From contig NZ_JACVZV010000012.1 of the NCBI RefSeq assembly GCF_014654725.1, forward strand, positions 1 to 64,000: 64,000 bases of DNA, given 5' to 3'. The DNA comes from Vulcanococcus sp. Clear-D1. GTDB taxonomy: Bacteria; Cyanobacteriota; Cyanobacteriia; PCC-6307; Cyanobiaceae. The position numbers were made by a program, and so were the translations under genes. Position 1 is the stretch's first letter. Each line of letters opens with the position of its first letter. Shown here one piece after another: positions 1 through 64,000 of this stretch. The notes under the pieces are model-generated. The model did not search any database and had not been told where the DNA came from. It worked only from the letters and a program-made list of their open reading frames with translations.

Positions 1-535
1 TGGCACCCCGGTTGATCGCTGAGCCCGAGAAGGCATTGGCACCCACCACAAAGGTGGCCAGACCCGAGAGTTTGGTGGTGGTGGAGAACTGGGTGGCTTC
101 CAGTTCGCCCACTTTGGCCTCGAGGCCATCCACACGGCCCTTCAGCACGGCGAGCTCCTTCTCGAACTCGGCCATCAGGCGCTTCAGCTCGTCGGTCACT
201 TCGGTGATCCGGTCGAGGCAAGCGTTCAGCAGGGCGGCCGCTTCATAGCGGGTCATCGCACGGCTGCCGCGGTAGGTGCCGTTGGGGTAGCCGGCCACAC
301 AGCCGTAGCGCTCGATCAGGTTGCTCAGTGCTTGATAAGCCCAGTCGGTGGGCTGCACGTCGGAGAACTGGGTGATCGACGTCACCTGGTCGGCACTGGC
401 GCCGTACTGGCCAATACCAGCGAGATTGATGTTCTCGCGCTCAGCAGCAGCAACGCCAAGACTGCAGCCCAGGGCAGCCGGAACGAGCAAGGCAGCGGCA
501 GTGGCTGCGGAGAGGGGAGAACGGATCAAGCGCAT
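1..535 (-). CDS. SLH-domain outer-membrane porin, N-terminal part (cut by window edge)
   Basis: The first 178 codons of a porin of the cyanobacterial SLH/OprB type (SomA/SomB-like), the main solute pore of the outer membrane. Reading leftwards from ATG at 533-535 there is a signal peptide ending near an AAA motif, then an SLH domain (FSDVQPTDWAYQAL ... YPNGTYRGSRAMTRYEAA) that anchors to peptidoglycan-linked polymer. A short coiled-coil stretch rich in E, L and K follows, then the start of the beta barrel (ATQFSTTTKLSGLATFVVGANAF). The remaining barrel lies outside the window. It resembles the second porin at 6133-7617 in the SLH-coil-barrel junction (ATQFS.TTKL), so the two are paralogues, but this one has the fuller SLH motif. 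Confidence 0.9.
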   Translation of the reverse strand, partial: MRLIRSPLSAATAAALLVPAALGCSLGVAAAERENINLAGIGQYGASADQVTSITQFSDVQPTDWAYQALSNLIERYGCVAGYPNGTYRGSRAMTRYEAAALLNACLDRITEVTDELKRLMAEFEKELAVLKGRVDGLEAKVGELEATQFSTTTKLSGLATFVVGANAFSGSAINRGA

Positions 536-616
536 GAATCACGGAGCAGAGGCGCCACAACGACGCCGGCAGCCCCGATGATCCCCTTCCCTCCAGCATA
601 TTGCACTTACTAGAGA

Positions 617-631
617 CTTCATGTCATGAAG
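617..631. promoter_or_regulatory. 15-bp palindrome in the porin upstream region
   Basis: CTTCATGTCATGAAG is a 7-bp perfect inverted repeat around one base, about 80 bp upstream of the porin ATG. The 220-base gap between this porin and the M23 peptidase gene is AT-richer than the flanks and holds no other gene that I can see. An operator or a small transcript hairpin are both possible; no known regulator consensus fits clearly. Confidence 0.3.
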
Positions 632-755
632 CCCACGCGACAGCTGGGCCACGGGAACAGCGGCCCTGTCACATAGACAACAGACAGGTCCAGCGCGTCG
701 CAACTTAAGATTTGCTTCCAATTCGCGTCGCGGATGTTCATCCCGCGGAAGCCTG

Positions 756-1208
756 TTGCCCATCGCCCTTCTTCTGCCTGCTTTGCAGCTGCTTCACCCC
801 ATGCCCGGGGTGATCACCCAAGGAGTGAGAGAGGGCCATCCCGCCATCGACATCGCCTGCATCACCGGCACACCGGTGCGTGCCGCCCACGACGGACAGG
901 GCGCGGTGCGGCGTAGCCACACCCACGGCACCACCTTCGAACTGCGGGGCGCCGACGGGCTGGAAACCAGCTACAGCCACCTCCACACGGCTATGCCCGC
1001 CGGCCACTTCAAACGAGGCGATCAGATCGGCACCTGCGGCAATACCGGGATCTGGAGCAGCGGGCCTCACCTCCACTTCGAAACCAACCGCCCCGAGCTG
1101 TTGGGCTCGCTGATCGTGGAAGAGGCACCCACCACCCTGCCGATCGCCCAACCCAAGGCGGCTTTCGCCATCGGCGGCTCGCCAGATGCCCTGAAAGCCC
1201 GGCCATGA
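756..1208 (+). CDS. M23-family (LytM-type) peptidoglycan endopeptidase, short form
   Basis: A 150-residue protein consisting almost only of a peptidase M23 domain. The zinc-binding motif HPAID (HxxxD) lies near residue 28 and the HLHFE motif near residue 108, separated by the usual GxxGxS-like segment (CGNTGIWSSGPHLHF). M23 enzymes cut peptide cross-bridges in cell-wall murein. The N-terminus is a short hydrophobic stretch that could act as a signal peptide. TTG at 756 is the only canonical start that keeps the full domain, and no in-frame ATG lies upstream. A start slightly different from this is possible. The next gene follows after 41 bases on the same strand. Confidence 0.8.
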   Translation: MPIALLLPALQLLHPMPGVITQGVREGHPAIDIACITGTPVRAAHDGQGAVRRSHTHGTTFELRGADGLETSYSHLHTAMPAGHFKRGDQIGTCGNTGIWSSGPHLHFETNRPELLGSLIVEEAPTTLPIAQPKAAFAIGGSPDALKARP

Positions 1209-1249
1209 TGCCCGCTTGATCCCCGGCTACCCGGCGTGGCTGAACCCGA

Positions 1250-2203
1250 TTGAGCAGGCTGGCCACCATCTGGGCCATCTTCCAGGGGCTGCTGCTTGAG
1301 GCGCTTCCCTTTCTGCTGATCGGCGTTCTAATCGCAGGGCTGGCCCGCTGGATCGCCCCAGGAGGTCGTTGGCTGCAGCGGTTACCCAGCCAGCCGTTGC
1401 TGGCTCCGCTCACCGGCGCTGCCCTGGGCTTTGCGCTGCCAGCCTGCGAGTGCGGCAATGTGCCGGTGGCGCGGCGGTTGTTAGCCGGCGGCGCACCGCT
1501 GGGCTCCGCCCTGGGCTTCCTCTTCGCCGCGCCGGTGCTGAATCCGATCGTGCTAGCGAGCACCTGGGCCGCCTTCCCGGATCAGCCCTGGCTCCTGGCG
1601 GCGCGCCCAACCGCTGCCCTGTTGCTGGCCCTCGCCCTCTCTGCCCTGTTGCAGCAATGGCCGGAAGTCCAACTGCTTGAGCCGGCTCTTCTGGAGGAAC
1701 GGCGCCTGAGTCAGCCCCTGGCTGAAGTGGGGCTCCTGGAGCGTCGCAGCGGCCTGGTGGGGGCAGCGCCAGTAACGGCGCCACCGACGCCGGAGCGACC
1801 AAACCTGGCCACTGTGCTGGAGCACAGCAGCCGGGAATTTCTCGATCTAGCAGGGCTGCTGGTGCTGGGTAGTGCCCTGGCCGCTGTGGTTCAGACCCTG
1901 CTGCCCCGCACCTGGTTACTGGCGGTGGGAGGAGCTCCCACCATCTCCGTGCTCAGCCTGATGCTGATGGCTGTGGTGGTGTCGGTGTGCTCCAGCGTGG
2001 ATGCCTTCCTCGCCTTGGGGTTTGCCGCTCAGATCACCCCTGGCGCGCTGTTGGCCTTTCTGGTGCTGGGGCCCGTGGTGGATCTGAAGCTGTTGGGCTT
2101 GTTTGGTGTGGTGCTGAAGCCGCGGGCGATTGCGCTCACGGCGGCGGGTGCCTGTGTGGTGGTGCTGCTGATCGGGCAATGGGTGAATCTCTGGCTGCTT
2201 TGA
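1250..2203 (+). CDS. DUF318/YraQ-type membrane permease
   Basis: A 317-residue polytopic membrane protein of the DUF318 permease family. The family signature around a Cys pair (ACECGNVPVARRLL) is near residues 65-78, with its partner half (VCSSVDAFLALGF) near residue 245. About eight hydrophobic helices flank a central hydrophilic loop. Members are linked with export or handling of metals and metalloids, and often sit beside a TIGR03943 (DUF1980) protein, as here. The next gene starts 25 bases before this one ends, so translation is likely coupled. TTG at 1250 is used because no in-frame ATG covers the first helix. The context of Zur, Znu and COG0523 suggests zinc, which is inference. Confidence 0.8.
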   Translation: MSRLATIWAIFQGLLLEALPFLLIGVLIAGLARWIAPGGRWLQRLPSQPLLAPLTGAALGFALPACECGNVPVARRLLAGGAPLGSALGFLFAAPVLNPIVLASTWAAFPDQPWLLAARPTAALLLALALSALLQQWPEVQLLEPALLEERRLSQPLAEVGLLERRSGLVGAAPVTAPPTPERPNLATVLEHSSREFLDLAGLLVLGSALAAVVQTLLPRTWLLAVGGAPTISVLSLMLMAVVVSVCSSVDAFLALGFAAQITPGALLAFLVLGPVVDLKLLGLFGVVLKPRAIALTAAGACVVVLLIGQWVNLWLL

Positions 2204-2850
2204 TCCGCCCGCTCGCCCTGGCCCTCTGGGGTGCTGTGCTGCTGGTGAGCACCCTCACAAGCCGGCTCGAGTTGCTGCTGCGCGGGGTGTTTCATCCGTT
2301 GGTGGGGCTCAGTGGCGTGGTGCTGCTGGCGATCGCCCTGCAACAGGCGCTGCAGGGCAGGCGCGAGCGGCACTGGAACCGCAGCTGGGCCTTGAGCGGC
2401 CTGCTGGCGATCGCCGTGCTGCTCCTGCCGCCGAATCCCTCATTCAGCGATCTGGCCTCCAACCGCAATAGCGATCTCGGCAGCGACGTGGAGCTGGATT
2501 TCCTGCTGCCGCCGGGCCAGCGCAGCCTCACCGACTGGGTGCGACTGCTGCGCAGCCAGCCCGACCCGCAGCTTTACAACGGCGACCCCGTGCGCATCAG
2601 CGGTTTTGTGCTCACGCAGCCGGATGGCCCACCCCAACTCGGGCGCTTGCTGGTGCGCTGCTGCCTGGCCGATGCCACACCGATCGGGCTTCCCGTGCGC
2701 TGGCCCAGTGGCTTCAGCGCACAACCCGACCAATGGCTGGCGATCGAGGGCCGCATGGGCGTGGACAACGTGGCCGGACAGCAGCGCAGCGTGGTGCTGC
2801 CGGAGCGCATCCGCACGATTCCGCGGCCCGCCAAGCCGCTCGAGCCATGA
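2179..2850 (+). CDS. TIGR03943/DUF1980 family protein, partner of the DUF318 permease
   Basis: A 223-residue protein with two or three N-terminal membrane helices followed by a soluble domain. In that domain, DPVRISGFVL and LVRCCLADATPIGLPV match the C-terminal beta-rich part of TIGR03943 proteins, annotated elsewhere as the second subunit of a two-component membrane permease complex. The CC pair near residue 152 is a typical family feature and may bind metal. ATG at 2179 lies inside the upstream permease gene, and the stop overlaps the next ATG as ATGA. The three genes therefore form one translation unit. Confidence 0.78.
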   Translation: MGESLAALIRPLALALWGAVLLVSTLTSRLELLLRGVFHPLVGLSGVVLLAIALQQALQGRRERHWNRSWALSGLLAIAVLLLPPNPSFSDLASNRNSDLGSDVELDFLLPPGQRSLTDWVRLLRSQPDPQLYNGDPVRISGFVLTQPDGPPQLGRLLVRCCLADATPIGLPVRWPSGFSAQPDQWLAIEGRMGVDNVAGQQRSVVLPERIRTIPRPAKPLEP

Positions 2851-4160
2851 ACAAACCAGCTCTGCTGTTGGCCGCGGGAGCGCTGCTGGCCCTGGTGCAG
2901 CAGCAGCTCTTGCTTCAGCGCCCACCAAGATTGCTGGAGCTGCACTCGAGCACCGCCAGCTCAGGCCCGGCCGCCCTCTCGCTGCGCTTCAGCCGCCCCA
3001 TGGATCGGGCCAGCTTGGCGGAGCGCAGCCAACTGCAGCCGGCCTTGCCCCATCAGTGGTTAGGCGCGAACAATCCCCTAAGGCTGCTGCTGGGCGCCAA
3101 TCAACCGATCACCGGGGCCATCCAGCTGCTGATCAGCGGGGTGGATCAACGGGGCCTGGCTCTGCGGCCCCAGCGCTGGAGCTGGGACCCAAGACCGCGG
3201 CTGCTGGCGGTGGTGCCCAAAGGCAGCGGTGAGCAACTGCAACTGCTTCAACGCGATGGCAGCTGGCAGCCACTCAGCCCCGAATTCGAGCGGATCACCG
3301 CGGTGACTCCGCTGGGGGATGGATCGGCCATCGCCCTGGCCAGCCGCGATGATCAAGGTGAGCGGCTGTGGCTGCTGCCGCTGGAGCAGAGCACCCTGCA
3401 GCGTGGCGGCCAACCGGGCAGCCGCGCGGTGAAGGCTGGCCCGCTTCGGGCGCTGTTGCCGGAGCGTTTGATCTTCACCCACCTGAGCAGCAACCAGCGC
3501 GGCGATCTGCTGGTGCAGTGGAGTGCCCAGGCCCTGGGCCGCTCGATCACCAGCTTCTGGCCGCGCCAGGGCAACCGCCAGCAACTGGAGCTGGAAGCCT
3601 CCGGCCCCATGCAGCTGCTGCCCGACGGTGGCGCTCTGGTGATGCCTGAGCTTGAGGGGCTGAGCCTGCGCAACCTGCCCGGTCGGCCCGAGCGCCGCCA
3701 GCTGCTGCCAGGCAGCCGCGATCTGAGCAGCTTCTGCCCAGTGAGCGGGCGGGCGCTTCTGGTGCGGCACTGGCCCGATTTCCGGCGCTCCCTGGAACTG
3801 GTGGAACCCGGTCAGCCGCCACGCCAGCTGTGGCTGGGCGGTGATGCGGTGCTGAGCACGGCCTGCGATCGCGGCGGTGAACGGGTGTGGCTGCTGGTGA
3901 GCCATTGGCGCGATGCCCAGCGCAGCAGGCTCCTGGAGATCACCCGCCTAGGACAGATCGTGCGGGCACGAGACCTCACGGGCTGGGAGGTGGAACCCGG
4001 CGTGCCGATGGCCTATGACCCCACGCGTCAGCAGCTGCTGCTCACCCTGCGACAACAGGGGCGCCCCGACGCGCAACCGGTGTTGATCGCGGTGCGAGAT
4101 CTAACGCTGCAGCCGCTGGCGAAAGCGGTGCGGCAGGCCCTCTGGCTACCGCCTGGTTAG
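2847..4160 (+). CDS. Exported protein with Ig-like N-terminal and propeller-like repeats, unknown function
   Basis: A 437-residue protein I do not recognise as a named family. Residues 1-22 form a hydrophobic signal or anchor. Residues 40-115 contain ALSLRFSRPMDRASL, the hallmark phrase of a bacterial Ig-like (Big_5) domain. The rest consists of short repeats of the type DGSAIALASRD..GERLWLLPL, suggesting a TolB- or WD40-like beta propeller facing the periplasm. It is joined by ATGA overlap to the TIGR03943 gene, so it is probably a third component of the permease system. Its 3' end overlaps the convergent znuB gene by 15 bases. Function is inferred from context only. Confidence 0.65.
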   Translation: MNKPALLLAAGALLALVQQQLLLQRPPRLLELHSSTASSGPAALSLRFSRPMDRASLAERSQLQPALPHQWLGANNPLRLLLGANQPITGAIQLLISGVDQRGLALRPQRWSWDPRPRLLAVVPKGSGEQLQLLQRDGSWQPLSPEFERITAVTPLGDGSAIALASRDDQGERLWLLPLEQSTLQRGGQPGSRAVKAGPLRALLPERLIFTHLSSNQRGDLLVQWSAQALGRSITSFWPRQGNRQQLELEASGPMQLLPDGGALVMPELEGLSLRNLPGRPERRQLLPGSRDLSSFCPVSGRALLVRHWPDFRRSLELVEPGQPPRQLWLGGDAVLSTACDRGGERVWLLVSHWRDAQRSRLLEITRLGQIVRARDLTGWEVEPGVPMAYDPTRQQLLLTLRQQGRPDAQPVLIAVRDLTLQPLAKAVRQALWLPPG

Positions 4161-4937
4161 CTGCAGCGGCAACAGCAGCAGACACAGCACCCCGATCAGC
4201 GGTCCGGGCGGCAGGTTGATCCAAGGCTGGATCGCCAACAACAGGCCTCCACCGCTGAGCAGCATGCCGAGCAGTGCGGATCGCCACAGGGCCTGGCGGA
4301 GGCTTGTTGCTCCCGGCAGCGCCAGCAAGGCAGGAGCGCCCATCAAGCCGATCACCAACACCACCCCAACGGCAGTCATGGCACTCACCACCGTGAACGC
4401 TGTGACCAACGTGAGCAGCAGCCGCAGGCGCCGCACCGGCAGCCCGGCACTGGTGGCGCCTAGGGGATCAACCCCCAGGTAGACGTAATGGTGATACCGC
4501 CAGAACAACAGCAGCAGCATGGCCAGCAGGGCCAGAAGGCTGCGCGCGAGGTCGGCTGGTGCTGCAGCGAGCAGATCACCAAACAGCACAGCCTCCAGAT
4601 CCACACGGATGCCCAGCAGGGGAATCAGCAGCACCCCCAAGCCCAGAAAGCCAGCCAGCACGGTGTTCAGCACGGCTTCATCGCCCGGTTGTCCTGGGCG
4701 TGAGGCACCGCTGAAGCGCTCCGCCAGCAGGGCACCCGCCAGGCCGCTGATCGCACCCCCCAATCCCGGATCGATGCGGAGAGCCACCGCCAGGGCGAGA
4801 CCGGGGAGCACGGCATGCGACACCAGGTTCACCAGAAACAGGCGCCGCTGCACCAGCAACACGGTGCCCGTGAGCGGGCAAAGCCCACCCACCACCAACG
4901 CCACCGCGAGCGGCAGCAGCCACCACACACGCTCCAT
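4146..4937 (-). CDS. znuB: Zinc ABC transporter permease ZnuB
   Basis: A 263-residue ABC-3 family membrane permease with about eight helices. The family phrases GTVLLVQRRLFLVNLVSHAVLPGLAL near the N-terminus, AVLFGDLLA in the middle and VVSAMTAVGVVLVIGLMGAPA toward the end are all present. It forms the channel of a Zn(II)/Mn(II) importer working with the ZnuC ATPase and the ZnuA binding protein found nearby. It starts at ATG 4935-4937, 32 bases from the divergent zur gene. The znuC gene is on the same strand but on the far side of zur, so znuC and znuB are separated by an antisense gene instead of being adjacent. Confidence 0.88.
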   Translation of the reverse strand: MERVWWLLPLAVALVVGGLCPLTGTVLLVQRRLFLVNLVSHAVLPGLALAVALRIDPGLGGAISGLAGALLAERFSGASRPGQPGDEAVLNTVLAGFLGLGVLLIPLLGIRVDLEAVLFGDLLAAAPADLARSLLALLAMLLLLFWRYHHYVYLGVDPLGATSAGLPVRRLRLLLTLVTAFTVVSAMTAVGVVLVIGLMGAPALLALPGATSLRQALWRSALLGMLLSGGGLLLAIQPWINLPPGPLIGVLCLLLLPLQLTRR

Positions 4938-4969
4938 AGGATCAGGGCCCCCGCCCCGCTGGTTCGGCC

Positions 4970-5371
4970 ATGCCCTCCCAGGTTGCCGCCTCAGGTGATC
5001 GCCAGCTGCTGCTGCTGGAGCAACTGAAGCTGGCCGATCGGGAACTCTCCGGCCAAGACCTACACGCCCTTCTGCGCCAAAGCCCCCAGGCCATGGGACT
5101 GGCCACCGTGTACCGGCACCTGCGCCAGCTGCAGCAGCGGGGCTTGATCCGCTGCCGCCATCTCCCAAGTGGCGAGGCCCTGTTCGCGCCGGTGGAGCGC
5201 GATGAGCACCACCTCACCTGCGTGGATTGCGGCACCACCCTGGTGCTGGAGCACTGCCCGATGCACAACGTGGAGTTGCATGGCGATCAGGCGGAGGGGT
5301 TCCAGTTGCTGTTCCACACCCTGGAGTTCTTTGGGTTGTGCCGCAGCTGCCAGAACCGCCAGAACGCCTAA
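4970..5371 (+). CDS. zur: Fur-family zinc uptake regulator, probably Zur
   Basis: A 133-residue Fur-superfamily repressor. A winged-helix DNA-binding half (GLATVYRHLRQLQQRGLI, about residues 43-60) precedes a dimerisation and metal-binding half. The structural zinc Cys pairs are C84/C87 and C124/C127, and H80-H81 are possible regulatory ligands. Its position among znuA, znuB and znuC identifies it as Zur rather than Fur or PerR, and a second Fur-like protein is encoded at 12265-12747. Zur normally represses zinc uptake genes when zinc is replete. Its stop overlaps the convergent znuC stop as CTAA, and its start faces znuB. Confidence 0.85.
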   Translation: MPSQVAASGDRQLLLLEQLKLADRELSGQDLHALLRQSPQAMGLATVYRHLRQLQQRGLIRCRHLPSGEALFAPVERDEHHLTCVDCGTTLVLEHCPMHNVELHGDQAEGFQLLFHTLEFFGLCRSCQNRQNA

Positions 5372-6075
5372 CCGCAGCAGTGGTTTCCAACCCGCAGATC
5401 GCCCAGGGCCTGGCGCACCTGTTGAGGGGTGCCATCGGCCAACATCTGACGATCGAGCACCAGCACCCGGTCGTAGGCATCGAGGTCGCGACCCCAGTCA
5501 TGGCTGCTCACCAGCAGGGTGAGCCCGGCATCACTGAGCTGACGCATCACCCGCAGCAACTCCGTGCGCGATGGCGGATCGATCGCTGCGCAGGGTTCAT
5601 CCAGCAGCAGCAAGCGAGCCGGTTGCACCAGGGTGCGCGCCAGCAGGGCACGCTGCTGCTGACCACCAGACAACTGATCGAGACGACGCCCGGCCAGCCC
5701 CACCAGTCCAACCCGCTGCAGCGCCGCCTCCACATCGCAGCAGCCCGGGCGCTGACCGGCCAAGCGCCCGAGCGCCACCAACGCCCGCACGGTGATCGGA
5801 AAGGCCCAGGCGATCTCACCGCGCTGGGGCATCAGGGCGAGCTGCTGCCGCGCCAGGGCAGGCGTGAGGGGGATGCCCTCCCAGGTGATCGAGCCACTCG
5901 CAGGGCTCAGTTGCCCCTCGAGGGCCTGCAGCAAAGTGCTCTTGCCTGCTCCATTGGGTCCCACCAGGGCGGTGAGGCTGCCGGGCTGCAGCGTGAAGGA
6001 GAGCTGATCGAGCACCAGCTCCGGCCCGCGGCGCACACACAGCTGATGAACGCTGAGCACCGCAGCAGGCTTCAC
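5368..6075 (-). CDS. znuC: Zinc ABC transporter ATP-binding protein ZnuC
   Basis: A 235-residue ABC ATPase with Walker A GPNGAGKST (residues 39-47), signature LSGGQQQR, Walker B LLLLDEP and a switch His in LVSSHD. It powers the Znu metal importer. GTG at 6073-6075 is the likely start because it gives the usual short N-terminus before the first strand (VLSVHQLCVRRG). The reading frame stays open further upstream but that stretch is not ABC-like. It runs divergently from the porin gene at 6133 with only 57 bases between, so the two probably share a promoter region. I could not find a convincing Zur palindrome in that gap. Confidence 0.88.
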   Translation of the reverse strand: MKPAAVLSVHQLCVRRGPELVLDQLSFTLQPGSLTALVGPNGAGKSTLLQALEGQLSPASGSITWEGIPLTPALARQQLALMPQRGEIAWAFPITVRALVALGRLAGQRPGCCDVEAALQRVGLVGLAGRRLDQLSGGQQQRALLARTLVQPARLLLLDEPCAAIDPPSRTELLRVMRQLSDAGLTLLVSSHDWGRDLDAYDRVLVLDRQMLADGTPQQVRQALGDLRVGNHCCG

Positions 6076-6132
6076 TCCCTCCAAGTTAAAGAGCAGTCGC
6101 GCTTGAATCGAGGCGCAGCCAGAGCCCCATCG

Positions 6133-7617
6133 ATGTTGCGCCCCATCGTTGCCCTGATGGGAGGCATCGCCCTGCTGGGGGCATGGGCAGATTCCCCTGC
6201 GGCGCAAACAGAGGCCCAACTACTGCAGCCGGAAGACTGGGCGTACCAACGGCTGAACGCCCTGCAGGTGCAGCACGGCTGCTCCACAGCCGCCTCAGAC
6301 GAGAGGCTGAACCAGGGATTACCGATCTCTCGTTTCAGCGCTGCCACACTGCTTCAGGCCTGCCTGCCGCACCTCAACGGCAACACGCCCGAACTGGTGC
6401 TGTTGCTGCGGCAGCTCGAGCAGGAGCTCCAGCTACTGGATCAACGCCTGGAAAACCTGGAGGCCACCCAGTTTTCTCCCACCACCAAGCTCAAGGGCCT
6501 CGCCAGCCTGGTGCTCGGCGGCAACCGCTTTGCGGGCAGCGACAACGCCGTGGTGAGCGCCAGCCGCTCCAACTACGGCGCCACCACCTTCAACTACGAC
6601 CTCAAGCTCTACCTCGACACCAGCTTCACGGGACAAGACCTTCTGCGCGCTCGCCTGCGCGGTGGCAATTTCGATCGAACGAGCAACAGCTTCTACGGAG
6701 CCGGTCCCAGCAGGTTATCCATCCTGGAAACAGCCTTCCAGGAGCAGTCGGGTCCCGACAACTTCTCTGTCAACAGGCTGTACTACCAGTTCCCCCTGGG
6801 CAGGGGATTCACGGCGAGCTTTGGACCGCGGGTCGGTCAGCTGGATCTGTTAGCACTGCGGCCCAGCCTTTACCCCGCTGAAACCATCCTCGATCTGTTT
6901 ACGCTCAAGGGAGCACCCGCGGCCTACAACTTCAAGCTGGGCGCGGGTGCCGGGTTGTGGTGGCAATCCCCTGGTGGGTTCAGTGTGAGCGCCAACTATG
7001 TGGCCGGTCATGGACGCGATGGGAATCCCAGCCAGGGAGGCATCGGCACCGCCGATTCAGCCAGCACAGGCAGTGTGCAACTCGCCTACAGAAAGCAGCA
7101 GTGGGCCGCGGCGGCGGTGGTGAGCTCCGTGCAGAACCTGGGCGGGGTGATTCCTTATGCCACCAATTTCACCCTGGACAGCCTGAAAAACCCCGGGCAA
7201 ACCATGGCCTTTGGTCTGAGCGGCTATTGGCAACCACGGCAATCCGGCTGGGTGCCCTCGATCAGTGCCGGCTGGGGGTTCAACCGCACCCATTACACCT
7301 CGGAAGTCGAGCAGCAGGGCCTGGTGGCCAATAGCCAGTCGTGGAGTGTGGGCCTGCAATGGCAGGATGCCTTTGCCCCTGGTAACGCCCTGGGCATGGC
7401 TGTGGGCCAGCCGATCTTTGCCACCTCGCTGTATGGGGGCGAGACCCCTCGCGATGGCAACTACGCCTGGGAATGGTGGTACAAGCTGCAACTGAGCGAC
7501 AAGATCGCTGTGACCCCGGCGCTGTTCCTGCTCAGCCGGCCGCTGGGTGCAGAAACCACCGAAGGTGAAACCTTTCGGCAGATCGGCGCCCTGCTCAAAA
7601 CAACGCTGCACTTCTGA
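6133..7617 (+). CDS. SLH/OprB-type porin linked to zinc uptake genes
   Basis: A 494-residue outer-membrane porin. A signal peptide ends near AWADSPAAQ, followed by a shortened SLH-like segment (EDWAYQRLNALQVQHGCS ... ISRFSAATLLQACL), a coil rich in L, E and Q, and the cyanobacterial porin barrel beginning ATQFSPTTKLKG and ending with aromatic F (TTLHF), typical of barrel proteins. Its SLH part lacks the YPDGTYRG-like core seen in the porin at 1-535. It lies between znuC and znuA, which suggests a metal-limitation porin that raises outer-membrane permeability when zinc is scarce. The substrate is inferred. ATG at 6133 gives the expected signal peptide. Confidence 0.85.
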   Translation: MLRPIVALMGGIALLGAWADSPAAQTEAQLLQPEDWAYQRLNALQVQHGCSTAASDERLNQGLPISRFSAATLLQACLPHLNGNTPELVLLLRQLEQELQLLDQRLENLEATQFSPTTKLKGLASLVLGGNRFAGSDNAVVSASRSNYGATTFNYDLKLYLDTSFTGQDLLRARLRGGNFDRTSNSFYGAGPSRLSILETAFQEQSGPDNFSVNRLYYQFPLGRGFTASFGPRVGQLDLLALRPSLYPAETILDLFTLKGAPAAYNFKLGAGAGLWWQSPGGFSVSANYVAGHGRDGNPSQGGIGTADSASTGSVQLAYRKQQWAAAAVVSSVQNLGGVIPYATNFTLDSLKNPGQTMAFGLSGYWQPRQSGWVPSISAGWGFNRTHYTSEVEQQGLVANSQSWSVGLQWQDAFAPGNALGMAVGQPIFATSLYGGETPRDGNYAWEWWYKLQLSDKIAVTPALFLLSRPLGAETTEGETFRQIGALLKTTLHF

Positions 7618-7630
7618 GAACCATTATCGT
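7615..7630 (+). promoter_or_regulatory. Putative Zur box upstream of znuA
   Basis: TGAGAACCATTATCGT overlaps the porin stop codon and lies 24 bases before the znuA start. It fits the Zur/Fur-like pattern GAnAA-N3-TTnTC with four of five symmetric pairs intact (GAGAA / TTATC). This would let Zur control znuA separately from the upstream porin. The match is by eye against the general cyanobacterial TGATAATnATTATCA-type consensus. Confidence 0.5.
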
Positions 7631-7653
7631 TGCTATCACGGATGGGTTGAGGC

Positions 7654-8634
7654 ATGCGGCGAACCGCGGCGGTGCTGGTGGGAGCCCTAGCTCTGGCGGC
7701 AGTCCAGGCCTGCGACCCAGGCTCCCGGGTGGACGTGATCGCCGCCGATGGCGCCCTCTGTGACATCACCCGGCGACTGGCCGCAGACGACCTGAGGGTG
7801 GACTGCCTGCTGGGCCCGAACGACGACCCCCATCAGCTGCAGCTCACGCCCGCGCAAACCCGCCAGATCAACCAGGCCCAACTGGTGTTGATCAACGGCT
7901 ACGGACTCACCCCAGCCCTCAACAGACTCAGCCGGGCCGTGAAGGTGGCGGAGATCGCTGTTCCGAACAGCCCCAAGCTCAACAATGGAGGCCAGACCGA
8001 CGGCCACAGCCACAGCGAGCACGCCCACAACGCCGAGGGAGAAGACGAAGCGGCTCACGTGCATGGCGATCAAGATCCTCACGTGTGGCACGACCCACGC
8101 CAAGCTGCAGCGATGGTGGAGCTGGTGAGCAACAAGCTCGAGCAGCTCAATCCACAGGCCGCTCCGCAGATCCAGCAACGAGCCAAGGCGATGCAAGGCA
8201 GCCTGATCGCCCTCGATCGCTGGAACCACCAGCAATTCAGCACGATCCCGCCGCCGCGCCTGCTCGCCAGCGGTCACCGAGCCTTCGCGAGCCTGGCCAG
8301 GGCTTATCAACTTCAGGAGCTGCCAGTGGTTGATGCCACGAGCACGAGCGAGGCGCTAAGGCCACAGGCCCTAGCCAACGTGGTGGCCGCGCTGCGCAAC
8401 CAGCGCGTGCGCAGCCTGTTCGCCGAACAGATGCCTGCCAGCAAGGCACTGCTGCGAATCAGCAGCCTCAGCGGCGTTCCGCTCGCCAGCCAACCCCTGC
8501 GGGCCGACTCCGCCGGCGACAACTTGATCACGACCCTCACCACCAACACCTGCCTGATCGTGGATGCGCTTGGGGGGCGGTGCGACCAAGCCGGTGGCAA
8601 CACACTCGCCGCGACCTGGAACGCCATCCGATGA
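7654..8634 (+). CDS. znuA: Zinc ABC transporter substrate-binding protein ZnuA
   Basis: A 326-residue cluster A-I (TroA-like) solute-binding protein. A signal sequence ends at AVQAC, a possible lipobox with Cys20 as the lipidated residue. Conserved pieces are DDPHQLQLTP (first metal His), a His/Asp/Glu-rich loop near residues 115-142, QDPHVWHDPR (second His) and ASGHRAFASLARAY (third His). The loop is the usual mark of zinc rather than manganese proteins. It captures periplasmic Zn(II) and passes it to ZnuB. A Zur-like site lies just upstream. Confidence 0.9.
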   Translation: MRRTAAVLVGALALAAVQACDPGSRVDVIAADGALCDITRRLAADDLRVDCLLGPNDDPHQLQLTPAQTRQINQAQLVLINGYGLTPALNRLSRAVKVAEIAVPNSPKLNNGGQTDGHSHSEHAHNAEGEDEAAHVHGDQDPHVWHDPRQAAAMVELVSNKLEQLNPQAAPQIQQRAKAMQGSLIALDRWNHQQFSTIPPPRLLASGHRAFASLARAYQLQELPVVDATSTSEALRPQALANVVAALRNQRVRSLFAEQMPASKALLRISSLSGVPLASQPLRADSAGDNLITTLTTNTCLIVDALGGRCDQAGGNTLAATWNAIR

Positions 8635-8758
8635 GCTGATGGCCCACCGGCGGTAGCGAGAAGCACATCAACGGGTGCCCAAACCGCTGCAGTGGGAGCG
8701 AAGGCACCAGGAACACCTACGCTGCGATTGATTCTCAACAGCAACGCAACGCCGGCCC

Positions 8759-8896
8759 ATGGCTCAGCAGATCGGCTGCCACAGTGATGAAGCGCCCAAC
8801 AAGCGCACCGCCACAGATCAGACCAAGAAAAAAGGCTGCAAGAAGAACAAGTGCTCCCACTGGAAGGGCGGCCAGTGCCGCTGCGGCCGCGACTGA
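8759..8896 (+). CDS. 45-residue Cys-rich basic protein next to znuA, unknown
   Basis: A small reading frame with ATG at 8759 and TGA at 8894-8896. The product is strongly basic and has five Cys (7, 27, 32, 40, 42) plus His8 and His34; the C-terminal half (CKKNKCSHWKGGQCRCGR) resembles a metal-binding knuckle. It does not match the classic SmtA metallothionein pattern. The position after znuA and before ferritin fits a metal-binding role. TTGATTCTCAA (8728-8738), a short inverted repeat, lies 20 bases upstream and could be a weak Fur/Zur-type half site. The ferritin gene converges on it, leaving seven bases. Reality of the gene is likely; function is unknown. Confidence 0.6.
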   Translation: MAQQIGCHSDEAPNKRTATDQTKKKGCKKNKCSHWKGGQCRCGRD

Positions 8897-8903
8897 TCCC
8901 AGC

Positions 8904-9443
8904 TCAGCCGCCCTCGCCCGCTTGAGGCCCTCCACCCATGCCGCCTTTCACATGGGAGAGGGCGGTTCCTTCCAAAAACTGCTGATCCAACAGCAACAGG
9001 GCCGCGCTGTTATCGCCGGCCAGACGCAAGCGCTTGCAGACGAACCGCGCTTCCGCCTCTTCCTGCAGCTGCTCTGAAACAAACCAATCCAGCATCGCTG
9101 TTGCACTGCGCTCACCCAAACCCTCCGCCAGGGTGTAGAGGTGATGAATCGATGCCGTCACACCCTTTTCAAGGTCATAGACATCATCAAACAACGCCTG
9201 AACGGAGCCCCAATCGCGCTGCGGGGCATCAATGGTGGGCAGCTCAACGTCCTGATCGCTATCCACCAGATAGGCGATCATCCGGGATGCATGTCCACGC
9301 TCTTCATTGCTCTTGGTGAGCATGTAGGCAGAGAAGCCCACCAGGTCTTTTTCACGCAACCAGATCGACATCGCCAGATAGGTGTGGCTGGCTTGGAACT
9401 CGGCGGCGAGGTGGTTGTTAATGGCCCGGGTGAGCTCCTTCAT
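8904..9443 (-). CDS. Ferritin
   Basis: A 179-residue non-haem ferritin of the FtnA type that oxidises and stores iron. Ferroxidase-site residues are visible: E15 in NHLAAEF, and E48/H51 in NEERGH. Further conserved acids lie in the SEQLQEEAEARF helix near residues 128-139. The Gly-rich tail (GGMGGGPQAGEGG) is unusual but disordered tails occur in the family. ATG at 9441-9443 is preferred over an in-frame TTG two codons upstream. The dps gene lies just upstream on the same strand, so iron storage and DNA protection may be co-regulated. Confidence 0.88.
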   Translation of the reverse strand: MKELTRAINNHLAAEFQASHTYLAMSIWLREKDLVGFSAYMLTKSNEERGHASRMIAYLVDSDQDVELPTIDAPQRDWGSVQALFDDVYDLEKGVTASIHHLYTLAEGLGERSATAMLDWFVSEQLQEEAEARFVCKRLRLAGDNSAALLLLDQQFLEGTALSHVKGGMGGGPQAGEGG

Positions 9444-9539
9444 CCTCAAAGGGTGAATTAATGGGCGTGTTCTAACAAGGGCAGAGCGCTCCTCCGCCGG
9501 TGATGCACATCTGGCTGTAGCGAATGGTGCAATCGCTGG

Positions 9540-10022
9540 TCAGCTTTCCAACAGGCTGCGCAACATCCAGGCTGTCTTCTCATGAATCTGCAGGCGTTGC
9601 GTTAGCAAATCAGCGGTGGGCTGATCATTGGCTTCGTCGGCAATGGCGAACACACCACGAATCGTGCGGGCCACCGCCTCATGACCCTCCACCAGCTCAC
9701 GCACCATGGCCATGGCCGCTGGAACACCCTCGCTTTCGGGGATCGACGACAAGCTTCCATAGATCTTGCCCCCAAACGGAGCCTTGTGGCCGAGGGCCCG
9801 GATCCGCTCGGCGATCTCGTCGAGGGCTGTCCACAGTTCGGTGTATTGCTCCATAAACATCAGATGGAGCGTGTTGAACATGGGCCCCGTCACGTTCCAG
9901 TGGAAGCCGTGGGTTTTGGCGTAGAGCACGGTGCTGTCGGCCAGCACCCGACCTAGGCCCTCAGCGATCTGGGCGCGCTGCTCAGCGGGAATGCCGATGT
10001 CGATGGGTGGGGCGATCGCCAT
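9540..10022 (-). CDS. dps: Dps-family ferroxidase / DNA-protection protein
   Basis: A 160-residue Dps protein. The inter-subunit ferroxidase centre is complete: KTHGFHWNVTGPMF (H38 and H41), H53 in TLHLMF, then D68 and E72 in TALDEIAERI. Dps dodecamers use hydrogen peroxide to oxidise iron and so prevent Fenton damage; some also bind DNA. The N-terminus is not notably basic, so DNA binding by a tail is not evident. ATG at 10020-10022 lies right after a HIP1 site. It is transcribed toward the ferritin gene with about 96 bases between. Confidence 0.9.
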   Translation of the reverse strand: MAIAPPIDIGIPAEQRAQIAEGLGRVLADSTVLYAKTHGFHWNVTGPMFNTLHLMFMEQYTELWTALDEIAERIRALGHKAPFGGKIYGSLSSIPESEGVPAAMAMVRELVEGHEAVARTIRGVFAIADEANDQPTADLLTQRLQIHEKTAWMLRSLLES

Positions 10023-10138
10023 GGGCTCCTGCGGTCTGGGGCTGATTCCGTTCTAGGGGGATTGGCACGCGGTGTCAGCCGCAACCATCCGGTGAGCTCG
10101 AGGATCAGACTGGGTGAAGCCCTGATCCACGGATCCAC

Positions 10139-11302
10139 GTGACCGCCAGCGCGACCGACCTCGCACCCGATTCCTCTACCCAGGCCAGCCCACTCCCGGT
10201 GACGATCCTCACCGGCTTCCTCGGGGCAGGCAAGACCACGCTGCTCAACCACATCCTCAGCAACCAGCAGGGCGTGAAAACGGCTGTGCTGGTGAATGAA
10301 TTTGGTGAGATCGGTATCGACAACGATCTGATCATCGCCACCGGCGAAGACATGGTGGAGCTGAGCAACGGCTGCATCTGCTGCTCCATCAATGGAGAGC
10401 TGCTCGATGCGGTGTATCGGATCCTCGATCGCCCGGACCCGGTGGATTATCTGGTGGTGGAGACCACCGGCCTGGCGGACCCCCTGCCCGTGGCCATGAC
10501 CTTCTTGGGCAGCGATCTGCGCGATGACACCCGGCTCGATTCGATCATCACCCTGATCGATGCGGAGAACTTCAGCGACGAGATTCTCGATGGCGAAGTG
10601 GCCCGCGCTCAGGTGGTGTATGGCGACATCCTGCTGCTCAACAAGTGCGACCTGGTGAGCGAGGAACGCCTAACGGAGGTGGAAGGCCGGTTGCGGGAGA
10701 TCAAAACCGACGCCCGCATCCTGCGCTCGGTGAAAGGCGACGTGAGCCTGCCGCTGCTGCTGAGCGTGGGGCTGTTTGAAAGCGACAAGGTGGCCGCAGA
10801 GCAAAGCCACGACGAGTGCGATCACGACCACGGCCACTGCGTGCATGACCACGGGCATGAACACGGGCATGACCACGCGGATGGTCACCAGCACGAGCAC
10901 CACGACCACAGCAACTGCGATCACGACCACGGCCATTGCGAGCATGACCACAGCCATGACCACGGCAACGGTCATCCGGATCACCTGGCGATCGAAGGCT
11001 TCACCTCGCTCTCGTTCAGCAGCGAAGGCCCCTTCGCCCTGCGCAAGTTCCAGAACTTTCTCGACAACCAGCTGCCCGCCGGCGTATTCCGCGCCAAGGG
11101 CATCCTCTGGTTCAACGAGAGCGACAAGCGCCACGTGTTCCACCTGGCCGGCAAGCGCTTCTCGATCGACGACAGCGAATGGGGCTCAGCCGCCGAGCGC
11201 AAGAACCAGCTGGTGCTGATCGGCAAGAACCTCGACCATCCCCAGCTGCGCAAGCAGCTCCAGGCCTGTGTGGCTAAGGATGCAGGCAAAGGCTTCGCCT
11301 GA
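10139..11302 (+). CDS. COG0523 (CobW/ZNG1-like) metallochaperone GTPase with His-rich loop
   Basis: A 387-residue G3E P-loop GTPase. Walker A GFLGAGKTT starts at residue 26, the metal-binding CxCC motif (CICC) is at residues 79-82, and the guanine-specificity motif NKCD is near residue 177. A long insert of about 60 residues built from repeated HDH/HEH/DHGH units (about residues 222-282) precedes the C-terminal CobW_C domain. Such proteins deliver Zn(II), or Co/Ni, to client enzymes under limitation. Gene neighbours (zur, znuABC) favour zinc, and the neighbouring B12 riboswitch keeps cobalt open. GTG at 10139 gives a short unstructured lead before the first strand. Confidence 0.9.
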   Translation: MTASATDLAPDSSTQASPLPVTILTGFLGAGKTTLLNHILSNQQGVKTAVLVNEFGEIGIDNDLIIATGEDMVELSNGCICCSINGELLDAVYRILDRPDPVDYLVVETTGLADPLPVAMTFLGSDLRDDTRLDSIITLIDAENFSDEILDGEVARAQVVYGDILLLNKCDLVSEERLTEVEGRLREIKTDARILRSVKGDVSLPLLLSVGLFESDKVAAEQSHDECDHDHGHCVHDHGHEHGHDHADGHQHEHHDHSNCDHDHGHCEHDHSHDHGNGHPDHLAIEGFTSLSFSSEGPFALRKFQNFLDNQLPAGVFRAKGILWFNESDKRHVFHLAGKRFSIDDSEWGSAAERKNQLVLIGKNLDHPQLRKQLQACVAKDAGKGFA

Positions 11303-11319
11303 AGCGATACTGCAGACAG

Positions 11320-11455
11320 CGGTTCCCCGGAATCAGCCCGGGGAGGCAACGAGGAAAGACCGGTGCAGGGCCTTCGTCCCACTCCGGCACTGTCCCGCAG
11401 CTGTGATGAAGCCAGCCCCTGCTCGCCTCTCAGTCAGAACGCTCGCCGCTCCCTG
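11320..11455 (+). ncRNA. Cobalamin (B12) riboswitch upstream of hupE
   Basis: The leader between the COG0523 gene and hupE has the conserved core of the cobalamin riboswitch: a GAGGAAAG-type segment near 11350, GGTG near 11362, ACTCCGGCACTGTCCCGC followed by CTGTGA (11381-11406), and a B12-box-like AGTCAGAACGCTCGCC (11432-11447). Such elements bind adenosylcobalamin or related forms and shut expression of the downstream gene when B12 is plentiful. The end points are approximate. The downstream gene is a HupE-type transporter, consistent with cobalt uptake for B12. Confidence 0.85.
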
Positions 11456-11497
11456 CACGATTCACCCCCTCAGCACCGGCGCGGACCGGCCCTGCCC

Positions 11498-12073
11498 ATG
11501 CCCACCAAGCTTTCCCGCTCCCTTCTGATCAGCAGCGCAGCAGGCTTCGGCCTCAGCCTGCTTTCAGCCCTGCCCGCTGGCGCCCACGGCAGCGCCGATG
11601 CCGGCGTGATGGCCGGGGCCCTGCATCCACTGCTGGGCCTCGATCACCTCCTCCTGCTGATGGGTGTGGGCCTGACGGCCGCTCGCTTTGGCCCCCTCCT
11701 GCTGGGCTTTGCCCTCGGTGGGGCCGTGCTGGGCAGCGTGTTCGGCAGCTTCGGTGGTCAGCTTCCGGCAGCAGAAGTGCTGGCAGCCCTGGCCGTGAGT
11801 GCCGTGGGTGCAGCGCTGCTGCTGAGCGACAAGTTGCAGCGGCCCTTGCCCGTGCTGGGCACCGTGCTGGGTAGCGCCGTTGCGGTGCACGCCATGCTCC
11901 ATGGCCATGAGGCCAGCGGCACCGCCAGCTGGTGGCTCGGCGCCTTGCTCGCCTCTGCCCTCAGCATTGGCCTGAGCTTCGCTGCCGGACGCCAGCTCAG
12001 CCTGCGTCAGAGCCAACTGGCTGCTGGCCTGCTCGTGCTGCTCGGTGGTGTTCTGGCACTCGCACCGCTGTAA
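11498..12073 (+). CDS. hupE: HupE/UreJ-family metal (probably cobalt) transporter
   Basis: A 191-residue membrane protein. A signal peptide ends after ALPAGAHG, and the exposed His30 after cleavage is a common metal-binding feature. The HupE signature HPLLGLDHLLLLMGVG begins at residue 43, and HAMLHGHE near residue 128 completes the second motif. There are about six helices. HupE proteins import Ni(II) or Co(II); the B12 riboswitch in its leader argues for cobalt. ATG at 11498 is chosen because it starts the signal peptide and lies downstream of the riboswitch. Confidence 0.88.
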   Translation: MPTKLSRSLLISSAAGFGLSLLSALPAGAHGSADAGVMAGALHPLLGLDHLLLLMGVGLTAARFGPLLLGFALGGAVLGSVFGSFGGQLPAAEVLAALAVSAVGAALLLSDKLQRPLPVLGTVLGSAVAVHAMLHGHEASGTASWWLGALLASALSIGLSFAAGRQLSLRQSQLAAGLLVLLGGVLALAPL

Positions 12074-12138
12074 CGGCAGCGATTGCAACACCAGCGCTGG
12101 ACGATCCCGCTAGCGTGCGGTGAATCGCGTCCAGCGCC

Positions 12139-12285
12139 TTGGCCGATCTGCTCCTTCTGACTGCAGTCATCACCCTGGCCGGCCTGATTGCCTGGCTAGC
12201 TGCCGGATCCGACGACGACAACGGTGGTGGCGGCCTGATGCAGCCCGTGCTGGTGCCCGTGCGTTCAAACCGTTACCGGGGCTGA
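12139..12285 (+). CDS. Small single-helix membrane protein, hypothetical
   Basis: A 48-codon frame from TTG at 12139. One strongly hydrophobic helix (ADLLLLTAVITLAGLIAWLA) is followed by an Asp/Gly-rich turn and a short basic tail (PVRSNRYRG). The composition looks like a genuine one-pass membrane peptide. It overlaps the convergent fur gene by 21 bases. No ATG start is available and no family is recognised. Confidence 0.45.
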   Translation: MADLLLLTAVITLAGLIAWLAAGSDDDNGGGGLMQPVLVPVRSNRYRG

Positions 12286-12747
12286 TTCCGCAGCTGAGCA
12301 ACGCGGGCAGAGCGCACGCACGTTCAGAACGCACTCCAGCAAGCGGAATCCATGCAGGCCTGCCGCCTGCTCCCCAGCCGAAAGCACGGCTTCGCTCTCA
12401 AATTCTTCGGTGTGACCGCAGCGCACACACACGAGGTGGTGATGGTCACGGTGGTCGTCGTCGCTCGCCAGTTCGAAGCGGCGTCCGCCTTCCGGCAACT
12501 CCAGCTCCCGCAGCAGTTCCATTGAACTGAGCAAGCGCAGGGTGCGATACACCGTGGCCAGAGAAACACGCTCCTCAGCACGCAGCAAGCGCTGATGCAC
12601 TTCTTCAGCGCTGAGGTGGGTGCCTTCGCCCAGACGTTCAAACAGGGCTAACACGCGCTGACGCTGCGGTGTCAGCCGCTGGCCACGGCCATGGAGACTG
12701 CTGCGCAGCGCCTCAGCGGGGAGATCAGGCGCCGGGACGGCAGGCAT
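12265..12747 (-). CDS. Fur-family regulator (Fur or PerR)
   Basis: A 160-residue Fur-superfamily protein distinct from the Zur at 4970-5371. The DNA-binding half carries GQRLTPQRQRVLALFERLG and SLATVYRTLRLL. The metal half has an extended His cluster HRDHHH (residues 99-104) and Cys pairs C107/C110 and C147/C150. The His cluster and length fit Fur-type iron sensing, but PerR cannot be excluded from sequence alone. ATG at 12745-12747 starts the conserved part; upstream in-frame codons are not family-like. It is 22 bases after the UPF0104-like gene and probably the last gene of that minus-strand operon. Confidence 0.82.
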   Translation of the reverse strand: MPAVPAPDLPAEALRSSLHGRGQRLTPQRQRVLALFERLGEGTHLSAEEVHQRLLRAEERVSLATVYRTLRLLSSMELLRELELPEGGRRFELASDDDHRDHHHLVCVRCGHTEEFESEAVLSAGEQAAGLHGFRLLECVLNVRALCPRCSAAESAPVTV

Positions 12748-12769
12748 CAGCGAACAGTCGGCGCTGTTC

Positions 12770-13783
12770 TCAACAGTAACGCCTGTTGCGAACTTCTGCC
12801 AGATCAGCCCGGGCGGTGAGCGCCCCCAGCAGATCCGCAAAGGTGCTCACCAACCGGTAGCTGATCACCACCGCCAGCAACGGTGCTTCCGGCACCACCG
12901 CCGCCAGACGCACCAGCAGCACCGCTTCAAACACCCCCAGACCACCAGGAGCACCCGGCACCACTAAACCGGCGGTCCAGGCCAGGGCAAAGCCAGCCAG
13001 CCAGCCTCCCCAGCCGATGGCAAATGAGAGATCAAACGCCTGAACGCAGCAGGCAAACCCTGCAAACCTGAGCCAAACAAAGACCACCTCGGCCAGCAGA
13101 GGCGGCCAGGGGTAGCCCGGCAACCCCGCGGGCACCTCCTCAGACGAAAGCTGCAGCAGGCCGCGCGCCGCCAGCTGCCGGGCCCGCTGTTGCTCCAGCC
13201 GCAGCATCAGCGGATTCAGCCACCGCGGCAACAGCACCAGCAACGGCAGCAGGCACAGCACTCCCAAACCCGCCTGCCACCCCCCGAACGGCACCAGCGC
13301 AAAAGCGGCTACGGCCGCGAGCAGCGGATCCAGCAACACCGCCACCAAGGCTTGGGGGGTGCGCAGTGGCGGCTCCTCCACCGGCGACTCCGAGCTGGCT
13401 TGCGCCTGCAGAGCCCGCACCCGCGCCAGCAGATGCCACACGCCACCCGGCAGGTATTTGCGCAGATTCGAAACCAGGAAGAGCACCACAACCGCGCTCC
13501 AGCGGGGCCGATGCCCGAGCCAGCGCAGCACCACCCCCCAGGCGAGCGCGTTCGCCAGCAGGCTCAACAAGCTGAAGCCGACACCCAGCAGCAACCAGCA
13601 CCACCCCTGGGCATCCAGGCTCAGCTGCAGCAACTGACGGCCGTGACTCACCAGGGCCGCCAACAGGAAACCAGCGCTGGCCAAGGTGACCCACAGACGA
13701 GCCCCACCAGGCAGTGGCGGAAGCTGCGGGGCAACCTGGGACCGCAGCCGCCAAAGCTCACGCCAACGGGGGATGTTGATCAT
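12770..13783 (-). CDS. Lysylphosphatidylglycerol synthase transmembrane-region (UPF0104/YbhN) protein
   Basis: A 337-residue integral membrane protein with about eight helices. The family motif SNLRKYLPGGVWHLLARV is near residues 105-122 and GLVVPGAPGGLGVFEAVLL near residue 280, both typical of the flippase-like domain of MprF/AglD and stand-alone UPF0104 proteins. No aminoacyl-transfer domain is present, so it is more likely a lipid or glycolipid flippase-like protein. Its ATG overlaps the larC stop as ATGA, and fur lies directly downstream. Confidence 0.8.
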   Translation of the reverse strand: MINIPRWRELWRLRSQVAPQLPPLPGGARLWVTLASAGFLLAALVSHGRQLLQLSLDAQGWCWLLLGVGFSLLSLLANALAWGVVLRWLGHRPRWSAVVVLFLVSNLRKYLPGGVWHLLARVRALQAQASSESPVEEPPLRTPQALVAVLLDPLLAAVAAFALVPFGGWQAGLGVLCLLPLLVLLPRWLNPLMLRLEQQRARQLAARGLLQLSSEEVPAGLPGYPWPPLLAEVVFVWLRFAGFACCVQAFDLSFAIGWGGWLAGFALAWTAGLVVPGAPGGLGVFEAVLLVRLAAVVPEAPLLAVVISYRLVSTFADLLGALTARADLAEVRNRRYC

Positions 13784-15036
13784 GGGCGGAGCTGGGGTGA
13801 ATCCACGGTTGGGGCCGTCGCCGGCCCGTCGGGGTCATCGTCGTCGACCAGCACCAGCACAGCCCGCCGCAGCCGTGCCATCGAGATGGCGTGACGCTGG
13901 GCCAGCTCCGCCAGATCATCCGCCTCGGGCTTGCAGAGCCAGCTGCCATCCGGGCGGCGCGAGCGTTTGATCCGCACCGGTCCCCAGGGGGTCTCCACCA
14001 CGCCATGCTCACGCGGCAGCGACCACCGCTGCAGCAGCTGCTCCCGCACCCCGAGGCTGCTGCCGTGGCGCCACCACACCTGGCGCAGCGCCAACGACTG
14101 TTCCGGCCGTGCCAGAACCGTGATCAAGCTGGCCGGCCGCCCCTTCTTCATCTGCAGCGCCTGGGCAAACACCTCCAAAGCCCCGGCCTGCCGCAAGGCC
14201 TCCATCAAAAAGGCAAGATCCTCTCCGCTGGCATCGTCGATCTGGGCCTGTTGCTGCAGCAGCATCTCCTGGTGCTCAGCCTGGACAGGGCTCTGGGGCT
14301 GCGCCAGCACCAGCCGCAACAGATTGGCGCGATCGAGCTGGCGCGTTCCCAGGCCCACTCCCACCGCTTCCGGCACTAGGGCGGGCGCCTGGCCAAAGCG
14401 ATCCGCCAGAGCTGCCATCAAAGCCATGCCGGTGGGCGTGGTGAGCTCCGCCGGCGGAAACCCTTCACTGCTCGCCAGCGGCAGCTGCCGAACCCGCGCC
14501 AGCTCCAACACCGCCGGAGCTGGCAGTGGCAACGGCCCATGGGCGGTGGTCACGCGGCCGTAGCCAGCGGGAGGTGGGGTGCAGATCAGCTCGGAAACAC
14601 CGAAATGCAGCAGCCCGGCGCATACACCCACCACGTCCACCAGAGCATCCACGGCTCCCACTTCATGGAAGTGCACCTGATCCGCCCCGGTGCCATGCAC
14701 CGCCGCCTCCGCCTCTGCCAGCAGGCCGAACACCGCCAGCACCCGTTGCTTCAGTTGAGGCTCCAGGGGAGCCTCAGCCAGCTGCACGCGCAGATCACCC
14801 CAATGGCGATGGGGCGGTGAAGGCTCGGTGAGTTCGACCTGCAGCTGCAGGCCGCGGAACCCAGCGCTGCGCGTGTTCTGGATCTTGAGGCGGTAGACAT
14901 CCTCCAAGCCCAGTGCCGCCATCGGTTCGTGAACCGCCGATGGCGGCAGACCCAGATCCAGCAAAGCGGCCAGCAACATGTTGCCGGCGAGGCCTGTCGG
15001 GCAATCCACCACAGCCAGCCGGGGCTGGGGGGGCAT
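13780..15036 (-). CDS. larC: LarC, nickel insertion in nickel-pincer cofactor synthesis
   Basis: A 418-residue LarC (DUF111) protein. The N-terminus DCPTGLAGNMLLAALLDLGLP corresponds to the CTP/Mg-binding start of the family, and HEVGAVDALVDVVG near residue 125 is diagnostic. FPPAELTTPTGMALM and the C-terminal domain (MKKGRPA, VETPWGPVRIK) complete it. LarC inserts nickel into the pyridinium dithiocarboxylate cofactor used by lactate racemase-type enzymes. No larA, larB or larE lies in this window. Translation is coupled to the upstream metalloprotease-like gene (TGATG) and to the downstream membrane gene (ATGA). Confidence 0.87.
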   Translation of the reverse strand: MPPQPRLAVVDCPTGLAGNMLLAALLDLGLPPSAVHEPMAALGLEDVYRLKIQNTRSAGFRGLQLQVELTEPSPPHRHWGDLRVQLAEAPLEPQLKQRVLAVFGLLAEAEAAVHGTGADQVHFHEVGAVDALVDVVGVCAGLLHFGVSELICTPPPAGYGRVTTAHGPLPLPAPAVLELARVRQLPLASSEGFPPAELTTPTGMALMAALADRFGQAPALVPEAVGVGLGTRQLDRANLLRLVLAQPQSPVQAEHQEMLLQQQAQIDDASGEDLAFLMEALRQAGALEVFAQALQMKKGRPASLITVLARPEQSLALRQVWWRHGSSLGVREQLLQRWSLPREHGVVETPWGPVRIKRSRRPDGSWLCKPEADDLAELAQRHAISMARLRRAVLVLVDDDDPDGPATAPTVDSPQLRP

Positions 15037-15692
15037 CACAGCTGAGTCAGCAGGGTGTCGGCCTGCTGATCGAGTTCGCTGCGGCGTTGGCGCAACCACT
15101 GCTCCACCTCGCGGCGGGCGCGGCGCTGTTCCTGTTGTGCTGTGGCCACGTCGTAGCCGGACAGGCCCCAAAGCCGGCCCAGCAGGGCGCGGTCGTCAGC
15201 ACCGCCTCGCGAACCGCCGTAAACCAGTTGTTCGGCGATCATCCCGGCCTGGAGCACCCGGCTCCAACGGCGCAGGTCCTCGAGGGCCAGCTTGGCGTGG
15301 GCTGGGGGTTCCAGCTGGGTGCTGCCATTGGCCCTGAGGCCCTCTCGCAGGCAGGCCCGGCTGCCCACGAGCACCTGCTTCACCGGCAGGGTGTTGTCGG
15401 CCGCCACCAACACATGGCCGGCCTCGTGAATGGCGATGCGACGCAGGCGGGCTGCACCGATCCCCGCGGGCAGGGCTTCAGCCAGCAAATGGCCCCCCAG
15501 GCCACCAAACCTTGCGGCATCCACGGTGAGCGCCACCATGCCGCCACCAGCGGCCAGGGCAATCAGCCAGGGCGACAAGCCGAGGGGTGGACCCACCACG
15601 GCCAGCACCGTGACAGCCGCGACGGCAGCACCAGCGGAGACGGCCGCCGTGGAGCCCTGATCGGAGCCGGGAAAGCGCTCCGGAGCAGCCAT
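15036..15692 (-). CDS. FtsH-protease-like (M41) membrane protein without an AAA domain
   Basis: A 218-residue protein with two N-terminal helices (about residues 18-58) and a soluble domain carrying the zinc-metalloprotease motif HEAGH (IAIHEAGHVLVA, near residue 90). The rest (LQAGMIAEQLVYGGSRGGADD) resembles the peptidase M41 half of FtsH, including a GGxxGADD-type segment that supplies the third metal ligand. The AAA+ ATPase is absent. Such truncated M41 proteins are common in cyanobacteria and their substrates are unknown. It is sandwiched between an uncharacterised gene (2-base gap) and larC (1-base overlap). Confidence 0.78.
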   Translation of the reverse strand: MAAPERFPGSDQGSTAAVSAGAAVAAVTVLAVVGPPLGLSPWLIALAAGGGMVALTVDAARFGGLGGHLLAEALPAGIGAARLRRIAIHEAGHVLVAADNTLPVKQVLVGSRACLREGLRANGSTQLEPPAHAKLALEDLRRWSRVLQAGMIAEQLVYGGSRGGADDRALLGRLWGLSGYDVATAQQEQRRARREVEQWLRQRRSELDQQADTLLTQL

Positions 15693-15694
15693 GG

Positions 15695-16399
15695 TCAGCG
15701 GCGCCCGTCGGAGCGACCACCCGGTCGTCCGCCACGACCGGGGCCTCGCCCCTTGCCGGCCCGCTGGGGCACAGGAGCGATCACCTCGTGCTGCTCGAGC
15801 TGCAGCTGTTGGCCGTGGCGGCGCAGATCCAGGGACACGAAATGGCGCAGGTGCTCGGGAGCGATCTCACCGCGCAACTGCAATTTGAAAGGTGTCGGCC
15901 TGGAGCCATCCGCACGGGGCTGCTGGCGGATCTTCACCACCAGGTCTCCATCCTCGGGCCTGGTGTAAATCAGCTCACCACGTACGGAGAAATAACCATC
16001 CCCTTCAGGCAGGTCATCGCTGGGCGCCCCGCTGTCCTGTGCATCGGCAGCGCTTTGGGTGGCGATCTCAGTGGCCGCCAAGGTGCTGGGCTCCCACACC
16101 CCCACCAGCTGCAGGTGGAGCTTTTCGGGATCGCGGAAACGGGGATACGCCACCCACAGGTGGGGCTTGCTCAGGTCGAGGTGGCGGCGCATCAGGGTGA
16201 GCACGCGGCCGAGCACCACGGCTTGGATCTCCGTGCCGTCTTCAGCTTGCAGGGTGCCGCGGGTGAGCTGGTCAGGGTCTTCGGGCACATAAGTCCCCCG
16301 CACCACACCGATGGCCCGGTACTGCATCGGTTCGGTGACCGGTGAAATGGGGTGCTGACGCATCGTGGCTGAAACCCTCTGGGCGCTCGTGTTGTCCAT
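15695..16399 (-). CDS. Conserved picocyanobacterial protein, unknown function
   Basis: A 234-residue soluble protein. The body has mixed alpha/beta composition (MQYRAIGVVRGTYVPEDPDQL, HLWVAYPRFRDPEKLHLQLVG, GYFSVRGELIYT), suggesting an OB-fold-like or nucleic-acid-binding module. The tail is an Arg/Gly-rich stretch (GKGRGPGRGGRPGGRSDGRR) of the kind that binds RNA. It is the first gene of the minus-strand operon leading into the M41-like gene, larC and fur. ATG at 16397-16399 is used; a second ATG at 16364 would shorten it by 12 residues. No named family is recognised. Confidence 0.7.
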   Translation of the reverse strand: MDNTSAQRVSATMRQHPISPVTEPMQYRAIGVVRGTYVPEDPDQLTRGTLQAEDGTEIQAVVLGRVLTLMRRHLDLSKPHLWVAYPRFRDPEKLHLQLVGVWEPSTLAATEIATQSAADAQDSGAPSDDLPEGDGYFSVRGELIYTRPEDGDLVVKIRQQPRADGSRPTPFKLQLRGEIAPEHLRHFVSLDLRRHGQQLQLEQHEVIAPVPQRAGKGRGPGRGGRPGGRSDGRR

Positions 16400-16466
16400 G
16401 GCCCGGCCGCCAATGTAACCAGCCCTTGTCATGGCCCCAGACTGAGTGCCATCCACGCGCTGCACC

Positions 16467-17351
16467 ATGCCGCCTCGCGCCAGCATCAACGCCAGAGAGC
16501 TACTGCTCAGCTTTGGTGCGATCGCTCTGGTCGGCGGTTCGCTGGCTGGTGGCTGGTGGCAGGGGCAACGCAGCCGGGGAACCCACACCAGCAGTTCCCA
16601 GGTGGCTGTGGAACGGCAGGCAGAACAATTGCGGCAACGACTGGCCGATGGCACAGCCAGCGAAGCCGAACAGCAGCGGCTGGTGCAGTTGCTGCTGGTG
16701 TTGAACCAACAGGAAGAAGCCACGGTTCTGCTAGAGCAACTCGCTGACCAACAACCGAAACGCTGGCAGTTGCGGCTGCTGCTGGCGGAATTGCATCGCA
16801 CGAACAACAACCGCAGCGCCGCTGAACGGGAGCTGCGGCAGCTGCTGAACCTGAGTCCCGATCGGATCGAAGCCCTGCAGTTGATGACGCTGCTGCAACT
16901 CGAGCAAGGGCGCGGCAATGAAGCCCAGGGTCAGCTCAAGGCCCAGATCGAGAAAGCGAGCAAACCGGCTTTGCAGCCCCAGGTGCTGCCTCTGGGGCTG
17001 TTACTGGGCGATCTCCAGCAGCGGATGGGGCAGAACGCTGCGGCAGGCGTCACCTACACCAAACTCGCCTCCGACTTTCCGCGCGATCCGAGGCCACTCC
17101 TGGCGCTAGCACTGCTGCGCCAGGAGCAAGGCGACGCGAAGGCTGCGCAAGAGGCCTTGGCCCAGGCACGCAGCCGCCAACCCGGCAGCAGGGACAACCT
17201 CCTCGATCGGGTTGCCGCCAGCTGGGGCATCAGCAACCTGCGACAGGCCGAGACAACCACTGGAGCCGTGCCGGATGGGCGCGCTCCTAACCGAGGGGTG
17301 ACTAAGGAGCCTTCACCTGGGACGACGGCCCCGGGGTCTGAGCAGCGTTGA
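16467..17351 (+). CDS. Membrane-anchored TPR-like protein
   Basis: A 294-residue protein with one N-terminal helix (LLLSFGAIALVGGSLAGGWW). It continues with helical repeats resembling TPR units: LRLLLAELHRTNNNRSAAERELRQLL, then IEALQLMTLLQLEQGRGNEAQGQL, and later LLALALLRQEQGDAKAAQEAL. TPR domains scaffold protein complexes; the partner is unknown. ATG at 16467 precedes the helix with a basic residue, fixing the N-terminus in the cytoplasm. Its last 50 bases overlap the convergent secreted-protein gene. Confidence 0.75.
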   Translation: MPPRASINARELLLSFGAIALVGGSLAGGWWQGQRSRGTHTSSSQVAVERQAEQLRQRLADGTASEAEQQRLVQLLLVLNQQEEATVLLEQLADQQPKRWQLRLLLAELHRTNNNRSAAERELRQLLNLSPDRIEALQLMTLLQLEQGRGNEAQGQLKAQIEKASKPALQPQVLPLGLLLGDLQQRMGQNAAAGVTYTKLASDFPRDPRPLLALALLRQEQGDAKAAQEALAQARSRQPGSRDNLLDRVAASWGISNLRQAETTTGAVPDGRAPNRGVTKEPSPGTTAPGSEQR

Positions 17352-17667
17352 GCTCCTTGAGGGCCGCATCCACCGCATCGCCCGGCGGCGTGGCGTCGTC
17401 CATTGCCGTGCCTCGGCGGATCTTGTTCATCAGATCGATGGGGTTGGTGCTGTCAAGGATGGAACCCTGCTTCGACGTGCCGTTGCTGCCGCCCGGGCCA
17501 TAGTCGTAGATCTGCTTTTCCTGGGTGGACATGCCCCAAGAGCTGTAGTCAGCTCTAGCGGCCTGACCGCTTACGCCGAGCACCGTGAGCGCGATGAGTC
17601 CGGCACAGGCCACAGCGCTGTTCCGAAGGGGGGAAGGGCGTCCCATCACCGTCCTGAGCGATCGCAT
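17302..17667 (-). CDS. Small secreted protein, hypothetical
   Basis: A 121-residue protein with a clear signal peptide (NSAVACAGLIALTVLGVSGQAARA) and a hydrophilic mature part (DYSSWGMSTQEKQIYDYG). The mature chain has no Cys and looks partly disordered, with a Pro/Ser-rich tail. Two starts are plausible: ATG at 17667 and ATG at 17646; the shorter gives a more usual signal length. Overlap with the TPR-like gene is 50 bases tail to tail. The protein is probably periplasmic or thylakoid-luminal. Confidence 0.65.
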   Translation of the reverse strand: MRSLRTVMGRPSPLRNSAVACAGLIALTVLGVSGQAARADYSSWGMSTQEKQIYDYGPGGSNGTSKQGSILDSTNPIDLMNKIRRGTAMDDATPPGDAVDAALKELNAAQTPGPSSQVKAP

Positions 17668-17773
17668 GGTGGGAATCGTAGGAGGGCCATCCGGCTGTGG
17701 GGGACACACCGGATCACCATGGATAGCCCAACCTGGAGCACATCCATCCGCCACACCCCCAGGCATCCCACCC

Positions 17774-18601
17774 ATGCGCATCGCCAGCTGGAACGTGAAC
17801 TCAGTGCGAACGCGGCTTGATCAGGTGCTGGCGTGGCTGGAGCAGCAGCAACCGGAGGTGCTCTGCCTGCAGGAAACCAAGGTGGCCGACGAGCTGTTTC
17901 CCCACGGCGCCTTTGAGCAGCTGGGCTACAGCTGTGCGATTAGCGGTCAGAAGGCTTACAACGGCGTCGCCTTGATCAGCCGTCTGCCCATGGACGACGT
18001 GCAGGTCGGCTTCACTGCACTGCTGCCACACGATGCTGAAGCCTCTGGACTGAGTGAACAGAAGCGGGTGATCAGCGCCCTGATCGAGGGCGTTCGGGTG
18101 CTCAACCTCTATGTACCCAACGGCAGCTCACTCACCAGCGACAAATACGCCTACAAATTGGAGTGGCTCGCCTGCCTGAAGCGCTACCTCGCGGTGCAGG
18201 AGCAGCAGGGCGATCCTCTGTGCATGGTGGGCGACTTCAACATCGGACCTGAAGCCCGCGATCTGCACGATCCGGAGCGCCTCAGCGGCGGAATCATGGC
18301 CAGCAAGGCGGAGCGCCAGGCCCTTAGCGACGCCCTGGCCGGCCGACTCACAGACGTCTTTCGTGTGTTTGAGCCAAGCAGCGGCCACTGGAGCTGGTGG
18401 GATTACCGCAGTGGCGCCTGGGATCGCGACCAGGGCTGGCGCATCGACCACATCTACTTGTCGGAAGATCTGGTGGATTGCGCCACTGGATGCGTCATCG
18501 ACAAGAACCCTCGGGGCAACATCCAGCCCAGCGATCACGCACCCGTGGTGGTGAATCTTGCCTGGGAAGAGGTCGAGGAGAGCTCAGACGACTGGGAGTA
18601 A
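17774..18601 (+). CDS. xth: Exodeoxyribonuclease III (AP endonuclease)
   Basis: A 275-residue member of the ExoIII/APE1 family that cuts DNA at abasic sites during base-excision repair. All active-site motifs are present: SWNVNSVRTR (Asn and metal site), CLQETKV (catalytic Glu), YVPNG (Tyr), GDFNIGPEARDLHDP (Asp/Asn pair), WWDYRSGAW, RIDHIYLS and PSDHAPV (Asp-His dyad). The acidic tail EEVEESSDDWE is unremarkable. It starts at ATG 17774 and is divergent from the secreted-protein gene. Confidence 0.93.
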   Translation: MRIASWNVNSVRTRLDQVLAWLEQQQPEVLCLQETKVADELFPHGAFEQLGYSCAISGQKAYNGVALISRLPMDDVQVGFTALLPHDAEASGLSEQKRVISALIEGVRVLNLYVPNGSSLTSDKYAYKLEWLACLKRYLAVQEQQGDPLCMVGDFNIGPEARDLHDPERLSGGIMASKAERQALSDALAGRLTDVFRVFEPSSGHWSWWDYRSGAWDRDQGWRIDHIYLSEDLVDCATGCVIDKNPRGNIQPSDHAPVVVNLAWEEVEESSDDWE

Positions 18602-18615
18602 AGCTCTGACAAAGC

Positions 18616-20088
18616 TCAGAACACGACAGCTTTTGCGGACAACTCAACGCCTGTGGCACGAAGTTCGACCTGGCGCCTCAGCGATTCTCCGCAGCTTTTT
18701 GGCGCAGGGAACAGCTTGCCCGGATTGGCCAGGCCCACAGGATCGATCGCGCGCCGCACCAGCTGCATCGTGGCTTGATCGTCGACGCTGAACATCCAAT
18801 CCATGTAGCAACGTTTATCGCTGCCGACACCGTGTTCGCCGCTGATGCTGCCCCCAGCGTCGATGCAGAGGCGCAAGATATCGGCGCCAAGGGCCTTCAC
18901 CCGTTCATTCACCCCCTCCTCACCAGAGCGGTAAAGGATCAGGGGGTGCAGATTGCCATCGCCGGCATGAAACACGTTGGCCACCGCCAGGCCATGCTCC
19001 GCGCTGAGTCTATCGATGGCCGCCAACACGCCAGGAAGAGCCGTGCGCGGCACCACACCGTCCTGCAGGTAGTAGCTGGGGAATTGACGGCCCAGGGCTG
19101 AGATCGCACTCTTGCGCCCTTTCCACAGCCGCGCCCGCGCCTCCTCGCTCCAGGCCTCACGCACGGCGCCGGCGCCGGCCTCCAGGCAGAGGCGGCTGGC
19201 GATCTCCACCGATTCCTTCACCTCGAGCTCATGGCCGTCGAGCTCGATCAGCAGCACGGCCGCGGCCTCACGCGGATACTCATCCACCCCAAAGAAATCA
19301 TCCACAGCCTGGATGCAGGGGTTGTCCATCATTTCCATGCCCGCCGGCAGCACCCCGGCACCGGTGATCAGGCGTACCGCCTCACCAGCCGCCTCCATGG
19401 AGGCGAAATCCGCCAGCAGCACCGCCACGGTTTGCGGGGTGCGCAGCAACCGCAGGGTGATCGCCGTAGCGATCCCAAGGGTGCCCTCACTGCCGATGAA
19501 CACGCCGCGCAGGTCGAGGCCCGGCATCTCCGGCAAGCCACCACCCAGGGTGGTGATCGAGCCATCGGGCAACACCACCTCCATCTCCAACACGTGATTG
19601 CTGGTGACGCCGTATTTGAGGCAGTGCACGCCGCCGGAGTTCTCGGCCACGTTGCCGCCGATGCTGCAGGCCACCTGGCTGGAGGGATCCGGGGCGTAAT
19701 AAAAGCCGTCGCCGGCAACCGCACGGGTGACCCAGCTGTTGATCACCCCCGGCTGCACGGTGATCCGCTCATTGGCCAGATCCACATCCAGCACTTTGCG
19801 CATGCGGCTGGTGGCGATCACCAGAGCGGGTTGCTCCGCCAACGCCCCCCCGGAGAGGCCAGTGCCACTGCCGCGGGCGATGAACGGCACCTCCAGCTCG
19901 GCGCAGAGCTTCACCACCGCCGCCACCTGTTCGGTGCTCTCCGGCAGCACCACCAGCGGCGGCTGATGACGATTCAGGGTGAGGCCGTCACAGTCGTAGG
20001 CCAGCAACTCCTGACGCTTGGACACCACAGCCCGCGGCGGCAGCAAGGGCCGAAGGCGGCGTTCCAGCAAGCCCCAGTCAGGCGTCAC
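18616..20088 (-). CDS. glcD: Glycolate oxidase/dehydrogenase subunit GlcD (FAD-linked)
   Basis: About 490 residues, FAD_binding_4 plus FAD-oxidase_C. The flavin region shows [17 protein letters not shown] and [20 protein letters not shown]; the C-terminal domain has [12 protein letters not shown] and [14 protein letters not shown], with catalytic His residues. It oxidises glycolate from photorespiration to glyoxylate, passing electrons to the quinone pool. GTG at 20086-20088 gives the usual short lead before [15 protein letters not shown] at 20107-20109 is an alternative. The frame stays open far upstream, antisense to hemL, but that part is not real protein. It is divergent from hemL. Confidence 0.9.
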
Positions 20089-20196
20089 AGCGTCGGGCAG
20101 TGGTGGCAAGACCTTAACGAGAGTTCCGCCACTGGACTCCCGGGCCTGCAATTGCGTAAGGATGGTGCGCTCAAGCTCCCGTCTGCGGAATCCGTT

Positions 20197-21513
20197 TTGA
20201 CCTCGGCACCTGTTTCGGCTCCCGTGCACAACACCACCCGGTCCCAGGAACTGTTCAGTGCCGCTCAGACGCTGATGCCCGGCGGCGTGAGCTCGCCGGT
20301 GCGCGCCTTCCGTTCCGTGGGCGGCCAGCCGATCGTGTTTGACCGCGTCAAGGGCGCCTACGCCTGGGACGTGGACGGCAACCGCTATATCGATTACATC
20401 GGCAGCTGGGGCCCTGCCATCTGCGGCCATGCCCACCCTGAGGTGATCGGCGCCCTGCACGAGGCGCTGGAGAAGGGCACCAGCTTTGGCGCCCCCTGCG
20501 CGCTGGAAAACAAGCTGGCGGAAATGGTGATCGATGCCGTGCCATCGGTGGAGATGGTGCGCTTCGTGAACAGCGGCACCGAGGCCTGCATGTCGGTGCT
20601 GCGCCTGATGCGCGCCTTCACCGGCCGCGAAAAAATCATCAAGTTCGAAGGCTGCTATCACGGCCACGCGGACATGTTCCTGGTGAAGGCCGGCTCCGGC
20701 GTGGCCACCCTCGGTCTGCCCGATTCCCCCGGCGTGCCGCGCACCACTGCAGCCAGCACCCTCACCGCTCCTTACAACGACCTCGAGGCGGTGAAGAAGC
20801 TCTTCGCCGAGAACCCCGGTGAAATTGCCGGCGTGATCCTCGAGCCCGTGGTGGGCAACGCCGGCTTCATCACCCCTGAGCCCGGCTTCCTGGAAGGCAT
20901 CCGCGAACTCACCAAAGAGAACGGCGCCCTGCTGGTGTTCGACGAGGTGATGACCGGTTTCCGCATCAGCTACGGCGGTGCCCAGGCGAAGTTCGGCATC
21001 ACCCCCGATCTCACCACCATGGGCAAGGTGATCGGCGGAGGTCTGCCCGTGGGTGCCTATGGCGGCCGCGCCGACATCATGAGCATGGTGGCTCCCGCCG
21101 GCCCGATGTATCAAGCCGGCACCCTCAGCGGCAATCCCCTGGCGATGACCGCCGGCATCAAAACCCTGGAGCTGCTCAAGCAGCCCGGCAGCTACGAGCG
21201 CCTCGAAGCGATCACCAAGCGCCTGATCGATGGAATCATCGAGGGCGCCCGCAGTGCCGGCCTGCCGATCACCGGCGGCTCGATCAGCGCCATGTTCGGC
21301 TTCTTCCTCTGCGAAGGCCCGGTGCGCAACTTCGAAGAAGCCAAGGCGGCCGACACCGTGCGCTTCGGCAAGCTGCATCGCGCCATGCTCGAGCGCGGCA
21401 TCTACCTGGCCCCCAGCGCCTTTGAGGCTGGCTTCACCTCCCTGGCCCACAGCGACGAGGACATCGACGCCACCATCGCCGCCTTCCGCGAATGCTTCGC
21501 AGCGGTGGCCTGA
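20197..21513 (+). CDS. hemL: Glutamate-1-semialdehyde 2,1-aminomutase
   Basis: A 438-residue class III aminotransferase-fold enzyme that converts glutamate-1-semialdehyde to 5-aminolevulinate, the start of haem and chlorophyll synthesis. The PLP lysine is in [18 protein letters not shown], the PLP-binding Asp in [12 protein letters not shown], and the substrate loop is [20 protein letters not shown]. Length and N-terminal RSQELFSAA fit cyanobacterial HemL. TTG at 20197 is chosen; GTG at 20224 is an alternative. The next gene begins within its last 22 bases if ATG is used there. Confidence 0.94.
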
Positions 21514-22760
21514 ACCCCATCGATCCGCTTGTGGCCAGACGCCGCGGCAGCGCCCGTCTGGCCACAGCTGTGGCTGGTGCGCTCGCCTTGTTGGCGTTCC
21601 TCGGACGCAGCAGTGATCCCGCCGCGCAACCCCTGAGCCCAGCGGCTCCGCTCAAGCTTGGCGCAGCTCTGGCCCTCACGGGCAATGCGAATCTCTACGG
21701 CCAAGACCAGCGCATGGGCATCAGCCTGGCGCAGGCCTGGCTGCAGGCTCAGCCACACCCCCGCCCGGTGCAGCTGCAACTAGAGGACGGCGCCTCCGAT
21801 GAGCCCAGCGCCATCGCGGCCTTCAACCTGCTCATCCGCCAGGGGGTGATCACCTTGATCGGCCCCACCCTCTCGCAGCAAGCCTTCGCCGCCGACCCGA
21901 TCGCCCAGCGCCAGGGGGTGCCGGTGGTGGCACCCTCCAATACGGCCAAGGGCATTCCCCAGATCGGTTCGTTCATCAGCCGCGTCTCAGCGCAGAGCTC
22001 GGTGATCGCACCGCTCTCGATCGATGAGGCCCTGCGCCGCGAACCCGGCACCCGCCGCGTGGCCGTGTTCTTCGCCCAGGACGACGCTTACAGCACAGCC
22101 GAAACGGCGATTTTCCAGAAAGTTCTGGCTGCGCGGGGCCTGAAGCCGGTGAGCGTGCAACGCACCCAGCTGGCCGATAACGATTTTCAAAACCCGATCA
22201 CAGCTGCGCTGCAGCAGCGGCCGCAGATCGTCGTGATCTCAGCCCAGGCCGTGGATGGCGGCAACCTGATCCGTCAGCTGCGGGAGCTGGGGTACCGCGG
22301 CCAGATCGTGGTAGGCAATGGCCTCAATACCCCAAACATCTACCCGATCTGCCAGCGCTGGTGTGATGGCGTGCTGATCGCCCAGGCCTACAGCCCGGAG
22401 CTCAACACCCCGGTGAACCTCGCCTTCCGGCGCCTGTTCGCCGACGCCAACCAGGGCCGCACCCCGGGCCAGATCGCGGCCCAGGCCTGGACTGCCTACC
22501 AGGTGGTGTTTGAAGCGATCCAGCGGGTGCAGAAGCGCGGCGGGTTTGAGGGCCTGACCCTGGGCGACGCTCGGCAGCAGCTGATGCAGGAACTTCTCAA
22601 CGGCCGCTACAACACCCCCCTGGGACCGATCCGCTTCCGCCCTGACGGTGAAGTGGTGCAGGGGCGTTTTTATGTGGCCCAGGTGCGCATGGATGCAACC
22701 GGGCGCAGCGGCCGCTTCACCCTGGTGCGCGAGCAGGAGCTCCCGGAGGATGCGCCGTGA
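21492..22760 (+). CDS. Liv/Nat-type ABC transporter periplasmic binding protein
   Basis: A 422-residue type I periplasmic binding protein (Peripla_BP_6). A signal sequence ([17 protein letters not shown]) is followed by [23 protein letters not shown], then the ligand-binding core with [23 protein letters not shown] and [12 protein letters not shown]. Family members bind branched-chain or neutral amino acids; the ligand is not determined here. ATG at 21492 lies within hemL; GTG at 21531 starts right before the basic n-region and is an equally good choice. It leads a five-gene operon with both permeases and both ATPases. Confidence 0.85.
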
Positions 22761-23698
22761 TGGAAACGCTGCTGCAGACCCTCTTGAACGGCGCCGCCAG
22801 TGGAGGGGTGTATGCCCTGGTAGCTCTGGGCTACACGCTGATCTTCTCGGTGCTGGGGGTGATCAACTTCGCCCAGGGCGCCCTGTTCAGCCTTGGCGGC
22901 TACCTCACCTACCTGCTGCTGGGGGGCAAGATCGGCGTCAACGGTGCCCTGCCGGGATGGGGGCTGCCTATCGGACTGCCGTTCTGGCTGGCGCTGCTGC
23001 TGGCGGCCCTGGGTTCAGGAGCCATCGGGCTGCTGGTGGAGCGCATCGCCTTCGCGCCCCTGCGCCGTCGCGGCGCCGAACCGCTGCTCTCGCTGATCAC
23101 CAGCCTGGGAGCGGGCGTGGTGCTGGTGAACCTGCTGCAACTGCTGATGGGAGCCGAGGGCTACGCCTTCCCCCAAGGTGCAGCCGGCCTCGCCCACCTA
23201 CCGGAATCACTGCTGCTCGGCGGCGCCCGCATCCGCACCATCCAGGTGTTGCTGCTGGCGATCTCGGCGCTTGCCGTGGCCAGCCTCAGCCTCTGGCTAG
23301 ACAAGAGCCGCAGCGGCAAGGCGATGCGCGCCGTAGCGGAGGACCCAACCACTGCGACCCTGCTGGGCATCAACAGCGAGGCCGTGGTGCGCTTGGCCTT
23401 TCTGCTCAGCGGCATGCTCGCGGGGCTCGGAGGCGGCCTGATCGGCATGAGCGTGAGCCTGGCGGGCCCCTACTTCGGCATCAGCTACGGCCTCAAGGGT
23501 CTGGCCGTGCTGGTGCTGGGGGGCCTGGGGAGCGTGCCGGGCGCCATCGTGGGAGGCCTGGTGATGGGGCTGGCCGAAGCACTGATTCCTTCGCAAGCCT
23601 CCGGTTGGCGGGATGCGCTCGCCTTCGCGATCCTGTTCGCCGTGCTGGTGCTGCGCCCCAGTGGTCTGTTGGGCCGCCGCCAGCTGGAGAAGGTCTGA
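22760..23698 (+). CDS. Liv/Nat-type ABC transporter permease (LivH-like)
   Basis: A 312-residue membrane protein of the BPD_transp_2 family. It has the LivH-type opening ASGGVYALVALGYTLIFSVLGVINFAQG and the EAA-like loop AEDPTTATLLGINSEAVVRLAF near residue 195 that docks an ATPase. There are eight or more helices. The start overlaps the binding-protein stop (GTGATG: either GTG 22757 or ATG 22760). It forms half of the membrane channel with the next gene. Confidence 0.87.
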   Translation: METLLQTLLNGAASGGVYALVALGYTLIFSVLGVINFAQGALFSLGGYLTYLLLGGKIGVNGALPGWGLPIGLPFWLALLLAALGSGAIGLLVERIAFAPLRRRGAEPLLSLITSLGAGVVLVNLLQLLMGAEGYAFPQGAAGLAHLPESLLLGGARIRTIQVLLLAISALAVASLSLWLDKSRSGKAMRAVAEDPTTATLLGINSEAVVRLAFLLSGMLAGLGGGLIGMSVSLAGPYFGISYGLKGLAVLVLGGLGSVPGAIVGGLVMGLAEALIPSQASGWRDALAFAILFAVLVLRPSGLLGRRQLEKV

Positions 23699-23716
23699 AT
23701 CGATGGGAGAGGCGCT

Positions 23717-24580
23717 GTGATCGATAACGGCCTGCTGGTGCAGATGATCCTTGGGGCCCTGCTGGGCTTGTCGGTGTATCTGCCGATGGCGGCGGGGCAG
23801 CTCTCACTGGCCACCCCGGCCTTCTATGCCGTGGGCGGCACCCTCGCGGCGCTGCTCTCCACCCAGGACAACGCCCAAGCCGGCATCACGCTTGGGGCCA
23901 TGGTGGGGGAAATGTTCCTGGCAGCAGGCCTCACCGCTGGCCTGGCACTCCTGGTGGGGCTGCCGGTGCTGCGTCTACGGGGGATCTACCTCGCCATCGC
24001 CACCATCGCCCTGGTGGAAATCGTTCGGGTGGCCATCCTCAACCTCCCCTTCACAGGAGGTGCCGCCGGCATCTTCGGCATCCCTCAACCGTTTCAACAA
24101 CCCTTGGGCTACGTGCTGTTCAGCGGCGGCCTGCTGGCGGCGTGCGGCTGGCTCTGTCAACGCCTGGAAGCGAGCCGCCTGGGCCGCTCGATGGCTGCGA
24201 TCCGCGATGACGAGCTCGCCAGCCGCTGCATGGGCATCCACACCACCCGGGTGAAACTCACCGCCTTTGTGGCCAGCGCCGTGCTGGCGGGCATCACTGG
24301 CGTGATCGCCGCCCATTACCTCAACACTTGGAATGCCCGCCAAGGCAGCTTCGATGTGGCGATCACAACTCTCGCCTTTGTGATCCTGGGGGGCTCCCGT
24401 AGCTGGCTCGGGCCCGTGATCGGCGGACTGCTGCTCACCGCCCTGCCGGAACTGCTGCGGCCGGTGGGTGATCTGCGGCTGGTGCTCTTTGGCCTGGTGA
24501 TCCTGCTGGGCCCGGTGTTGTTCCCACAGGGGCTGATCACCCCAGCACTGCTGGAGCGGCTGGGGCGGTGGAAGCCATGA
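23717..24580 (+). CDS. Liv/Nat-type ABC transporter permease (LivM-like)
   Basis: A 287-residue BPD_transp_2 permease. GIYLAIATIALVEIVR and the cytoplasmic coupling loop AAIRDDELASRCMGIHTTRVKLTAF are characteristic of LivM. It starts with GTG at 23717 after an 18-base gap containing GGGAGAGG, a strong ribosome-binding site. Its stop overlaps the first ATPase ATG (ATGA). Confidence 0.87.
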   Translation: MIDNGLLVQMILGALLGLSVYLPMAAGQLSLATPAFYAVGGTLAALLSTQDNAQAGITLGAMVGEMFLAAGLTAGLALLVGLPVLRLRGIYLAIATIALVEIVRVAILNLPFTGGAAGIFGIPQPFQQPLGYVLFSGGLLAACGWLCQRLEASRLGRSMAAIRDDELASRCMGIHTTRVKLTAFVASAVLAGITGVIAAHYLNTWNARQGSFDVAITTLAFVILGGSRSWLGPVIGGLLLTALPELLRPVGDLRLVLFGLVILLGPVLFPQGLITPALLERLGRWKP

Positions 24581-25368
24581 GCAGCTCCACCAAGACCGAG
24601 GCAGGCCCATGGCTGGAGCTGCGGCAGATCAGCCGTCAGTTCGGCGGCTTGCAGGCCCTCAGCGAGGTGAGCTTCCAGGTGGAGGAAGGTGAGATCTTCG
24701 GCCTCATCGGCCCGAACGGCGCCGGTAAAACCACCCTGTTCAACCTGCTCTCAGGAGTCACCCCAGCCTCCAGCGGCACGATCCACTGGCGAGGCCAGGC
24801 GATGCAGGGACTCAGCCCCGACCGCCACAACCGTCTGGGCATTGCCCGCACCTTTCAGAACCTGCGGCTCTTCACCGGGCTGAGCGTGCTCGACAACGTG
24901 CTTGTGGCCTTGCATCGCCAGCCCCAGGGCAGCGGGCTCGATGCCCTGCTGAACAGCTCTCGATTCCAGCGCCGCCAGAGCGAGCTTCGCCAACGGGCCA
25001 TGCAACTGCTCGAGGAGTTGGGGCTGGCGGATCAAGCCCATCGCCAGGCCTCAGGCCTGGCCTATGGCGATCGCCGCCGGCTGGAAATCGCCCGAGCACT
25101 GGCCACCGCGCCAGCACTGCTGCTCCTGGATGAACCGGCCGCGGGCATGAACCCCCGCGAGAAGGAACAGCTGTGCGAGCTGCTGGCGGTGCTGCGTCAA
25201 CGCCATCAGCTGACGTTGGTGGTGATCGAACACCATGTGCCCCTACTGATACAGCTCTGCCAGCGGCTGGCGGTGCTGGATTTCGGGCGCCTGATCGCCC
25301 TCGGCACCCCAGAACAGATCCAACGGGATCCGCGCGTAATCGAGGCCTACCTGGGAGGCAGCCGATGA
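24577..25368 (+). CDS. Liv/Nat-type ABC transporter ATPase (LivG-like)
   Basis: A 263-residue ABC ATPase: Walker A GPNGAGKTT, the LivG/UrtD-type Q-loop (ARTFQNLRLF), Walker B LLLLDEPAAGMN, and H-loop VVIEHHV. The signature reads LAYGDRRRLEIARAL, the Y-G-D variant usual in LivG. It is coupled to both neighbours by ATGA overlaps. A HIP1 site lies inside the signature-coding segment (25066-25075). Confidence 0.9.
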   Translation: MSSSTKTEAGPWLELRQISRQFGGLQALSEVSFQVEEGEIFGLIGPNGAGKTTLFNLLSGVTPASSGTIHWRGQAMQGLSPDRHNRLGIARTFQNLRLFTGLSVLDNVLVALHRQPQGSGLDALLNSSRFQRRQSELRQRAMQLLEELGLADQAHRQASGLAYGDRRRLEIARALATAPALLLLDEPAAGMNPREKEQLCELLAVLRQRHQLTLVVIEHHVPLLIQLCQRLAVLDFGRLIALGTPEQIQRDPRVIEAYLGGSR

Positions 25369-26108
25369 GCAGCAGCATCCAGCCACCACCCTCGCTCCAA
25401 CCCTTGCTGCAGATTGAGCAGTTGCAGGTGCACTACGGCAGTGTGCAGGCTCTGGCAGGGGTGTCGCTGCAGGTGCAGCGCGGCGAACTGGTGACGCTGC
25501 TCGGCTCGAACGGCGCCGGCAAGAGCACCACCCTGAGGGCCATCTCACGGCTGGAGCCCGCCAGCAGCGGAAGGATTCTCTGGCATGGCGCCGACCTGGC
25601 GACCGTGCCGGCCCATCGCACCCTCAAGCTCGGCATCGGGCACTGCCCGGAGGGTCGGCGGCTGCTCAACCGCCAAAGCGTGGCCTTCAATCTCGAACTC
25701 GGTGCTTACCTGCGCCGCGATCGCAGCGGGATCGCCGCCGATCTGGAGCGTTGTTACGCGCTCTTCCCACGCCTGGCGGAACGGCAGCAGCAGCAGGCGG
25801 GAGCCCTCTCCGGCGGCGAGCAACAGATGCTGGCGATCGCCAGAGCGTTGATGGGCCGGCCGGAGCTGTTGATGCTGGATGAACCCAGCCTGGGGTTGGC
25901 CCCGAAGCTGGTGACGGAGGTGATGGCTGTGCTGGCGGAGCTGCATCGCAACGGCCAGACGATCCTGCTGGTGGAGCAGAACGCCCAAGCAGCTCTGGAG
26001 ATCGCCGATCGCGGCTATGTGCTCGAAGCCGGGCGCATCCAACTGCAGGACAACGCCGCGGATCTGCTCAAGAATCCCGAACTGAAAGCCGCCTATCTGG
26101 GGAGCTGA
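25365..26108 (+). CDS. Liv/Nat-type ABC transporter ATPase (LivF-like)
   Basis: A 247-residue ABC ATPase. It has Walker A GSNGAGKST, signature LSGGEQQMLAIARAL, Walker B LLMLDEPSLGLAP and the LivF-type H-loop region LLVEQNAQAALEIADRGYVLEAG, where Gln replaces the usual His. This completes a full binding-protein, two-permease, two-ATPase importer in a single operon. Next comes a CaCA-type exchanger after nine bases, which may be part of the same transcript. Confidence 0.9.
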   Translation: MSSSIQPPPSLQPLLQIEQLQVHYGSVQALAGVSLQVQRGELVTLLGSNGAGKSTTLRAISRLEPASSGRILWHGADLATVPAHRTLKLGIGHCPEGRRLLNRQSVAFNLELGAYLRRDRSGIAADLERCYALFPRLAERQQQQAGALSGGEQQMLAIARALMGRPELLMLDEPSLGLAPKLVTEVMAVLAELHRNGQTILLVEQNAQAALEIADRGYVLEAGRIQLQDNAADLLKNPELKAAYLGS

Positions 26109-26116
26109 TCACAGCA

Positions 26117-27247
26117 ATGGGGAACGCGTGGATGGGCCTCGGCCGCGAACTGCTGGCCAGCCGCTGGAGCCTGCTGTTGCTCTTCACCACGGCGGCCCTG
26201 ATGGCCAGGCTGGATGCAGCGATGCCGATCAGCCAGTTGATCGGCTGGTTTGTGGTGTGCGGGCTTGGCCTGGTGCCCCTGGCCCGGATGATCGCCGAGA
26301 TGGTGGAAGCCCTGGCCGACCGCCTCGGCGATCGCATCGGCGGCCTTGTGAGTGTGGCCCTGGGCAATCTGGTGGAACTGGTGGTGTCATTCACCGCGTT
26401 GGCCAGCGGCCTGTATGAGCTGGTGGTGATCTCCATCGCCGGCGCCGTGATCACCAATTGCCTGCTGGTCCTCGGCATCAGCACCTGCCTGAGCGCCCGC
26501 AACACAGCCACGATCCGGATCCATCCCCACAGCACCGGATTGCAGAGCCAGCAATTGCTGGTGAGCACCATCTTTCTGGCTGTGCCCTCGATCTTTTTTG
26601 TGCGCCTACGCCATGCGATGAGCGACGGCAGCAACCGATTTGATGGCTTTGCCACCTATTCAACGGTGGTCGCGAGCCTGGTGCTGGTGTTCTATCTGCT
26701 GTCGTTCGTCTATCAACTGGGCACCGGTCGCAATCTCTATGTGCGTCAGCAATCGGAGCAGGTGCTGCCACCCACTGGTGAAGAACGTCCGTTGGTGGTG
26801 CTGATTGGCATGCTGCTGCTGGCGAGCCTGCTGCTGGTGGGTGTGTCCGAGCGCCTGGTGGAATCGCTGCAGCTGCTGGTGGATGGGGCGCACCTCAATC
26901 CACTGTTTGTGGGTCTGTTTCTGCTGCCGCTGTTTGGATCCTTCTCTGAAGGGCTGATTGCTGTGAAAGCCTCTCTGAGCAATCGCATGGATCTGGCGAT
27001 GACGAGCACCGTGGAGTCGAGCGTTCAGCTGCTGCTGTTTGTGCTGCCGCTCCTGGTTCTTTGTGGCATGCCGATGGGGCGCTACCTGCACATGGCGATC
27101 CCGGGCGATGCCCTGTTCTGCCTGGGGTCCACGGTGCTGGCCGTGCACTGGATCACCGAAAACCGCGAGCTGAGTTGGTACGAGGGGTCGTTGTTACTCA
27201 CGCTCTACGCGGTGATGGCCAGCGGCAGCTTGCTGCTGGGAGGCTGA
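26117..27247 (+). CDS. CaCA-superfamily cation/H+ exchanger (CAX-like)
   Basis: A 376-residue membrane protein with about eleven helices in two pseudo-symmetrical halves. The first alpha-repeat reads VALGNLVELVVSFTAL near residues 82-97, the second GSFSEGLIAVKASLSNRMDLA near residue 275. In typical CAX proteins both repeats have GNxxE; here the second has GSFSE, so the key Glu is kept while Asn is replaced. Members export Ca(II) or related ions in exchange for protons. ATG at 26117 is used. The ion specificity cannot be read from the sequence. Confidence 0.75.
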   Translation: MGNAWMGLGRELLASRWSLLLLFTTAALMARLDAAMPISQLIGWFVVCGLGLVPLARMIAEMVEALADRLGDRIGGLVSVALGNLVELVVSFTALASGLYELVVISIAGAVITNCLLVLGISTCLSARNTATIRIHPHSTGLQSQQLLVSTIFLAVPSIFFVRLRHAMSDGSNRFDGFATYSTVVASLVLVFYLLSFVYQLGTGRNLYVRQQSEQVLPPTGEERPLVVLIGMLLLASLLLVGVSERLVESLQLLVDGAHLNPLFVGLFLLPLFGSFSEGLIAVKASLSNRMDLAMTSTVESSVQLLLFVLPLLVLCGMPMGRYLHMAIPGDALFCLGSTVLAVHWITENRELSWYEGSLLLTLYAVMASGSLLLGG

Positions 27248-27270
27248 GGCGCCCTCGATCGCCGTGTCCT

Positions 27271-29115
27271 CTAGGGCCGCTCGGCCACGGCGGCCGCATC
27301 CACGCGGCGTGGATCCGCAGTTCCAAGGCTGCCCACGATGGCGCTGGCCCTGGCGCCAGCTCCGTAACGCACCTCCACGGAATTAGCCGACCCCATGGCC
27401 GCCACCAGCTTCACCACATGCCCTCGCTGCCCTAACAGCGTCTGCGTGTCTGGGCTGAAGCCCTGCTCAATGCTGATCTGATCAGGCCAGAGCTGGCTGT
27501 GCAGCCGGGGCGCGGCGACCGCGGAAGCGAGGTTGAGGCCATGAACCAAGCGATTCAGCAACACCTGCAACACCGTGGTGATGATGCGGCTGCCGCCGGG
27601 GCTCCCGGTGGCCAGGAGGGGTGATCCATCCGGGCGGAAGACCAGCGTGGGTGTCATCGAGCTGAGGGGGCGGCGCCCTGGTGCGATGGCGTTCTGGCTG
27701 CCTTGCCGCAGGCCGTAGGCATTCGGTGCACCGGGCTTGGCCGTGAAGTCATCCATCTCGTTGTTGAGCAGAAAGCCCGCTCCCGGCACCGTGATGCCGT
27801 TGCCATAGGCCGTGTTGAGGGTGGTGGTGGTAGCCACCAGCCCGCCATCGCGATCCACCACCGAGAGATGGGTGGTGTTGGTGCCCTCCCCCAGGGGGCT
27901 GGGTTCTGCCTCCAGCTCGGCCGCCGGCCGATGGCGATCGGCACGGATGCGTAGCCGTTGCTCCACCGCATAACGATCACTGAGGAGACGATCCAGGGGC
28001 ATCACCACCTGATCGGGATCGCCCAGCAGACGATTGCGATCGCGATAGGCCAGGTTCATCGCCTCCACCATCGTGTGAATCGTGGCGGCACTGTTGAGAC
28101 CGCTCTGGGCCAGCTTGAGCGGCTCGAGCACGTTGAGCAGCTGCAGCAGCGTGGCGCCGCCACCGCTGGGGGGCGGCATGGTGAGCACCCGATGCCCCTG
28201 AAATGTGGCCTGCAGCGGCGTGGCCCAGGGGGCTTGATAGGCCGCCAGATCAGTCGCGGTGATCAGGCCAGCCTCGGCCCGCATCAGAGCCGTGAGCTGC
28301 GCAGCCAAGCGACCGCGGTAGAAGCAGCTGGAGCCTTGCTCGGCAATGCAGCGCAAGCTGGCGGCCAGCTCTGGCTGCCTGAGCCGATCACCGGGCCGAT
28401 AAGGCTTGCCACCGGCCTTGAAAAACTGCCGGGCGCTGGCGGGATGGGCCTTGAGCAGTGGCGCCGCAGCCTCCAGGGAAGCGCTGAGTTCAGCCCCCAC
28501 GGGAAAACCCCGCTCGGCCAACTGGATCGCGGGCTGCATCACTGCTGCCAGGGGCAAACAGCCATAGCGCGCCTGCACCCGGGTGAGCCCCGCCACCGTG
28601 CCAGGCACAGCGGTGCTGAGCAGGCTGCGCAGGGCCCGCTCACGGTTCACGCTCCCGTCGGGATTGAGAAAGAGATCAGGGCCAGCGGCCTGGGGCGCCG
28701 TTTCACGGAAGTTGAGGGCAACCGCCTCGCCGCGGCCAACGGCCAGCGCCTGGGGAGGAGAAGCCTCGCGAGCCACGGCTCTGCAGGTGCTGATCGGCCC
28801 GCTGCGCGGAAGCCACAGCACCAGAAATCCACCACCACCCAGGTTGCCGGCCTGCGGCAGCGTGACCGCCAACGCAAACGATGTAGCCACCGCCGCATCC
28901 ACCGCATTGCCACCCTGGCGCAGGATCTGAGCTCCCACCGCCGCGGCCTGCGCCTCCTGAGCCGCCACCATGCCGCCGCTGGATTCCACCGGATGGAAAC
29001 GCTGGGCCTGCTCCTGCAACAGGTTGGCGCGGGCAGGAGCAAGGGCCAGGGCTGCAGCGATGCCCACCAACAGGCGACAGAGCAGCACGGCAGAGATGGC
29101 AATCGGACTGGTCAA
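27271..29115 (-). CDS. ggt: Gamma-glutamyltransferase
   Basis: A 614-residue N-terminal nucleophile hydrolase precursor with a signal sequence (LLCRLLVGIAAALALAPARA), so it is exported. The autoprocessing site and nucleophile Thr lie in GTNTTHLSVVD. Further motifs are LGGGGFLVLW, STAVPGTVAGL, PPPSGGGATLLQLLN, MDDF and SSMTPTLVF followed by GSPGGSRIITTV. It removes gamma-glutamyl groups from glutathione and its conjugates. Its TTG start overlaps the stop of the 5-oxoprolinase gene (TTGA), so the two are translationally coupled, linking gamma-glutamyl release with 5-oxoproline recycling. Confidence 0.92.
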   Translation of the reverse strand: MTSPIAISAVLLCRLLVGIAAALALAPARANLLQEQAQRFHPVESSGGMVAAQEAQAAAVGAQILRQGGNAVDAAVATSFALAVTLPQAGNLGGGGFLVLWLPRSGPISTCRAVAREASPPQALAVGRGEAVALNFRETAPQAAGPDLFLNPDGSVNRERALRSLLSTAVPGTVAGLTRVQARYGCLPLAAVMQPAIQLAERGFPVGAELSASLEAAAPLLKAHPASARQFFKAGGKPYRPGDRLRQPELAASLRCIAEQGSSCFYRGRLAAQLTALMRAEAGLITATDLAAYQAPWATPLQATFQGHRVLTMPPPSGGGATLLQLLNVLEPLKLAQSGLNSAATIHTMVEAMNLAYRDRNRLLGDPDQVVMPLDRLLSDRYAVEQRLRIRADRHRPAAELEAEPSPLGEGTNTTHLSVVDRDGGLVATTTTLNTAYGNGITVPGAGFLLNNEMDDFTAKPGAPNAYGLRQGSQNAIAPGRRPLSSMTPTLVFRPDGSPLLATGSPGGSRIITTVLQVLLNRLVHGLNLASAVAAPRLHSQLWPDQISIEQGFSPDTQTLLGQRGHVVKLVAAMGSANSVEVRYGAGARASAIVGSLGTADPRRVDAAAVAERP

Positions 29116-32100
29116 AGTCTGGAGTTCCGCTCGGCCGGTCCATACCCCCCACCCCCCGGCGTTTCCACGATCACCCGATCCCCCACCGCCAGCTCCACAG
29201 CGGCACGGCCCGGCAAGCGCACCAGCTCCCCATCGGCCCGCAGCAAAACGTTGGCGCCGCAGGCGCCGGGCTCTCCACCGGCCAGGCCAAAGGGCTCTAC
29301 CTCTCGGCTACCGGTGAGCAACGACACGGTGATCGGCTCCAATGCCCGCAGCTCCCGCACCACCCCATCGCCACCGCGCCAACGGCCGGCACCACCACTA
29401 CCGCGGCGGATCTTGAATCGCTCCAGCCGCACGGGCAGCCGCTGCTCCAGGATCTCCGGATCGGTGAGGCGGGAGTTGGTCATGTGCGACTGCACCGCTG
29501 AAGCGCCCGCATAGCCCTCACCAGCGCCGGTGCCGCCGCAGATCGTTTCGTAGTACTGGCAGCGCGCGTTGCCGAAGCTGAGGTTGTTCATGGTGCCCTG
29601 GGCAGCCGCCATCACGCCAAGCGCCGCAAACAAGGCATTGGCAACCGCCTGGGAGGTTTCCACGTTGCCCGCCACCACCGCCGCCGGGGGCAGAGGGTTA
29701 AGCAGCGATCCCTCAGGCACCACCAGCTGAAGCGGCTCGAAGCATCCTGCGTTCAGCGGAATCGGCTCCTGCACCAGGCAGCGGAACACGTAGAGCACCA
29801 CCGCCTTGGTGATCGCCAGGGGAGCGTTGAGGTTGCTGGGCTGTTGTGGCGAGGAGCCGCTGAAGTCGATCCGAGCACGGCGGAGGGCGTGATCCACCTG
29901 CACGGCCACCACGATCTTGGCGCCGCAGTCCATCCGCACTCGCGCGGCGCCATCGGCGAGCTGATCAATCACCCGGCGCACGGCTTCGGCGGCATGGTCT
30001 TGCACCTGGCGCATGGCGCTGCTCACCGAATCGAGGCCCTGGCGCTCCATCAGCGCCTGAAGCCGCTCCACCCCCAGGTGATTGGCCGCCAGCTGAGCCT
30101 GCAGATCAGCCATGAGTTGATCTGGATTGCGCACCGGAAAGGTTCCTGCACTGAGCCGTTCTCGCCAGTTCGCCTCCAGCAAGCGGCCATCACGCACCAA
30201 AGGAACGTTGTCGAGCAGCAGGCCTTCCTCTTCGATCGTGGTGCTGTGGGGCGGCATCGAGCCCGGCGTGATGCCGCCCACATCGGCGTGATGCCCCCGG
30301 CTGGCAACGAAGGCCACCAGTTGATCGCCGGCAAACACTGGACTGATCACCGTGAGATCCGGCAGGTGGGTGCCGCCGTTGAAGGGGTTGTTGGAGACGA
30401 CCGCATCCCCCGGGGCGAGCGGCTCCATGGCGCCGCACTGCACATCCCTCAGCAGCGCCAGAACGCTCTCCCCCATCGAGCCCAGGTGAACAGGAATATG
30501 CGGAGCGTTAGCCACCAAACGACCTTCGGCATCAAAGAGCGCACAGGAAAAGTCGAGTCGCTCGCGGATGTTCACCGAAGCGCTGGTCTGCTGCAAACGC
30601 GTGCCCATCTGCTCAGCGATCGCCATGAAGCGATGGCTGAACAACTCCAGCTGGATCGGATCCAACGGGGTCGTGCTGGCCGCCAGCGGACGCCGAGACG
30701 CCACGGCCTGCTGCTCCAGCAGCAGCTCGCCCGCCGGCAGCACACGTGCACGCCAGCCAGGCAACAGCAGGATGGTGCCCGTGGCCTCGGCAATCAACGC
30801 CGGACCAGTGACCTGCTGATCCGCAGCCAGGTGCTCACGCTGCCATAACGGCGCGCGCTGCCAGGCGCCATGGATGTGGAGCTGCACGGAGCAGCTCGGG
30901 GCTTCGTTTCCCGATGCATCGGCAGGGGGCGCCACGTGCAACGGCGCGCCAGGCCAGGTGAGCTCCAGTGAGAAACGCCCCACCTCCGGCCAGCCGGCAG
31001 CTCCTGCAGGCCTCGAGGGGAGATAGCCGTAACGGGCGCGATAAGCCTGCTGAAACGCTTCGGCCAGCTCCGCCGCGCTGGCCTCCTGGGGCCAGCGCAC
31101 CGGCAAGGCTTGATCGGAGCCCGGCCAGCGCAGATGCAACAGGCGCTCCAGCCGAACGCCACCATCAACACCCAAACCCTCCGGCAGATGGGACTGGAGG
31201 ATCCGGTGAGCACGCTGATCCAGCTGCGGCAGGAGGGCATCACTGAGCGGCTCATCCACGCTCTGCTCCAGCAGCTGGCCCTGATCAGCCAAGCCGATGC
31301 CATAGGCCGACAACACACCCGCCAGTGGATGCAGCAGCACCTGGCGCATGCCGAGCAGCTCCGCCAAGGCGCAGGCGTGCTGGCCGCCCGCGCCGCCAAA
31401 GCTGCAGAGCACCGCTTCCCTGAGATCGTGGCCCTGCTGAATCGAAATGCGGCGGATCGCTTCCGCCATGCGCTCTAGGGCCACAGCCAAAGCGCCTTCC
31501 GCCGCCTGCTCAGGGCTGCAGCCCATCGCGGCGGCCAAAGCCTTGAACTGCTGCTGCACCACCCCGAGATCCAGGGGCTGATCACCTTCCGGCCCAAACA
31601 ACGTCGGGAAGTGCTGCGGCTGCAGCCGGCCCAGCATCACATTGGCATCGGTGATTGTGAGCGGGCCACCACGCCGGTAGCAAGCCGGCCCTGGATTTGC
31701 GCCAGCTGAATCCGGACCGACGGCCAACCGAAGACCGTCGAAACTCAAACAGGAGCCACCACCGGCAGCCACGGTGTGGATTGCCAACATCGGCGCCTGG
31801 ATCGGAACGCCGCCCAACTCCACCTGCTGATGGCGGGGCCAGGCGCCCTCCACGTAGCAAACATCGGTGGATGTGCCCCCCATATCGAAGCCAACGATCC
31901 GTTGGAAGCCGGCAGCGGCAGCGGTGCGAGCAGCACCCACCAGCCCGCCGGCCGGGCCGGAAAGGATCGTGTCTTTGGCGTGGAGCGCCTCGGGGGCGGT
32001 GAGCATCCCGCTGGATTGCATTACCTGAAGCGGCACATGACTGCCCAGATCCGCCCGCAGCTGCTGGAGATAGGCGCTGAGCACCGGCGCAACCGCCGCC

Positions 32101-32744
32101 TCGAGCACGGTGGTATGCCCCCGGGGCACCAGGCGAGGCAACGGGCTCACCTGATGCGACAAGGCGATCTGATCAAACCCCAACGACGCCAACCAGGAGC
32201 TAACAGCCTGCTCATGGCTCGGATTGATCACGCTGTGCAGCAGGGCCACAGCAACGCTGCGGACGCCATCGGCCCAAGCCTGCTGCACTTGCCGTTGCAG
32301 CTCCTCTGAGAGCTGCAACGGCTCCAACTCCTCGCCGTGAGCTCCGATGCGACCCTCAATCTCGATCACACGCTGGTAGAGCGGATCAGGGCGCTCAATC
32401 GCCAACGCAAACAGATCGGGGCGGTGCTGGTCGCCGATGTCCAACAGATCGGCGAAGCCTTGATTCACCAGCAGCAGCGTGGGCGCACCGTTCTGCTCGA
32501 GGAAGGCATTGGTTGCCACCGTGGTGCCGAGCCGTATCTCCTCAATCCAGCCCTCGGGTATGCGGGCATCGGAAGCATCCAGCCCCAGCAAACGGCGGAT
32601 GGCTCGCACCGCCGGATCACCCGGCTGATCGGGCTGCACCGACAACACCTTCTCCACCAGCAGCGCACCCTCCGGGGAGCGCGCCACCACGTCGGTGAAG
32701 GTGCCACCGCGATCAATCCAGAAGCGCCAGCTGCCCTTGGCCAT
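29112..32744 (-). CDS. ATP-dependent 5-oxoprolinase (fused HyuA-HyuB type)
   Basis: A 1210-residue protein matching full-length 5-oxoprolinase. The N-terminal hydantoinase/oxoprolinase A domains begin WRFWIDRGGTFTDVVA (actin-like ATP-binding fold), continue with GFDMGGTSTDVCYV near residue 290, and FGGAGGQHACALAELLG. The C-terminal HyuB domain starts near residue 695 (LDPIQLELFSHRFMAIAEQMG) and has PFNGGTHLPDLTVISPVF and SRGHHADVGG. It converts 5-oxoproline to glutamate with ATP. ATG at 32742-32744 is chosen. A LysR-like gene is divergent and may regulate the pair. Confidence 0.92.
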   Translation of the reverse strand: MAKGSWRFWIDRGGTFTDVVARSPEGALLVEKVLSVQPDQPGDPAVRAIRRLLGLDASDARIPEGWIEEIRLGTTVATNAFLEQNGAPTLLLVNQGFADLLDIGDQHRPDLFALAIERPDPLYQRVIEIEGRIGAHGEELEPLQLSEELQRQVQQAWADGVRSVAVALLHSVINPSHEQAVSSWLASLGFDQIALSHQVSPLPRLVPRGHTTVLEAAVAPVLSAYLQQLRADLGSHVPLQVMQSSGMLTAPEALHAKDTILSGPAGGLVGAARTAAAAGFQRIVGFDMGGTSTDVCYVEGAWPRHQQVELGGVPIQAPMLAIHTVAAGGGSCLSFDGLRLAVGPDSAGANPGPACYRRGGPLTITDANVMLGRLQPQHFPTLFGPEGDQPLDLGVVQQQFKALAAAMGCSPEQAAEGALAVALERMAEAIRRISIQQGHDLREAVLCSFGGAGGQHACALAELLGMRQVLLHPLAGVLSAYGIGLADQGQLLEQSVDEPLSDALLPQLDQRAHRILQSHLPEGLGVDGGVRLERLLHLRWPGSDQALPVRWPQEASAAELAEAFQQAYRARYGYLPSRPAGAAGWPEVGRFSLELTWPGAPLHVAPPADASGNEAPSCSVQLHIHGAWQRAPLWQREHLAADQQVTGPALIAEATGTILLLPGWRARVLPAGELLLEQQAVASRRPLAASTTPLDPIQLELFSHRFMAIAEQMGTRLQQTSASVNIRERLDFSCALFDAEGRLVANAPHIPVHLGSMGESVLALLRDVQCGAMEPLAPGDAVVSNNPFNGGTHLPDLTVISPVFAGDQLVAFVASRGHHADVGGITPGSMPPHSTTIEEEGLLLDNVPLVRDGRLLEANWRERLSAGTFPVRNPDQLMADLQAQLAANHLGVERLQALMERQGLDSVSSAMRQVQDHAAEAVRRVIDQLADGAARVRMDCGAKIVVAVQVDHALRRARIDFSGSSPQQPSNLNAPLAITKAVVLYVFRCLVQEPIPLNAGCFEPLQLVVPEGSLLNPLPPAAVVAGNVETSQAVANALFAALGVMAAAQGTMNNLSFGNARCQYYETICGGTGAGEGYAGASAVQSHMTNSRLTDPEILEQRLPVRLERFKIRRGSGGAGRWRGGDGVVRELRALEPITVSLLTGSREVEPFGLAGGEPGACGANVLLRADGELVRLPGRAAVELAVGDRVIVETPGGGGYGPAERNSRL

Positions 32745-32811
32745 GTGCAGCTGCAAGGCACTAGTTCAACTCTACGAAGGCTGCATCACCCCATCGTTGG
32801 CCGATGCTGGG

Positions 32812-33759
32812 GTGTTGCGATCCAGATCCGACTTGGTCGAGCAGGACGTGCTGGCCGCTCTCGATGGGCTTCTCTGGCTGCGGACGGGGGACGCCGTGGC
32901 GGAGCGTCTGGGGATCAGCCAATCGAGCGTGTCACGTGTGGCGAGCCGCTGCCTGCGCCTGTTTGGGAACAAGGGCCACAAGCTTGATGGGGAATGGGAT
33001 CTGATCGGGGATGAGCCCCTGCTGGCGGCGGAGCGGAGGGTGCATCAGATCGCCCGCTGGATGGGGCACCGGCCGCTGCGCCTGGAAGCCACCTACTGGT
33101 CAGGGCCATTGCTGTGCACGCCTGTGCCGCAGGGTTGGACCTTGGGGCAATGCAACATCGTGGGCGTGCAGCGCAACTGGGAGCTGCTGCGCGAGCGGAT
33201 CGTGGATGTGTGGCTGTCTGGCCTGCCCGACCTGCCCGAAGCCGAGGATCCCGATCTCACCAGCCTCACCCTCTCGCAGATGCCGGTGCACTGCCTGGTG
33301 GGGGAGGGCCACCCGCTCCTGGATCGGCCCTCACTGTGCTTTGCCGATCTGGCCGCTTTCCCAAGTCTGGCTCTGCCGGCGGATGCCTACCCCCAGGTTG
33401 AGAGGGCGCTGCGCCAGCTCGGGCTCTGGAGCTCACCGGTGCGCATGAAGCGCTACCAGCGGCAGCTGTGGGAAGGCAAAACCGAGCAGGAACTGACCAT
33501 TGGCTACGGCACGGCGCTGAGCCTGCAGCTACCAGGACCGGCCATGCATCGCCTGCCGCTGCAACTGCCGATCCAATCCGGCGAAGCGCTGGTAGTCCGG
33601 CGGGAGTTTGTCCACACCCCCGCGTTCCAACAGCTGGCCCGCACCCTGCACGCTCGCCTCAGCCAGCTGGCCGTGGGTCTGCCAGAGGTTGAGATGCTGC
33701 CGCTGCCGTTCAGCGGTAGTTCTGAAACTGGAGAGGCACCTCCACGTCCTGAGCCTTGA
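32812..33759 (+). CDS. LysR-like transcriptional regulator, divergent from oxoprolinase
   Basis: About 315 residues. The N-terminal helix-turn-helix is RTGDAVAERLGISQSSVSRVASRCLRLFG, LysR-like but with an unusual lead. The remainder looks like a substrate-binding-protein-fold effector domain (VHCLVGEGHPLLDRPSL, LPADAYPQVERALRQLG). The start is uncertain: GTG at 32812 or TTG at 32815 leaves a 67-base divergent promoter region, while ATG at 32743 would make the two genes start on the same CATG. Position suggests control of the ggt/oxoprolinase operon. The 3' end overlaps the convergent yajQ gene by 50 bases. Confidence 0.68.
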   Translation: MLRSRSDLVEQDVLAALDGLLWLRTGDAVAERLGISQSSVSRVASRCLRLFGNKGHKLDGEWDLIGDEPLLAAERRVHQIARWMGHRPLRLEATYWSGPLLCTPVPQGWTLGQCNIVGVQRNWELLRERIVDVWLSGLPDLPEAEDPDLTSLTLSQMPVHCLVGEGHPLLDRPSLCFADLAAFPSLALPADAYPQVERALRQLGLWSSPVRMKRYQRQLWEGKTEQELTIGYGTALSLQLPGPAMHRLPLQLPIQSGEALVVRREFVHTPAFQQLARTLHARLSQLAVGLPEVEMLPLPFSGSSETGEAPPRPEP

Positions 33760-34201
33760 GGAGATTGATGGCGGCCTGGAGGTCGTCCTTGCTCTTGCCG
33801 GTCACCCGCAGCGCGTCGCCCTGAATCGCCACAGTCACCTTCTTGAGCTCATCACGCACGGTTTTGCTGAGCTTCTTGGCCAGGTCTTGGCTGAGGCCCT
33901 TGCGCAGCTTCACCAGCTGCTTCACCCGATTGCCGCCCACGGGTTCGGGGGTCTGGAAGTCGAAGATCTTGAGGGAGAGATCGCGCTTGGTGGCCTTCTG
34001 GCGCAACACATCTTCCACCGCCTGGAGGGTCATGTCGCTGGCGGTGGTGATCGTGAAGCTGGTTTCCTCCAGGTCGATCTCGGTGTTCGAATCCTTGAGG
34101 TCGTAGCGGGTCGACACATCGCGGCGCACCTGATCAAGGGTGTTCACCAACTCCTGACGGTCGAAGTCAGAAACCACGTCAAAGGAATAGGTGTCGGCCA
34201 T
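33710..34201 (-). CDS. yajQ: YajQ family cyclic-di-GMP-binding protein
   Basis: A 163-residue YajQ (UPF0234) protein with two ferredoxin-like half domains. It begins ADTYSFDVVSDFDRQELVNTLDQ and has the family segments RYDLKDSNTEI and RVTGKSKDDLQAAI near the end. Homologues bind cyclic-di-GMP or nucleotides/RNA and affect gene expression and phage transcription. Its role here is unknown. ATG at 34199-34201. The last 50 bases are shared antisense with the LysR-like gene. Confidence 0.9.
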   Translation of the reverse strand: MADTYSFDVVSDFDRQELVNTLDQVRRDVSTRYDLKDSNTEIDLEETSFTITTASDMTLQAVEDVLRQKATKRDLSLKIFDFQTPEPVGGNRVKQLVKLRKGLSQDLAKKLSKTVRDELKKVTVAIQGDALRVTGKSKDDLQAAINLLKAQDVEVPLQFQNYR

Positions 34202-34288
34202 GGGCAGAGCAGCGGCAACGGCTGGAACTGAGCCCAGCCTAGAAAAGGAGGCTGATTCCAACCGCCGGCCCCGCGGCGTGCAGCCTCG

Positions 34289-34690
34289 ATGCAATCTGCG
34301 TTTGCCTGGTCGCTCTGCCTTGCCGCCGGCGTGGTCGTGGCCAGCCTGATTCCCCTAGGCGCCGCCAGATCCCAAGCCGATTTCCAAATCAGCGACCTGG
34401 CCGCGCCAAGGGCGATGTTTGATCGCTTGCCGGAATGGGGCAAACGCGCCAACTGGGCTCACCTCAACAGCTTCGAAGCGTTTGTGCTGTTTGCACCGGC
34501 TGCCTTGCTGTGCCTGATCAGACAGGTGGACAGCACCACGGCCATCGCGGCTGCGTGGATCTACCCCGGCCTGCGCCTGGCTTACATCGCCGCCTATGTG
34601 GCCAACCTGCCACCACTGCGCTCGCTGTGCTGGGCGGGGGCGATGACGTGCACGGGGATTCTTTATCTGAGCGGGCTCCTGGCGCCATAA
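34289..34690 (+). CDS. MAPEG-family membrane protein
   Basis: A 133-residue protein with four helices, of the MAPEG family (membrane-associated proteins in eicosanoid and glutathione metabolism). The MAPEG pattern RANWAHLNSFEAFVLFAPAALL is near residues 53-74, and YPGLRLAYIAAYVANLPPLRSL matches the third-helix region (usually R-x-x-Y). Bacterial members often have glutathione transferase activity, which would fit the gamma-glutamyl enzymes 2 kb away, but this link is speculative. Downstream the sequence becomes clearly AT-richer. Confidence 0.82.
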   Translation: MQSAFAWSLCLAAGVVVASLIPLGAARSQADFQISDLAAPRAMFDRLPEWGKRANWAHLNSFEAFVLFAPAALLCLIRQVDSTTAIAAAWIYPGLRLAYIAAYVANLPPLRSLCWAGAMTCTGILYLSGLLAP

Positions 34691-34708
34691 GCAACAAACA
34701 GAGCAAAC

Positions 34709-34722
34709 GTAAACAAGCTTAC
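34709..34722 (+). promoter_or_regulatory. NtcA-like box ahead of the first RTX-like gene
   Basis: GTAAACAAGCTTAC matches the cyanobacterial NtcA consensus GTA-N8-TAC and sits within the longer palindrome ACGTAA-N6-TTACGT (34707-34724). AT-rich sequence that could hold a -10 element (around 34745-34753) follows at roughly the right distance. A single match by eye may be chance. If real, it would tie the gene to nitrogen status. Confidence 0.4.
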
Positions 34723-34819
34723 GTGTGACTAATCATGACGAGAACATTAAAGAATCACGAGTCGACCAGGAAAACGGCGCCCTCTTCACTACTAAGAATG
34801 AGGATCGGATCCACTCAAC

Positions 34820-36250
34820 ATAGCCAGAAAGTACAAGTTTTTCATCGTCGGTGACGTCACCAACGCAACCGACGTCACCGAAGTTGCCTACAACTACAGC
34901 GTCAAAGGCAAAACCCTAAAGCAAGGCGAAGTTGGGTCCGCCGGAGATTTCACTATTAGCTTTAAGACCAACAAGAAACAGCTCAACGGCGTCATCAAAT
35001 TCGAAGATCTCAATGCCTCCACAGCCGCAAACTTCACCAGCAGCGGCATTCAATATTCACTCACCCCAGGAGAAACGTCACGATTCAGGGCCAGTTCCAA
35101 AAAATCGCCTCAGACCTTCACCTATTCGTTCTCACTCGACAACCCCGTCAGCCCGATCCCACCCCCGAACCCGGCCGCGAATCGGATCGCGCTGACCACC
35201 TTTCAAGACATCTATTCAGACGCGCTGGGCGGCCAAGTAATCGGCGGCAGCTTTGTGGACAACGGCTCACGGTTTACCACAGGCCAAGACATTGTGACGT
35301 CTGATGCCGGAACCCTAGGCCAATCCGACGACCTTAGAGACAATACATCTGGCGACAGCGACGAAATCAGAATCGCCTCAGACACAAACAACACAATCCA
35401 GTTAGCCACAGCCACCATCACTGCCATCAGGGAAATTGAGAACATCTATATCACCGGTTCAAACGACACCAGCCAAGAAGCCTACCTAGGAGGAGGGTTC
35501 ACCAATATAAGCGGCGTCAACAATGTAATCATCGAGGGAACCTTCACCAATCAACTACGAATTCTGGGATACCTTGACTCAGGAGCACGTAACTTCAACT
35601 TCTCGGGCGTTAGGACTGGCGGCATCAATATGACCAATGGGGCAGGTTTTACCACTGATACAGCAGAAGCCATAACAGTGGTCGGATCTTTCGTCGATGA
35701 CGTTCTCCAAGCGAGCCTTGGCGAAGCCAATATCCAAGGCGGAGCAGGAGCAGACCAAATCACAGGGCCCCTTCAGTCATCTTCCACAATTGCAGGACAA
35801 CAAGGCGTCGACGCGATCACACTAAGGGCAAACAACGCGACAGACGTTGTCAGCCTTGTCAACATCACATCACTACTGGACGCCGACGCAATCACAGGTT
35901 TCACAGGCTTCAACACAAACGCTAGCAACTATGACATTCTTCGCTTCAATGCAAGTGCATTCACTAATTACACAGCCAATACAGCCGTTCGCCAGGCCAC
36001 GGCAGCCGAAGCAGCAGCAGCAACAGCAGCTGTGAATGGAGCACAAAACTACTTTATCGTTGACACGCTGAACAACATTAATGCCACCAACGTAAGTCAA
36101 CAGGGCACGGCCTGGCTGGCTCTCGACACGACATTTGGCTTCCTCAAATACAGCCCAAACGGAAATTTTGCAACCAACTCGATCACCATCGCCACAATCG
36201 ACGACTTCGCCAATTTCTCCGCCGCTCAGAACGTGCAGATTGTCGCCTGA
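34820..36250 (+). CDS. RTX-like Asp/Gly-rich protein, ATA in place of the start codon
   Basis: An open frame of 477 codons whose product aligns along its whole length with the 475-residue protein at 36430-37857. The only canonical starts are far inside (GTG at 35255), yet the 145 codons before it are clearly coding: they match the neighbour's N-terminus (SxKGxTL ... SFKTxK ... DLN). The codon aligned with the neighbour's ATG is ATA at 34820. Expression could use ATA, an internal GTG, or none (recent pseudogene). The C-terminal half has degenerate RTX-type units (GGAGADQITG). No signal peptide is present, as in type I secretion substrates. Base composition is AT-richer than its neighbour. Confidence 0.7.
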   Translation: MARKYKFFIVGDVTNATDVTEVAYNYSVKGKTLKQGEVGSAGDFTISFKTNKKQLNGVIKFEDLNASTAANFTSSGIQYSLTPGETSRFRASSKKSPQTFTYSFSLDNPVSPIPPPNPAANRIALTTFQDIYSDALGGQVIGGSFVDNGSRFTTGQDIVTSDAGTLGQSDDLRDNTSGDSDEIRIASDTNNTIQLATATITAIREIENIYITGSNDTSQEAYLGGGFTNISGVNNVIIEGTFTNQLRILGYLDSGARNFNFSGVRTGGINMTNGAGFTTDTAEAITVVGSFVDDVLQASLGEANIQGGAGADQITGPLQSSSTIAGQQGVDAITLRANNATDVVSLVNITSLLDADAITGFTGFNTNASNYDILRFNASAFTNYTANTAVRQATAAEAAAATAAVNGAQNYFIVDTLNNINATNVSQQGTAWLALDTTFGFLKYSPNGNFATNSITIATIDDFANFSAAQNVQIVA

Positions 36251-36264
36251 ACACCGCGTGAACC

Positions 36265-36300
36265 ATACAGAAACCGCCCTTTCGGGGGCGGTTTCTGTAT
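36265..36300 (+). terminator. Strong hairpin after the first RTX-like gene
   Basis: A 14-bp perfect inverted repeat (ATACAGAAACCGCC with its complement) around the loop CTTTCGGG, beginning 14 bases after the stop codon. It lacks a long T-run, but its position and strength fit a transcription terminator or 3' stabiliser. Confidence 0.7.
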
Positions 36301-36313
36301 GCAGTGAATGCCC

Positions 36314-36329
36314 TGTGACCAAGATCACA
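36314..36329 (+). promoter_or_regulatory. Perfect CRP-type box upstream of the second RTX-like gene
   Basis: TGTGACCAAGATCACA has the exact cAMP-receptor-protein pattern TGTGA-N6-TCACA and extends one pair outward (CTGTGA / TCACAG). It lies about 100 bases before ATG 36430, in an AT-richer gap, where a class I activator site would be. A SyCRP1-like regulator would need to exist in the genome for it to work. Confidence 0.5.
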
Positions 36330-36429
36330 GTTTTTAGAGACTGCGATCAACGCGCATCAGTTTGAGCCGGAAGAAGCTCAAGGAGTCGGAGGGGCACACC
36401 CCTCATCACTCCTTATCTCGTCCACCACC

Positions 36430-37857
36430 ATGGCTCAAGCTCCTAAGACCTTCACCCTGCAAGGCACCATCAACGGCGGCATCGCTGCACAAGGAATGTC
36501 CATCTCCGCTGTCAACAGCAAGGGACAAACCCTCGACAGTGAAGTCCTGAACGGCAGCAACTCCTTCGAGCTCTCCTTCAAGACAAGAAAAGCACTGCAA
36601 AAAGCCAAAAAGGGCAGCATCAGCCTTGTCGCCACAGACCTCAATGGCGATGCAGGCAACCTCATCTTTCAAGATGCCAGCGGCGATCTGCATCCCGACT
36701 CCCAAACCAGCGCCTTCACCATCAAGGCCAAGCGCGGCTCCGCTTCCGTCAATCTCGATCTCGACACCACAACGGTCGGCGAACTCCCTCCCATCAACTT
36801 CAACGGCAGCCGCATCGCGCTTACCGCTGACCGCGACATCTACACCAGCACCCAAGGCGGACAGGACATCAACGGCTTTGTGGATGACGGGCAACGGCTC
36901 ACCGCTCAGGATGACGAGATCACCGCGGCTGCAGGTCGGCTGGGGCAAAACGATCGCATCAACGATGCCTCGAGCACAGACAACGACCGCCTGCTGCTCA
37001 ACACCAACAGCGCCAACAGGCTCGGAGATGCCATTCGCGGTGTTCAGGAAATCTCGGGCATCGAAACCATCAGCGTTACCGCCGATCAGGACAACGGCGC
37101 ATCCTCATTCTTCGACAAGGTCTCCGGCCTGAAAACCCTCAATATCTCTGGATCCTTTAACTCTGCTGTAAAGCACACGATCAACGGCGCTGTGGAAGCC
37201 GGTGCTCGCAGCTTCGACTTCTCTGGCCTCACGGCGGCAAGCAGCGGTGTGGTGATGAACGCCTTCAACGGCGGTAGCAACCAGGAAACTCTACGGATTG
37301 AGGGAGGACAGGGTATTCAAGGCGACAATTTCAAAGGCGGTCTATTCAATGCCATCATCAATGGCAATGGCGGCGCCGATGAATTGATCGGCTCTGAGCT
37401 CGGTGCCTCCAGCACCCTCAACGGCGGCAGTGGCCAAGATTTCATCACCCTTAAAAACAACAATGCCAGCGACACCGTGAAACTGATCGGCATCACCAAT
37501 GCCCTCGATCAGGACTTCATCACCGGCTTCGCAGGGCAGGCTAACAACGCTGCCAACTACGACATCCTTCAGCTCGACGCAGCCACCTACTCCAACTACG
37601 ACGCAGGTGCAGCAGCGAATCTGCAGACCGTGAACGATGTGTTCGCCAACCGCGGTGCTCGCAACGTGATCCTCAAGGACACCGCTGCCAACCTCGATGG
37701 CTTCCAATTCCAGTCCGCACCAGCCCTCGCCATCGACACCACCAACAACGTGATCCGCTACAGCAGCACCGGCGACTTCCGCAACGGTCAATACCAGGAG
37801 ATCGCTTTCATCAACAACGCCGACCAACTCCTCGCCGGCAACTTCAACTTCATCTGA
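36430..37857 (+). CDS. RTX-like Asp/Asn/Gly-rich protein, second tandem copy
   Basis: A 475-residue acidic protein. Order along the chain: an N-terminal module (KTFTLQGTINGG ... FELSFKTRKALQKAKKGS), a central beta-rich repeat region (ISGIETISVTADQD, LKTLNISGSFN, ARSFDFSGLT), then two degenerate RTX-type nonapeptide stretches (NGNGGADELIGS and LNGGSGQDFITL). The tail ends in hydrophobic NFNFI. Absence of a signal peptide and the repeats suggest a calcium-binding type I secretion substrate, surface-located; no secretion genes lie in the window. Codons are GC-rich, unlike the upstream copy. ATG at 36430. Confidence 0.8.
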   Translation: MAQAPKTFTLQGTINGGIAAQGMSISAVNSKGQTLDSEVLNGSNSFELSFKTRKALQKAKKGSISLVATDLNGDAGNLIFQDASGDLHPDSQTSAFTIKAKRGSASVNLDLDTTTVGELPPINFNGSRIALTADRDIYTSTQGGQDINGFVDDGQRLTAQDDEITAAAGRLGQNDRINDASSTDNDRLLLNTNSANRLGDAIRGVQEISGIETISVTADQDNGASSFFDKVSGLKTLNISGSFNSAVKHTINGAVEAGARSFDFSGLTAASSGVVMNAFNGGSNQETLRIEGGQGIQGDNFKGGLFNAIINGNGGADELIGSELGASSTLNGGSGQDFITLKNNNASDTVKLIGITNALDQDFITGFAGQANNAANYDILQLDAATYSNYDAGAAANLQTVNDVFANRGARNVILKDTAANLDGFQFQSAPALAIDTTNNVIRYSSTGDFRNGQYQEIAFINNADQLLAGNFNFI

Positions 37858-37905
37858 TCAACGTCACCCCAAAAGGCCGACTGAACAGAACCGCTCAAGA
37901 CCATC

Positions 37906-37931
37906 AAGCCCCGCCTCTAGGCGGGGCTTTT
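37906..37931 (+). terminator. Rho-independent terminator after the second RTX-like gene
   Basis: AAGCCCCGCC-TCTA-GGCGGGGCTT followed by TT: a GC-rich 10-bp stem with a T-run, 49 bases after the stop codon. Confidence 0.85.
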
Positions 37932-37968
37932 GCTTGCAGGCATACGCCCCGGTCGCACAAACGCTTGC

Positions 37969-37995
37969 ATTGATCTGTCGCTTCGACAGATCAAT
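37969..37995. terminator. 12-bp hairpin between convergent genes
   Basis: ATTGATCTGTCG-CTT-CGACAGATCAAT, a perfect 12-bp stem with a 3-base loop that includes the stop codon of the minus-strand gene ending at 37991. It probably ends or stabilises transcripts arriving from one or both sides. Confidence 0.5.
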
Positions 37996-38503
37996 CAAAA
38001 AACATCAAACTCACCACCTTCCCCATATCCTCCGCCGTGCGGCAGCTCGCCAACAGCGTTTCGCTGTCGTGGAAGGCGAAACAGATCAATTGATCGCAGC
38101 GGCGAATGATCTCCTGGTTGCAGAGGCTGCTGGCCATCGGCAGGGGCAGCTCATCGTTTTCAGGCTTTTCCACCAGGTGCAGCACCTGCTCGAGCTGCTC
38201 GCGCGATTCGCGGGGCTGGCGATCCAAGCTCTGGGGCAGCAGCACCGTGAGACGCGAGGCATCGATCTCCAGCACGCTGCGGATCACCGCTGAGTTCACA
38301 CCCTGGGCACCCGAGGTGATCAGGCTGTGGCCCTCCTGGGCCAGCGAGCGCGACACCAGCTCCACCAGATGCACCGACACCACCGGCACATGACGACTGC
38401 CAAGAATGGCAATCCGCCGCTTGCTGCGGTCCTGGAGCATGGCCAGCTCCTGGGCCAGGGTGTCGATCCGGTCTAGAGCCGGTAAATCAAGAGACCGGGT
38501 CAA
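37991..38503 (-). CDS. SLOG/DprA-like Rossmann-fold protein
   Basis: A 170-residue protein. RRIAILGSRHVPVVSVHLVELVSRSLAQEGHSLITSGAQGVNS resembles the nucleotide- or DNA-binding core of the DprA/LOG (SLOG) fold, with the conserved GSR near residue 36 and SGAQG near residue 65. It is much shorter than DprA and lacks its C-terminal winged helix. Members may sense nucleotides or bind single-stranded DNA. TTG at 38501-38503 follows an AGGTGG ribosome-binding site. It is followed upstream on the same strand by the P-loop/DRTGG gene, 37 bases away, so the two may be an operon. Confidence 0.68.
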   Translation of the reverse strand: MTRSLDLPALDRIDTLAQELAMLQDRSKRRIAILGSRHVPVVSVHLVELVSRSLAQEGHSLITSGAQGVNSAVIRSVLEIDASRLTVLLPQSLDRQPRESREQLEQVLHLVEKPENDELPLPMASSLCNQEIIRRCDQLICFAFHDSETLLASCRTAEDMGKVVSLMFFD

Positions 38504-38540
38504 CGCACACCACCTGCTGACGACTCGAAACTAGCAGTGT

Positions 38541-39659
38541 TCACGCGGGAACCGGCAGTCGCAAACGCTTCAGCAGCGGCTCAAAATCACAGTGCTCTTC
38601 CACCAAGCGGAAGGCATAGGTGGCCTTCACCGATTCGTGCAGGCGCACATGCCCAAACGCGCTTTCGATCACCTCAACCGTGGTGAGGGTGTCGTGCTCC
38701 ACCTTGAGCAGTGGCACTTCCAGTTCTTCGGCCCGCGAAATCAACTGGGGGAGGGGTTCACCGGCACCGGTCAGGATCAGGCACTGGGTGGAGGCCTCCA
38801 GGGCCGCCAATTGAATATCGGTGCGATCGGCACCGGTGACCACAGCCATGTTGCGGCGACGGCGGAAAAACTCCATGGCGGAGTTCACGTTCATCGCACC
38901 GATCGAAAGGGTTTCCACCAGCAGATCCAACCGATCGCGGCAGCACAGCACCTCAGCATCGAGGCGGCGGGTGAGCTCCTCCACCGTGACGCTGCGCAGC
39001 AGAGGCGAACGGGGCATCACCCCAAGCACCGGAACCCCGAGCCGCTCCAGGGCCGGCGCCACCTCAGAGCGCACAGCATCCACCTGCTCAGGCGGCAGAC
39101 CATTCAGCACCACCCCGCACAGCAGATCGCCCAGCTGCTCGCGGGCCGCCAGAAGGGGTTCGGCGCTGTGGCAGCCGCTCCAGCTGTGCACCAACACCAC
39201 CGGTGCCTGCAGACCCCGGGCCACCTGGACCAGATCCAGGCCATAGAGCAAACCATCGCTGAGGCCGCCGGCACCCTCCAACAACGTGATGCCTTCACCG
39301 CCGGCGCTAAGCTGCTCCTGCAGGGCCGCGAATCCTTCACCCGCCTTGAGATTGCCGGCCAGCAGTCGCTCCCGCGAAGCGCCGGCACCCTGCAGATGCA
39401 CCGAAGGCACCAACTGCTCTTCACTGAGGCCGAGGATCTGGCCCACGAAGCGCACGTCATCGTCGATCAGCGGGGCACTGCCGCCGGCCCCCAGCTCAGC
39501 GCTATCCGCGAGGGGCTTGCCGATGCGCACGGCCAAACCCCTCTGCAGCCACTGGCGGGCCAGCCCCAACACCACTGCCGACTTACCACTGAACGGTTCA
39601 CACGAGCCGATCAACAGGGCCGACGAACGGGCGTGGGAGCTCGCGCTGTCGTGACCCAT
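38541..39659 (-). CDS. P-loop and DRTGG-domain protein (Pta N-terminal/BioD-like)
   Basis: A 372-residue protein. The N-terminus (LLIGSCEPFSGKSAVVLGLARQW) is a dethiobiotin-synthetase-like P-loop domain with Walker A variant GSCEPFSGKS; EGAGGLSDGLLYG near residue 128 is the matching second motif. The C-terminal part (FFRRRRNMAVVTGADRTDIQLAALEASTQCLILTG) is a DRTGG domain. This pairing equals the N-terminal regulatory half of long phosphotransacetylases, without the catalytic domain. Stand-alone versions are common in cyanobacteria and may act as cobyrinic-acid-synthase-like or regulatory proteins; function unproven. Confidence 0.75.
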   Translation of the reverse strand: MGHDSASSHARSSALLIGSCEPFSGKSAVVLGLARQWLQRGLAVRIGKPLADSAELGAGGSAPLIDDDVRFVGQILGLSEEQLVPSVHLQGAGASRERLLAGNLKAGEGFAALQEQLSAGGEGITLLEGAGGLSDGLLYGLDLVQVARGLQAPVVLVHSWSGCHSAEPLLAAREQLGDLLCGVVLNGLPPEQVDAVRSEVAPALERLGVPVLGVMPRSPLLRSVTVEELTRRLDAEVLCCRDRLDLLVETLSIGAMNVNSAMEFFRRRRNMAVVTGADRTDIQLAALEASTQCLILTGAGEPLPQLISRAEELEVPLLKVEHDTLTTVEVIESAFGHVRLHESVKATYAFRLVEEHCDFEPLLKRLRLPVPA

Positions 39660-39683
39660 GAGGCGAACGCTGGTGCGGCGAAT

Positions 39684-40067
39684 CTAGGCCTGCAACGCGT
39701 GAGGATCGAGCCCAAGAATCAACCACTGCCAGAACGCCTCCGGCAGATCCGCAGGCTGACCGGCCGCCCCACCCGCCGCCTGCCAGGCCATCAACCAATG
39801 GAGCAGCCGATGGGTGGGCAGCTCAAAGCTGTAGAGCACCGGTTGATCCAGGCCCACCCCCTCAACCGAGAGCCGCACCTGAGCTGGCTCGAGCGGCGCC
39901 ACGCCCGGCTGCCACTGCAACGCGAATGGCCGCTGGCCAGCCGGGCGCAGGGGGCGCTGGCCCTGCAGGCTGCCCTGCGCGAGTAGCTGCAGCCCCTGCT
40001 CAAGAGCGGCGGGATCGGCAGCGCCCTGGCAGTAGGGAGCAAACAGGGCCACCAGCGCCGCCGACAT
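39684..40067 (-). CDS. Hypothetical protein
   Basis: A 127-residue protein with a mixed alpha/beta composition (ALEQGLQLLAQGSLQGQRPLR, VRLSVEGVGLDQPVLYSFELPTHRLLHWLMAWQ). No membrane segment, signal or known motif is visible. ATG at 40065-40067 is used; a TTG at 40112 would add 15 residues. It is divergent from the SDR gene by 57 bases and lies upstream of the P-loop/DRTGG gene on the same strand. Confidence 0.55.
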   Translation of the reverse strand: MSAALVALFAPYCQGAADPAALEQGLQLLAQGSLQGQRPLRPAGQRPFALQWQPGVAPLEPAQVRLSVEGVGLDQPVLYSFELPTHRLLHWLMAWQAAGGAAGQPADLPEAFWQWLILGLDPHALQA

Positions 40068-40124
40068 CCGCGCCACTCCAACTGCTTTGAGGATGCCGCA
40101 AGCTGACGCCAACGCCCATTGCCG

Positions 40125-40856
40125 ATGTCAGAGCTGCCTTTTGCCGGACGCACCGTGGCCGTGACCGGAGCCAGCGGCAGCCTGGGGAGAGCACTGTTGC
40201 TAGAGCTGCATCGGCAGGGCGCCGCTCTGGTGGCCCTCACGAGCAGTGATGCCCCGCTCTGCCTCACCAGCGCCGATGGCCAAGTGGTGCCGCTTGAGCA
40301 GGTGCGCTGGCACTGCGGCGCGGAACAGGATCTTCAGCCCGTGCTGGAGCGCTGTGACGTGCTGGTGATCAACCACGGGTTCAACAGCCATGCCGACCGC
40401 AGTGCCGAAGCCGTACAGCGATCGCTGGAGGTGAATGCCTTGAGCAGCTGGCGCCTGCTGGAGCTCTTTGCCGGCATCGCCAACGCCGCTCCAGCCCACA
40501 GCGTGGCTCGAGAGCTGTGGATGAACACCTCTGAGGCCGAGATTCAGGCCGCGGTGAGCCCTCTCTACGAAATCAGCAAACGGCTGCAGGGCCAGCTGCT
40601 GAGCCTGCGGAGCCTGGATCTGGCTGGGCCGCAGCTGCGGCTTCGGCGCCTGGTGCTGGGGCCCTTCCGTTCAGCCCTCAACCCGATCGGTGTGATGAGT
40701 GCATCCTTCGTGGCCCGGGAAATCCTGCGCCAGGTGGGTTGGAACTGGGGGCTGGTGATCGTCACCCCCAATCCACTCACCTATCTCTTGATGCCCCTGG
40801 CGAGCTTCAGCCGCTGGCTCTATTTCAAGGCCACGAGCCAGAGCTCAACTAGCTGA
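40125..40856 (+). CDS. Short-chain dehydrogenase/reductase-family protein
   Basis: A 243-residue Rossmann-fold protein. The cofactor motif TGASGSLGRALLLELHRQG (TGxxxxxG) is near residues 15-33 and NHGF (in place of NNAG) near residue 85. The active-site segment MNTSEAEIQAAVSPLYEISKRLQG keeps the YxxxK arrangement (YEISK) and an upstream Ser/Thr. It resembles the C-terminal half of cyanobacterial bifunctional sterol-desaturase/SDR proteins, here on its own. The substrate is unknown. ATG at 40125. Confidence 0.72.
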   Translation: MSELPFAGRTVAVTGASGSLGRALLLELHRQGAALVALTSSDAPLCLTSADGQVVPLEQVRWHCGAEQDLQPVLERCDVLVINHGFNSHADRSAEAVQRSLEVNALSSWRLLELFAGIANAAPAHSVARELWMNTSEAEIQAAVSPLYEISKRLQGQLLSLRSLDLAGPQLRLRRLVLGPFRSALNPIGVMSASFVAREILRQVGWNWGLVIVTPNPLTYLLMPLASFSRWLYFKATSQSSTS

Positions 40857-40862
40857 GGCCCC

Positions 40863-41741
40863 TCAGAAATCGCGGTCGGTAAGGATTTCGCAGCCATCGC
40901 TGGTGACGGCGATGGTGTGCTCCCATTGAGCCGAGAGGTTGCCGTCCACGGTCACCACAGTCCAGCGATCCTTGAGCGTGCGGCAGGCCTTGCTGCCGGC
41001 GTTGAGGATCGGCTCCACCGCCAGGGTCATGCCGGGGCGGAGCTTCATGTTGGGCAGCTCGCGGGTGCGGTAGTTGAACACCGAGGGCTCCTCGTGCAGG
41101 TTCCGGCCCACGCCATGGCCGGTGTAGTCCTCCACCACGGCAAAGCCGTGGGCCTCGACGTGATCCTGCACCGCTCCGGCGAGATCCAGCAGGGTGCTGC
41201 CGGCCTTCACAGTGGCCAGACCTTTCATCAACGATTCCTGGGCGACGCGAGAGAGGGTGCGGGCGTGGTCGGGCACACCCTCGCCCACACAGATGGTCAC
41301 GCAGCTGTCGCCGTGATAGCCGTCGAAGTAGGCACCCGTATCGATCTTCATCAGGTCGCCGGCCTTGATCACCCGCTTGTTGCTGGGGATGCCGTGCACC
41401 ACCTCGTTGTTGATCGAGGCGCAGATGCTCGCCGGAAACCCGTGATAGCCCTTGAAGCTGGGCACAGCTCCCATCTCGCGGATGCGCTTCTCGGCATGGG
41501 CGTCGAGATCGCCGGTGGTCATGCCCGGGGCCGCCATCTCCATGATTTCGCGCAACACGGTGGCCACGATCCGGCTGGCCTGGCGCATCGTGTCGATCTC
41601 GCGGGCGCTCTTCACCTCAACGCCGCGACGACTCTTCTGAATACGGGGACCCGTCTGGGTGACAACAGAAGAAGAGGTTGCGGTGGAGGCGCCTCCTTGG
41701 GATTTCTGCGTCGCAGCGAGTAGTTCAGCGAACAGGTTCAT
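40863..41741 (-). CDS. map: Methionine aminopeptidase type I
   Basis: A 292-residue metallopeptidase that removes N-terminal Met from new proteins. Metal ligands are visible: D in [16 protein letters not shown] in [13 protein letters not shown] in AVEPIL and E in WEHTIAVT. It has an extra N-terminal stretch of about 40 residues rich in S, T and Q before the catalytic core, as in other cyanobacteria. ATG at 41739-41741. It is convergent with the SDR gene, six bases apart. Confidence 0.93.
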
Positions 41742-41809
41742 CTCGGCGTTACAGACCCCATCACTGCAAGTTAGAACCTGAAACCTCAGCTCGGCAGATC
41801 CCCCCCGCC

Positions 41810-42115
41810 ATGAGCCCGCCGCTGGTTCAACTGCGCCGCTGGCAAGCGGCTCTGGCTCCTGTGGTGCTGGCGCCACTGCTGATCACCGTGCTCAGCGGCA
41901 TGAGCTACCGGCTGCTCAAAGACTGGGCGGGCCTCGGCCGCAATCAGGTGCATTGGCTGATGGTGGTGCACGAGGGTGAATGGCTGGGCCATTGGGCCGA
42001 ACCCATTTATGTGCTGCTCAATGGCTTGGGCCTGCTCTGGATGCTGGGCACCGGTGGCTGGATGCTGATCCAGCGCTGGCGGCCCAAGCAGCCCGCAAGA
42101 CCCCCTGCACCCTGA
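41810..42115 (+). CDS. PepSY-associated-type small membrane protein
   Basis: A 101-residue protein with two membrane helices ([23 protein letters not shown] and [23 protein letters not shown]) flanking a loop with [12 protein letters not shown]. The arrangement matches the PepSY-associated TM family, whose members sit in or beside iron-reductase-like membrane proteins. His in the loop may contact a cofactor, but this is not shown. ATG at 41810 is used. Confidence 0.72.
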
Positions 42116-42157
42116 GCCAGTACACTGGTTGTTTGGCCAGGCGTTTTTCGGAGCTGG

Positions 42158-42661
42158 ATGGCAGCGGAACCCAAGGACATGACTGACGACATCAAAAAGA
42201 CCACCAGCGACACCACCAGCACCGAGGCCACTGCCGCTGCTGAGAGCAGCGTTGCTGTAGCTGAGAAGCCTGCCGCCAAGGTGAGCGTTGGCAAGCTGAG
42301 CGCCAGCCAACTGATCCGCGCCTTCGAAGAAGAGCAGATCGCCAAGCAGGCCAAAGATCACCCTGACATCTACGTGGGTGACACCGTGCGCGTGGGCGTG
42401 CGCATCACCGAGGGCAACAAAGAGCGCATCCAGCCCTACGAGGGTGTGGTCATCGCCAAGCGCCACGGTGGCCTGAACGAGACCATCACCGTGCGCCGCA
42501 TCTTCCAGGGTGTGGGTGTTGAGCGTGTTTTTCTGATTCACAGCCCTCAGGTGGCTTCCATCAAGGTGGAGCGCCGGGGTAAGGTGCGTCGAGCGAAGCT
42601 CTTCTATCTGCGCGACCGAGTGGGCAAAGCCACCCGCGTCAAGCAGCGCTTCGATCGCTGA
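42158..42661 (+). CDS. rplS: 50S ribosomal protein L19
   Basis: A 167-residue L19 with the family core [42 protein letters not shown] and [30 protein letters not shown]. An Ala/Thr/Glu-rich extension of about 45 residues precedes the core, as seen in other picocyanobacteria. L19 lies at the 30S-50S interface. ATG at 42158; an in-frame ATG at 42179 could be the true start. Confidence 0.95.
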
Positions 42662-42706
42662 TCGGCATCCGCCTTCAGCTCACGGCCATCCATTGTTGAT
42701 CGGCCC

Positions 42707-42741
42707 GCCGGATGATTGGGTTGCTACCTGGATCATCCGGC
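42707..42741 (+). terminator. Long hairpin between rplS and tRNA-Trp
   Basis: GCCGGATGAT and its exact complement ATCATCCGGC enclose a loop in which GGGT and ACCT can extend the stem. It could end the rplS transcript, or be a processing signal for the downstream tRNA. There is no T-run. Confidence 0.45.
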
Positions 42742-42759
42742 AGAGGGAACATCGGCCCT

Positions 42760-42832
42760 GCGCCGTTAGTTCAGTTGGTAGAACGCAGGTCTCCAAAACC
42801 TGATGTCGGGGGTTCAAGTCCTCCACGGCGCG
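42760..42832 (+). tRNA. trnW: tRNA-Trp (CCA)
   Basis: A 73-nt cloverleaf: acceptor GCGCCGT/ACGGCGC, D-arm with AGTTCAGTTGGTAGAAC, anticodon stem CAGGT/ACCTG around CTCCAAA (anticodon CCA), and T-arm GGGGGTTCAAGTCCTCC. The discriminator base is G and CCA is not encoded. It sits between rplS and hcp. Confidence 0.95.
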
Positions 42833-42869
42833 TTCGGTGTTCCCTCCCTGCAGTTTCTACGTTCCGGAC

Positions 42870-43058
42870 ATGGAGTTGGATCTACAGCCCGGTGATGTCG
42901 TCAAGGTTCTCGAATCCGCCGCTTTGGGCTGGGTTCGTGCCCGGGTGATCCGTGTGAAATCGGGTGGTCGCGTGGTCGTTCAAAGCGATCAAGGTCGTGA
43001 ATTCACGGCACGCGGCAATCAAGTTCGTCTCATTGAGCCCGCTGGCTTCCGGCCCTGA
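42870..43058 (+). CDS. 62-residue hyperconserved picocyanobacterial protein (HCP)
   Basis: A small basic protein of exactly 62 residues (MELDLQPGDVVKVLESAALG at the N-terminus, ending GNQVRLIEPAGFRP). Length and position between tRNA-Trp and gltX match the hyper-conserved protein described in Prochlorococcus and marine Synechococcus, whose function is thought to be linked to translation. The fold looks like a small SH3-like or KOW-like beta barrel (GDVVKVL, RVIRVKSGGRVVVQ). ATG at 42870. Assignment relies on remembered length and synteny. Confidence 0.85.
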   Translation: MELDLQPGDVVKVLESAALGWVRARVIRVKSGGRVVVQSDQGREFTARGNQVRLIEPAGFRP

Positions 43059-43082
43059 GGGCGACTAGCCTTGCGCACCTTC

Positions 43083-43109
43083 AAGCCCGCCACCTGGTGG
43101 GCTTTTTTT
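43083..43109 (+). terminator. Rho-independent terminator after hcp
   Basis: AAGCCCGCC-ACCT-GGTGGGCTT followed by TTTTT (43105-43109): a 9-bp stem with one G-T wobble and a T-run, 24 bases after the hcp stop. Confidence 0.9.
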
Positions 43110-43187
43110 GTGATTCAGTTCAAGGCGATTGGCAGGGGGGTGCGGCGAGCAGTCCGCGCCGCGGCCGATCACCGACCGTTGGGCGTG

Positions 43188-43219
43188 CCACGTTGAAGAT
43201 CAATCGATCTCCAACGTGG
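43188..43219. other. Structured inverted repeat in hcp-tRNA-Asp gap
   Basis: CCACGTTG pairs with CAACGTGG, and inside it AGATC pairs with GATCT around loop AATC, with one mismatched pair between the two stems. It may be part of a small RNA or an operator. It has no T-run, so it is not an obvious terminator. Confidence 0.5.
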
Positions 43220-43347
43220 GATCGAGCGTTCAAACACCGCCAGCCCAGTTGACGGAGGGCAGGTCGACAACGGATACTTTTGAGGTCGCCGACGCGACGC
43301 AGACGAGGCCTAAAAGCCCAGTCTGGGAGCGCTCTTAGAGCACTCGA

Positions 43348-43421
43348 GGGACTGTAGTTCAATCGGTTAGAGCACCGCCCTGTCACGGCGGAAGTTGCGG
43401 GTTCGAGCCCCGTCAGTCCCG
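43348..43421 (+). tRNA. trnD: tRNA-Asp (GTC)
   Basis: A 74-nt cloverleaf: acceptor GGGACTG/CAGTCCC, D-arm GTTCAATCGGTTAGAGC, anticodon stem CCGCC/GGCGG around CTGTCAC (anticodon GTC), and T-arm GCGGGTTCGAGCCCCGT. The discriminator base is G and CCA is not encoded. It is 27 bases ahead of gltX. Confidence 0.95.
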
Positions 43422-43448
43422 TTCCATCTCACTCAGAGGACAAGGCCA

Positions 43449-44891
43449 GTGGTGGCAACTGGAGCGGCGGTGCGTGTGCGTCTCGCCCCCAGCCCCACCG
43501 GCACTCTCCACATCGGCACGGCTCGCACGGCAGTTTTCAACTGGCTGTTCGCGCGTCGCCAGGGCGGTCAGTTCCTGCTCCGCATTGAAGACACCGACAA
43601 GGAGCGCAGCAAACCCGAATACACCGCCAACATCCTGGAAGGGCTGCAGTGGCTGGGGCTCAACTGGGACGGTGAACCGGTGGTGCAGAGCGAGCGCATC
43701 GCTGAGCACCGCGCCGCCATCCAACAGTTGCTCGATCGCGGCCGTGCCTACCGCTGCTACGCCAGCGAGGCCGAGCTCACTGAAATGCGCGAGCGGCAGG
43801 CCGCTGAAAACCGCGCCCCCCGCTACGACAACCGCCACCGCAACCTCAGCCCCGAGCAGGAGCAGGCCTACATCTCGGAAGGGCGTGAAGCCACGATCCG
43901 CTTCCGCATCGACGACGACGCCGTGATCACCTGGACCGATCTGGTGCGCGGTGAAATGCGCTGGGCCGGTGCCGACCTCGGCGGCGACATGGTGATCGCC
44001 CGGCGGGCCCCCGCCGATCAGATCGGCGACCCGCTGTACAACCTGGTGGTGGTGGTGGATGACGCCGCCATGGCGATCACCCATGTGATCCGCGGCGAAG
44101 ACCACATCGCGAACACCGCCAAGCAGCTGCTGTTGTACGAAGCCCTCGGCGCTCCGGCACCGGTGTTTGCCCACACGCCCCTGATCCTCAACAAAGAAGG
44201 CAAAAAGCTCTCCAAGCGCGATGGCGTCACCTCGGTGAGCGACTTCCGCGCCCAGGGCTACACAGCCGAGGCCCTGGCCAACTACATGACGCTGCTGGGC
44301 TGGTCGCCACCGGAGAGGATGGGCGAGCGCTTCACTCTGGAGCAGGCCGCAGCCGTGTTTGATTTCGATCGGGTCAACAAAGCTGGTGCCCGCTTCGATT
44401 GGGACAAGCTCAACTGGCTCAACAGCCAGGTGCTGCACGAACAGGGCCCTGAGCAATTGTTGGCTGAGCTGATGCCCCTTTGGAGCGCCCAGGGCTGGGC
44501 CGCCGACAGCGTCGAGCCGAGCTGGCTGCAGGAGCTTTCAGCGCTTATCGGCCCGTCGCTGGTGACGCTTCAAGACGGCATCGAGCAGGCTCGCCCCTTC
44601 TTTGAGAGGCCCGAGCTGAATGAAGCCGCTGTGAAGCAGCTGGAAAGCGATGGCGCTCGCCCGGCACTGCAGGCCCTTCTGGAGCGGCTGCCGGAGGGTG
44701 CGCTCACCGCTGATGCGGCCCAAACCTTGCTGGGTGAAGCCGTGGCCGCTGCGGGCGTAAAGAAAGGGGTGTTGATGAAAACCCTGCGCGCCGCCCTACT
44801 CGGCAGCCTGCAGGGCCCCGATCTGCTCACCACCTGGTTGCTGCTCCAGCCCAGCGGCGAGGCCCGCGGCCGGATTGAGCGCAGCCTCTGA
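43449..44891 (+). CDS. gltX: Glutamyl-tRNA synthetase
   Basis: A 480-residue class I synthetase. The HIGH motif is in [19 protein letters not shown] and the KMSKS-like motif is KKLSKRDG ([19 protein letters not shown]). Glu-tRNA feeds both protein synthesis and tetrapyrrole synthesis together with hemL. GTG at 43449 follows an AGAGG ribosome-binding site; a second GTG directly after it is an alternative. Its last 96 bases overlap the convergent antiporter gene, an unusually large overlap. Confidence 0.95.
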
Positions 44892-46055
44892 GGCCACCAG
44901 GCCCAGTCGCTCCGCCAGCCATGGCGCCGTGAAGCCCTGAAGGGTCACGGTGATCAGGATCGTGAGAAACACGATGCCCTTCAGCGCACCGCCGCCGCTA
45001 ATGCCAGCGGCATCGAGCTTCAACGCAAAGAGGCTGGCTACCGCCGCCGTCACGATGCCGCGCGGTGCCACCCAGCTGAGCAGCAGCTTGTCGCGCCAGA
45101 TCAGCGACGGAATGCCCAGCCCGGCCACCTGAAGCACCCCAAAGCGAAACACCATCAGCGCAAGCACACACCCCACCCCACCCCACCCCAATGGGCTCAG
45201 CTCACTCCATGAAAGATCGGCCGCCAGGAGCGGAAACAACACGGTGATCGCCAGCTGCGCCAGCTGAAAGATCAAGTCATCGAGCTGGCTGGCCTGTTGA
45301 TCCAGCCGCAAACCCACCACCACACCTGCGATCACCGCGGCCGGGAAGCCCGCCTCCGGCAGCAAGAACTGGCTGCCAGCGACCAGCAAAAACAGCACCC
45401 CCAGGGAGAGCTGCAGCCGCAACGCATCGGCATCTTCCGGCAGGCGCTCGAGCAGCAGCACCAGCAGTCCGCCCGCCAGGGCCCCCAACAGGGCTCCACC
45501 GCCGAGGCGCAGCAACAGCAATCCCGCCACCTCCTGCCAATCGGGCAGATCCCCGAGGGCCAGCTGCAGAAGCAGCAGCGCCAACACCGCCGCCACCGGC
45601 TCCAGGATCAACCCCTCCGCCTCGAGCACATGGGCCAGGCTGGGCAGCAGCCGCATCTGGCGCACCATCGGCGAAATCACGGTGGGGCCCGTGGCGAGAG
45701 CGATGGCCCCGAACACCCAGGCCAGCGGCCAGCTCAAACCGGCAAGCGCATGGGCAAGGGCCGCACCGCCCACCAGGCCAAGGCCACCGCGCACGAGCAC
45801 CAGCTGAATCACGGTGCGCTGCAGTTCCCGCCCCGCCAAGCGAAGCTTCAGGCCGCCATCGAACAGCACCAGGCTCACCAGCAGACCAACCAGAGGTTCC
45901 AACCCCTGCCCCAGCGCCTCCGGCTGCACCAGATCAAAGCCGGCATGCCCCACCAGCAGTCCCAGAGCCAGAAGCAGCACCACCGAGGGGAGGCCGCTGA
46001 AACGGGCGATCAACTGGGCCAGGGAGCCGGAGAAGAAGGAGGCCCCCCAAATCAT
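44796..46055 (-). CDS. Na+/H+ antiporter of the CPA1 type (NhaP-like)
   Basis: A 419-residue membrane protein with about twelve helices. Opening [19 protein letters not shown], the dyad region [21 protein letters not shown] and [20 protein letters not shown] near residue 350 are typical of cation:proton antiporters; the T-G-P triplet replaces the more usual ATDP at the transport site, so cation use may differ. ATG at 46053-46055 lies directly after the stop of the upstream 83-codon gene; ATG at 46073 would overlap it. The C-terminal 32 codons overlap gltX antisense. Confidence 0.8.
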
Positions 46056-46056
46056 C

Positions 46057-46308
46057 TCAGAATTCGTCGTCATCCAGAGCGCCGTAGACGGGCTCCACCC
46101 TGATGCCCTGCACGGCGCTGGGCCGCACCACCAGATACTCCCCGGGCAGCTCGGTGATCGGCACGTTGATGAAGGCGTCGGCGGGACCGGCATTCAGCAC
46201 GGTGCCGTACCACTGCTGAAAAGCATCGAGGCTGGGGAAGTGCACCACCTGGTTGTGCCCACCGTTCAGCAACAGATGAATGGCGTAGCGACTGGGGGTC
46301 CGGGCCAT
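46057..46308 (-). CDS. Small conserved cyanobacterial protein, unknown
   Basis: An 83-residue soluble protein (SRYAIHLLLNGGHNQVVHFPSLDAFQQWYGTVLN ... ELPGEYLVVRPSAVQGIRVEPVYGALDDDEF). The alternation of strands and helices suggests a small alpha/beta fold, with an acidic tail. No family is recognised. ATG at 46306-46308 overlaps the upstream stop (TGATG), and the antiporter ATG follows its stop after one base, so all three genes are likely in one operon. Confidence 0.72.
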   Translation of the reverse strand: MARTPSRYAIHLLLNGGHNQVVHFPSLDAFQQWYGTVLNAGPADAFINVPITELPGEYLVVRPSAVQGIRVEPVYGALDDDEF

Positions 46309-46865
46309 CAGCGGGAAGCGAGCCGAAGCACAGCCCCAGGATGCTGCAGCAGCAAGGGTTGTGCAGCGGCTGGGGCATAAAGCGGGTGCCGGGGCTGCCC
46401 GCTGGCGGTGAGCCCGATCGCCCACAGCGTCAGATCTGCCGGGAGCTTCGTCGCCAGGAGCGCCAGCACCTGCTGATCCCGCTGCCTCCAGACGCCACCA
46501 TTGCCCCAACCCAGCCAGAGGACATCGCCGGCCTGGGGCTGAAGCCGCGCCAGGCCCTGCCTGAGCCAATGATCGTTCTCAGGGCCAATCGGATCGCTGC
46601 AGCGGCGCAGCACGGCGGGGCTGGCCGAACAGCGACCAAACAGATTCACCACCTCGAGGCACCCGAAGCCCCAGGCCTGGGCAAAACCAGTGAGCCGGCG
46701 GAGAGTGGGATCGTCGCGCTCCGCATCCGCCCGCGAGGGGTTCAAGCCGATGAACAGCAGCCGCGGCCGAGCCGGATCCCATGCGCGATGGAGCGTCCAG
46801 CGGTAGAGGCCGCAGGGGCTGAACTGGGCATCAGCCGTGATCAGCTGGGAAGCGATTGCAGCCAC
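46308..46865 (-). CDS. DUF1643 domain protein
   Basis: A protein of about 185 residues of the DUF1643 family. CGLYRWTLHRAWDPARPRLLFIGLNPSRADAERDDPTLRRLTGFAQAWG is the diagnostic region; the family resembles uracil-DNA-glycosylase-like folds, and GLNPS may be part of an active site. GTG at 46863-46865 starts a short lead; other starts are possible because the frame is open further upstream over the polA start. It is divergent from polA by 64 bases. Confidence 0.75.
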   Translation of the reverse strand: MAAIASQLITADAQFSPCGLYRWTLHRAWDPARPRLLFIGLNPSRADAERDDPTLRRLTGFAQAWGFGCLEVVNLFGRCSASPAVLRRCSDPIGPENDHWLRQGLARLQPQAGDVLWLGWGNGGVWRQRDQQVLALLATKLPADLTLWAIGLTASGQPRHPLYAPAAAQPLLLQHPGAVLRLASR

Positions 46866-46929
46866 AGCGCTGGCACGTGTTCTCCTCCAGCCTGCATCTG
46901 GCAGGCTGAGCCGATTCGGGCGACTCAGT

Positions 46930-49900
46930 GTGGCGGCGGCCAACTCCACCAGCACCAAACCCCTGCTGCTGCTGGTGGATGGCCACTCACTGGCCTTCCG
47001 CAGCTTCTACGCCTTCAGCAAAGGGGGGGAAGGCGGCCTGAGCACCAAGGAAGGGGTGCCCACCTCGGTGACCTACGGCTTCCTCAAGGCCCTGCTCGAC
47101 AACTGCAAGGGCCTGGCCCCGCAGGGGGTGGTAATCGCCTTCGACACCGCTGAACCCACCTTCCGCCATGAAGCGGATGAGGCCTACAAGGCCCACCGCG
47201 ATGAGGCCCCCGAGCACTTCTTCCAGGATCTGGGAAACCTGCAGCAGATCCTCCAGCAAGCGCTGGATATTCCGCTCTGCATGGCCCCCGGCTACGAGGC
47301 CGACGACGTGCTCGGCACCCTGGCCAACCGTGCCGCCAATGACGGCTGGCGGGTGCGCATCCTTTCGGGCGATCGCGATCTCTTCCAGCTCGTGGACGAT
47401 CAGCGCGACATCGCCGTGCTCTACATGGGCGGTGGCCCCTATGCCAAAAGCAGCGGCCCCATGGAGATCCGGCGCGAGGGCGTGATCACCAAACTGGGCG
47501 TGACCCCGGAAGAGGTGGTGGACCTGAAGGCCCTCACTGGCGACAGCAGCGACAACATCCCCGGCGTGAAGGGCGTGGGCCCCAAAACCGCCATCAACCT
47601 GCTGCAGGCCCACACCGATCTCGATGGCATCTACGCCGCCCTGGCCGACCTGCAGGCCGCCGGCCCGAAAGCCAAAGACCCCAAAGGCGTGCTGAAAGGA
47701 GCCCTGCTGGGCAAGCTCGAGGCCGACCGCGACAGCGCCTACCGCTCGCGCATGCTCGCGGAAATCCTGGTGGATATTCCGCTCCCTCAAGACCCACGCC
47801 TGCCGCTGGGGGCCGTGAATGCGGAGGCTCTGGCCGAGAGCCTTGAGGAGCTGGAGCTGTTCAGCCTGCGCCGGCAGGTGAATCAGTTTGCGCAGGTGTT
47901 CTCGTCGGAACCGCCCGCATCCCTGGTGGAGACAGAGAGCGGGGGGCAAGAGGCCTCGGGACGCTCTCCAAAGGCGGATATCCCTGGATATCCAGACCCG
48001 GAGAGTGCTGCGGGCACAGCGGCTGCAAGCGCAGCAAGCTCCGCATCAGCCCGCGCATCAGCCCAACCGTCGTCGCTGGATGCTGCGCCACCCGAGCTGC
48101 AACCCGAGCTGATCACCAGCCCGGAAGCGCTGGCCGCCTTGATGCAGCGCCTGATGGCCTGCACCGACGCCGGCGCCCCCGTGGCGCTCGACACGGAAAC
48201 CACCAGCCTCAACCCCTTCCGCGCCGAGCTGGTGGGGGTGGGGGTTGCTTGGGGAGAAGGGCCAGCTGACCTCGCCTACATCCCCATCGGTCACCGTGTG
48301 GGCAGCAGCGGCGAGACGCCCGATCTGCTCACTCCGCCGCCCGCGCAACTGCCGCTGGATCAAGTGCTCACCGCTCTGGCGCCCTGGCTCGGCAGTGGCC
48401 AGCACCCCAAGTCGCTGCAGAACGCCAAATACGACCGGCTGATCCTGCTGCGCCATGGCCTGCCCCTGGAGGGCGTGGTGATGGACACGCTGCTGGCCGA
48501 TTACCTGCGCGATGCCAACGCCAAGCACGGCCTCGAGCTGCTGGCCCAGCGCAACTTCGGCTTCCTGCCCACCAGCTTCAGCGAACTGGTGCCCAAGGGC
48601 GCCGATTTCTCAGCGGTGCCGATCGAGCAGGCCGCCCTCTATTGCGGCATGGATGTGCACGTCACCCGGCGGCTTGCACCGCTATTGCGCGCGCAGCTGG
48701 AGGAGCTCGGGCCGCAGCTGCCGCAACTGCTCGATCAGGTGGAGCTGCCACTCGAGCCGGTGCTGGCGCTCATGGAAGCCACCGGCATCCGCATCGACAC
48801 CGCTTACCTGGCGGAACTGAGCAGCGAACTGGGGCAAACCCTGCAGCGCCTGGAGGCCGAAGCCAAGGCCGCCGCAGGCACCGAGTTCAACCTCGCCTCC
48901 CCCAAACAGCTGGGCGAGCTGTTGTTCGACACCCTCGGCCTCGATCGCAAGAAATCCCGCAAAACCAAAACCGGCTGGAGCACCGATGCCGCCGTGCTCG
49001 AAAAACTGGAAGACGCCCACCCGGTGGTGCCGCTGGTGCTCGAGCACCGCACCCTCAGCAAGCTGAAGAGCACCTATGTGGATGCGCTGCCGGCGCTGAT
49101 GGAACCCGAGACCGGCCGGGTCCACACCGATTTCAATCAGGCCGTGACAGCCACGGGGCGTCTCTCGAGCAGCAACCCCAACCTGCAGAACATCCCCATC
49201 CGCACCGAGTTCTCGCGCCGGATCCGCAAGGCCTTCCTACCCGAAGCCGGCTGGCAGCTGATCAGCGCCGACTACTCCCAGATCGAGCTGCGCATCCTGG
49301 CCCACCTCTCCGGCGAAGAGGTATTGGTGCAGGCCTACCAACAGGGCGACGACGTGCACGCCCTCACCGCCCGGCTGCTGCTGGAGAAAGACGAGGTGAG
49401 TGCCGATGAGCGTCGCCTGGGCAAAACGATCAACTTCGGCGTGATCTACGGGATGGGCGCCCAGCGCTTCGCCCGCGAAACAGGCGTCAGCCAGGCCCAA
49501 GCGAAAGACTTCCTCAGCAGATACAAGCAGCGCTACCCGAAGGTGTTCGCCTTTCTGGAGCTGCAGGAGCGCCTGGCCCTGAGCCGCGGCTACGTGGAAA
49601 CGATCCTGGGGCGGCGCCGCCCGTTTGCGTTTGACCCGAGCGGCCTGGGCCGACATCTGGGCAAAGACCCACTCGAGATCGATCTAGACATCGCCCGCCG
49701 CGGCGGGATGGAAGCGCAGCAGCTGCGCGCGGCCGCCAACGCCCCGATTCAGGGCTCCAGCGCCGACATCATCAAGCTGGCGATGGTGCAGCTGCACCAC
49801 CAGCTCGCAGCCAGCGGCCTGCCCGCACGGCTGTTGCTGCAGGTGCACGACGAACTGGTGCTCGAGGCCGCCCCGGAGGCCATCGAAGCCGTGCGCACCC

Positions 49901-49992
49901 TCACGCGTGAAACCATGGAGCGCGCGGTTGAGCTGTCCGTTCCCCTGCTGGTGGAAACGGGCGTCGGCCCCAACTGGATGGAAGCCAAGTAA
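46930..49992 (+). CDS. polA: DNA polymerase I
   Basis: A 1020-residue three-domain PolA. The 5'-3' exonuclease domain ([56 protein letters not shown]) occupies about the first 310 residues. The 3'-5' exonuclease keeps its acids ([20 protein letters not shown]), so proofreading is probably active. Polymerase motifs A ([10 protein letters not shown]), B ([15 protein letters not shown]) and C ([10 protein letters not shown]) follow. A long low-complexity Ala/Ser/Pro linker lies between the first two domains (about residues 320-385). GTG at 46930 is chosen. cysS begins 11 bases after the stop. Confidence 0.95.
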
Positions 49993-50003
49993 GCGACAAC
50001 TCG

Positions 50004-51437
<1,434 letters not shown>

Positions 51438-51475
51438 AACCCGCACAGGATGGGGGCAGCCTGCACCCGCTCCCG

Positions 51476-52213
51476 ATGCACCGCTCCGTTGCACCGCTGT
51501 TGATCAGCAGCCTGATCGGCCTCACGGGCGCAATCGCTGCCTGTCCACCAGCAGCAGCACAAGCGCGGCCGAGCCAGCACAGCACCACGAGCGCGCCCGC
51601 CAGCACCACCTACCTGGGCGTGTGGGCGCTCACCGATAGCCAAAACAACCTCTTCAACGTGCGCGTGAACGCCGGTGGCCGGGCCGTGAGCACGATCGGC
51701 ACCGCCGGTGTGCCGATGGCGGGAGCCGAACGCCTCGGCAAGGCCCAGTTGCGCGAACTGGGCCGCTGGCAACCCTGGGGCAACGGCATCCGCATCGACT
51801 ACACCAATGGCTGGAGCGACTGGATCTATGTGGGGCCCAGCGGCCTGAGCCATGCCTCCTGGAAACCAGGCCAGACGCGCGACAGCATCCCCACCAACTT
51901 CGGCACCGCCGTGAAGCTGAGCGGCGCCGCTGCTGATGCGGTGGGTGTGTACCGCTTCCCGCCGGCCCAGGCCGATCTGAAGCCCTACACAGCCACACTG
52001 CTCTCCAACGGTCTGGCCTTCAACGACATCGATGCCAACGCCGGTGGGGTTTGGCGTCTGAACGGCGCCACGGTGGTGATCGACTGGATCAGTGGCTGGC
52101 GCACAGCGATGAGCCTGGCCGCAGGCTCCCGCCTGGAGCTTCAGCACTGGGCACCGGGGAGCAATCGCAACGGGCCACCCACGGCCATCCGTCAGGCCAC
52201 CGCGATCGAGTAA
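51476..52213 (+). CDS. Secreted protein with repeat-like domains, unknown
   Basis: A 245-residue protein with a signal peptide (VAPLLISSLIGLTGAIAACPPAAAQA). The mature part has two similar modules, one with WQPWGNGIRIDYTNGWSDWIYVG and the other with WRLNGATVVIDWISGWRTAMSL, each following a shorter unit (TYLGVWALTDSQN, VGVYRFPPAQADLK). This suggests an internal duplication of a beta-rich carbohydrate- or surface-binding fold. No known family is assigned. ATG at 51476 is preferred because it starts the signal peptide. Confidence 0.65.
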   Translation: MHRSVAPLLISSLIGLTGAIAACPPAAAQARPSQHSTTSAPASTTYLGVWALTDSQNNLFNVRVNAGGRAVSTIGTAGVPMAGAERLGKAQLRELGRWQPWGNGIRIDYTNGWSDWIYVGPSGLSHASWKPGQTRDSIPTNFGTAVKLSGAAADAVGVYRFPPAQADLKPYTATLLSNGLAFNDIDANAGGVWRLNGATVVIDWISGWRTAMSLAAGSRLELQHWAPGSNRNGPPTAIRQATAIE

Positions 52214-52217
52214 GCCC

Positions 52218-52433
52218 TCAGCCGCCCGGGCGCTGCTGATCGCGCATCATCGACTCGATCTTGCGGATGCGCACAGCGGTGGTGCTCCACACCTCCTTGC
52301 GGAAACCAGGCTGGCACTGCTCCACGAGCTGCTCGATCGGCTCACCCCGCTCAAAGGCATCCCAGAGCTCGCGCTCGAGCCTGGCGCGCTCGATGAAATT
52401 GAAACGCTGCAACCACTGCGGTCCGAGCGCCAT
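52218..52433 (-). CDS. Small conserved protein, unknown
   Basis: A 71-residue, highly charged, mostly helical protein (WLQRFNFIERARLERELWDAFERGEPIEQLVEQ, then TTAVRIRKIESMMRD). It has no Cys or membrane segment. Looks like a real small gene with ATG at 52431-52433. It is 27 bases downstream of the NSS transporter gene on the same strand. Confidence 0.6.
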   Translation of the reverse strand: MALGPQWLQRFNFIERARLERELWDAFERGEPIEQLVEQCQPGFRKEVWSTTAVRIRKIESMMRDQQRPGG

Positions 52434-52459
52434 GGAATGGGCCTGTCTGCTGCGGCCAG

Positions 52460-53824
52460 TTAAGCGCCGCCCGACCAGCTCTTTGCCAGATCCACCACCG
52501 ACACGATGAGCCCCAGGCTGATCACCGGCACCGACACCCAGCGCAGCCCCCAGAGCAGCAGCCGCAGCAAGCGAGGTGATGTGCCGGAGCCGCGCAGATC
52601 GGAGCTAAATCGCTCCGGAGCACGCCATCCCATCAACAGAGCCATCAGCAGGCCACCGGCGATCAGACACACGCCGCCAAACACGGCATCCATCTTTTCC
52701 AGCACGGCCACGTCCAAAGCCGAGGGCAGTCCGATCACGGCGATCACCGCCACCATCAGCCACACGGCCCGCGGGCGACTCCAGCCCAGCCGATCCATCA
52801 GCGAACTCACCGGAACCTCCAGCAGCGACACCGAGGACGTGATCGCCGCCACATAGGCCAAGGCGAAGAAGGCCGCGGCCACCACACGCCCGGCCAGCCC
52901 GAGAGACCCCAGGCCCGTAGGCAGCGCAATGAACAGGGTCCCCACGGTGCTGCTGCTCACCACATCAGCAAGCCCGAAGCTGGCCACGATCGGGAAGGTG
53001 ACGCAGCCAGCCATCAGCCCTACAGCCGTGTCCATCCCCACCACTGCCACGGCTTCACCGGGGATCCCGCTGCGGCGATCGAGATAAGCGGCGTAGGCCA
53101 GGATGCAGCCGATACCGGCCCCGATCGAAAAGAAGGCCTGGGTGAAGGCGTTGCGGATCGTGGTGAGATCGGTGAGTTTGCTGGCATCCCACCGCAACAA
53201 GAAGCCGGCATAGCCCTCGTGGGCGGCGGGGAGCGCGGCAGCCCAGAGCAGCAGCGCCAGCAGCACCACAAACAACAGCGGCATGCCCCATCGCGACAGG
53301 CGCTCAATGCCCGAACGAATGCCGGCCGCCACCACCAAGCCCGTGAGCGCCAGGCTCAGCAGATGGCCCAGCACCGCATCACCACCGCTGCTGATGCCGG
53401 CAAAGAACGACTCAGCGGCGGCGATGTCCGCCGGCAGCGGGGACGTGAGGGCATGCAGCAGGCTGCGGCCGGTCCAGCCCATCAGCACCGCGTAGTAGCT
53501 GAGGATCCCCACGGAGGCAGCGATGTAGAGCCAACCCAAGGGGGCCCAGCGGCGTCCACCTGCAGTCATCGGCGCCACCAGGGGCGCATGGCCGGTGCTA
53601 CGCCCCAGCACCATCTCCGCCACCAGCACCGGCAGACACACCACCGCCACGATCAACACGTAAAGCAGCACAAAAGCCGCCCCGCCCCCCTGGGAAGCCC
53701 GGTAAGCGAAGCCCCATAAATTGCCGAGCCCCACGGCACTCCCCGCCGCGGCCAGCACGAACCCCAGCGATGAGCCCCATTGCTCCGGCGGCCGTCCGCG
53801 CTCCGCACCGATCTGATCCGCCAT
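52460..53824 (-). CDS. Sodium:neurotransmitter symporter (NSS/SNF) family transporter
   Basis: A 454-residue transporter with about eleven helices. The sodium/substrate site region [28 protein letters not shown] is near residues 25-52, and [22 protein letters not shown] and [16 protein letters not shown] are family segments. Bacterial NSS proteins import amino acids with sodium. ATG at 53822-53824; the frame is open upstream antisense to dxr but that part is not transporter-like. Confidence 0.87.
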
Positions 53825-53915
53825 AGAGCCGCTGGCCAATGTCGCCCCAGTTTCCCGGCTATGCCTGCGCAGCCGCAACAGTGGGAGACTGACCGCGCCG
53901 TTCGCCGATCCCGCC

Positions 53916-55166
53916 GTGAAAGCCCTCTCCGTGCTCGGCTCCACCGGCTCGATCGGCACGCAGACGCTCGAGATCGTGGAGGAGTTTCCCGATCGCTTCC
54001 GGGTGGTGGCCCTCACGGCCGGCAACAACCTCGATCTGTTGGTGAGCCAGATCCAGCGCCACGCACCTGAAGTGGTGGCGCTGGCCAATGCCGAACGCGT
54101 GTCCGAACTGCGCCAGCGGCTCGACGCGCTTGAACCCGCCGCCCGGCCCGCGAAGCTGCCCGAACTGGTGGGCGGCTCGGATGGCCTCTGCACCGCCGCG
54201 GCCTGGCCCACGGCTGATCTGGTGGTCACCGGCATCGTGGGCTGCGCCGGCCTGCTGCCCACCCTCGCCGCCATCCGCGCCGGCAAGGATCTGGCCCTCG
54301 CCAACAAGGAAACCCTGATTGCCGCTGGCCCGGTGGTGCTGCCGGAGCTGGCCAAGAGCGGCTCGCGCCTGCTGCCGGCCGATTCCGAGCACTCCGCCAT
54401 CTTCCAGTGCCTGCAGGGCACCCCCTGGGCTGACACCTCGCGCCTGAGCACCGGCGTGCCCACCCCCGGCCTGCGCCGCATTCAACTCACCGCCAGCGGC
54501 GGCGCCTTCCGCGACTGGGATGCCGCCGATCTGCACAAGGCCACCGTGGCCGATGCCACCAGCCACCCCAACTGGAGCATGGGGCGCAAGATCACGGTGG
54601 ATAGCGCCTCGCTGATGAACAAGGGCCTGGAGGTGATCGAGGCCCACTACCTGTTCGGCCTGGATTACGACCACATCGAGATCGTGATCCACCCGCAATC
54701 GATCATCCACTCGATGGTGGAGCTGGCGGATTCCTCGGTGCTGGGGCAACTGGGCTGGCCCGATATGAAGCTGCCGATCCTCTACTGCCTGAGCTGGCCC
54801 AAGCGCCTGGAAACCCCCTGGCGCCGCCTCGATCTCACCGAGGTGGGCCAACTCACCTTCCGCAAACCCGACCCGGCCAAATACCCCTGCATGGAGCTGG
54901 CCTACGCGGCCGGCCGCGCCGGCGGCACGATGCCGGCGGTGATGAACGCCGCCAACGAGCAAGGGGTAGCGCTCTTCCTCGAAGAACAGATCCACTTCCT
55001 CGATATCCCGCGCTTGATCGACGTGGTGTGTGATCGCCACAAGGCCGACCTCACGGCCAACCCCTCTCTCGACGACGTGCTGGCTGTGGACGACTGGAGC
55101 CGTCAGGCGGTGCGTGAAGCTGCAGCCCGGCTGCAAGCCAAGGCCCCGGCTGCGCTGCCTGCGTGA
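53916..55166 (+). CDS. dxr: 1-deoxy-D-xylulose-5-phosphate reductoisomerase
   Basis: A 416-residue enzyme, second step of the MEP isoprenoid pathway feeding carotenoids, phytol and quinones. NADPH motif [11 protein letters not shown] near residue 8; [20 protein letters not shown] (metal and substrate), [10 protein letters not shown] and [32 protein letters not shown] are all present. GTG at 53916 starts within a few residues of the NADPH motif. The next gene's GTG overlaps its stop (GTGA). Confidence 0.95.
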
Positions 55167-55549
55167 TCTCTCACCATCTGCTGCTTTGCGCCACCCCCGC
55201 CAAAGCGCTCTGCTGCCCAGATCCAGCCATGGGATCCGCCAGCTGGGACACGCTCAAGCGCCTGGTGCGCGAATGGGGCCTCGAGGATCCAACGCGGCCC
55301 GAGGGCATCGTGCTGCGCACCAAGGCCGACTGCCTGCGCATCTGCGCCGAGGGTCCGGTGCTGCTGATCTGGCCGGAGGGGATCGTCTACGGCGGCGTGA
55401 GCGCCGAGCGGATCGAGCGAATCCTGCGCGAGCACGTGATCGGCGGCACGCCGATTGAGCCCTGGATCGTGAAACGCATGCCTTTCTGCCAAGGCCCTGC
55501 CCCAGCAAGGCCTACTGAGCCAGCAGGCGCTCGAACCAACGGGCCGTGA
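55163..55549 (+). CDS. Thioredoxin-like 2Fe-2S ferredoxin
   Basis: A 128-residue (2Fe-2S) ferredoxin of the thioredoxin-like type. An N-terminal [13 protein letters not shown] segment and a [27 protein letters not shown] segment supply the cluster cysteines, with [26 protein letters not shown] typical of the family end. GTG at 55163 overlaps the dxr stop, so it is coupled. dxr itself does not need iron-sulphur, but later MEP enzymes do; that link is speculation. The 3' end overlaps the convergent hydrolase by 38 bases. Confidence 0.82.
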
Positions 55550-56615
55550 GCCGATCGCCCCAGTTGCCTGGGCCGTTGCTGCGTCGATCGCAGCGGGCAT
55601 GAAAGCCGTTGTGCCCGCCACCGGCCGTGAGCAGCACCTCCACACCGGGCAGCTGCAGCTCCGCCAGCTGGCGGGCCGCCGCCACCGGCACCCAGGGGTC
55701 ATCGATGGCATGCAGCACCAGGGTGGGCGGCAGCAAAGCCAGCCGAGGGGATCCTGAAGACATCCGGGGATCAGCAGCGCGCGCCTGCAGCTGCAGCAGT
55801 GGGCTCGCCTCTTGGTAGTAGTGCTCTACCGAGCCGTAGCCCCAGCGCGGCGCCGTGATCGCCGCATCGAACGCCAGGATGCTGTTCATGGGGCCCACGG
55901 GTCCAAGGCCCGCCAGTGCCGCTCGCTCGGCCTCGCTCACCCCAAAGGGATCGGCCAGGGTCTGGGCCACCAGGCGCTGCAGCAGCCAGCGCTTGTAGAT
56001 GCGGTTGCGGGGGCGCTCGATCTGGGCAGAGCAGGCGGCCAGATCCAGTGGCGAGCTGATCGTCACCAACCCATCGAGCAGGCCGGGCGCGGTGAGCAAT
56101 GCGTTGAGCAGCTTTGTGCCCCCCAGGGAGATGCCCATGCCCAGCAGCGGCCGGCCCGCCGCCAGTTCGCGGGCGCGGGCCAGAGCCGGCAGCAGATCGC
56201 TGTTGCAGCTAGCGGCATAGGTGCCGCGGGCCAGCTCCCGCCCGGGGCCGGCACCGCGCATGTTGAGGCGCAGCACCGCAAAGCCGGCATGCTGCAGCGT
56301 GAGCCCCATGCGGCGCAGGCCACTGCGGCAGCTGCTGCCCCCCAGGCCGTGCATCAACAGCACCAGCGCCAGCGGCTGAGCCCCTCCTAGGGGCGGATCC
56401 AGGAGCGCCAGCAGCTGATCGCCGCCGCCGACGGAAATCGTGATCGGCTCGCCGGCTTCAGGCGGCAGGGCCACGGGACGGAGGGTGTCCCGCAGGGTCT
56501 GCAGGTCGCCGTTCAGCCAGGGCAGCCGCGGCCGGAAAGGATCGAGGCCCAGAGCCCCGGGGAGGAGGGCCCCGGGGAGCTTCGACTCAGACAGATCAAG
56601 CGGCTTTTCCGACAC
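55512..56615 (-). CDS. YheT-like alpha/beta hydrolase
   Basis: A 367-residue alpha/beta hydrolase. LVLLMHGLGGSSCRSGLRR contains the oxyanion HGLGG, GMGISLGGTKLLNALL is the nucleophile elbow (GxSLGG), LHAIDDPWVP the Asp region and GGGHNGFH the catalytic His. The YheT/EMB8 family acts on esters of unknown type. GTG at 56613-56615 lies within the last 20 bases of pntB, so it is translationally coupled. It ends antisense to the ferredoxin gene. Confidence 0.8.
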   Translation of the reverse strand: MSEKPLDLSESKLPGALLPGALGLDPFRPRLPWLNGDLQTLRDTLRPVALPPEAGEPITISVGGGDQLLALLDPPLGGAQPLALVLLMHGLGGSSCRSGLRRMGLTLQHAGFAVLRLNMRGAGPGRELARGTYAASCNSDLLPALARARELAAGRPLLGMGISLGGTKLLNALLTAPGLLDGLVTISSPLDLAACSAQIERPRNRIYKRWLLQRLVAQTLADPFGVSEAERAALAGLGPVGPMNSILAFDAAITAPRWGYGSVEHYYQEASPLLQLQARAADPRMSSGSPRLALLPPTLVLHAIDDPWVPVAAARQLAELQLPGVEVLLTAGGGHNGFHARCDRRSNGPGNWGDRLTARWFERLLAQ

Positions 56616-58011
56616 CCTGGCTGCGCAGTTCCGTGCAGAGCTGCTGCAGCACCGCCTTGGCATCGCCAAACACCATGGCCGTCTGGGGCAGCTCGAACAG
56701 CGCATTCTTAATGCCGGCGTAGCCAGCCCCAAGGCTGCGCTTCACCACAAACACCTGGCGGGCGTGATCCACCTCCAGCACGGGCATGCCGTAGAGCGGG
56801 CTCTGGGCGTCGTTCTTGGCGTCGGGATTCACCACATCGTTGGCTCCGAGCACGATCACCACATCGGTGCGGGGGAACTCAGGGTTGATCGTGTCCATCT
56901 CCAGCAGCTGCTCGTAGGGCACATCGGCCTCCGCCAGCAACACATTCATGTGGCCAGGCATGCGGCCCGCCACCGGGTGGATGGCGTAGCTCACCTCAGA
57001 ACCATTGGCCTCCAGCAGCTTTGCCAGCTCCCGCAGGGCGTGCTGGGCCTGAGCCACGGCCAGGCCGTAACCGGGAACGAACACCACGCGCTCGGCGTTT
57101 TCCAAAGCCATGGCGCACTCTTCGGCGCTGCAGCTCACGATGCGGCTGTAGCCCGCCTCATCGCCGCCGCCACCCACCGGGGCGCTACCGCCGAGAGCAC
57201 CACCAAAGAGCACGCTCACCAGCGAACGGTTCATGCCGGTACACATCACCTGGGTGAGGATCAGGCCGGCCGCGCCCACCATGGCGCCGGCCACGATCAG
57301 CAACTGGCTGCCCACCACGAAACCGGCAGCCGCCGCGGCCACGCCCGAATAGGAGTTGAGCAGCGAGATCACCACCGGCATGTCGGCGCCGCCGATGGGC
57401 AGCGTCACGCCGATGCCCAACAGGCTGGAGGCCCCAAGCAGGATCCAAAGGGGTGCACCGGTGGGGTCGCCGGGCATGGTGAAGCCACCCACCAGGGCGG
57501 CGATGGCCAAGGTGATGTTCACGCCGTGGCGCACGCTGCTCTGGGTCCAGCCCGGGGTGCCGAGCCAGCCCTGCAGCTTGCCCATGGCGGCGATCGAGCC
57601 GGTGAAGGTGATCGCCCCCACGAACACTGAGATCACGATCGAGATCAGCTCCACCAGATCAGCGCCGTCGCTGTCATAAAGCGCCACGGCCATGGCCACT
57701 AGCAGCGAGGCCATGCCACCGCAGCCGTTGAAGAGGGCAACGGTTTCGGGCATGGCCGTCATCGGCACACGCCGGGCTGTGATCAGCCCGAGCAGACCAC
57801 CGATGGCGGTGCCGATCGCGATCCAGAGCCAAGCGATGGGGTCGGGCTGCAGCTGCAGCAGCAGCCCAAGCACCGCCAGGCCCATCGCCAGCGCCGCCAG
57901 ACCATTCGCCGAGCGGGCGGAGCGCACGGTGGAAAGGCCCTTAAGCCCCAGAGCCAGCAGCAGCACTGCCAGCAAATCGATCAAATACCCGAAGAGATCG
58001 AGCACGTTCAT
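56596..58011 (-). CDS. pntB: NAD(P) transhydrogenase subunit beta
   Basis: A 471-residue subunit: nine or so membrane helices and a C-terminal NADP(H)-binding domain with FVPGYGLAVAQAQHALRELAKLL, YAIHPVAGRMPGHMNVLLAEA and DVVIVLGANDVVNPDA. It pairs with PntA1 and PntA2 to drive NADPH formation with the proton gradient. ATG overlaps the upstream pntA2 stop (ATGA). Confidence 0.95.
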   Translation of the reverse strand: MNVLDLFGYLIDLLAVLLLALGLKGLSTVRSARSANGLAALAMGLAVLGLLLQLQPDPIAWLWIAIGTAIGGLLGLITARRVPMTAMPETVALFNGCGGMASLLVAMAVALYDSDGADLVELISIVISVFVGAITFTGSIAAMGKLQGWLGTPGWTQSSVRHGVNITLAIAALVGGFTMPGDPTGAPLWILLGASSLLGIGVTLPIGGADMPVVISLLNSYSGVAAAAAGFVVGSQLLIVAGAMVGAAGLILTQVMCTGMNRSLVSVLFGGALGGSAPVGGGGDEAGYSRIVSCSAEECAMALENAERVVFVPGYGLAVAQAQHALRELAKLLEANGSEVSYAIHPVAGRMPGHMNVLLAEADVPYEQLLEMDTINPEFPRTDVVIVLGANDVVNPDAKNDAQSPLYGMPVLEVDHARQVFVVKRSLGAGYAGIKNALFELPQTAMVFGDAKAVLQQLCTELRSQGVGKAA

Positions 58012-58307
58012 CGCCCGCCTCCGCTCTTCTTGCGGCTAAACATGGCGAGCATCCGGTCGGTGACCAGGAAACCGCCGATCACGTTGAACAGGGCGAAGCC
58101 CAGCGACACCGAGCCGAGGATCAGCAGCGCCGGATTGCCCTGGGCATTGGCGATCAGGGTGATGGACGCCAGCACCGTGATGCCGCTGATGGCGTTGGCG
58201 CCACTCATCAGCGGCGTGTGCAGGGTGGGCGGCACCTTGCCGATCAGCTCGAGCCCGAGAAGGCTCCCGAGCAGCAGCACCCAGAGGGCCTGGGAGAGGG
58301 TGGTCAT
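58008..58307 (-). CDS. pntA2: NAD(P) transhydrogenase subunit alpha part 2
   Basis: A 99-residue membrane subunit with three helices (LWVLLLGSLLGLELIGKVPPTLHTPLMSGANAISGITVLASITLIA). It is the membrane half of the alpha subunit, encoded separately as in most cyanobacteria. ATGA overlaps link it to both neighbours. Confidence 0.93.
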   Translation of the reverse strand: MTTLSQALWVLLLGSLLGLELIGKVPPTLHTPLMSGANAISGITVLASITLIANAQGNPALLILGSVSLGFALFNVIGGFLVTDRMLAMFSRKKSGGGR

Positions 58308-59455
58308 GCCGCACCTCCTGCCGTGGCGTGGTGGGTGAACAGGCAGCCGCTCACGATCGGATCCTCCAGGTCGAGTTGAAGTGCAGTGGGTTCGCTGCCG
58401 GAGGCTTCGAGCAGGTGCTCCAGCAAGGCGGCCACGTTGCGGGCGTACAGAGCGCTGGCGTGGTTGGCCACGCTGCAGGGCAGCTGATCCGCCCCGATCA
58501 GCTGCACGCCGTGGCGCAGCACGGTGGCACCGGGCTGGGTGCCTTCGCAGTTACCGCCCTGGGCCACCGCCAGATCCACCACCACGCTGCCGGGGCGCAT
58601 GTGCTGGAGCATGGCGTCGTCGATCAGGCGTGGCGCTGGGCGGCCCGGCACCTGGGCGGTGCAGATCACCATGTCGGCCAGGGCCAGCTGCTCGGTGAGC
58701 TGGCGGCGCTGTGCCGCCAGGAAAGCCTCCGTGGCCTGCTGGGCATAGCCGCCGGTTTCACCGGGTTTCTGCTCCAGCTCAGGCGGATCGATAAAACGGC
58801 CCCCCAGGGATTCCACCTGTTCTTTCGCAGCCGCCCGCACATCGCTCACGTAGGCCACCGCCCCGAGGCGACGGGCCGTGGCCAGGGCCTGCAAACCGGC
58901 CACCCCAGCCCCGAGGATCAGGGCCCGAGCTGGCTGAATCGTGCCGGCGGCCGTCATCAGCATCGGCACGTAGCGATCCAGGGCGGATGAAGCGAGCAGC
59001 ACCGCCTTGTAGCCGGCGATGTTGGCCTGGGAGGAGAGCACGTCCATGGTTTGGGCGCGGCTGATGCGCGGCAGCAGCTCCAGGGCCATCGCCGTGAGGC
59101 GCTGGTGCTCCAGCTGTTGCTTGAGGCTGTCGTTGCCATGGGGCTCCAGCAGGCCCAACAACAGGGAGCCGGGCCGCAGGGCTTCGAGCTCACGGCGTTG
59201 CTCGGCGATCGAGCCCGCTTGCACCGCCAGCACCACATCCGCCTGGCTCCAGTGCTCGGCAGCCGCAGCGGCGGGATCGATCAACTGAGCACCGGCCTCG
59301 CCATAGGCGGCGTCGTCAAACCCGCTGGCAGCGCCCGCACCCTGCTCCACCTGCAGCAGGCAACCGCGGGCACTGAGCCGCCGCACGGTTTCGGGGGTGG
59401 CTGCCACGCGCGTTTCACCGGGGCGGCACTCCCTCGGCACCAACACACGAATCAA
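58304..59455 (-). CDS. pntA1: NAD(P) transhydrogenase subunit alpha part 1
   Basis: A 383-residue NAD-binding subunit. RECRPGETRVAATPETV is the AlaDh/PNT N-terminal motif, SSQANIAGYKAVLLAS and ALILGAGVAGLQALATARRLGA (GxGxxG) form the nucleotide-binding half, and VVVDLAVAQGGNCEGT the end of the site. TTG at 59453-59455 gives the expected short lead (IRVLVPREC). It is first of three coupled pnt genes. Confidence 0.92.
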   Translation of the reverse strand: MIRVLVPRECRPGETRVAATPETVRRLSARGCLLQVEQGAGAASGFDDAAYGEAGAQLIDPAAAAAEHWSQADVVLAVQAGSIAEQRRELEALRPGSLLLGLLEPHGNDSLKQQLEHQRLTAMALELLPRISRAQTMDVLSSQANIAGYKAVLLASSALDRYVPMLMTAAGTIQPARALILGAGVAGLQALATARRLGAVAYVSDVRAAAKEQVESLGGRFIDPPELEQKPGETGGYAQQATEAFLAAQRRQLTEQLALADMVICTAQVPGRPAPRLIDDAMLQHMRPGSVVVDLAVAQGGNCEGTQPGATVLRHGVQLIGADQLPCSVANHASALYARNVAALLEHLLEASGSEPTALQLDLEDPIVSGCLFTHHATAGGAA

Positions 59456-59566
59456 AAACTTGCCGCCTTCACGTCACAACGGCCCAGTGTTCGCCGGGTT
59501 CGCGGCCGGCGGCAACGCTTTTCGCAGGCGTGTGATCACATCCGCACACGCCTGGCAAGGCCGAGT

Positions 59567-59743
59567 TCAGAACAGGGGCAACAGCTCCTGCTCCAGGCAG
59601 CGTGCCTGGGGCGTGGAGCCCTGCTGACGCAGCTGGCGGGCCCGCAGGATCATCGGGTCGAGGTCGCACTCGAGATCCAGGGCGCGCTCGAAGCGCTCAC
59701 GCAGTTCGTCGGAGCTGAGGGAAAAGGGGGAACGCTCGTTCAT
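59567..59743 (-). CDS. Small helical protein, hypothetical
   Basis: A 58-codon frame with ATG at 59741-59743. The product (SPFSLSSDELRERFERALDLECDLDPMILRARQLRQQG) is charged and strongly helical, ending in LEQELLPLF. No family is recognised. It lies 111 bases upstream of pntA1 on the same strand, divergent from the helicase gene. Confidence 0.5.
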   Translation of the reverse strand: MNERSPFSLSSDELRERFERALDLECDLDPMILRARQLRQQGSTPQARCLEQELLPLF

Positions 59744-59861
59744 GGGCTGGCGGGTTGAGGCCCGGGAGCGGGGGTGATGGCCGGAAGTTAAGGACTCCAG
59801 CGCCAAAACGAATAGGTAGAAACCCTCATCTTTTTTCGCTGCCTGCCAACAAAATGGCGGG

Positions 59862-61373
59862 ATGGCTTCGCTGTCGTTCGATCTGCGCCTGCCCCGGCGC
59901 CCGCTGCAGGCAGTTGGCACCGAGGCGCCAGAGCATCCGCCCCGTGCCGCCACGCTGCGCCCGCAGCCAGCCGTGAAGCCCCGCCACTGGCAAGTCCAGC
60001 TGCTGCAGCTGCTGCGCCGGCGGCTCGAACGCAACGGCCACAACGACGTGCTGATCAACGCCGGGCCCGGCGCCGGCAAAACCCTTGGCGCGCTCCTCAG
60101 CTTTGAGCAGTTGGAGCGGGAAGGCCGTCTGCAGCGCCTGCTGGTGTTCTGCCACCGCAGCTCGATCGCCAGCCAGTGGCTGGCCTCCGCTGCGCGGCTG
60201 GGGGTAGACCTCCAGGAGTGGCAGCCCGGGCTGGAGCTCAGCGATCGCCCCGGGCAACAAGCCCCCCACGGCCTGCTGCTCACCTATCAAGCGGCTGGGC
60301 GCAACCTCGCCTTGCTGGAGCAGCAACTCCAGTCCACCGCCTGGGGCCCATGGCTGGCCATCGCTGATGAAGTGCACCACCTGGGGATGGATCCCGAGGA
60401 ACCGGAGGCCACCGCCTGGGGGCACGCCTTCAGCCGCCTCAGCGCCGGTGCCCGCCTGCGCCTGGGGCTCACCGGCACTCCCTTTCGAGCCGACAACCTG
60501 GCCTTCTGCGCCGCCCGCCGCATCCAGGTGCACGACGGCCAGGAGTGGGTGGAGCAGATCGCCCCGGATCTGAGCGTGGAGCCGCGCGAATTAATCGCGG
60601 CGGGGGATGTACGACCGCTGGAATTCCGTTTTCAAGACGGCTGGGTGGATCACGGCCGCCAGGGGGAGCTGGGCGACAGCGAGCGCTCACCCCTGTCGCA
60701 GGAGCAGCGCGAGAGCTGGCGCGCCCGCAACCTGCGCCGCGCCATCCGCCTGGGCGACAGCAGCAGCATTGCCCTGCGGCTACTGCTCAATGCCCGCCGC
60801 CGCCTGGACGTTGTGCGGCGCGAGCACAGCGGCGCCGGCGGCCTGGTGATCGCCCGCGACATCGCCCATGCCCGCCGCATCTGTGGCCTGCTGGAGGAAG
60901 AGGGCGATCGGGTGCACCTGGTGCATTCGCAGGATCCGGAGGCCGCCCAGCGCATGGAGGCCTTCAAGGCCGGCGAGGCCGATTGGCTGGTGAGCATCGA
61001 TATGTGCGCCGAAGGCTTCGATGCCCCGCGGCTGCGGGTGGTGGCCTACCTCACCACGGTGGTGACGCGCACCCGTTTCGTGCAGGGCATCACCCGGGCG
61101 GTGCGCATGGACGTTGAGCGCTCAGCCCTGGAGACGGTGCCCAGGCACCCGTCGTACGTGTTCGCGCCGGCGGATCCACTGCTGATGCAGTACGCGCGCA
61201 CCTGGTCGCTGAGTGAGCCCTATGTGCTGCGACCCAAAACCGTGGAGGCCGAGCCGGAAGCCAGCGGGGCCGGGCGAGCGCCGGTTTTACCCCTGCAGGC
61301 CCTGGACGATGGCGCTGGGGCTGTGATCCGCATGCGGGGTCCACAGCTGCCCAACTTCCGAGTGCAGCGATAA
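59862..61373 (+). CDS. SF2 DEAD/DEAH-type helicase
   Basis: A 503-residue superfamily 2 helicase. Motif I INAGPGAGKTLGAL, motif II IADEVHHLG (DEVH), motif III LTGTPFRAD, IV/V region SIDMCAEGFDAPRLRVVAYLT and a motif VI variant (FVQGITRAVRMD). The usual QxxGRxxR is altered to QGITRAVR, keeping the arginine finger. No other recognisable domain is attached. Target nucleic acid is unknown; it may be related to DNA repair helicases. ATG at 59862. Confidence 0.82.
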   Translation: MASLSFDLRLPRRPLQAVGTEAPEHPPRAATLRPQPAVKPRHWQVQLLQLLRRRLERNGHNDVLINAGPGAGKTLGALLSFEQLEREGRLQRLLVFCHRSSIASQWLASAARLGVDLQEWQPGLELSDRPGQQAPHGLLLTYQAAGRNLALLEQQLQSTAWGPWLAIADEVHHLGMDPEEPEATAWGHAFSRLSAGARLRLGLTGTPFRADNLAFCAARRIQVHDGQEWVEQIAPDLSVEPRELIAAGDVRPLEFRFQDGWVDHGRQGELGDSERSPLSQEQRESWRARNLRRAIRLGDSSSIALRLLLNARRRLDVVRREHSGAGGLVIARDIAHARRICGLLEEEGDRVHLVHSQDPEAAQRMEAFKAGEADWLVSIDMCAEGFDAPRLRVVAYLTTVVTRTRFVQGITRAVRMDVERSALETVPRHPSYVFAPADPLLMQYARTWSLSEPYVLRPKTVEAEPEASGAGRAPVLPLQALDDGAGAVIRMRGPQLPNFRVQR

Positions 61374-61467
61374 ATACATTCGATTGCGGCAAAAAGTGCG
61401 ACGTTGTGCGAAAGCGCACCCCAATGGGGCCATCGGCCGACCAGCGTGGTGCGATCGCGGGACACCC

Positions 61468-61713
61468 ATGAAAGGCTCCATCCAGCGTCGTCTCACCGTT
61501 GCCATCAACTGGTCGGCCGCCCGCATCGCAAGCCTTGACGACCGTGAGCGCTATGAAGACAGCTATGCGCTCACGGAAGAGTTCCGAGAATGGATCCTCT
61601 GCGTGGATCAACATCCCGAGCTGATGGCGGAACAGGTGCTGATGGTTCCTGATTTCAACGAGCTAAAGAAATCAAGCGACAACAGCGAGAGCGACGGACT
61701 CCTGGAAATCTGA
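61468..61713 (+). CDS. Small conserved acidic protein, unknown
   Basis: An 81-residue helical protein (SIQRRLTVAINWSAARIASLDDRERYEDSYALTEEFREWIL) with an acidic tail (SSDNSESDGLLEI). ATG at 61468 is 94 bases after the helicase stop. No motif is recognised. Reading frame, start and composition look genuine. Confidence 0.6.
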   Translation: MKGSIQRRLTVAINWSAARIASLDDRERYEDSYALTEEFREWILCVDQHPELMAEQVLMVPDFNELKKSSDNSESDGLLEI

Positions 61714-61855
61714 AGAAAACCTAAAGGGTTTTTACTTGGGCGTCAAACAGGTTGCGCATCAAGCCTTTTGGGCGCTGATCCAACGCAGCTGCGGAGCTTC
61801 GCCAACGCCGGAACAGCAGCGCTACGCTCTTAAGCGAAGTCGATCCGCTTAAGCC

Positions 61856-63259
61856 GTGACTGAAGCCGCTGCCAGCGCCGCGACGGGCGCTTCCGTTGAA
61901 AACGTGGTGATCGTGGGCTCGGGCCCCGCCGGCTACACCGCGGCCATCTACGCCGCCCGCGCCAATCTGCGGCCCGTGGTGATCACTGGCTTCCAAGACG
62001 GCGGCATCCCCGGTGGTCAGCTGATGACCACCACCCATGTGGAGAACTTCCCCGGCTTCCCCGACGGCATCCTCGGCCCGGATCTGATGGATCGGCTCAA
62101 GGCCCAGGCCGTGCGCTGGGGCACACGCCTGGTGGAGGCTGACGCCGACAGCATCGACCTGTCGCAGCGCCCGTTCCGCATCCAGGCTGATGGCCAGACC
62201 ATCGAGGCCCAGTCGGTGATCCTGGCCACCGGCGCCAGCGCCAACCGCCTCGGCCTGCCCAGCGAGGAGCGCTTCTGGAATGCGGGCATCAGCGCCTGCG
62301 CCATCTGCGATGGCGCCACCCCCCAGTTCCGCAACGAAGAGCTGGCGGTGGTGGGCGGCGGCGACTCCGCCTGCGAGGAGGCGGTGTACCTCACCAAATA
62401 CGGCAGCCGCGTGCACCTCATCGTGCGCTCCGGCCAGCTGCGGGCCAGCAAGGCCATGGCCGATCGCGTGCTCGCCAACCCAAACATCACCGTGCACTGG
62501 AAACGCCAGATTCGCGATTGCAGCGGCGGAGACTGGCTCGAGGCGATCGAGCTGGTAGCCACCGATGCCAGTGGCGCCAGCGAACAGGTGCCCGTGCGGG
62601 GTCTCTTTTATGCCATCGGCCACACCCCCAACACCCGCCTGGTGCGCGGCCAACTCGAGGTGGATCAGCACGGCTACCTGGTGACCAAGCCCGGCCGCCC
62701 AGAAACCAGCCTGGACGGCGTGTTTGCCGCCGGCGATGTGGCCGACGCCGAATGGCGTCAGGGCATCACCGCGGCCGGCAGCGGCTGCCAGGCAGCACTG
62801 GCGGCCGAGCGCTGGCTCACCCATCACGACCTGGCCGTGACCGTGAGCCAGGACCCCGTGGATCCTGCCGAGGTGGGTGAGGTGAAGCGCACCGCCGAGA
62901 GCGATGAAGTCAACTTCGACCCCAATGCCCTGTGGCAGAAAGGCGGCTATGCCCTGCGCAAGCTGTATCACGACAGCGACAAGCCCCTGCTGGTGGTGTA
63001 CACGTCACCCACCTGCGGCCCTTGCCACGTGCTTAAGCCGCAGCTGAAGCGGGTGCTGGAAGAGCTCGGCGGCCGCGCCCAGGGCGTGGAGATCGATATC
63101 GATGCCGATCAGGAAATCGCCCAGCAGGCGGGCGTGAGCGGCACCCCCACCGTGCAGCTGTTCTTCCAGAAAGAACTGAAGCAGCAGTTCCGCGGCGTGA
63201 AGCAACGCAGCGAGTTCAAGGCCGCCATCGAACAACTCCTCGGCGCCGCCGTGGCCTGA
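61856..63259 (+). CDS. ntrC: NADPH-thioredoxin reductase fused to thioredoxin (NTRC)
   Basis: A 467-residue fusion. The reductase half has FAD motif GSGPAGYTAAIYAARA (from residue 21), redox pair CAIC (C148/C151), NADPH motif GGGDSACEEAVYL and GVFAAGDVAD. The thioredoxin domain starts near residue 360, with active site SPTCGPCHVLKP and GTPTVQLFF. NTRC uses NADPH to reduce 2-Cys peroxiredoxins and photosynthetic targets in the dark. GTG at 61856. The 142-base gap before it contains no other gene I can see. The symbol is unrelated to the nitrogen regulator NtrC. Confidence 0.94.
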   Translation: MTEAAASAATGASVENVVIVGSGPAGYTAAIYAARANLRPVVITGFQDGGIPGGQLMTTTHVENFPGFPDGILGPDLMDRLKAQAVRWGTRLVEADADSIDLSQRPFRIQADGQTIEAQSVILATGASANRLGLPSEERFWNAGISACAICDGATPQFRNEELAVVGGGDSACEEAVYLTKYGSRVHLIVRSGQLRASKAMADRVLANPNITVHWKRQIRDCSGGDWLEAIELVATDASGASEQVPVRGLFYAIGHTPNTRLVRGQLEVDQHGYLVTKPGRPETSLDGVFAAGDVADAEWRQGITAAGSGCQAALAAERWLTHHDLAVTVSQDPVDPAEVGEVKRTAESDEVNFDPNALWQKGGYALRKLYHDSDKPLLVVYTSPTCGPCHVLKPQLKRVLEELGGRAQGVEIDIDADQEIAQQAGVSGTPTVQLFFQKELKQQFRGVKQRSEFKAAIEQLLGAAVA

Positions 63260-63291
63260 GGGGCAGCCGAGCCCCAGCAGGCGACCCAACA

Positions 63292-63324
63292 AAAAAGCCC
63301 CGGGATCTGTTACCGGGGCTTTTT
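63292..63324. terminator. Bidirectional terminator between ntrC and infA
   Basis: AAAAAGCCCCGG-GATCTGTTA-CCGGGGCTTTTT: a 12-bp perfect stem with A-run on one side and T-run on the other, serving both convergent genes. Confidence 0.93.
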
Positions 63325-63362
63325 AACAATGATCTGCTGAAGCCTGGCCTGTGAATAAGGCG

Positions 63363-63632
63363 TCAACGGCGACGGGGGCCGCCCGGACGGTTGCCACCGG
63401 GACGAGGACCGCCGGCAGCGGCATTGCGCTCGCGGTAGGTGATGCGGCCGCGGCTGAGGTCGTAGGGGCTGATCTCCACCAGAACCTTGTCACCGGCGAG
63501 CAGCTTGATGCGGAACTTGGTGAGCTTTCCAGCCGCCCGGCAGAGGCATTGGTGGCCTGCAGGCTGCTCGAGGGTGACCAGGTAGAACCCGTTGCCCTGC
63601 TCCTTCTCGATCACGCCGGAGGTCTCGATCAT
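63363..63632 (-). CDS. infA: Translation initiation factor IF-1
   Basis: An 89-residue S1-type OB-fold protein (ETSGVIEKEQGNGFYLVTLEQPAGHQCLCRAAGKLTKFRIKLLAGDKVLVEISPYDLSRGRITYRER) with a Gly/Pro/Arg tail (GGPRPGGNRPGGPRRR) as in other picocyanobacteria. IF-1 helps start-site selection on the 30S subunit. ATG at 63630-63632. Confidence 0.92.
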   Translation of the reverse strand: MIETSGVIEKEQGNGFYLVTLEQPAGHQCLCRAAGKLTKFRIKLLAGDKVLVEISPYDLSRGRITYRERNAAAGGPRPGGNRPGGPRRR

Positions 63633-63734
63633 GCGTCGCTGCCGCTGAAAAGTCGTACTGCTTGGTTCAGTCTAGTTCGCGCCCTTAAACCGCTAGGGTC
63701 GGCGCTCACAAAGCCCAACCGAGCCAAGGTTTCG

Positions 63735-63824
63735 ATGGTCCTGCCTCCTGTGACGATGGATCTGGGCCTGTTGCTGATTTCGATTGGAGTGGTGAACCTG
63801 TGGCGCGCTCGCCAGGCCTCCTGA
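63735..63824 (+). CDS. Possible 29-residue hydrophobic peptide
   Basis: An ATG frame at 63735 encoding [20 protein letters not shown] and a short basic end (LWRARQAS). The single hydrophobic helix could be a membrane peptide like those of photosystem and cytochrome complexes, but I do not recognise it. It overlaps the pseudouridine-synthase start by 25 bases in another frame. It could equally be untranslated leader. Confidence 0.3.
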
Positions 63825-64000
63825 GCACGCTCCTATTCCACAAGCCCTATGGGGTGCTGAGCCAGTTCACCCCGGAGCCAGGCAGCCGCTGGGGTTGCCT
63901 GGCCGAGCACATCCCCTTTCCCGATGTATATGCCGCCGGCCGGCTCGATGCCGACAGCGAAGGGCTGCTGTTGCTCACCGCCAACGGGCGCCTGCAACAA
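63800..64000 (+). CDS. RsuA/RluE-type pseudouridine synthase, N-terminal part
   Basis: The first 67 codons of a pseudouridine synthase, cut by the window end. GTG at 63800 begins [22 protein letters not shown], and [14 protein letters not shown] carries the catalytic Asp50. Lacking the S4 domain at the N-terminus, it resembles RluE, which modifies 23S rRNA, more than RsuA. The missing part prevents a firmer call. Confidence 0.88.

Follow-up and report, generated by a model that had tools for sequence, protein, structure and literature searches.

A zur gene lies antisense between znuC and znuB in many picocyanobacteria, a conserved arrangement that may form a noncontiguous operon

We found that a gene for a FUR-family regulator, zur, separates two genes of an ABC importer that are read from the opposite strand in Vulcanococcus sp. 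Clear-D1. In the 64,000-nucleotide stretch that was analysed, here called the window, znuB (4146..4937, ABC-3 permease, PF00950 with E 6e-40) runs on the minus strand from an ATG at 4937 to a stop at 4146, zur (4970..5371, PF01475, 2e-16) runs on the plus strand from an ATG at 4970 to a TAA at 5371, and znuC (5368..6075, ABC ATPase, ABC_tran 2e-31) is again encoded on the minus strand. The initial annotation had described zur as filling the whole space between znuC and znuB, with overlapping stop codons at the znuC side and 32 bases between the starts of zur and znuB, and the open reading frame coordinates bear this out: the zur TAA and the znuC TAG (5370-5368) share the motif CTAA (5368..5371, a 4-nt gene overlap), and the gap between the two starts spans 4938..4969. 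Upstream of znuC, the plus strand carries a porin gene (6133..7617, OprB / NCBIfam por_somb) and then znuA for the substrate-binding protein (7654..8634, plus strand, PF01297 with E 1e-49); loci L155-L157 likewise have the porin between znuC and znuA.

The best match of the window Zur among PDB sequences is 7ne9 (5e-50 over 125 residues), which we take to be SynZur of Synechococcus WH8102, and together with the PF01475 domain this identifies a FUR-family protein close to the WH8102 regulator. Its score of 25 bits against NCBIfam PRK11639, the E. coli-type Zur with a cut-off of 167, is the reason why it was not classed with that type. An ABC-3 permease, an ABC ATPase and a ZnuA-type binding protein at one locus make up a ZnuABC-type importer, the components of which stay below the cut-offs of the E. 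coli-type NCBIfam equivalogs (ZnuB 63.7 vs 284, ZnuC 102 vs 306, ZnuA 54.7 vs 268). Zinc specificity of this importer is predicted from the presence of Zur and a Zur box.

The same order and orientation of the three genes, referred to below as the sandwich, occurs in 71 loci from 68 genomes of the family. An overlapping set of 80 named loci anchored on ZnuB contains 54 sandwiches, 25 contiguous znuC-znuB pairs and one locus interrupted by a contig end, and most sampled Prochlorococcus records have the sandwich order; Synechococcus WH 5701 (L227) is a further sandwich strain. The loci counted are kin to one another. The arrangement exceeds chance and is not peculiar to one genome. Where zur is not in between, znuC and znuB are mostly side by side on a single strand. 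Outgroups were taken from class-level searches, as an order-level search gave the same family alone; they have znuC and znuB on one strand in 9 of 17 loci and zur between them in none. In the nine loci with both genes, the tblastn matches of the two genes are 151-314 nt apart, a measure that does not cover intervening small ORFs, and among the matches listed, inspected by eye, no ZnuB of an outgroup genome had a Zur-like gene less than 1 kb away.

The spacing within the sandwich is tight. Among the 54 loci that were measured first, zur and znuC are spaced by -32 to +27 nt at their 3' ends, which leaves little or no space for a terminator; with start codons chosen by script, 31-71 nt separate the starts of zur and znuB. 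Terminator-like sites on the znuCB strand between znuC and znuB number 5 in the 71 loci vs 13.3 in shuffles; for window positions 3900-8800, 5 terminator-like sites vs 3.2 expected were detected, none of them between znuC and znuB. A consensus sigma-70 scan of this same region yielded 0 promoter-like sites at 0.2 expected and is uninformative alone.

Promoter-like elements are distributed unevenly among the genes. In the window, the interval from znuC to znuB lacks the -10-like hexamer TANNNT on the minus strand, and all 24 GC-rich sandwich loci lack it on the corresponding strand. In these GC-rich loci, an upstream hexamer was found for zur in 23/24 and for znuA in 22/24 cases, and for znuB in 0/24. 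The zur hexamer lies within 60 nt of the gene in 23/24 GC-rich and 47/47 AT-rich loci; in the window it is the conserved element TAGGAT (4937..4942, plus strand), one base of which also belongs to the complement of the znuB start codon. TANNNT is generally depleted in the coding DNA of these loci, so that only the contrast with the regions upstream of other genes is informative. Selection against antisense promoters within zur was considered as well, since GC-rich loci have 0 antisense TANNNT there and synonymous shuffles average 12.2. It was rejected: znuA, znuB and znuC are equally depleted, and the depletion is therefore no special sign of zur.

The initial annotation was right about the stop end of znuC; its GTG start at 6075 is probably five codons too far upstream. 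The true start is probably the GTG at 6060, as judged from relatives, because a stop codon precedes the conserved part in relative L115 and the conserved N-terminus fits 6060. A positionally conserved -10-like element, TAACTT (6083..6088, minus strand), adjoins no Zur box and would be a promoter only with a znuC start near 6060. Across the GC-rich loci, this hexamer is found 127-137 nt ahead of the Walker A codon in 23/23 readable cases (L039 was left out, having no Walker match), and its fixed distance points to a znuC start that is probably further downstream. Without a distance limit the hexamer is present in 23/24 GC-rich loci, a count which includes hexamers less than 18 nt from the query-defined start, and with an 18-nt limit from that start in 7/24; all of these hexamers are valid as promoters only if znuC begins downstream of the query-defined start.

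Zur boxes differ between the groups of loci. With a matrix built in part from the very loci scored, a box of at least 13 bits was found upstream of znuC in 55/71 sandwich loci and in 10/710 random segments. The AT-rich part of this 71-locus list has such a box in 43/47 loci, where Zur repression of znuCB is plausible from sequence. The gap between zur and znuB has no box in any of the 71 loci, the window included, even at 10 bits or more, and the idea of a znuB-specific Zur box was therefore rejected. A palindrome spotted by eye in some AT-rich gaps mismatches the 7-1-7 box, and a box-like match at 22175 of the window lies, as seen by eye, within apparent coding sequence of a substrate-binding protein; both were discarded. 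In the window and the three relatives closest to it, a box is present at znuA and absent at znuC, so that the window genome gives no evident sign of znuCB being repressed by Zur. The window box, TGAGAACCATTATCG (7615..7629), overlaps the porin stop codon and the znuA -10-like hexamer TATCGT.

Noncontiguous operons, in which genes of one operon are parted by an opposite-strand gene, are known from a few transcriptome studies, and znuC, zur and znuB have this layout. Because the minus strand has no TANNNT between znuC and znuB, read-through is favoured in the GC-rich loci, and on balance we think it probable that znuC and znuB form a noncontiguous operon which is read antisense through zur. RNA polymerase would set out from the znuC promoter, or from a site upstream of it, cross the whole zur gene antisense and continue into znuB. 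Since zur would be read oppositely from its own promoter, with its -10 element in the window located at the znuB start codon, the two RNAs would be complementary over zur and the polymerases would meet there, and RNA duplexes or polymerase collision could result.

Comparable systems have been described. In Staphylococcus aureus, transcriptome data indicate co-transcription of the noncontiguous operon menE-menC-MW1733-ytkD-MW1731 (PMC7154746), where, as is expected for znuCB, an opposite-strand gene lies between operon genes and its mRNA is wholly overlapped; mutual control is described there. The passages on it do not term the S. aureus inner gene a regulator of the operon, whereas the inner gene of znuCB encodes the putative zinc repressor of the same pathway, and co-transcription is transcriptome-based in S. 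aureus, whereas for znuCB, the gene order of which recurs across many species, it is inferred. The excludon is similar in that opposite-strand neighbours have overlapping RNAs; in the concept as outlined in the same source, one of the two RNAs represses the other (PMC7154746), whereas for zur and znuCB such repression is hypothetical. In Dickeya dadantii, vfmE is situated within indC-vfmAZBCDFG, one of 83 such units, and a native RNA read spans the neighbours of vfmE (PMC9239193). Like zur, vfmE is a gene of its own system placed antisense within a potential noncontiguous operon, the expression of which it would affect. Its authors propose a negative feedback in which more vfm RNA leads to less vfmE and hence to less vfm (PMC9239193); with a repressor gene such as zur, a double-negative loop would be expected instead. 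Synechococcus WH8102 resembles the window in the kinds of its Zur, ZnuB and ZnuC proteins and in having a Zur box located between znuC and znuA, but its zur (synw2401) is located elsewhere and not between znuB and znuC, which bear the consecutive tags synw0969 and synw0970 (PMC9337993). In Synechocystis PCC 6803, zur (sll1937) is described as part of the znuABC cluster (slr2043-2045), and the promoter of znuABC is placed upstream of sll1937 (PMC12058595); the passages that describe it do not state that zur separates znuC from znuB.

The noncontiguous transcript could also be real and its antisense overlap lack a regulatory role, the order being a relic of genome compaction, which we regard as a serious contender somewhat short of an even chance. 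The arrangement has undergone at least five to six state changes on the tree, a transposase gene splits zur in L144, and the window clade lacks a Zur box at znuC. Against a mere relic, the order is kept in 47/48 rows of the large AT-rich clade, and znuC and znuB are seldom found in other orders; the exceptions G031 and G073, two AT-rich genomes that are absent from the tree, have contiguous znuC-znuB and no zur at that place.

A weak or non-canonical promoter belonging to znuB itself, placed in the gap or in the 5' end of zur, is rather unlikely. It would make zur and znuB an ordinary divergent pair, with znuC separate and znuB independent of the znuC promoter. The porin and ArsP genes of the window also have no TANNNT within 200 nt upstream, and absence of the hexamer is therefore no proof of promoter absence. 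In AT-rich loci, a hexamer does occur upstream of znuB in 42/47 cases, a count compatible with either reading; its positions are scattered, no one position being common to more than 11 hexamers in the 47 loci, whereas the zur hexamer lies 36-40 nt ahead of the ATG in 42/47. The lack of any znuB hexamer in the GC-rich loci and the usual adjacency of znuB to znuC where zur is not in between also speak against such a promoter. In WH8102, znuB is reported as near-constant at low zinc (1.4-fold, P 0.83), which would suit an own promoter, and as up along with the cluster in a zur mutant (PMC9337993).

If znuC and znuB indeed form a noncontiguous operon, a box upstream of znuC, as in most AT-rich, Prochlorococcus-type loci, would allow Zur to shut down a transcript running against zur itself, and the resulting circuit would be a zinc-gated double-negative loop. 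In the window clade, with a box only at znuA, any antisense effect would occur without direct Zur control of znuCB. The initial annotation had proposed either read-through, with mutual exclusion of uptake and repressor, or a znuB promoter within the 32 bases or inside zur. Read-through is favoured by the GC-rich loci, and mutual exclusion has against it that znuC lacks a Zur box in the window clade. Such a zinc-tuned switch, in which zur RNA would fall when znuCB is transcribed and znuB RNA would fall when zur is, appears unlikely, even though complete antisense overlap follows given read-through, the AT-rich loci mostly have the znuC box and noncontiguous operons have been described as being under mutual control (PMC7154746). 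Zur, as a Fur-family sensor, is governed in its activity mainly by zinc binding, and changes in zur RNA may therefore matter little. It is slightly more doubtful that Prochlorococcus and its relatives keep zur antisense within an operon that Zur represses as a zinc-gated toggle, in which uptake transcription would silence the repressor and vice versa, and which much of the family would have retained.

The literature searched contains no report of zur between znuC and znuB in picocyanobacteria, and an earlier mention is possible. What seems new is a repressor inside the putative operon of its own pathway that is widely retained. If this holds, a very abundant photosynthetic lineage would have widely kept a noncontiguous operon with a same-pathway repressor inside. 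The relatives provide a natural comparison between zur inside the operon, zur elsewhere with adjacent znuC and znuB, and both copy types, which makes the regulatory use of antisense gene order directly testable: some genomes hold two copies, one sandwiched and one contiguous.

In the window, zur (4970-5371, plus strand; FUR family) lies between znuC (stop at 5370-5368, minus strand; ABC_tran family) and znuB (4937-4146, minus strand; ABC-3 family). The coordinates of the initial annotation were borne out, as were the four nucleotides that zur and znuC share at their 3' ends (CTAA, 5368-5371) and the 32 nt between the starts of zur and znuB. Family searches found an OprB/iron-uptake-type porin and ZnuA encoded downstream of these three genes. 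The PDB sequence closest to the window Zur is 7ne9 (5e-50, 125 residues), which we take to be SynZur of WH8102; the window proteins stay below the NCBIfam equivalog cut-offs for E. coli-type Zur and Znu.

We queried Zur and ZnuB each against 121 genomes of the family, took the regions around the matches, around zur in 20 of 96 further genomes and around 18 further ZnuB places, and read gene order by tblastn. Among the fetched loci L035-L174 and the window, the "sandwich" order (znuC> <zur znuB>) occurs in 71 loci from 68 genomes and znuC and znuB stand side by side in 16, a set biased to zur-bearing loci because most regions were fetched via a zur match. One further locus of this set, L086, holds a second znuB that adjoins znuA, and in another, L144, zur is split by an insertion; the splitting stretch (L144:5276-7328) carries a Mutator-family transposase gene (PF00872, 1e-132). 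The 18 later ZnuB regions comprise 14 with adjacent znuC and znuB (L299 duplicating part of L042), two with a lone partial znuB (L297, L300) and two with distant paralogs only (L301, L302). A named, ZnuB-anchored set, which is the best 80 of 334 relatives and overlaps the first, contains 54 sandwiches, 25 contiguous pairs and one locus cut by a contig end; within these best 80, sorted by record title, 27 of the 30 Prochlorococcus entries have the sandwich, as do 27 of 47 others. Its bearers include Synechococcus WH 5701, Vulcanococcus limneticus and Cyanobium usitatum, and on the Prochlorococcus contig QCFI01000028.1 a sandwiched and a contiguous copy occur together (L284, L260). Of 17 outgroup loci from beyond the family, 9 have znuC and znuB on one strand with znuC upstream, and none has a zur match.

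We placed the gene orders on a quick-method ZnuB+ZnuC tree that has 107 rows, several long branches and no rows from the 18 later places; the sandwich requires six changes on it, at least five of them forced by starred branches. The tree alone does not separate gain from loss; one gain followed by several losses is the simplest reading, because the outgroups are contiguous and zur orientation in the sandwich is always identical. A large AT-rich clade kept the order in 47 of 48 tree rows, and two AT-rich genomes off the tree (G031, G073) have only contiguous copies, with zur elsewhere.

Promoter-like (-10-like) hexamers (TANNNT) differ between the genes. In GC-rich sandwich loci, one lies within 60 nt upstream of zur in 23 of 24 (as TAGGAT or TAAGAT 32-35 nt before the ATG in 22; 4937-4942 in the window), before znuA in 22 of 24, and 127-137 nt upstream of the znuC Walker A codon in all 23 readable loci, although under an 18-nt limit from the query-defined znuC start only 7 of 24 have it. 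For znuB the count within 150 nt is 0 of 24, and the znuC-znuB strand has no hexamer across the entire znuB-to-znuC interval in these loci. Since TANNNT is generally scarce in their coding sequence, the evidence is the contrast between genes and not the absence at znuB alone; the window porin and ArsP genes also lack a hexamer within 200 nt. AT-rich loci have the zur hexamer in 47 of 47 (36-40 nt before the ATG in 42), and znuB hexamers in 42 of 47, but scattered, with at most 11 at any one position. The zur hexamer is unmoved in three loci where znuB starts elsewhere (L053, L065, L167), and the element therefore belongs to zur. The 71 loci together have 5 terminator-like sites on the strand of znuC and znuB, versus 13.3 in shuffles.

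Putative Zur boxes were scored at a threshold of at least 13 bits with a matrix trained on znuC-upstream boxes from some of these same loci. A box precedes znuC in 55 of 71 sandwich loci (12 of 24 GC-rich, 43 of 47 AT-rich), a partly circular count since the matrix came from these loci; the zur-znuB gaps have none in 71, a zero free of that circularity. Random segments reached the score in 10 of 710 cases, and 6 of 16 contiguous loci have a box. In the window and its three nearest relatives (L155-L157), the box lies between porin and znuA and none is found at znuC; znuA alone is visibly under predicted Zur control in this clade. A box also precedes znuA in L120, L123 and L135. At L120:3754-6477, znuA, an outer-membrane-like ORF and znuC are tightly packed on one strand behind a single box; zur, in antisense, comes next, and znuB after it.

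The simplest reading of these sequence patterns is that znuC and znuB form one putative transcription unit interrupted by opposite-strand zur, so that the entire zur message would be antisense to it. Where a box lies at znuC, the sign of any regulatory effect would be double-negative. Noncontiguous operons and excludons have been described (PMC7154746), and a potential unit enclosing an antisense gene of its own system is reported for Dickeya (PMC9239193). Zur inside znuC-znuB is probably a new form of noncontiguous operon, with putative co-transcription. According to PMC9337993, WH8102 has zur elsewhere, unlike the window; in its zur mutant the cluster including znuB goes up, and the response of znuA is more sensitive than that of znuB or znuC.

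On the plus strand, genes for an ArsP-type permease, a TIGR03943 protein and an unknown ORF (1250-4160) head towards znuB and end convergent on it. There are 14 loci lacking znuB at this place (by eye; e.g. L037, L054, L139) in which zur directly follows that unknown ORF on the same strand, and the two series (1250-4160 and 4146-5371) therefore look interleaved on opposite strands in the window. After znuA, a conserved Cys-rich ORF of 45 aa (8759-8896, plus strand; 70-84% identity in L115 and L155-L157, about 51-57% in L054, L139, L141 and L162) has no match in Pfam and is possibly a small metal-binding protein. A GTPase of the CobW type (COG0523), which contains a long stretch rich in His, is also encoded near znuA (10139-11302, plus strand). 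A cobalamin riboswitch (RF00174, 49.6 bits; 11303-11464, plus strand) lies ahead of a gene for a HupE/UreJ-type membrane protein. The window's genome (G000) has four FUR-family matches, including one at 12265-12747 (minus strand) and others on its contigs C15 and C24. The C24 protein is 52% identical to the window Zur, and its gene (locus L113) adjoins cobW-, znuA- and znuC-like genes and a Zur-box-like site.
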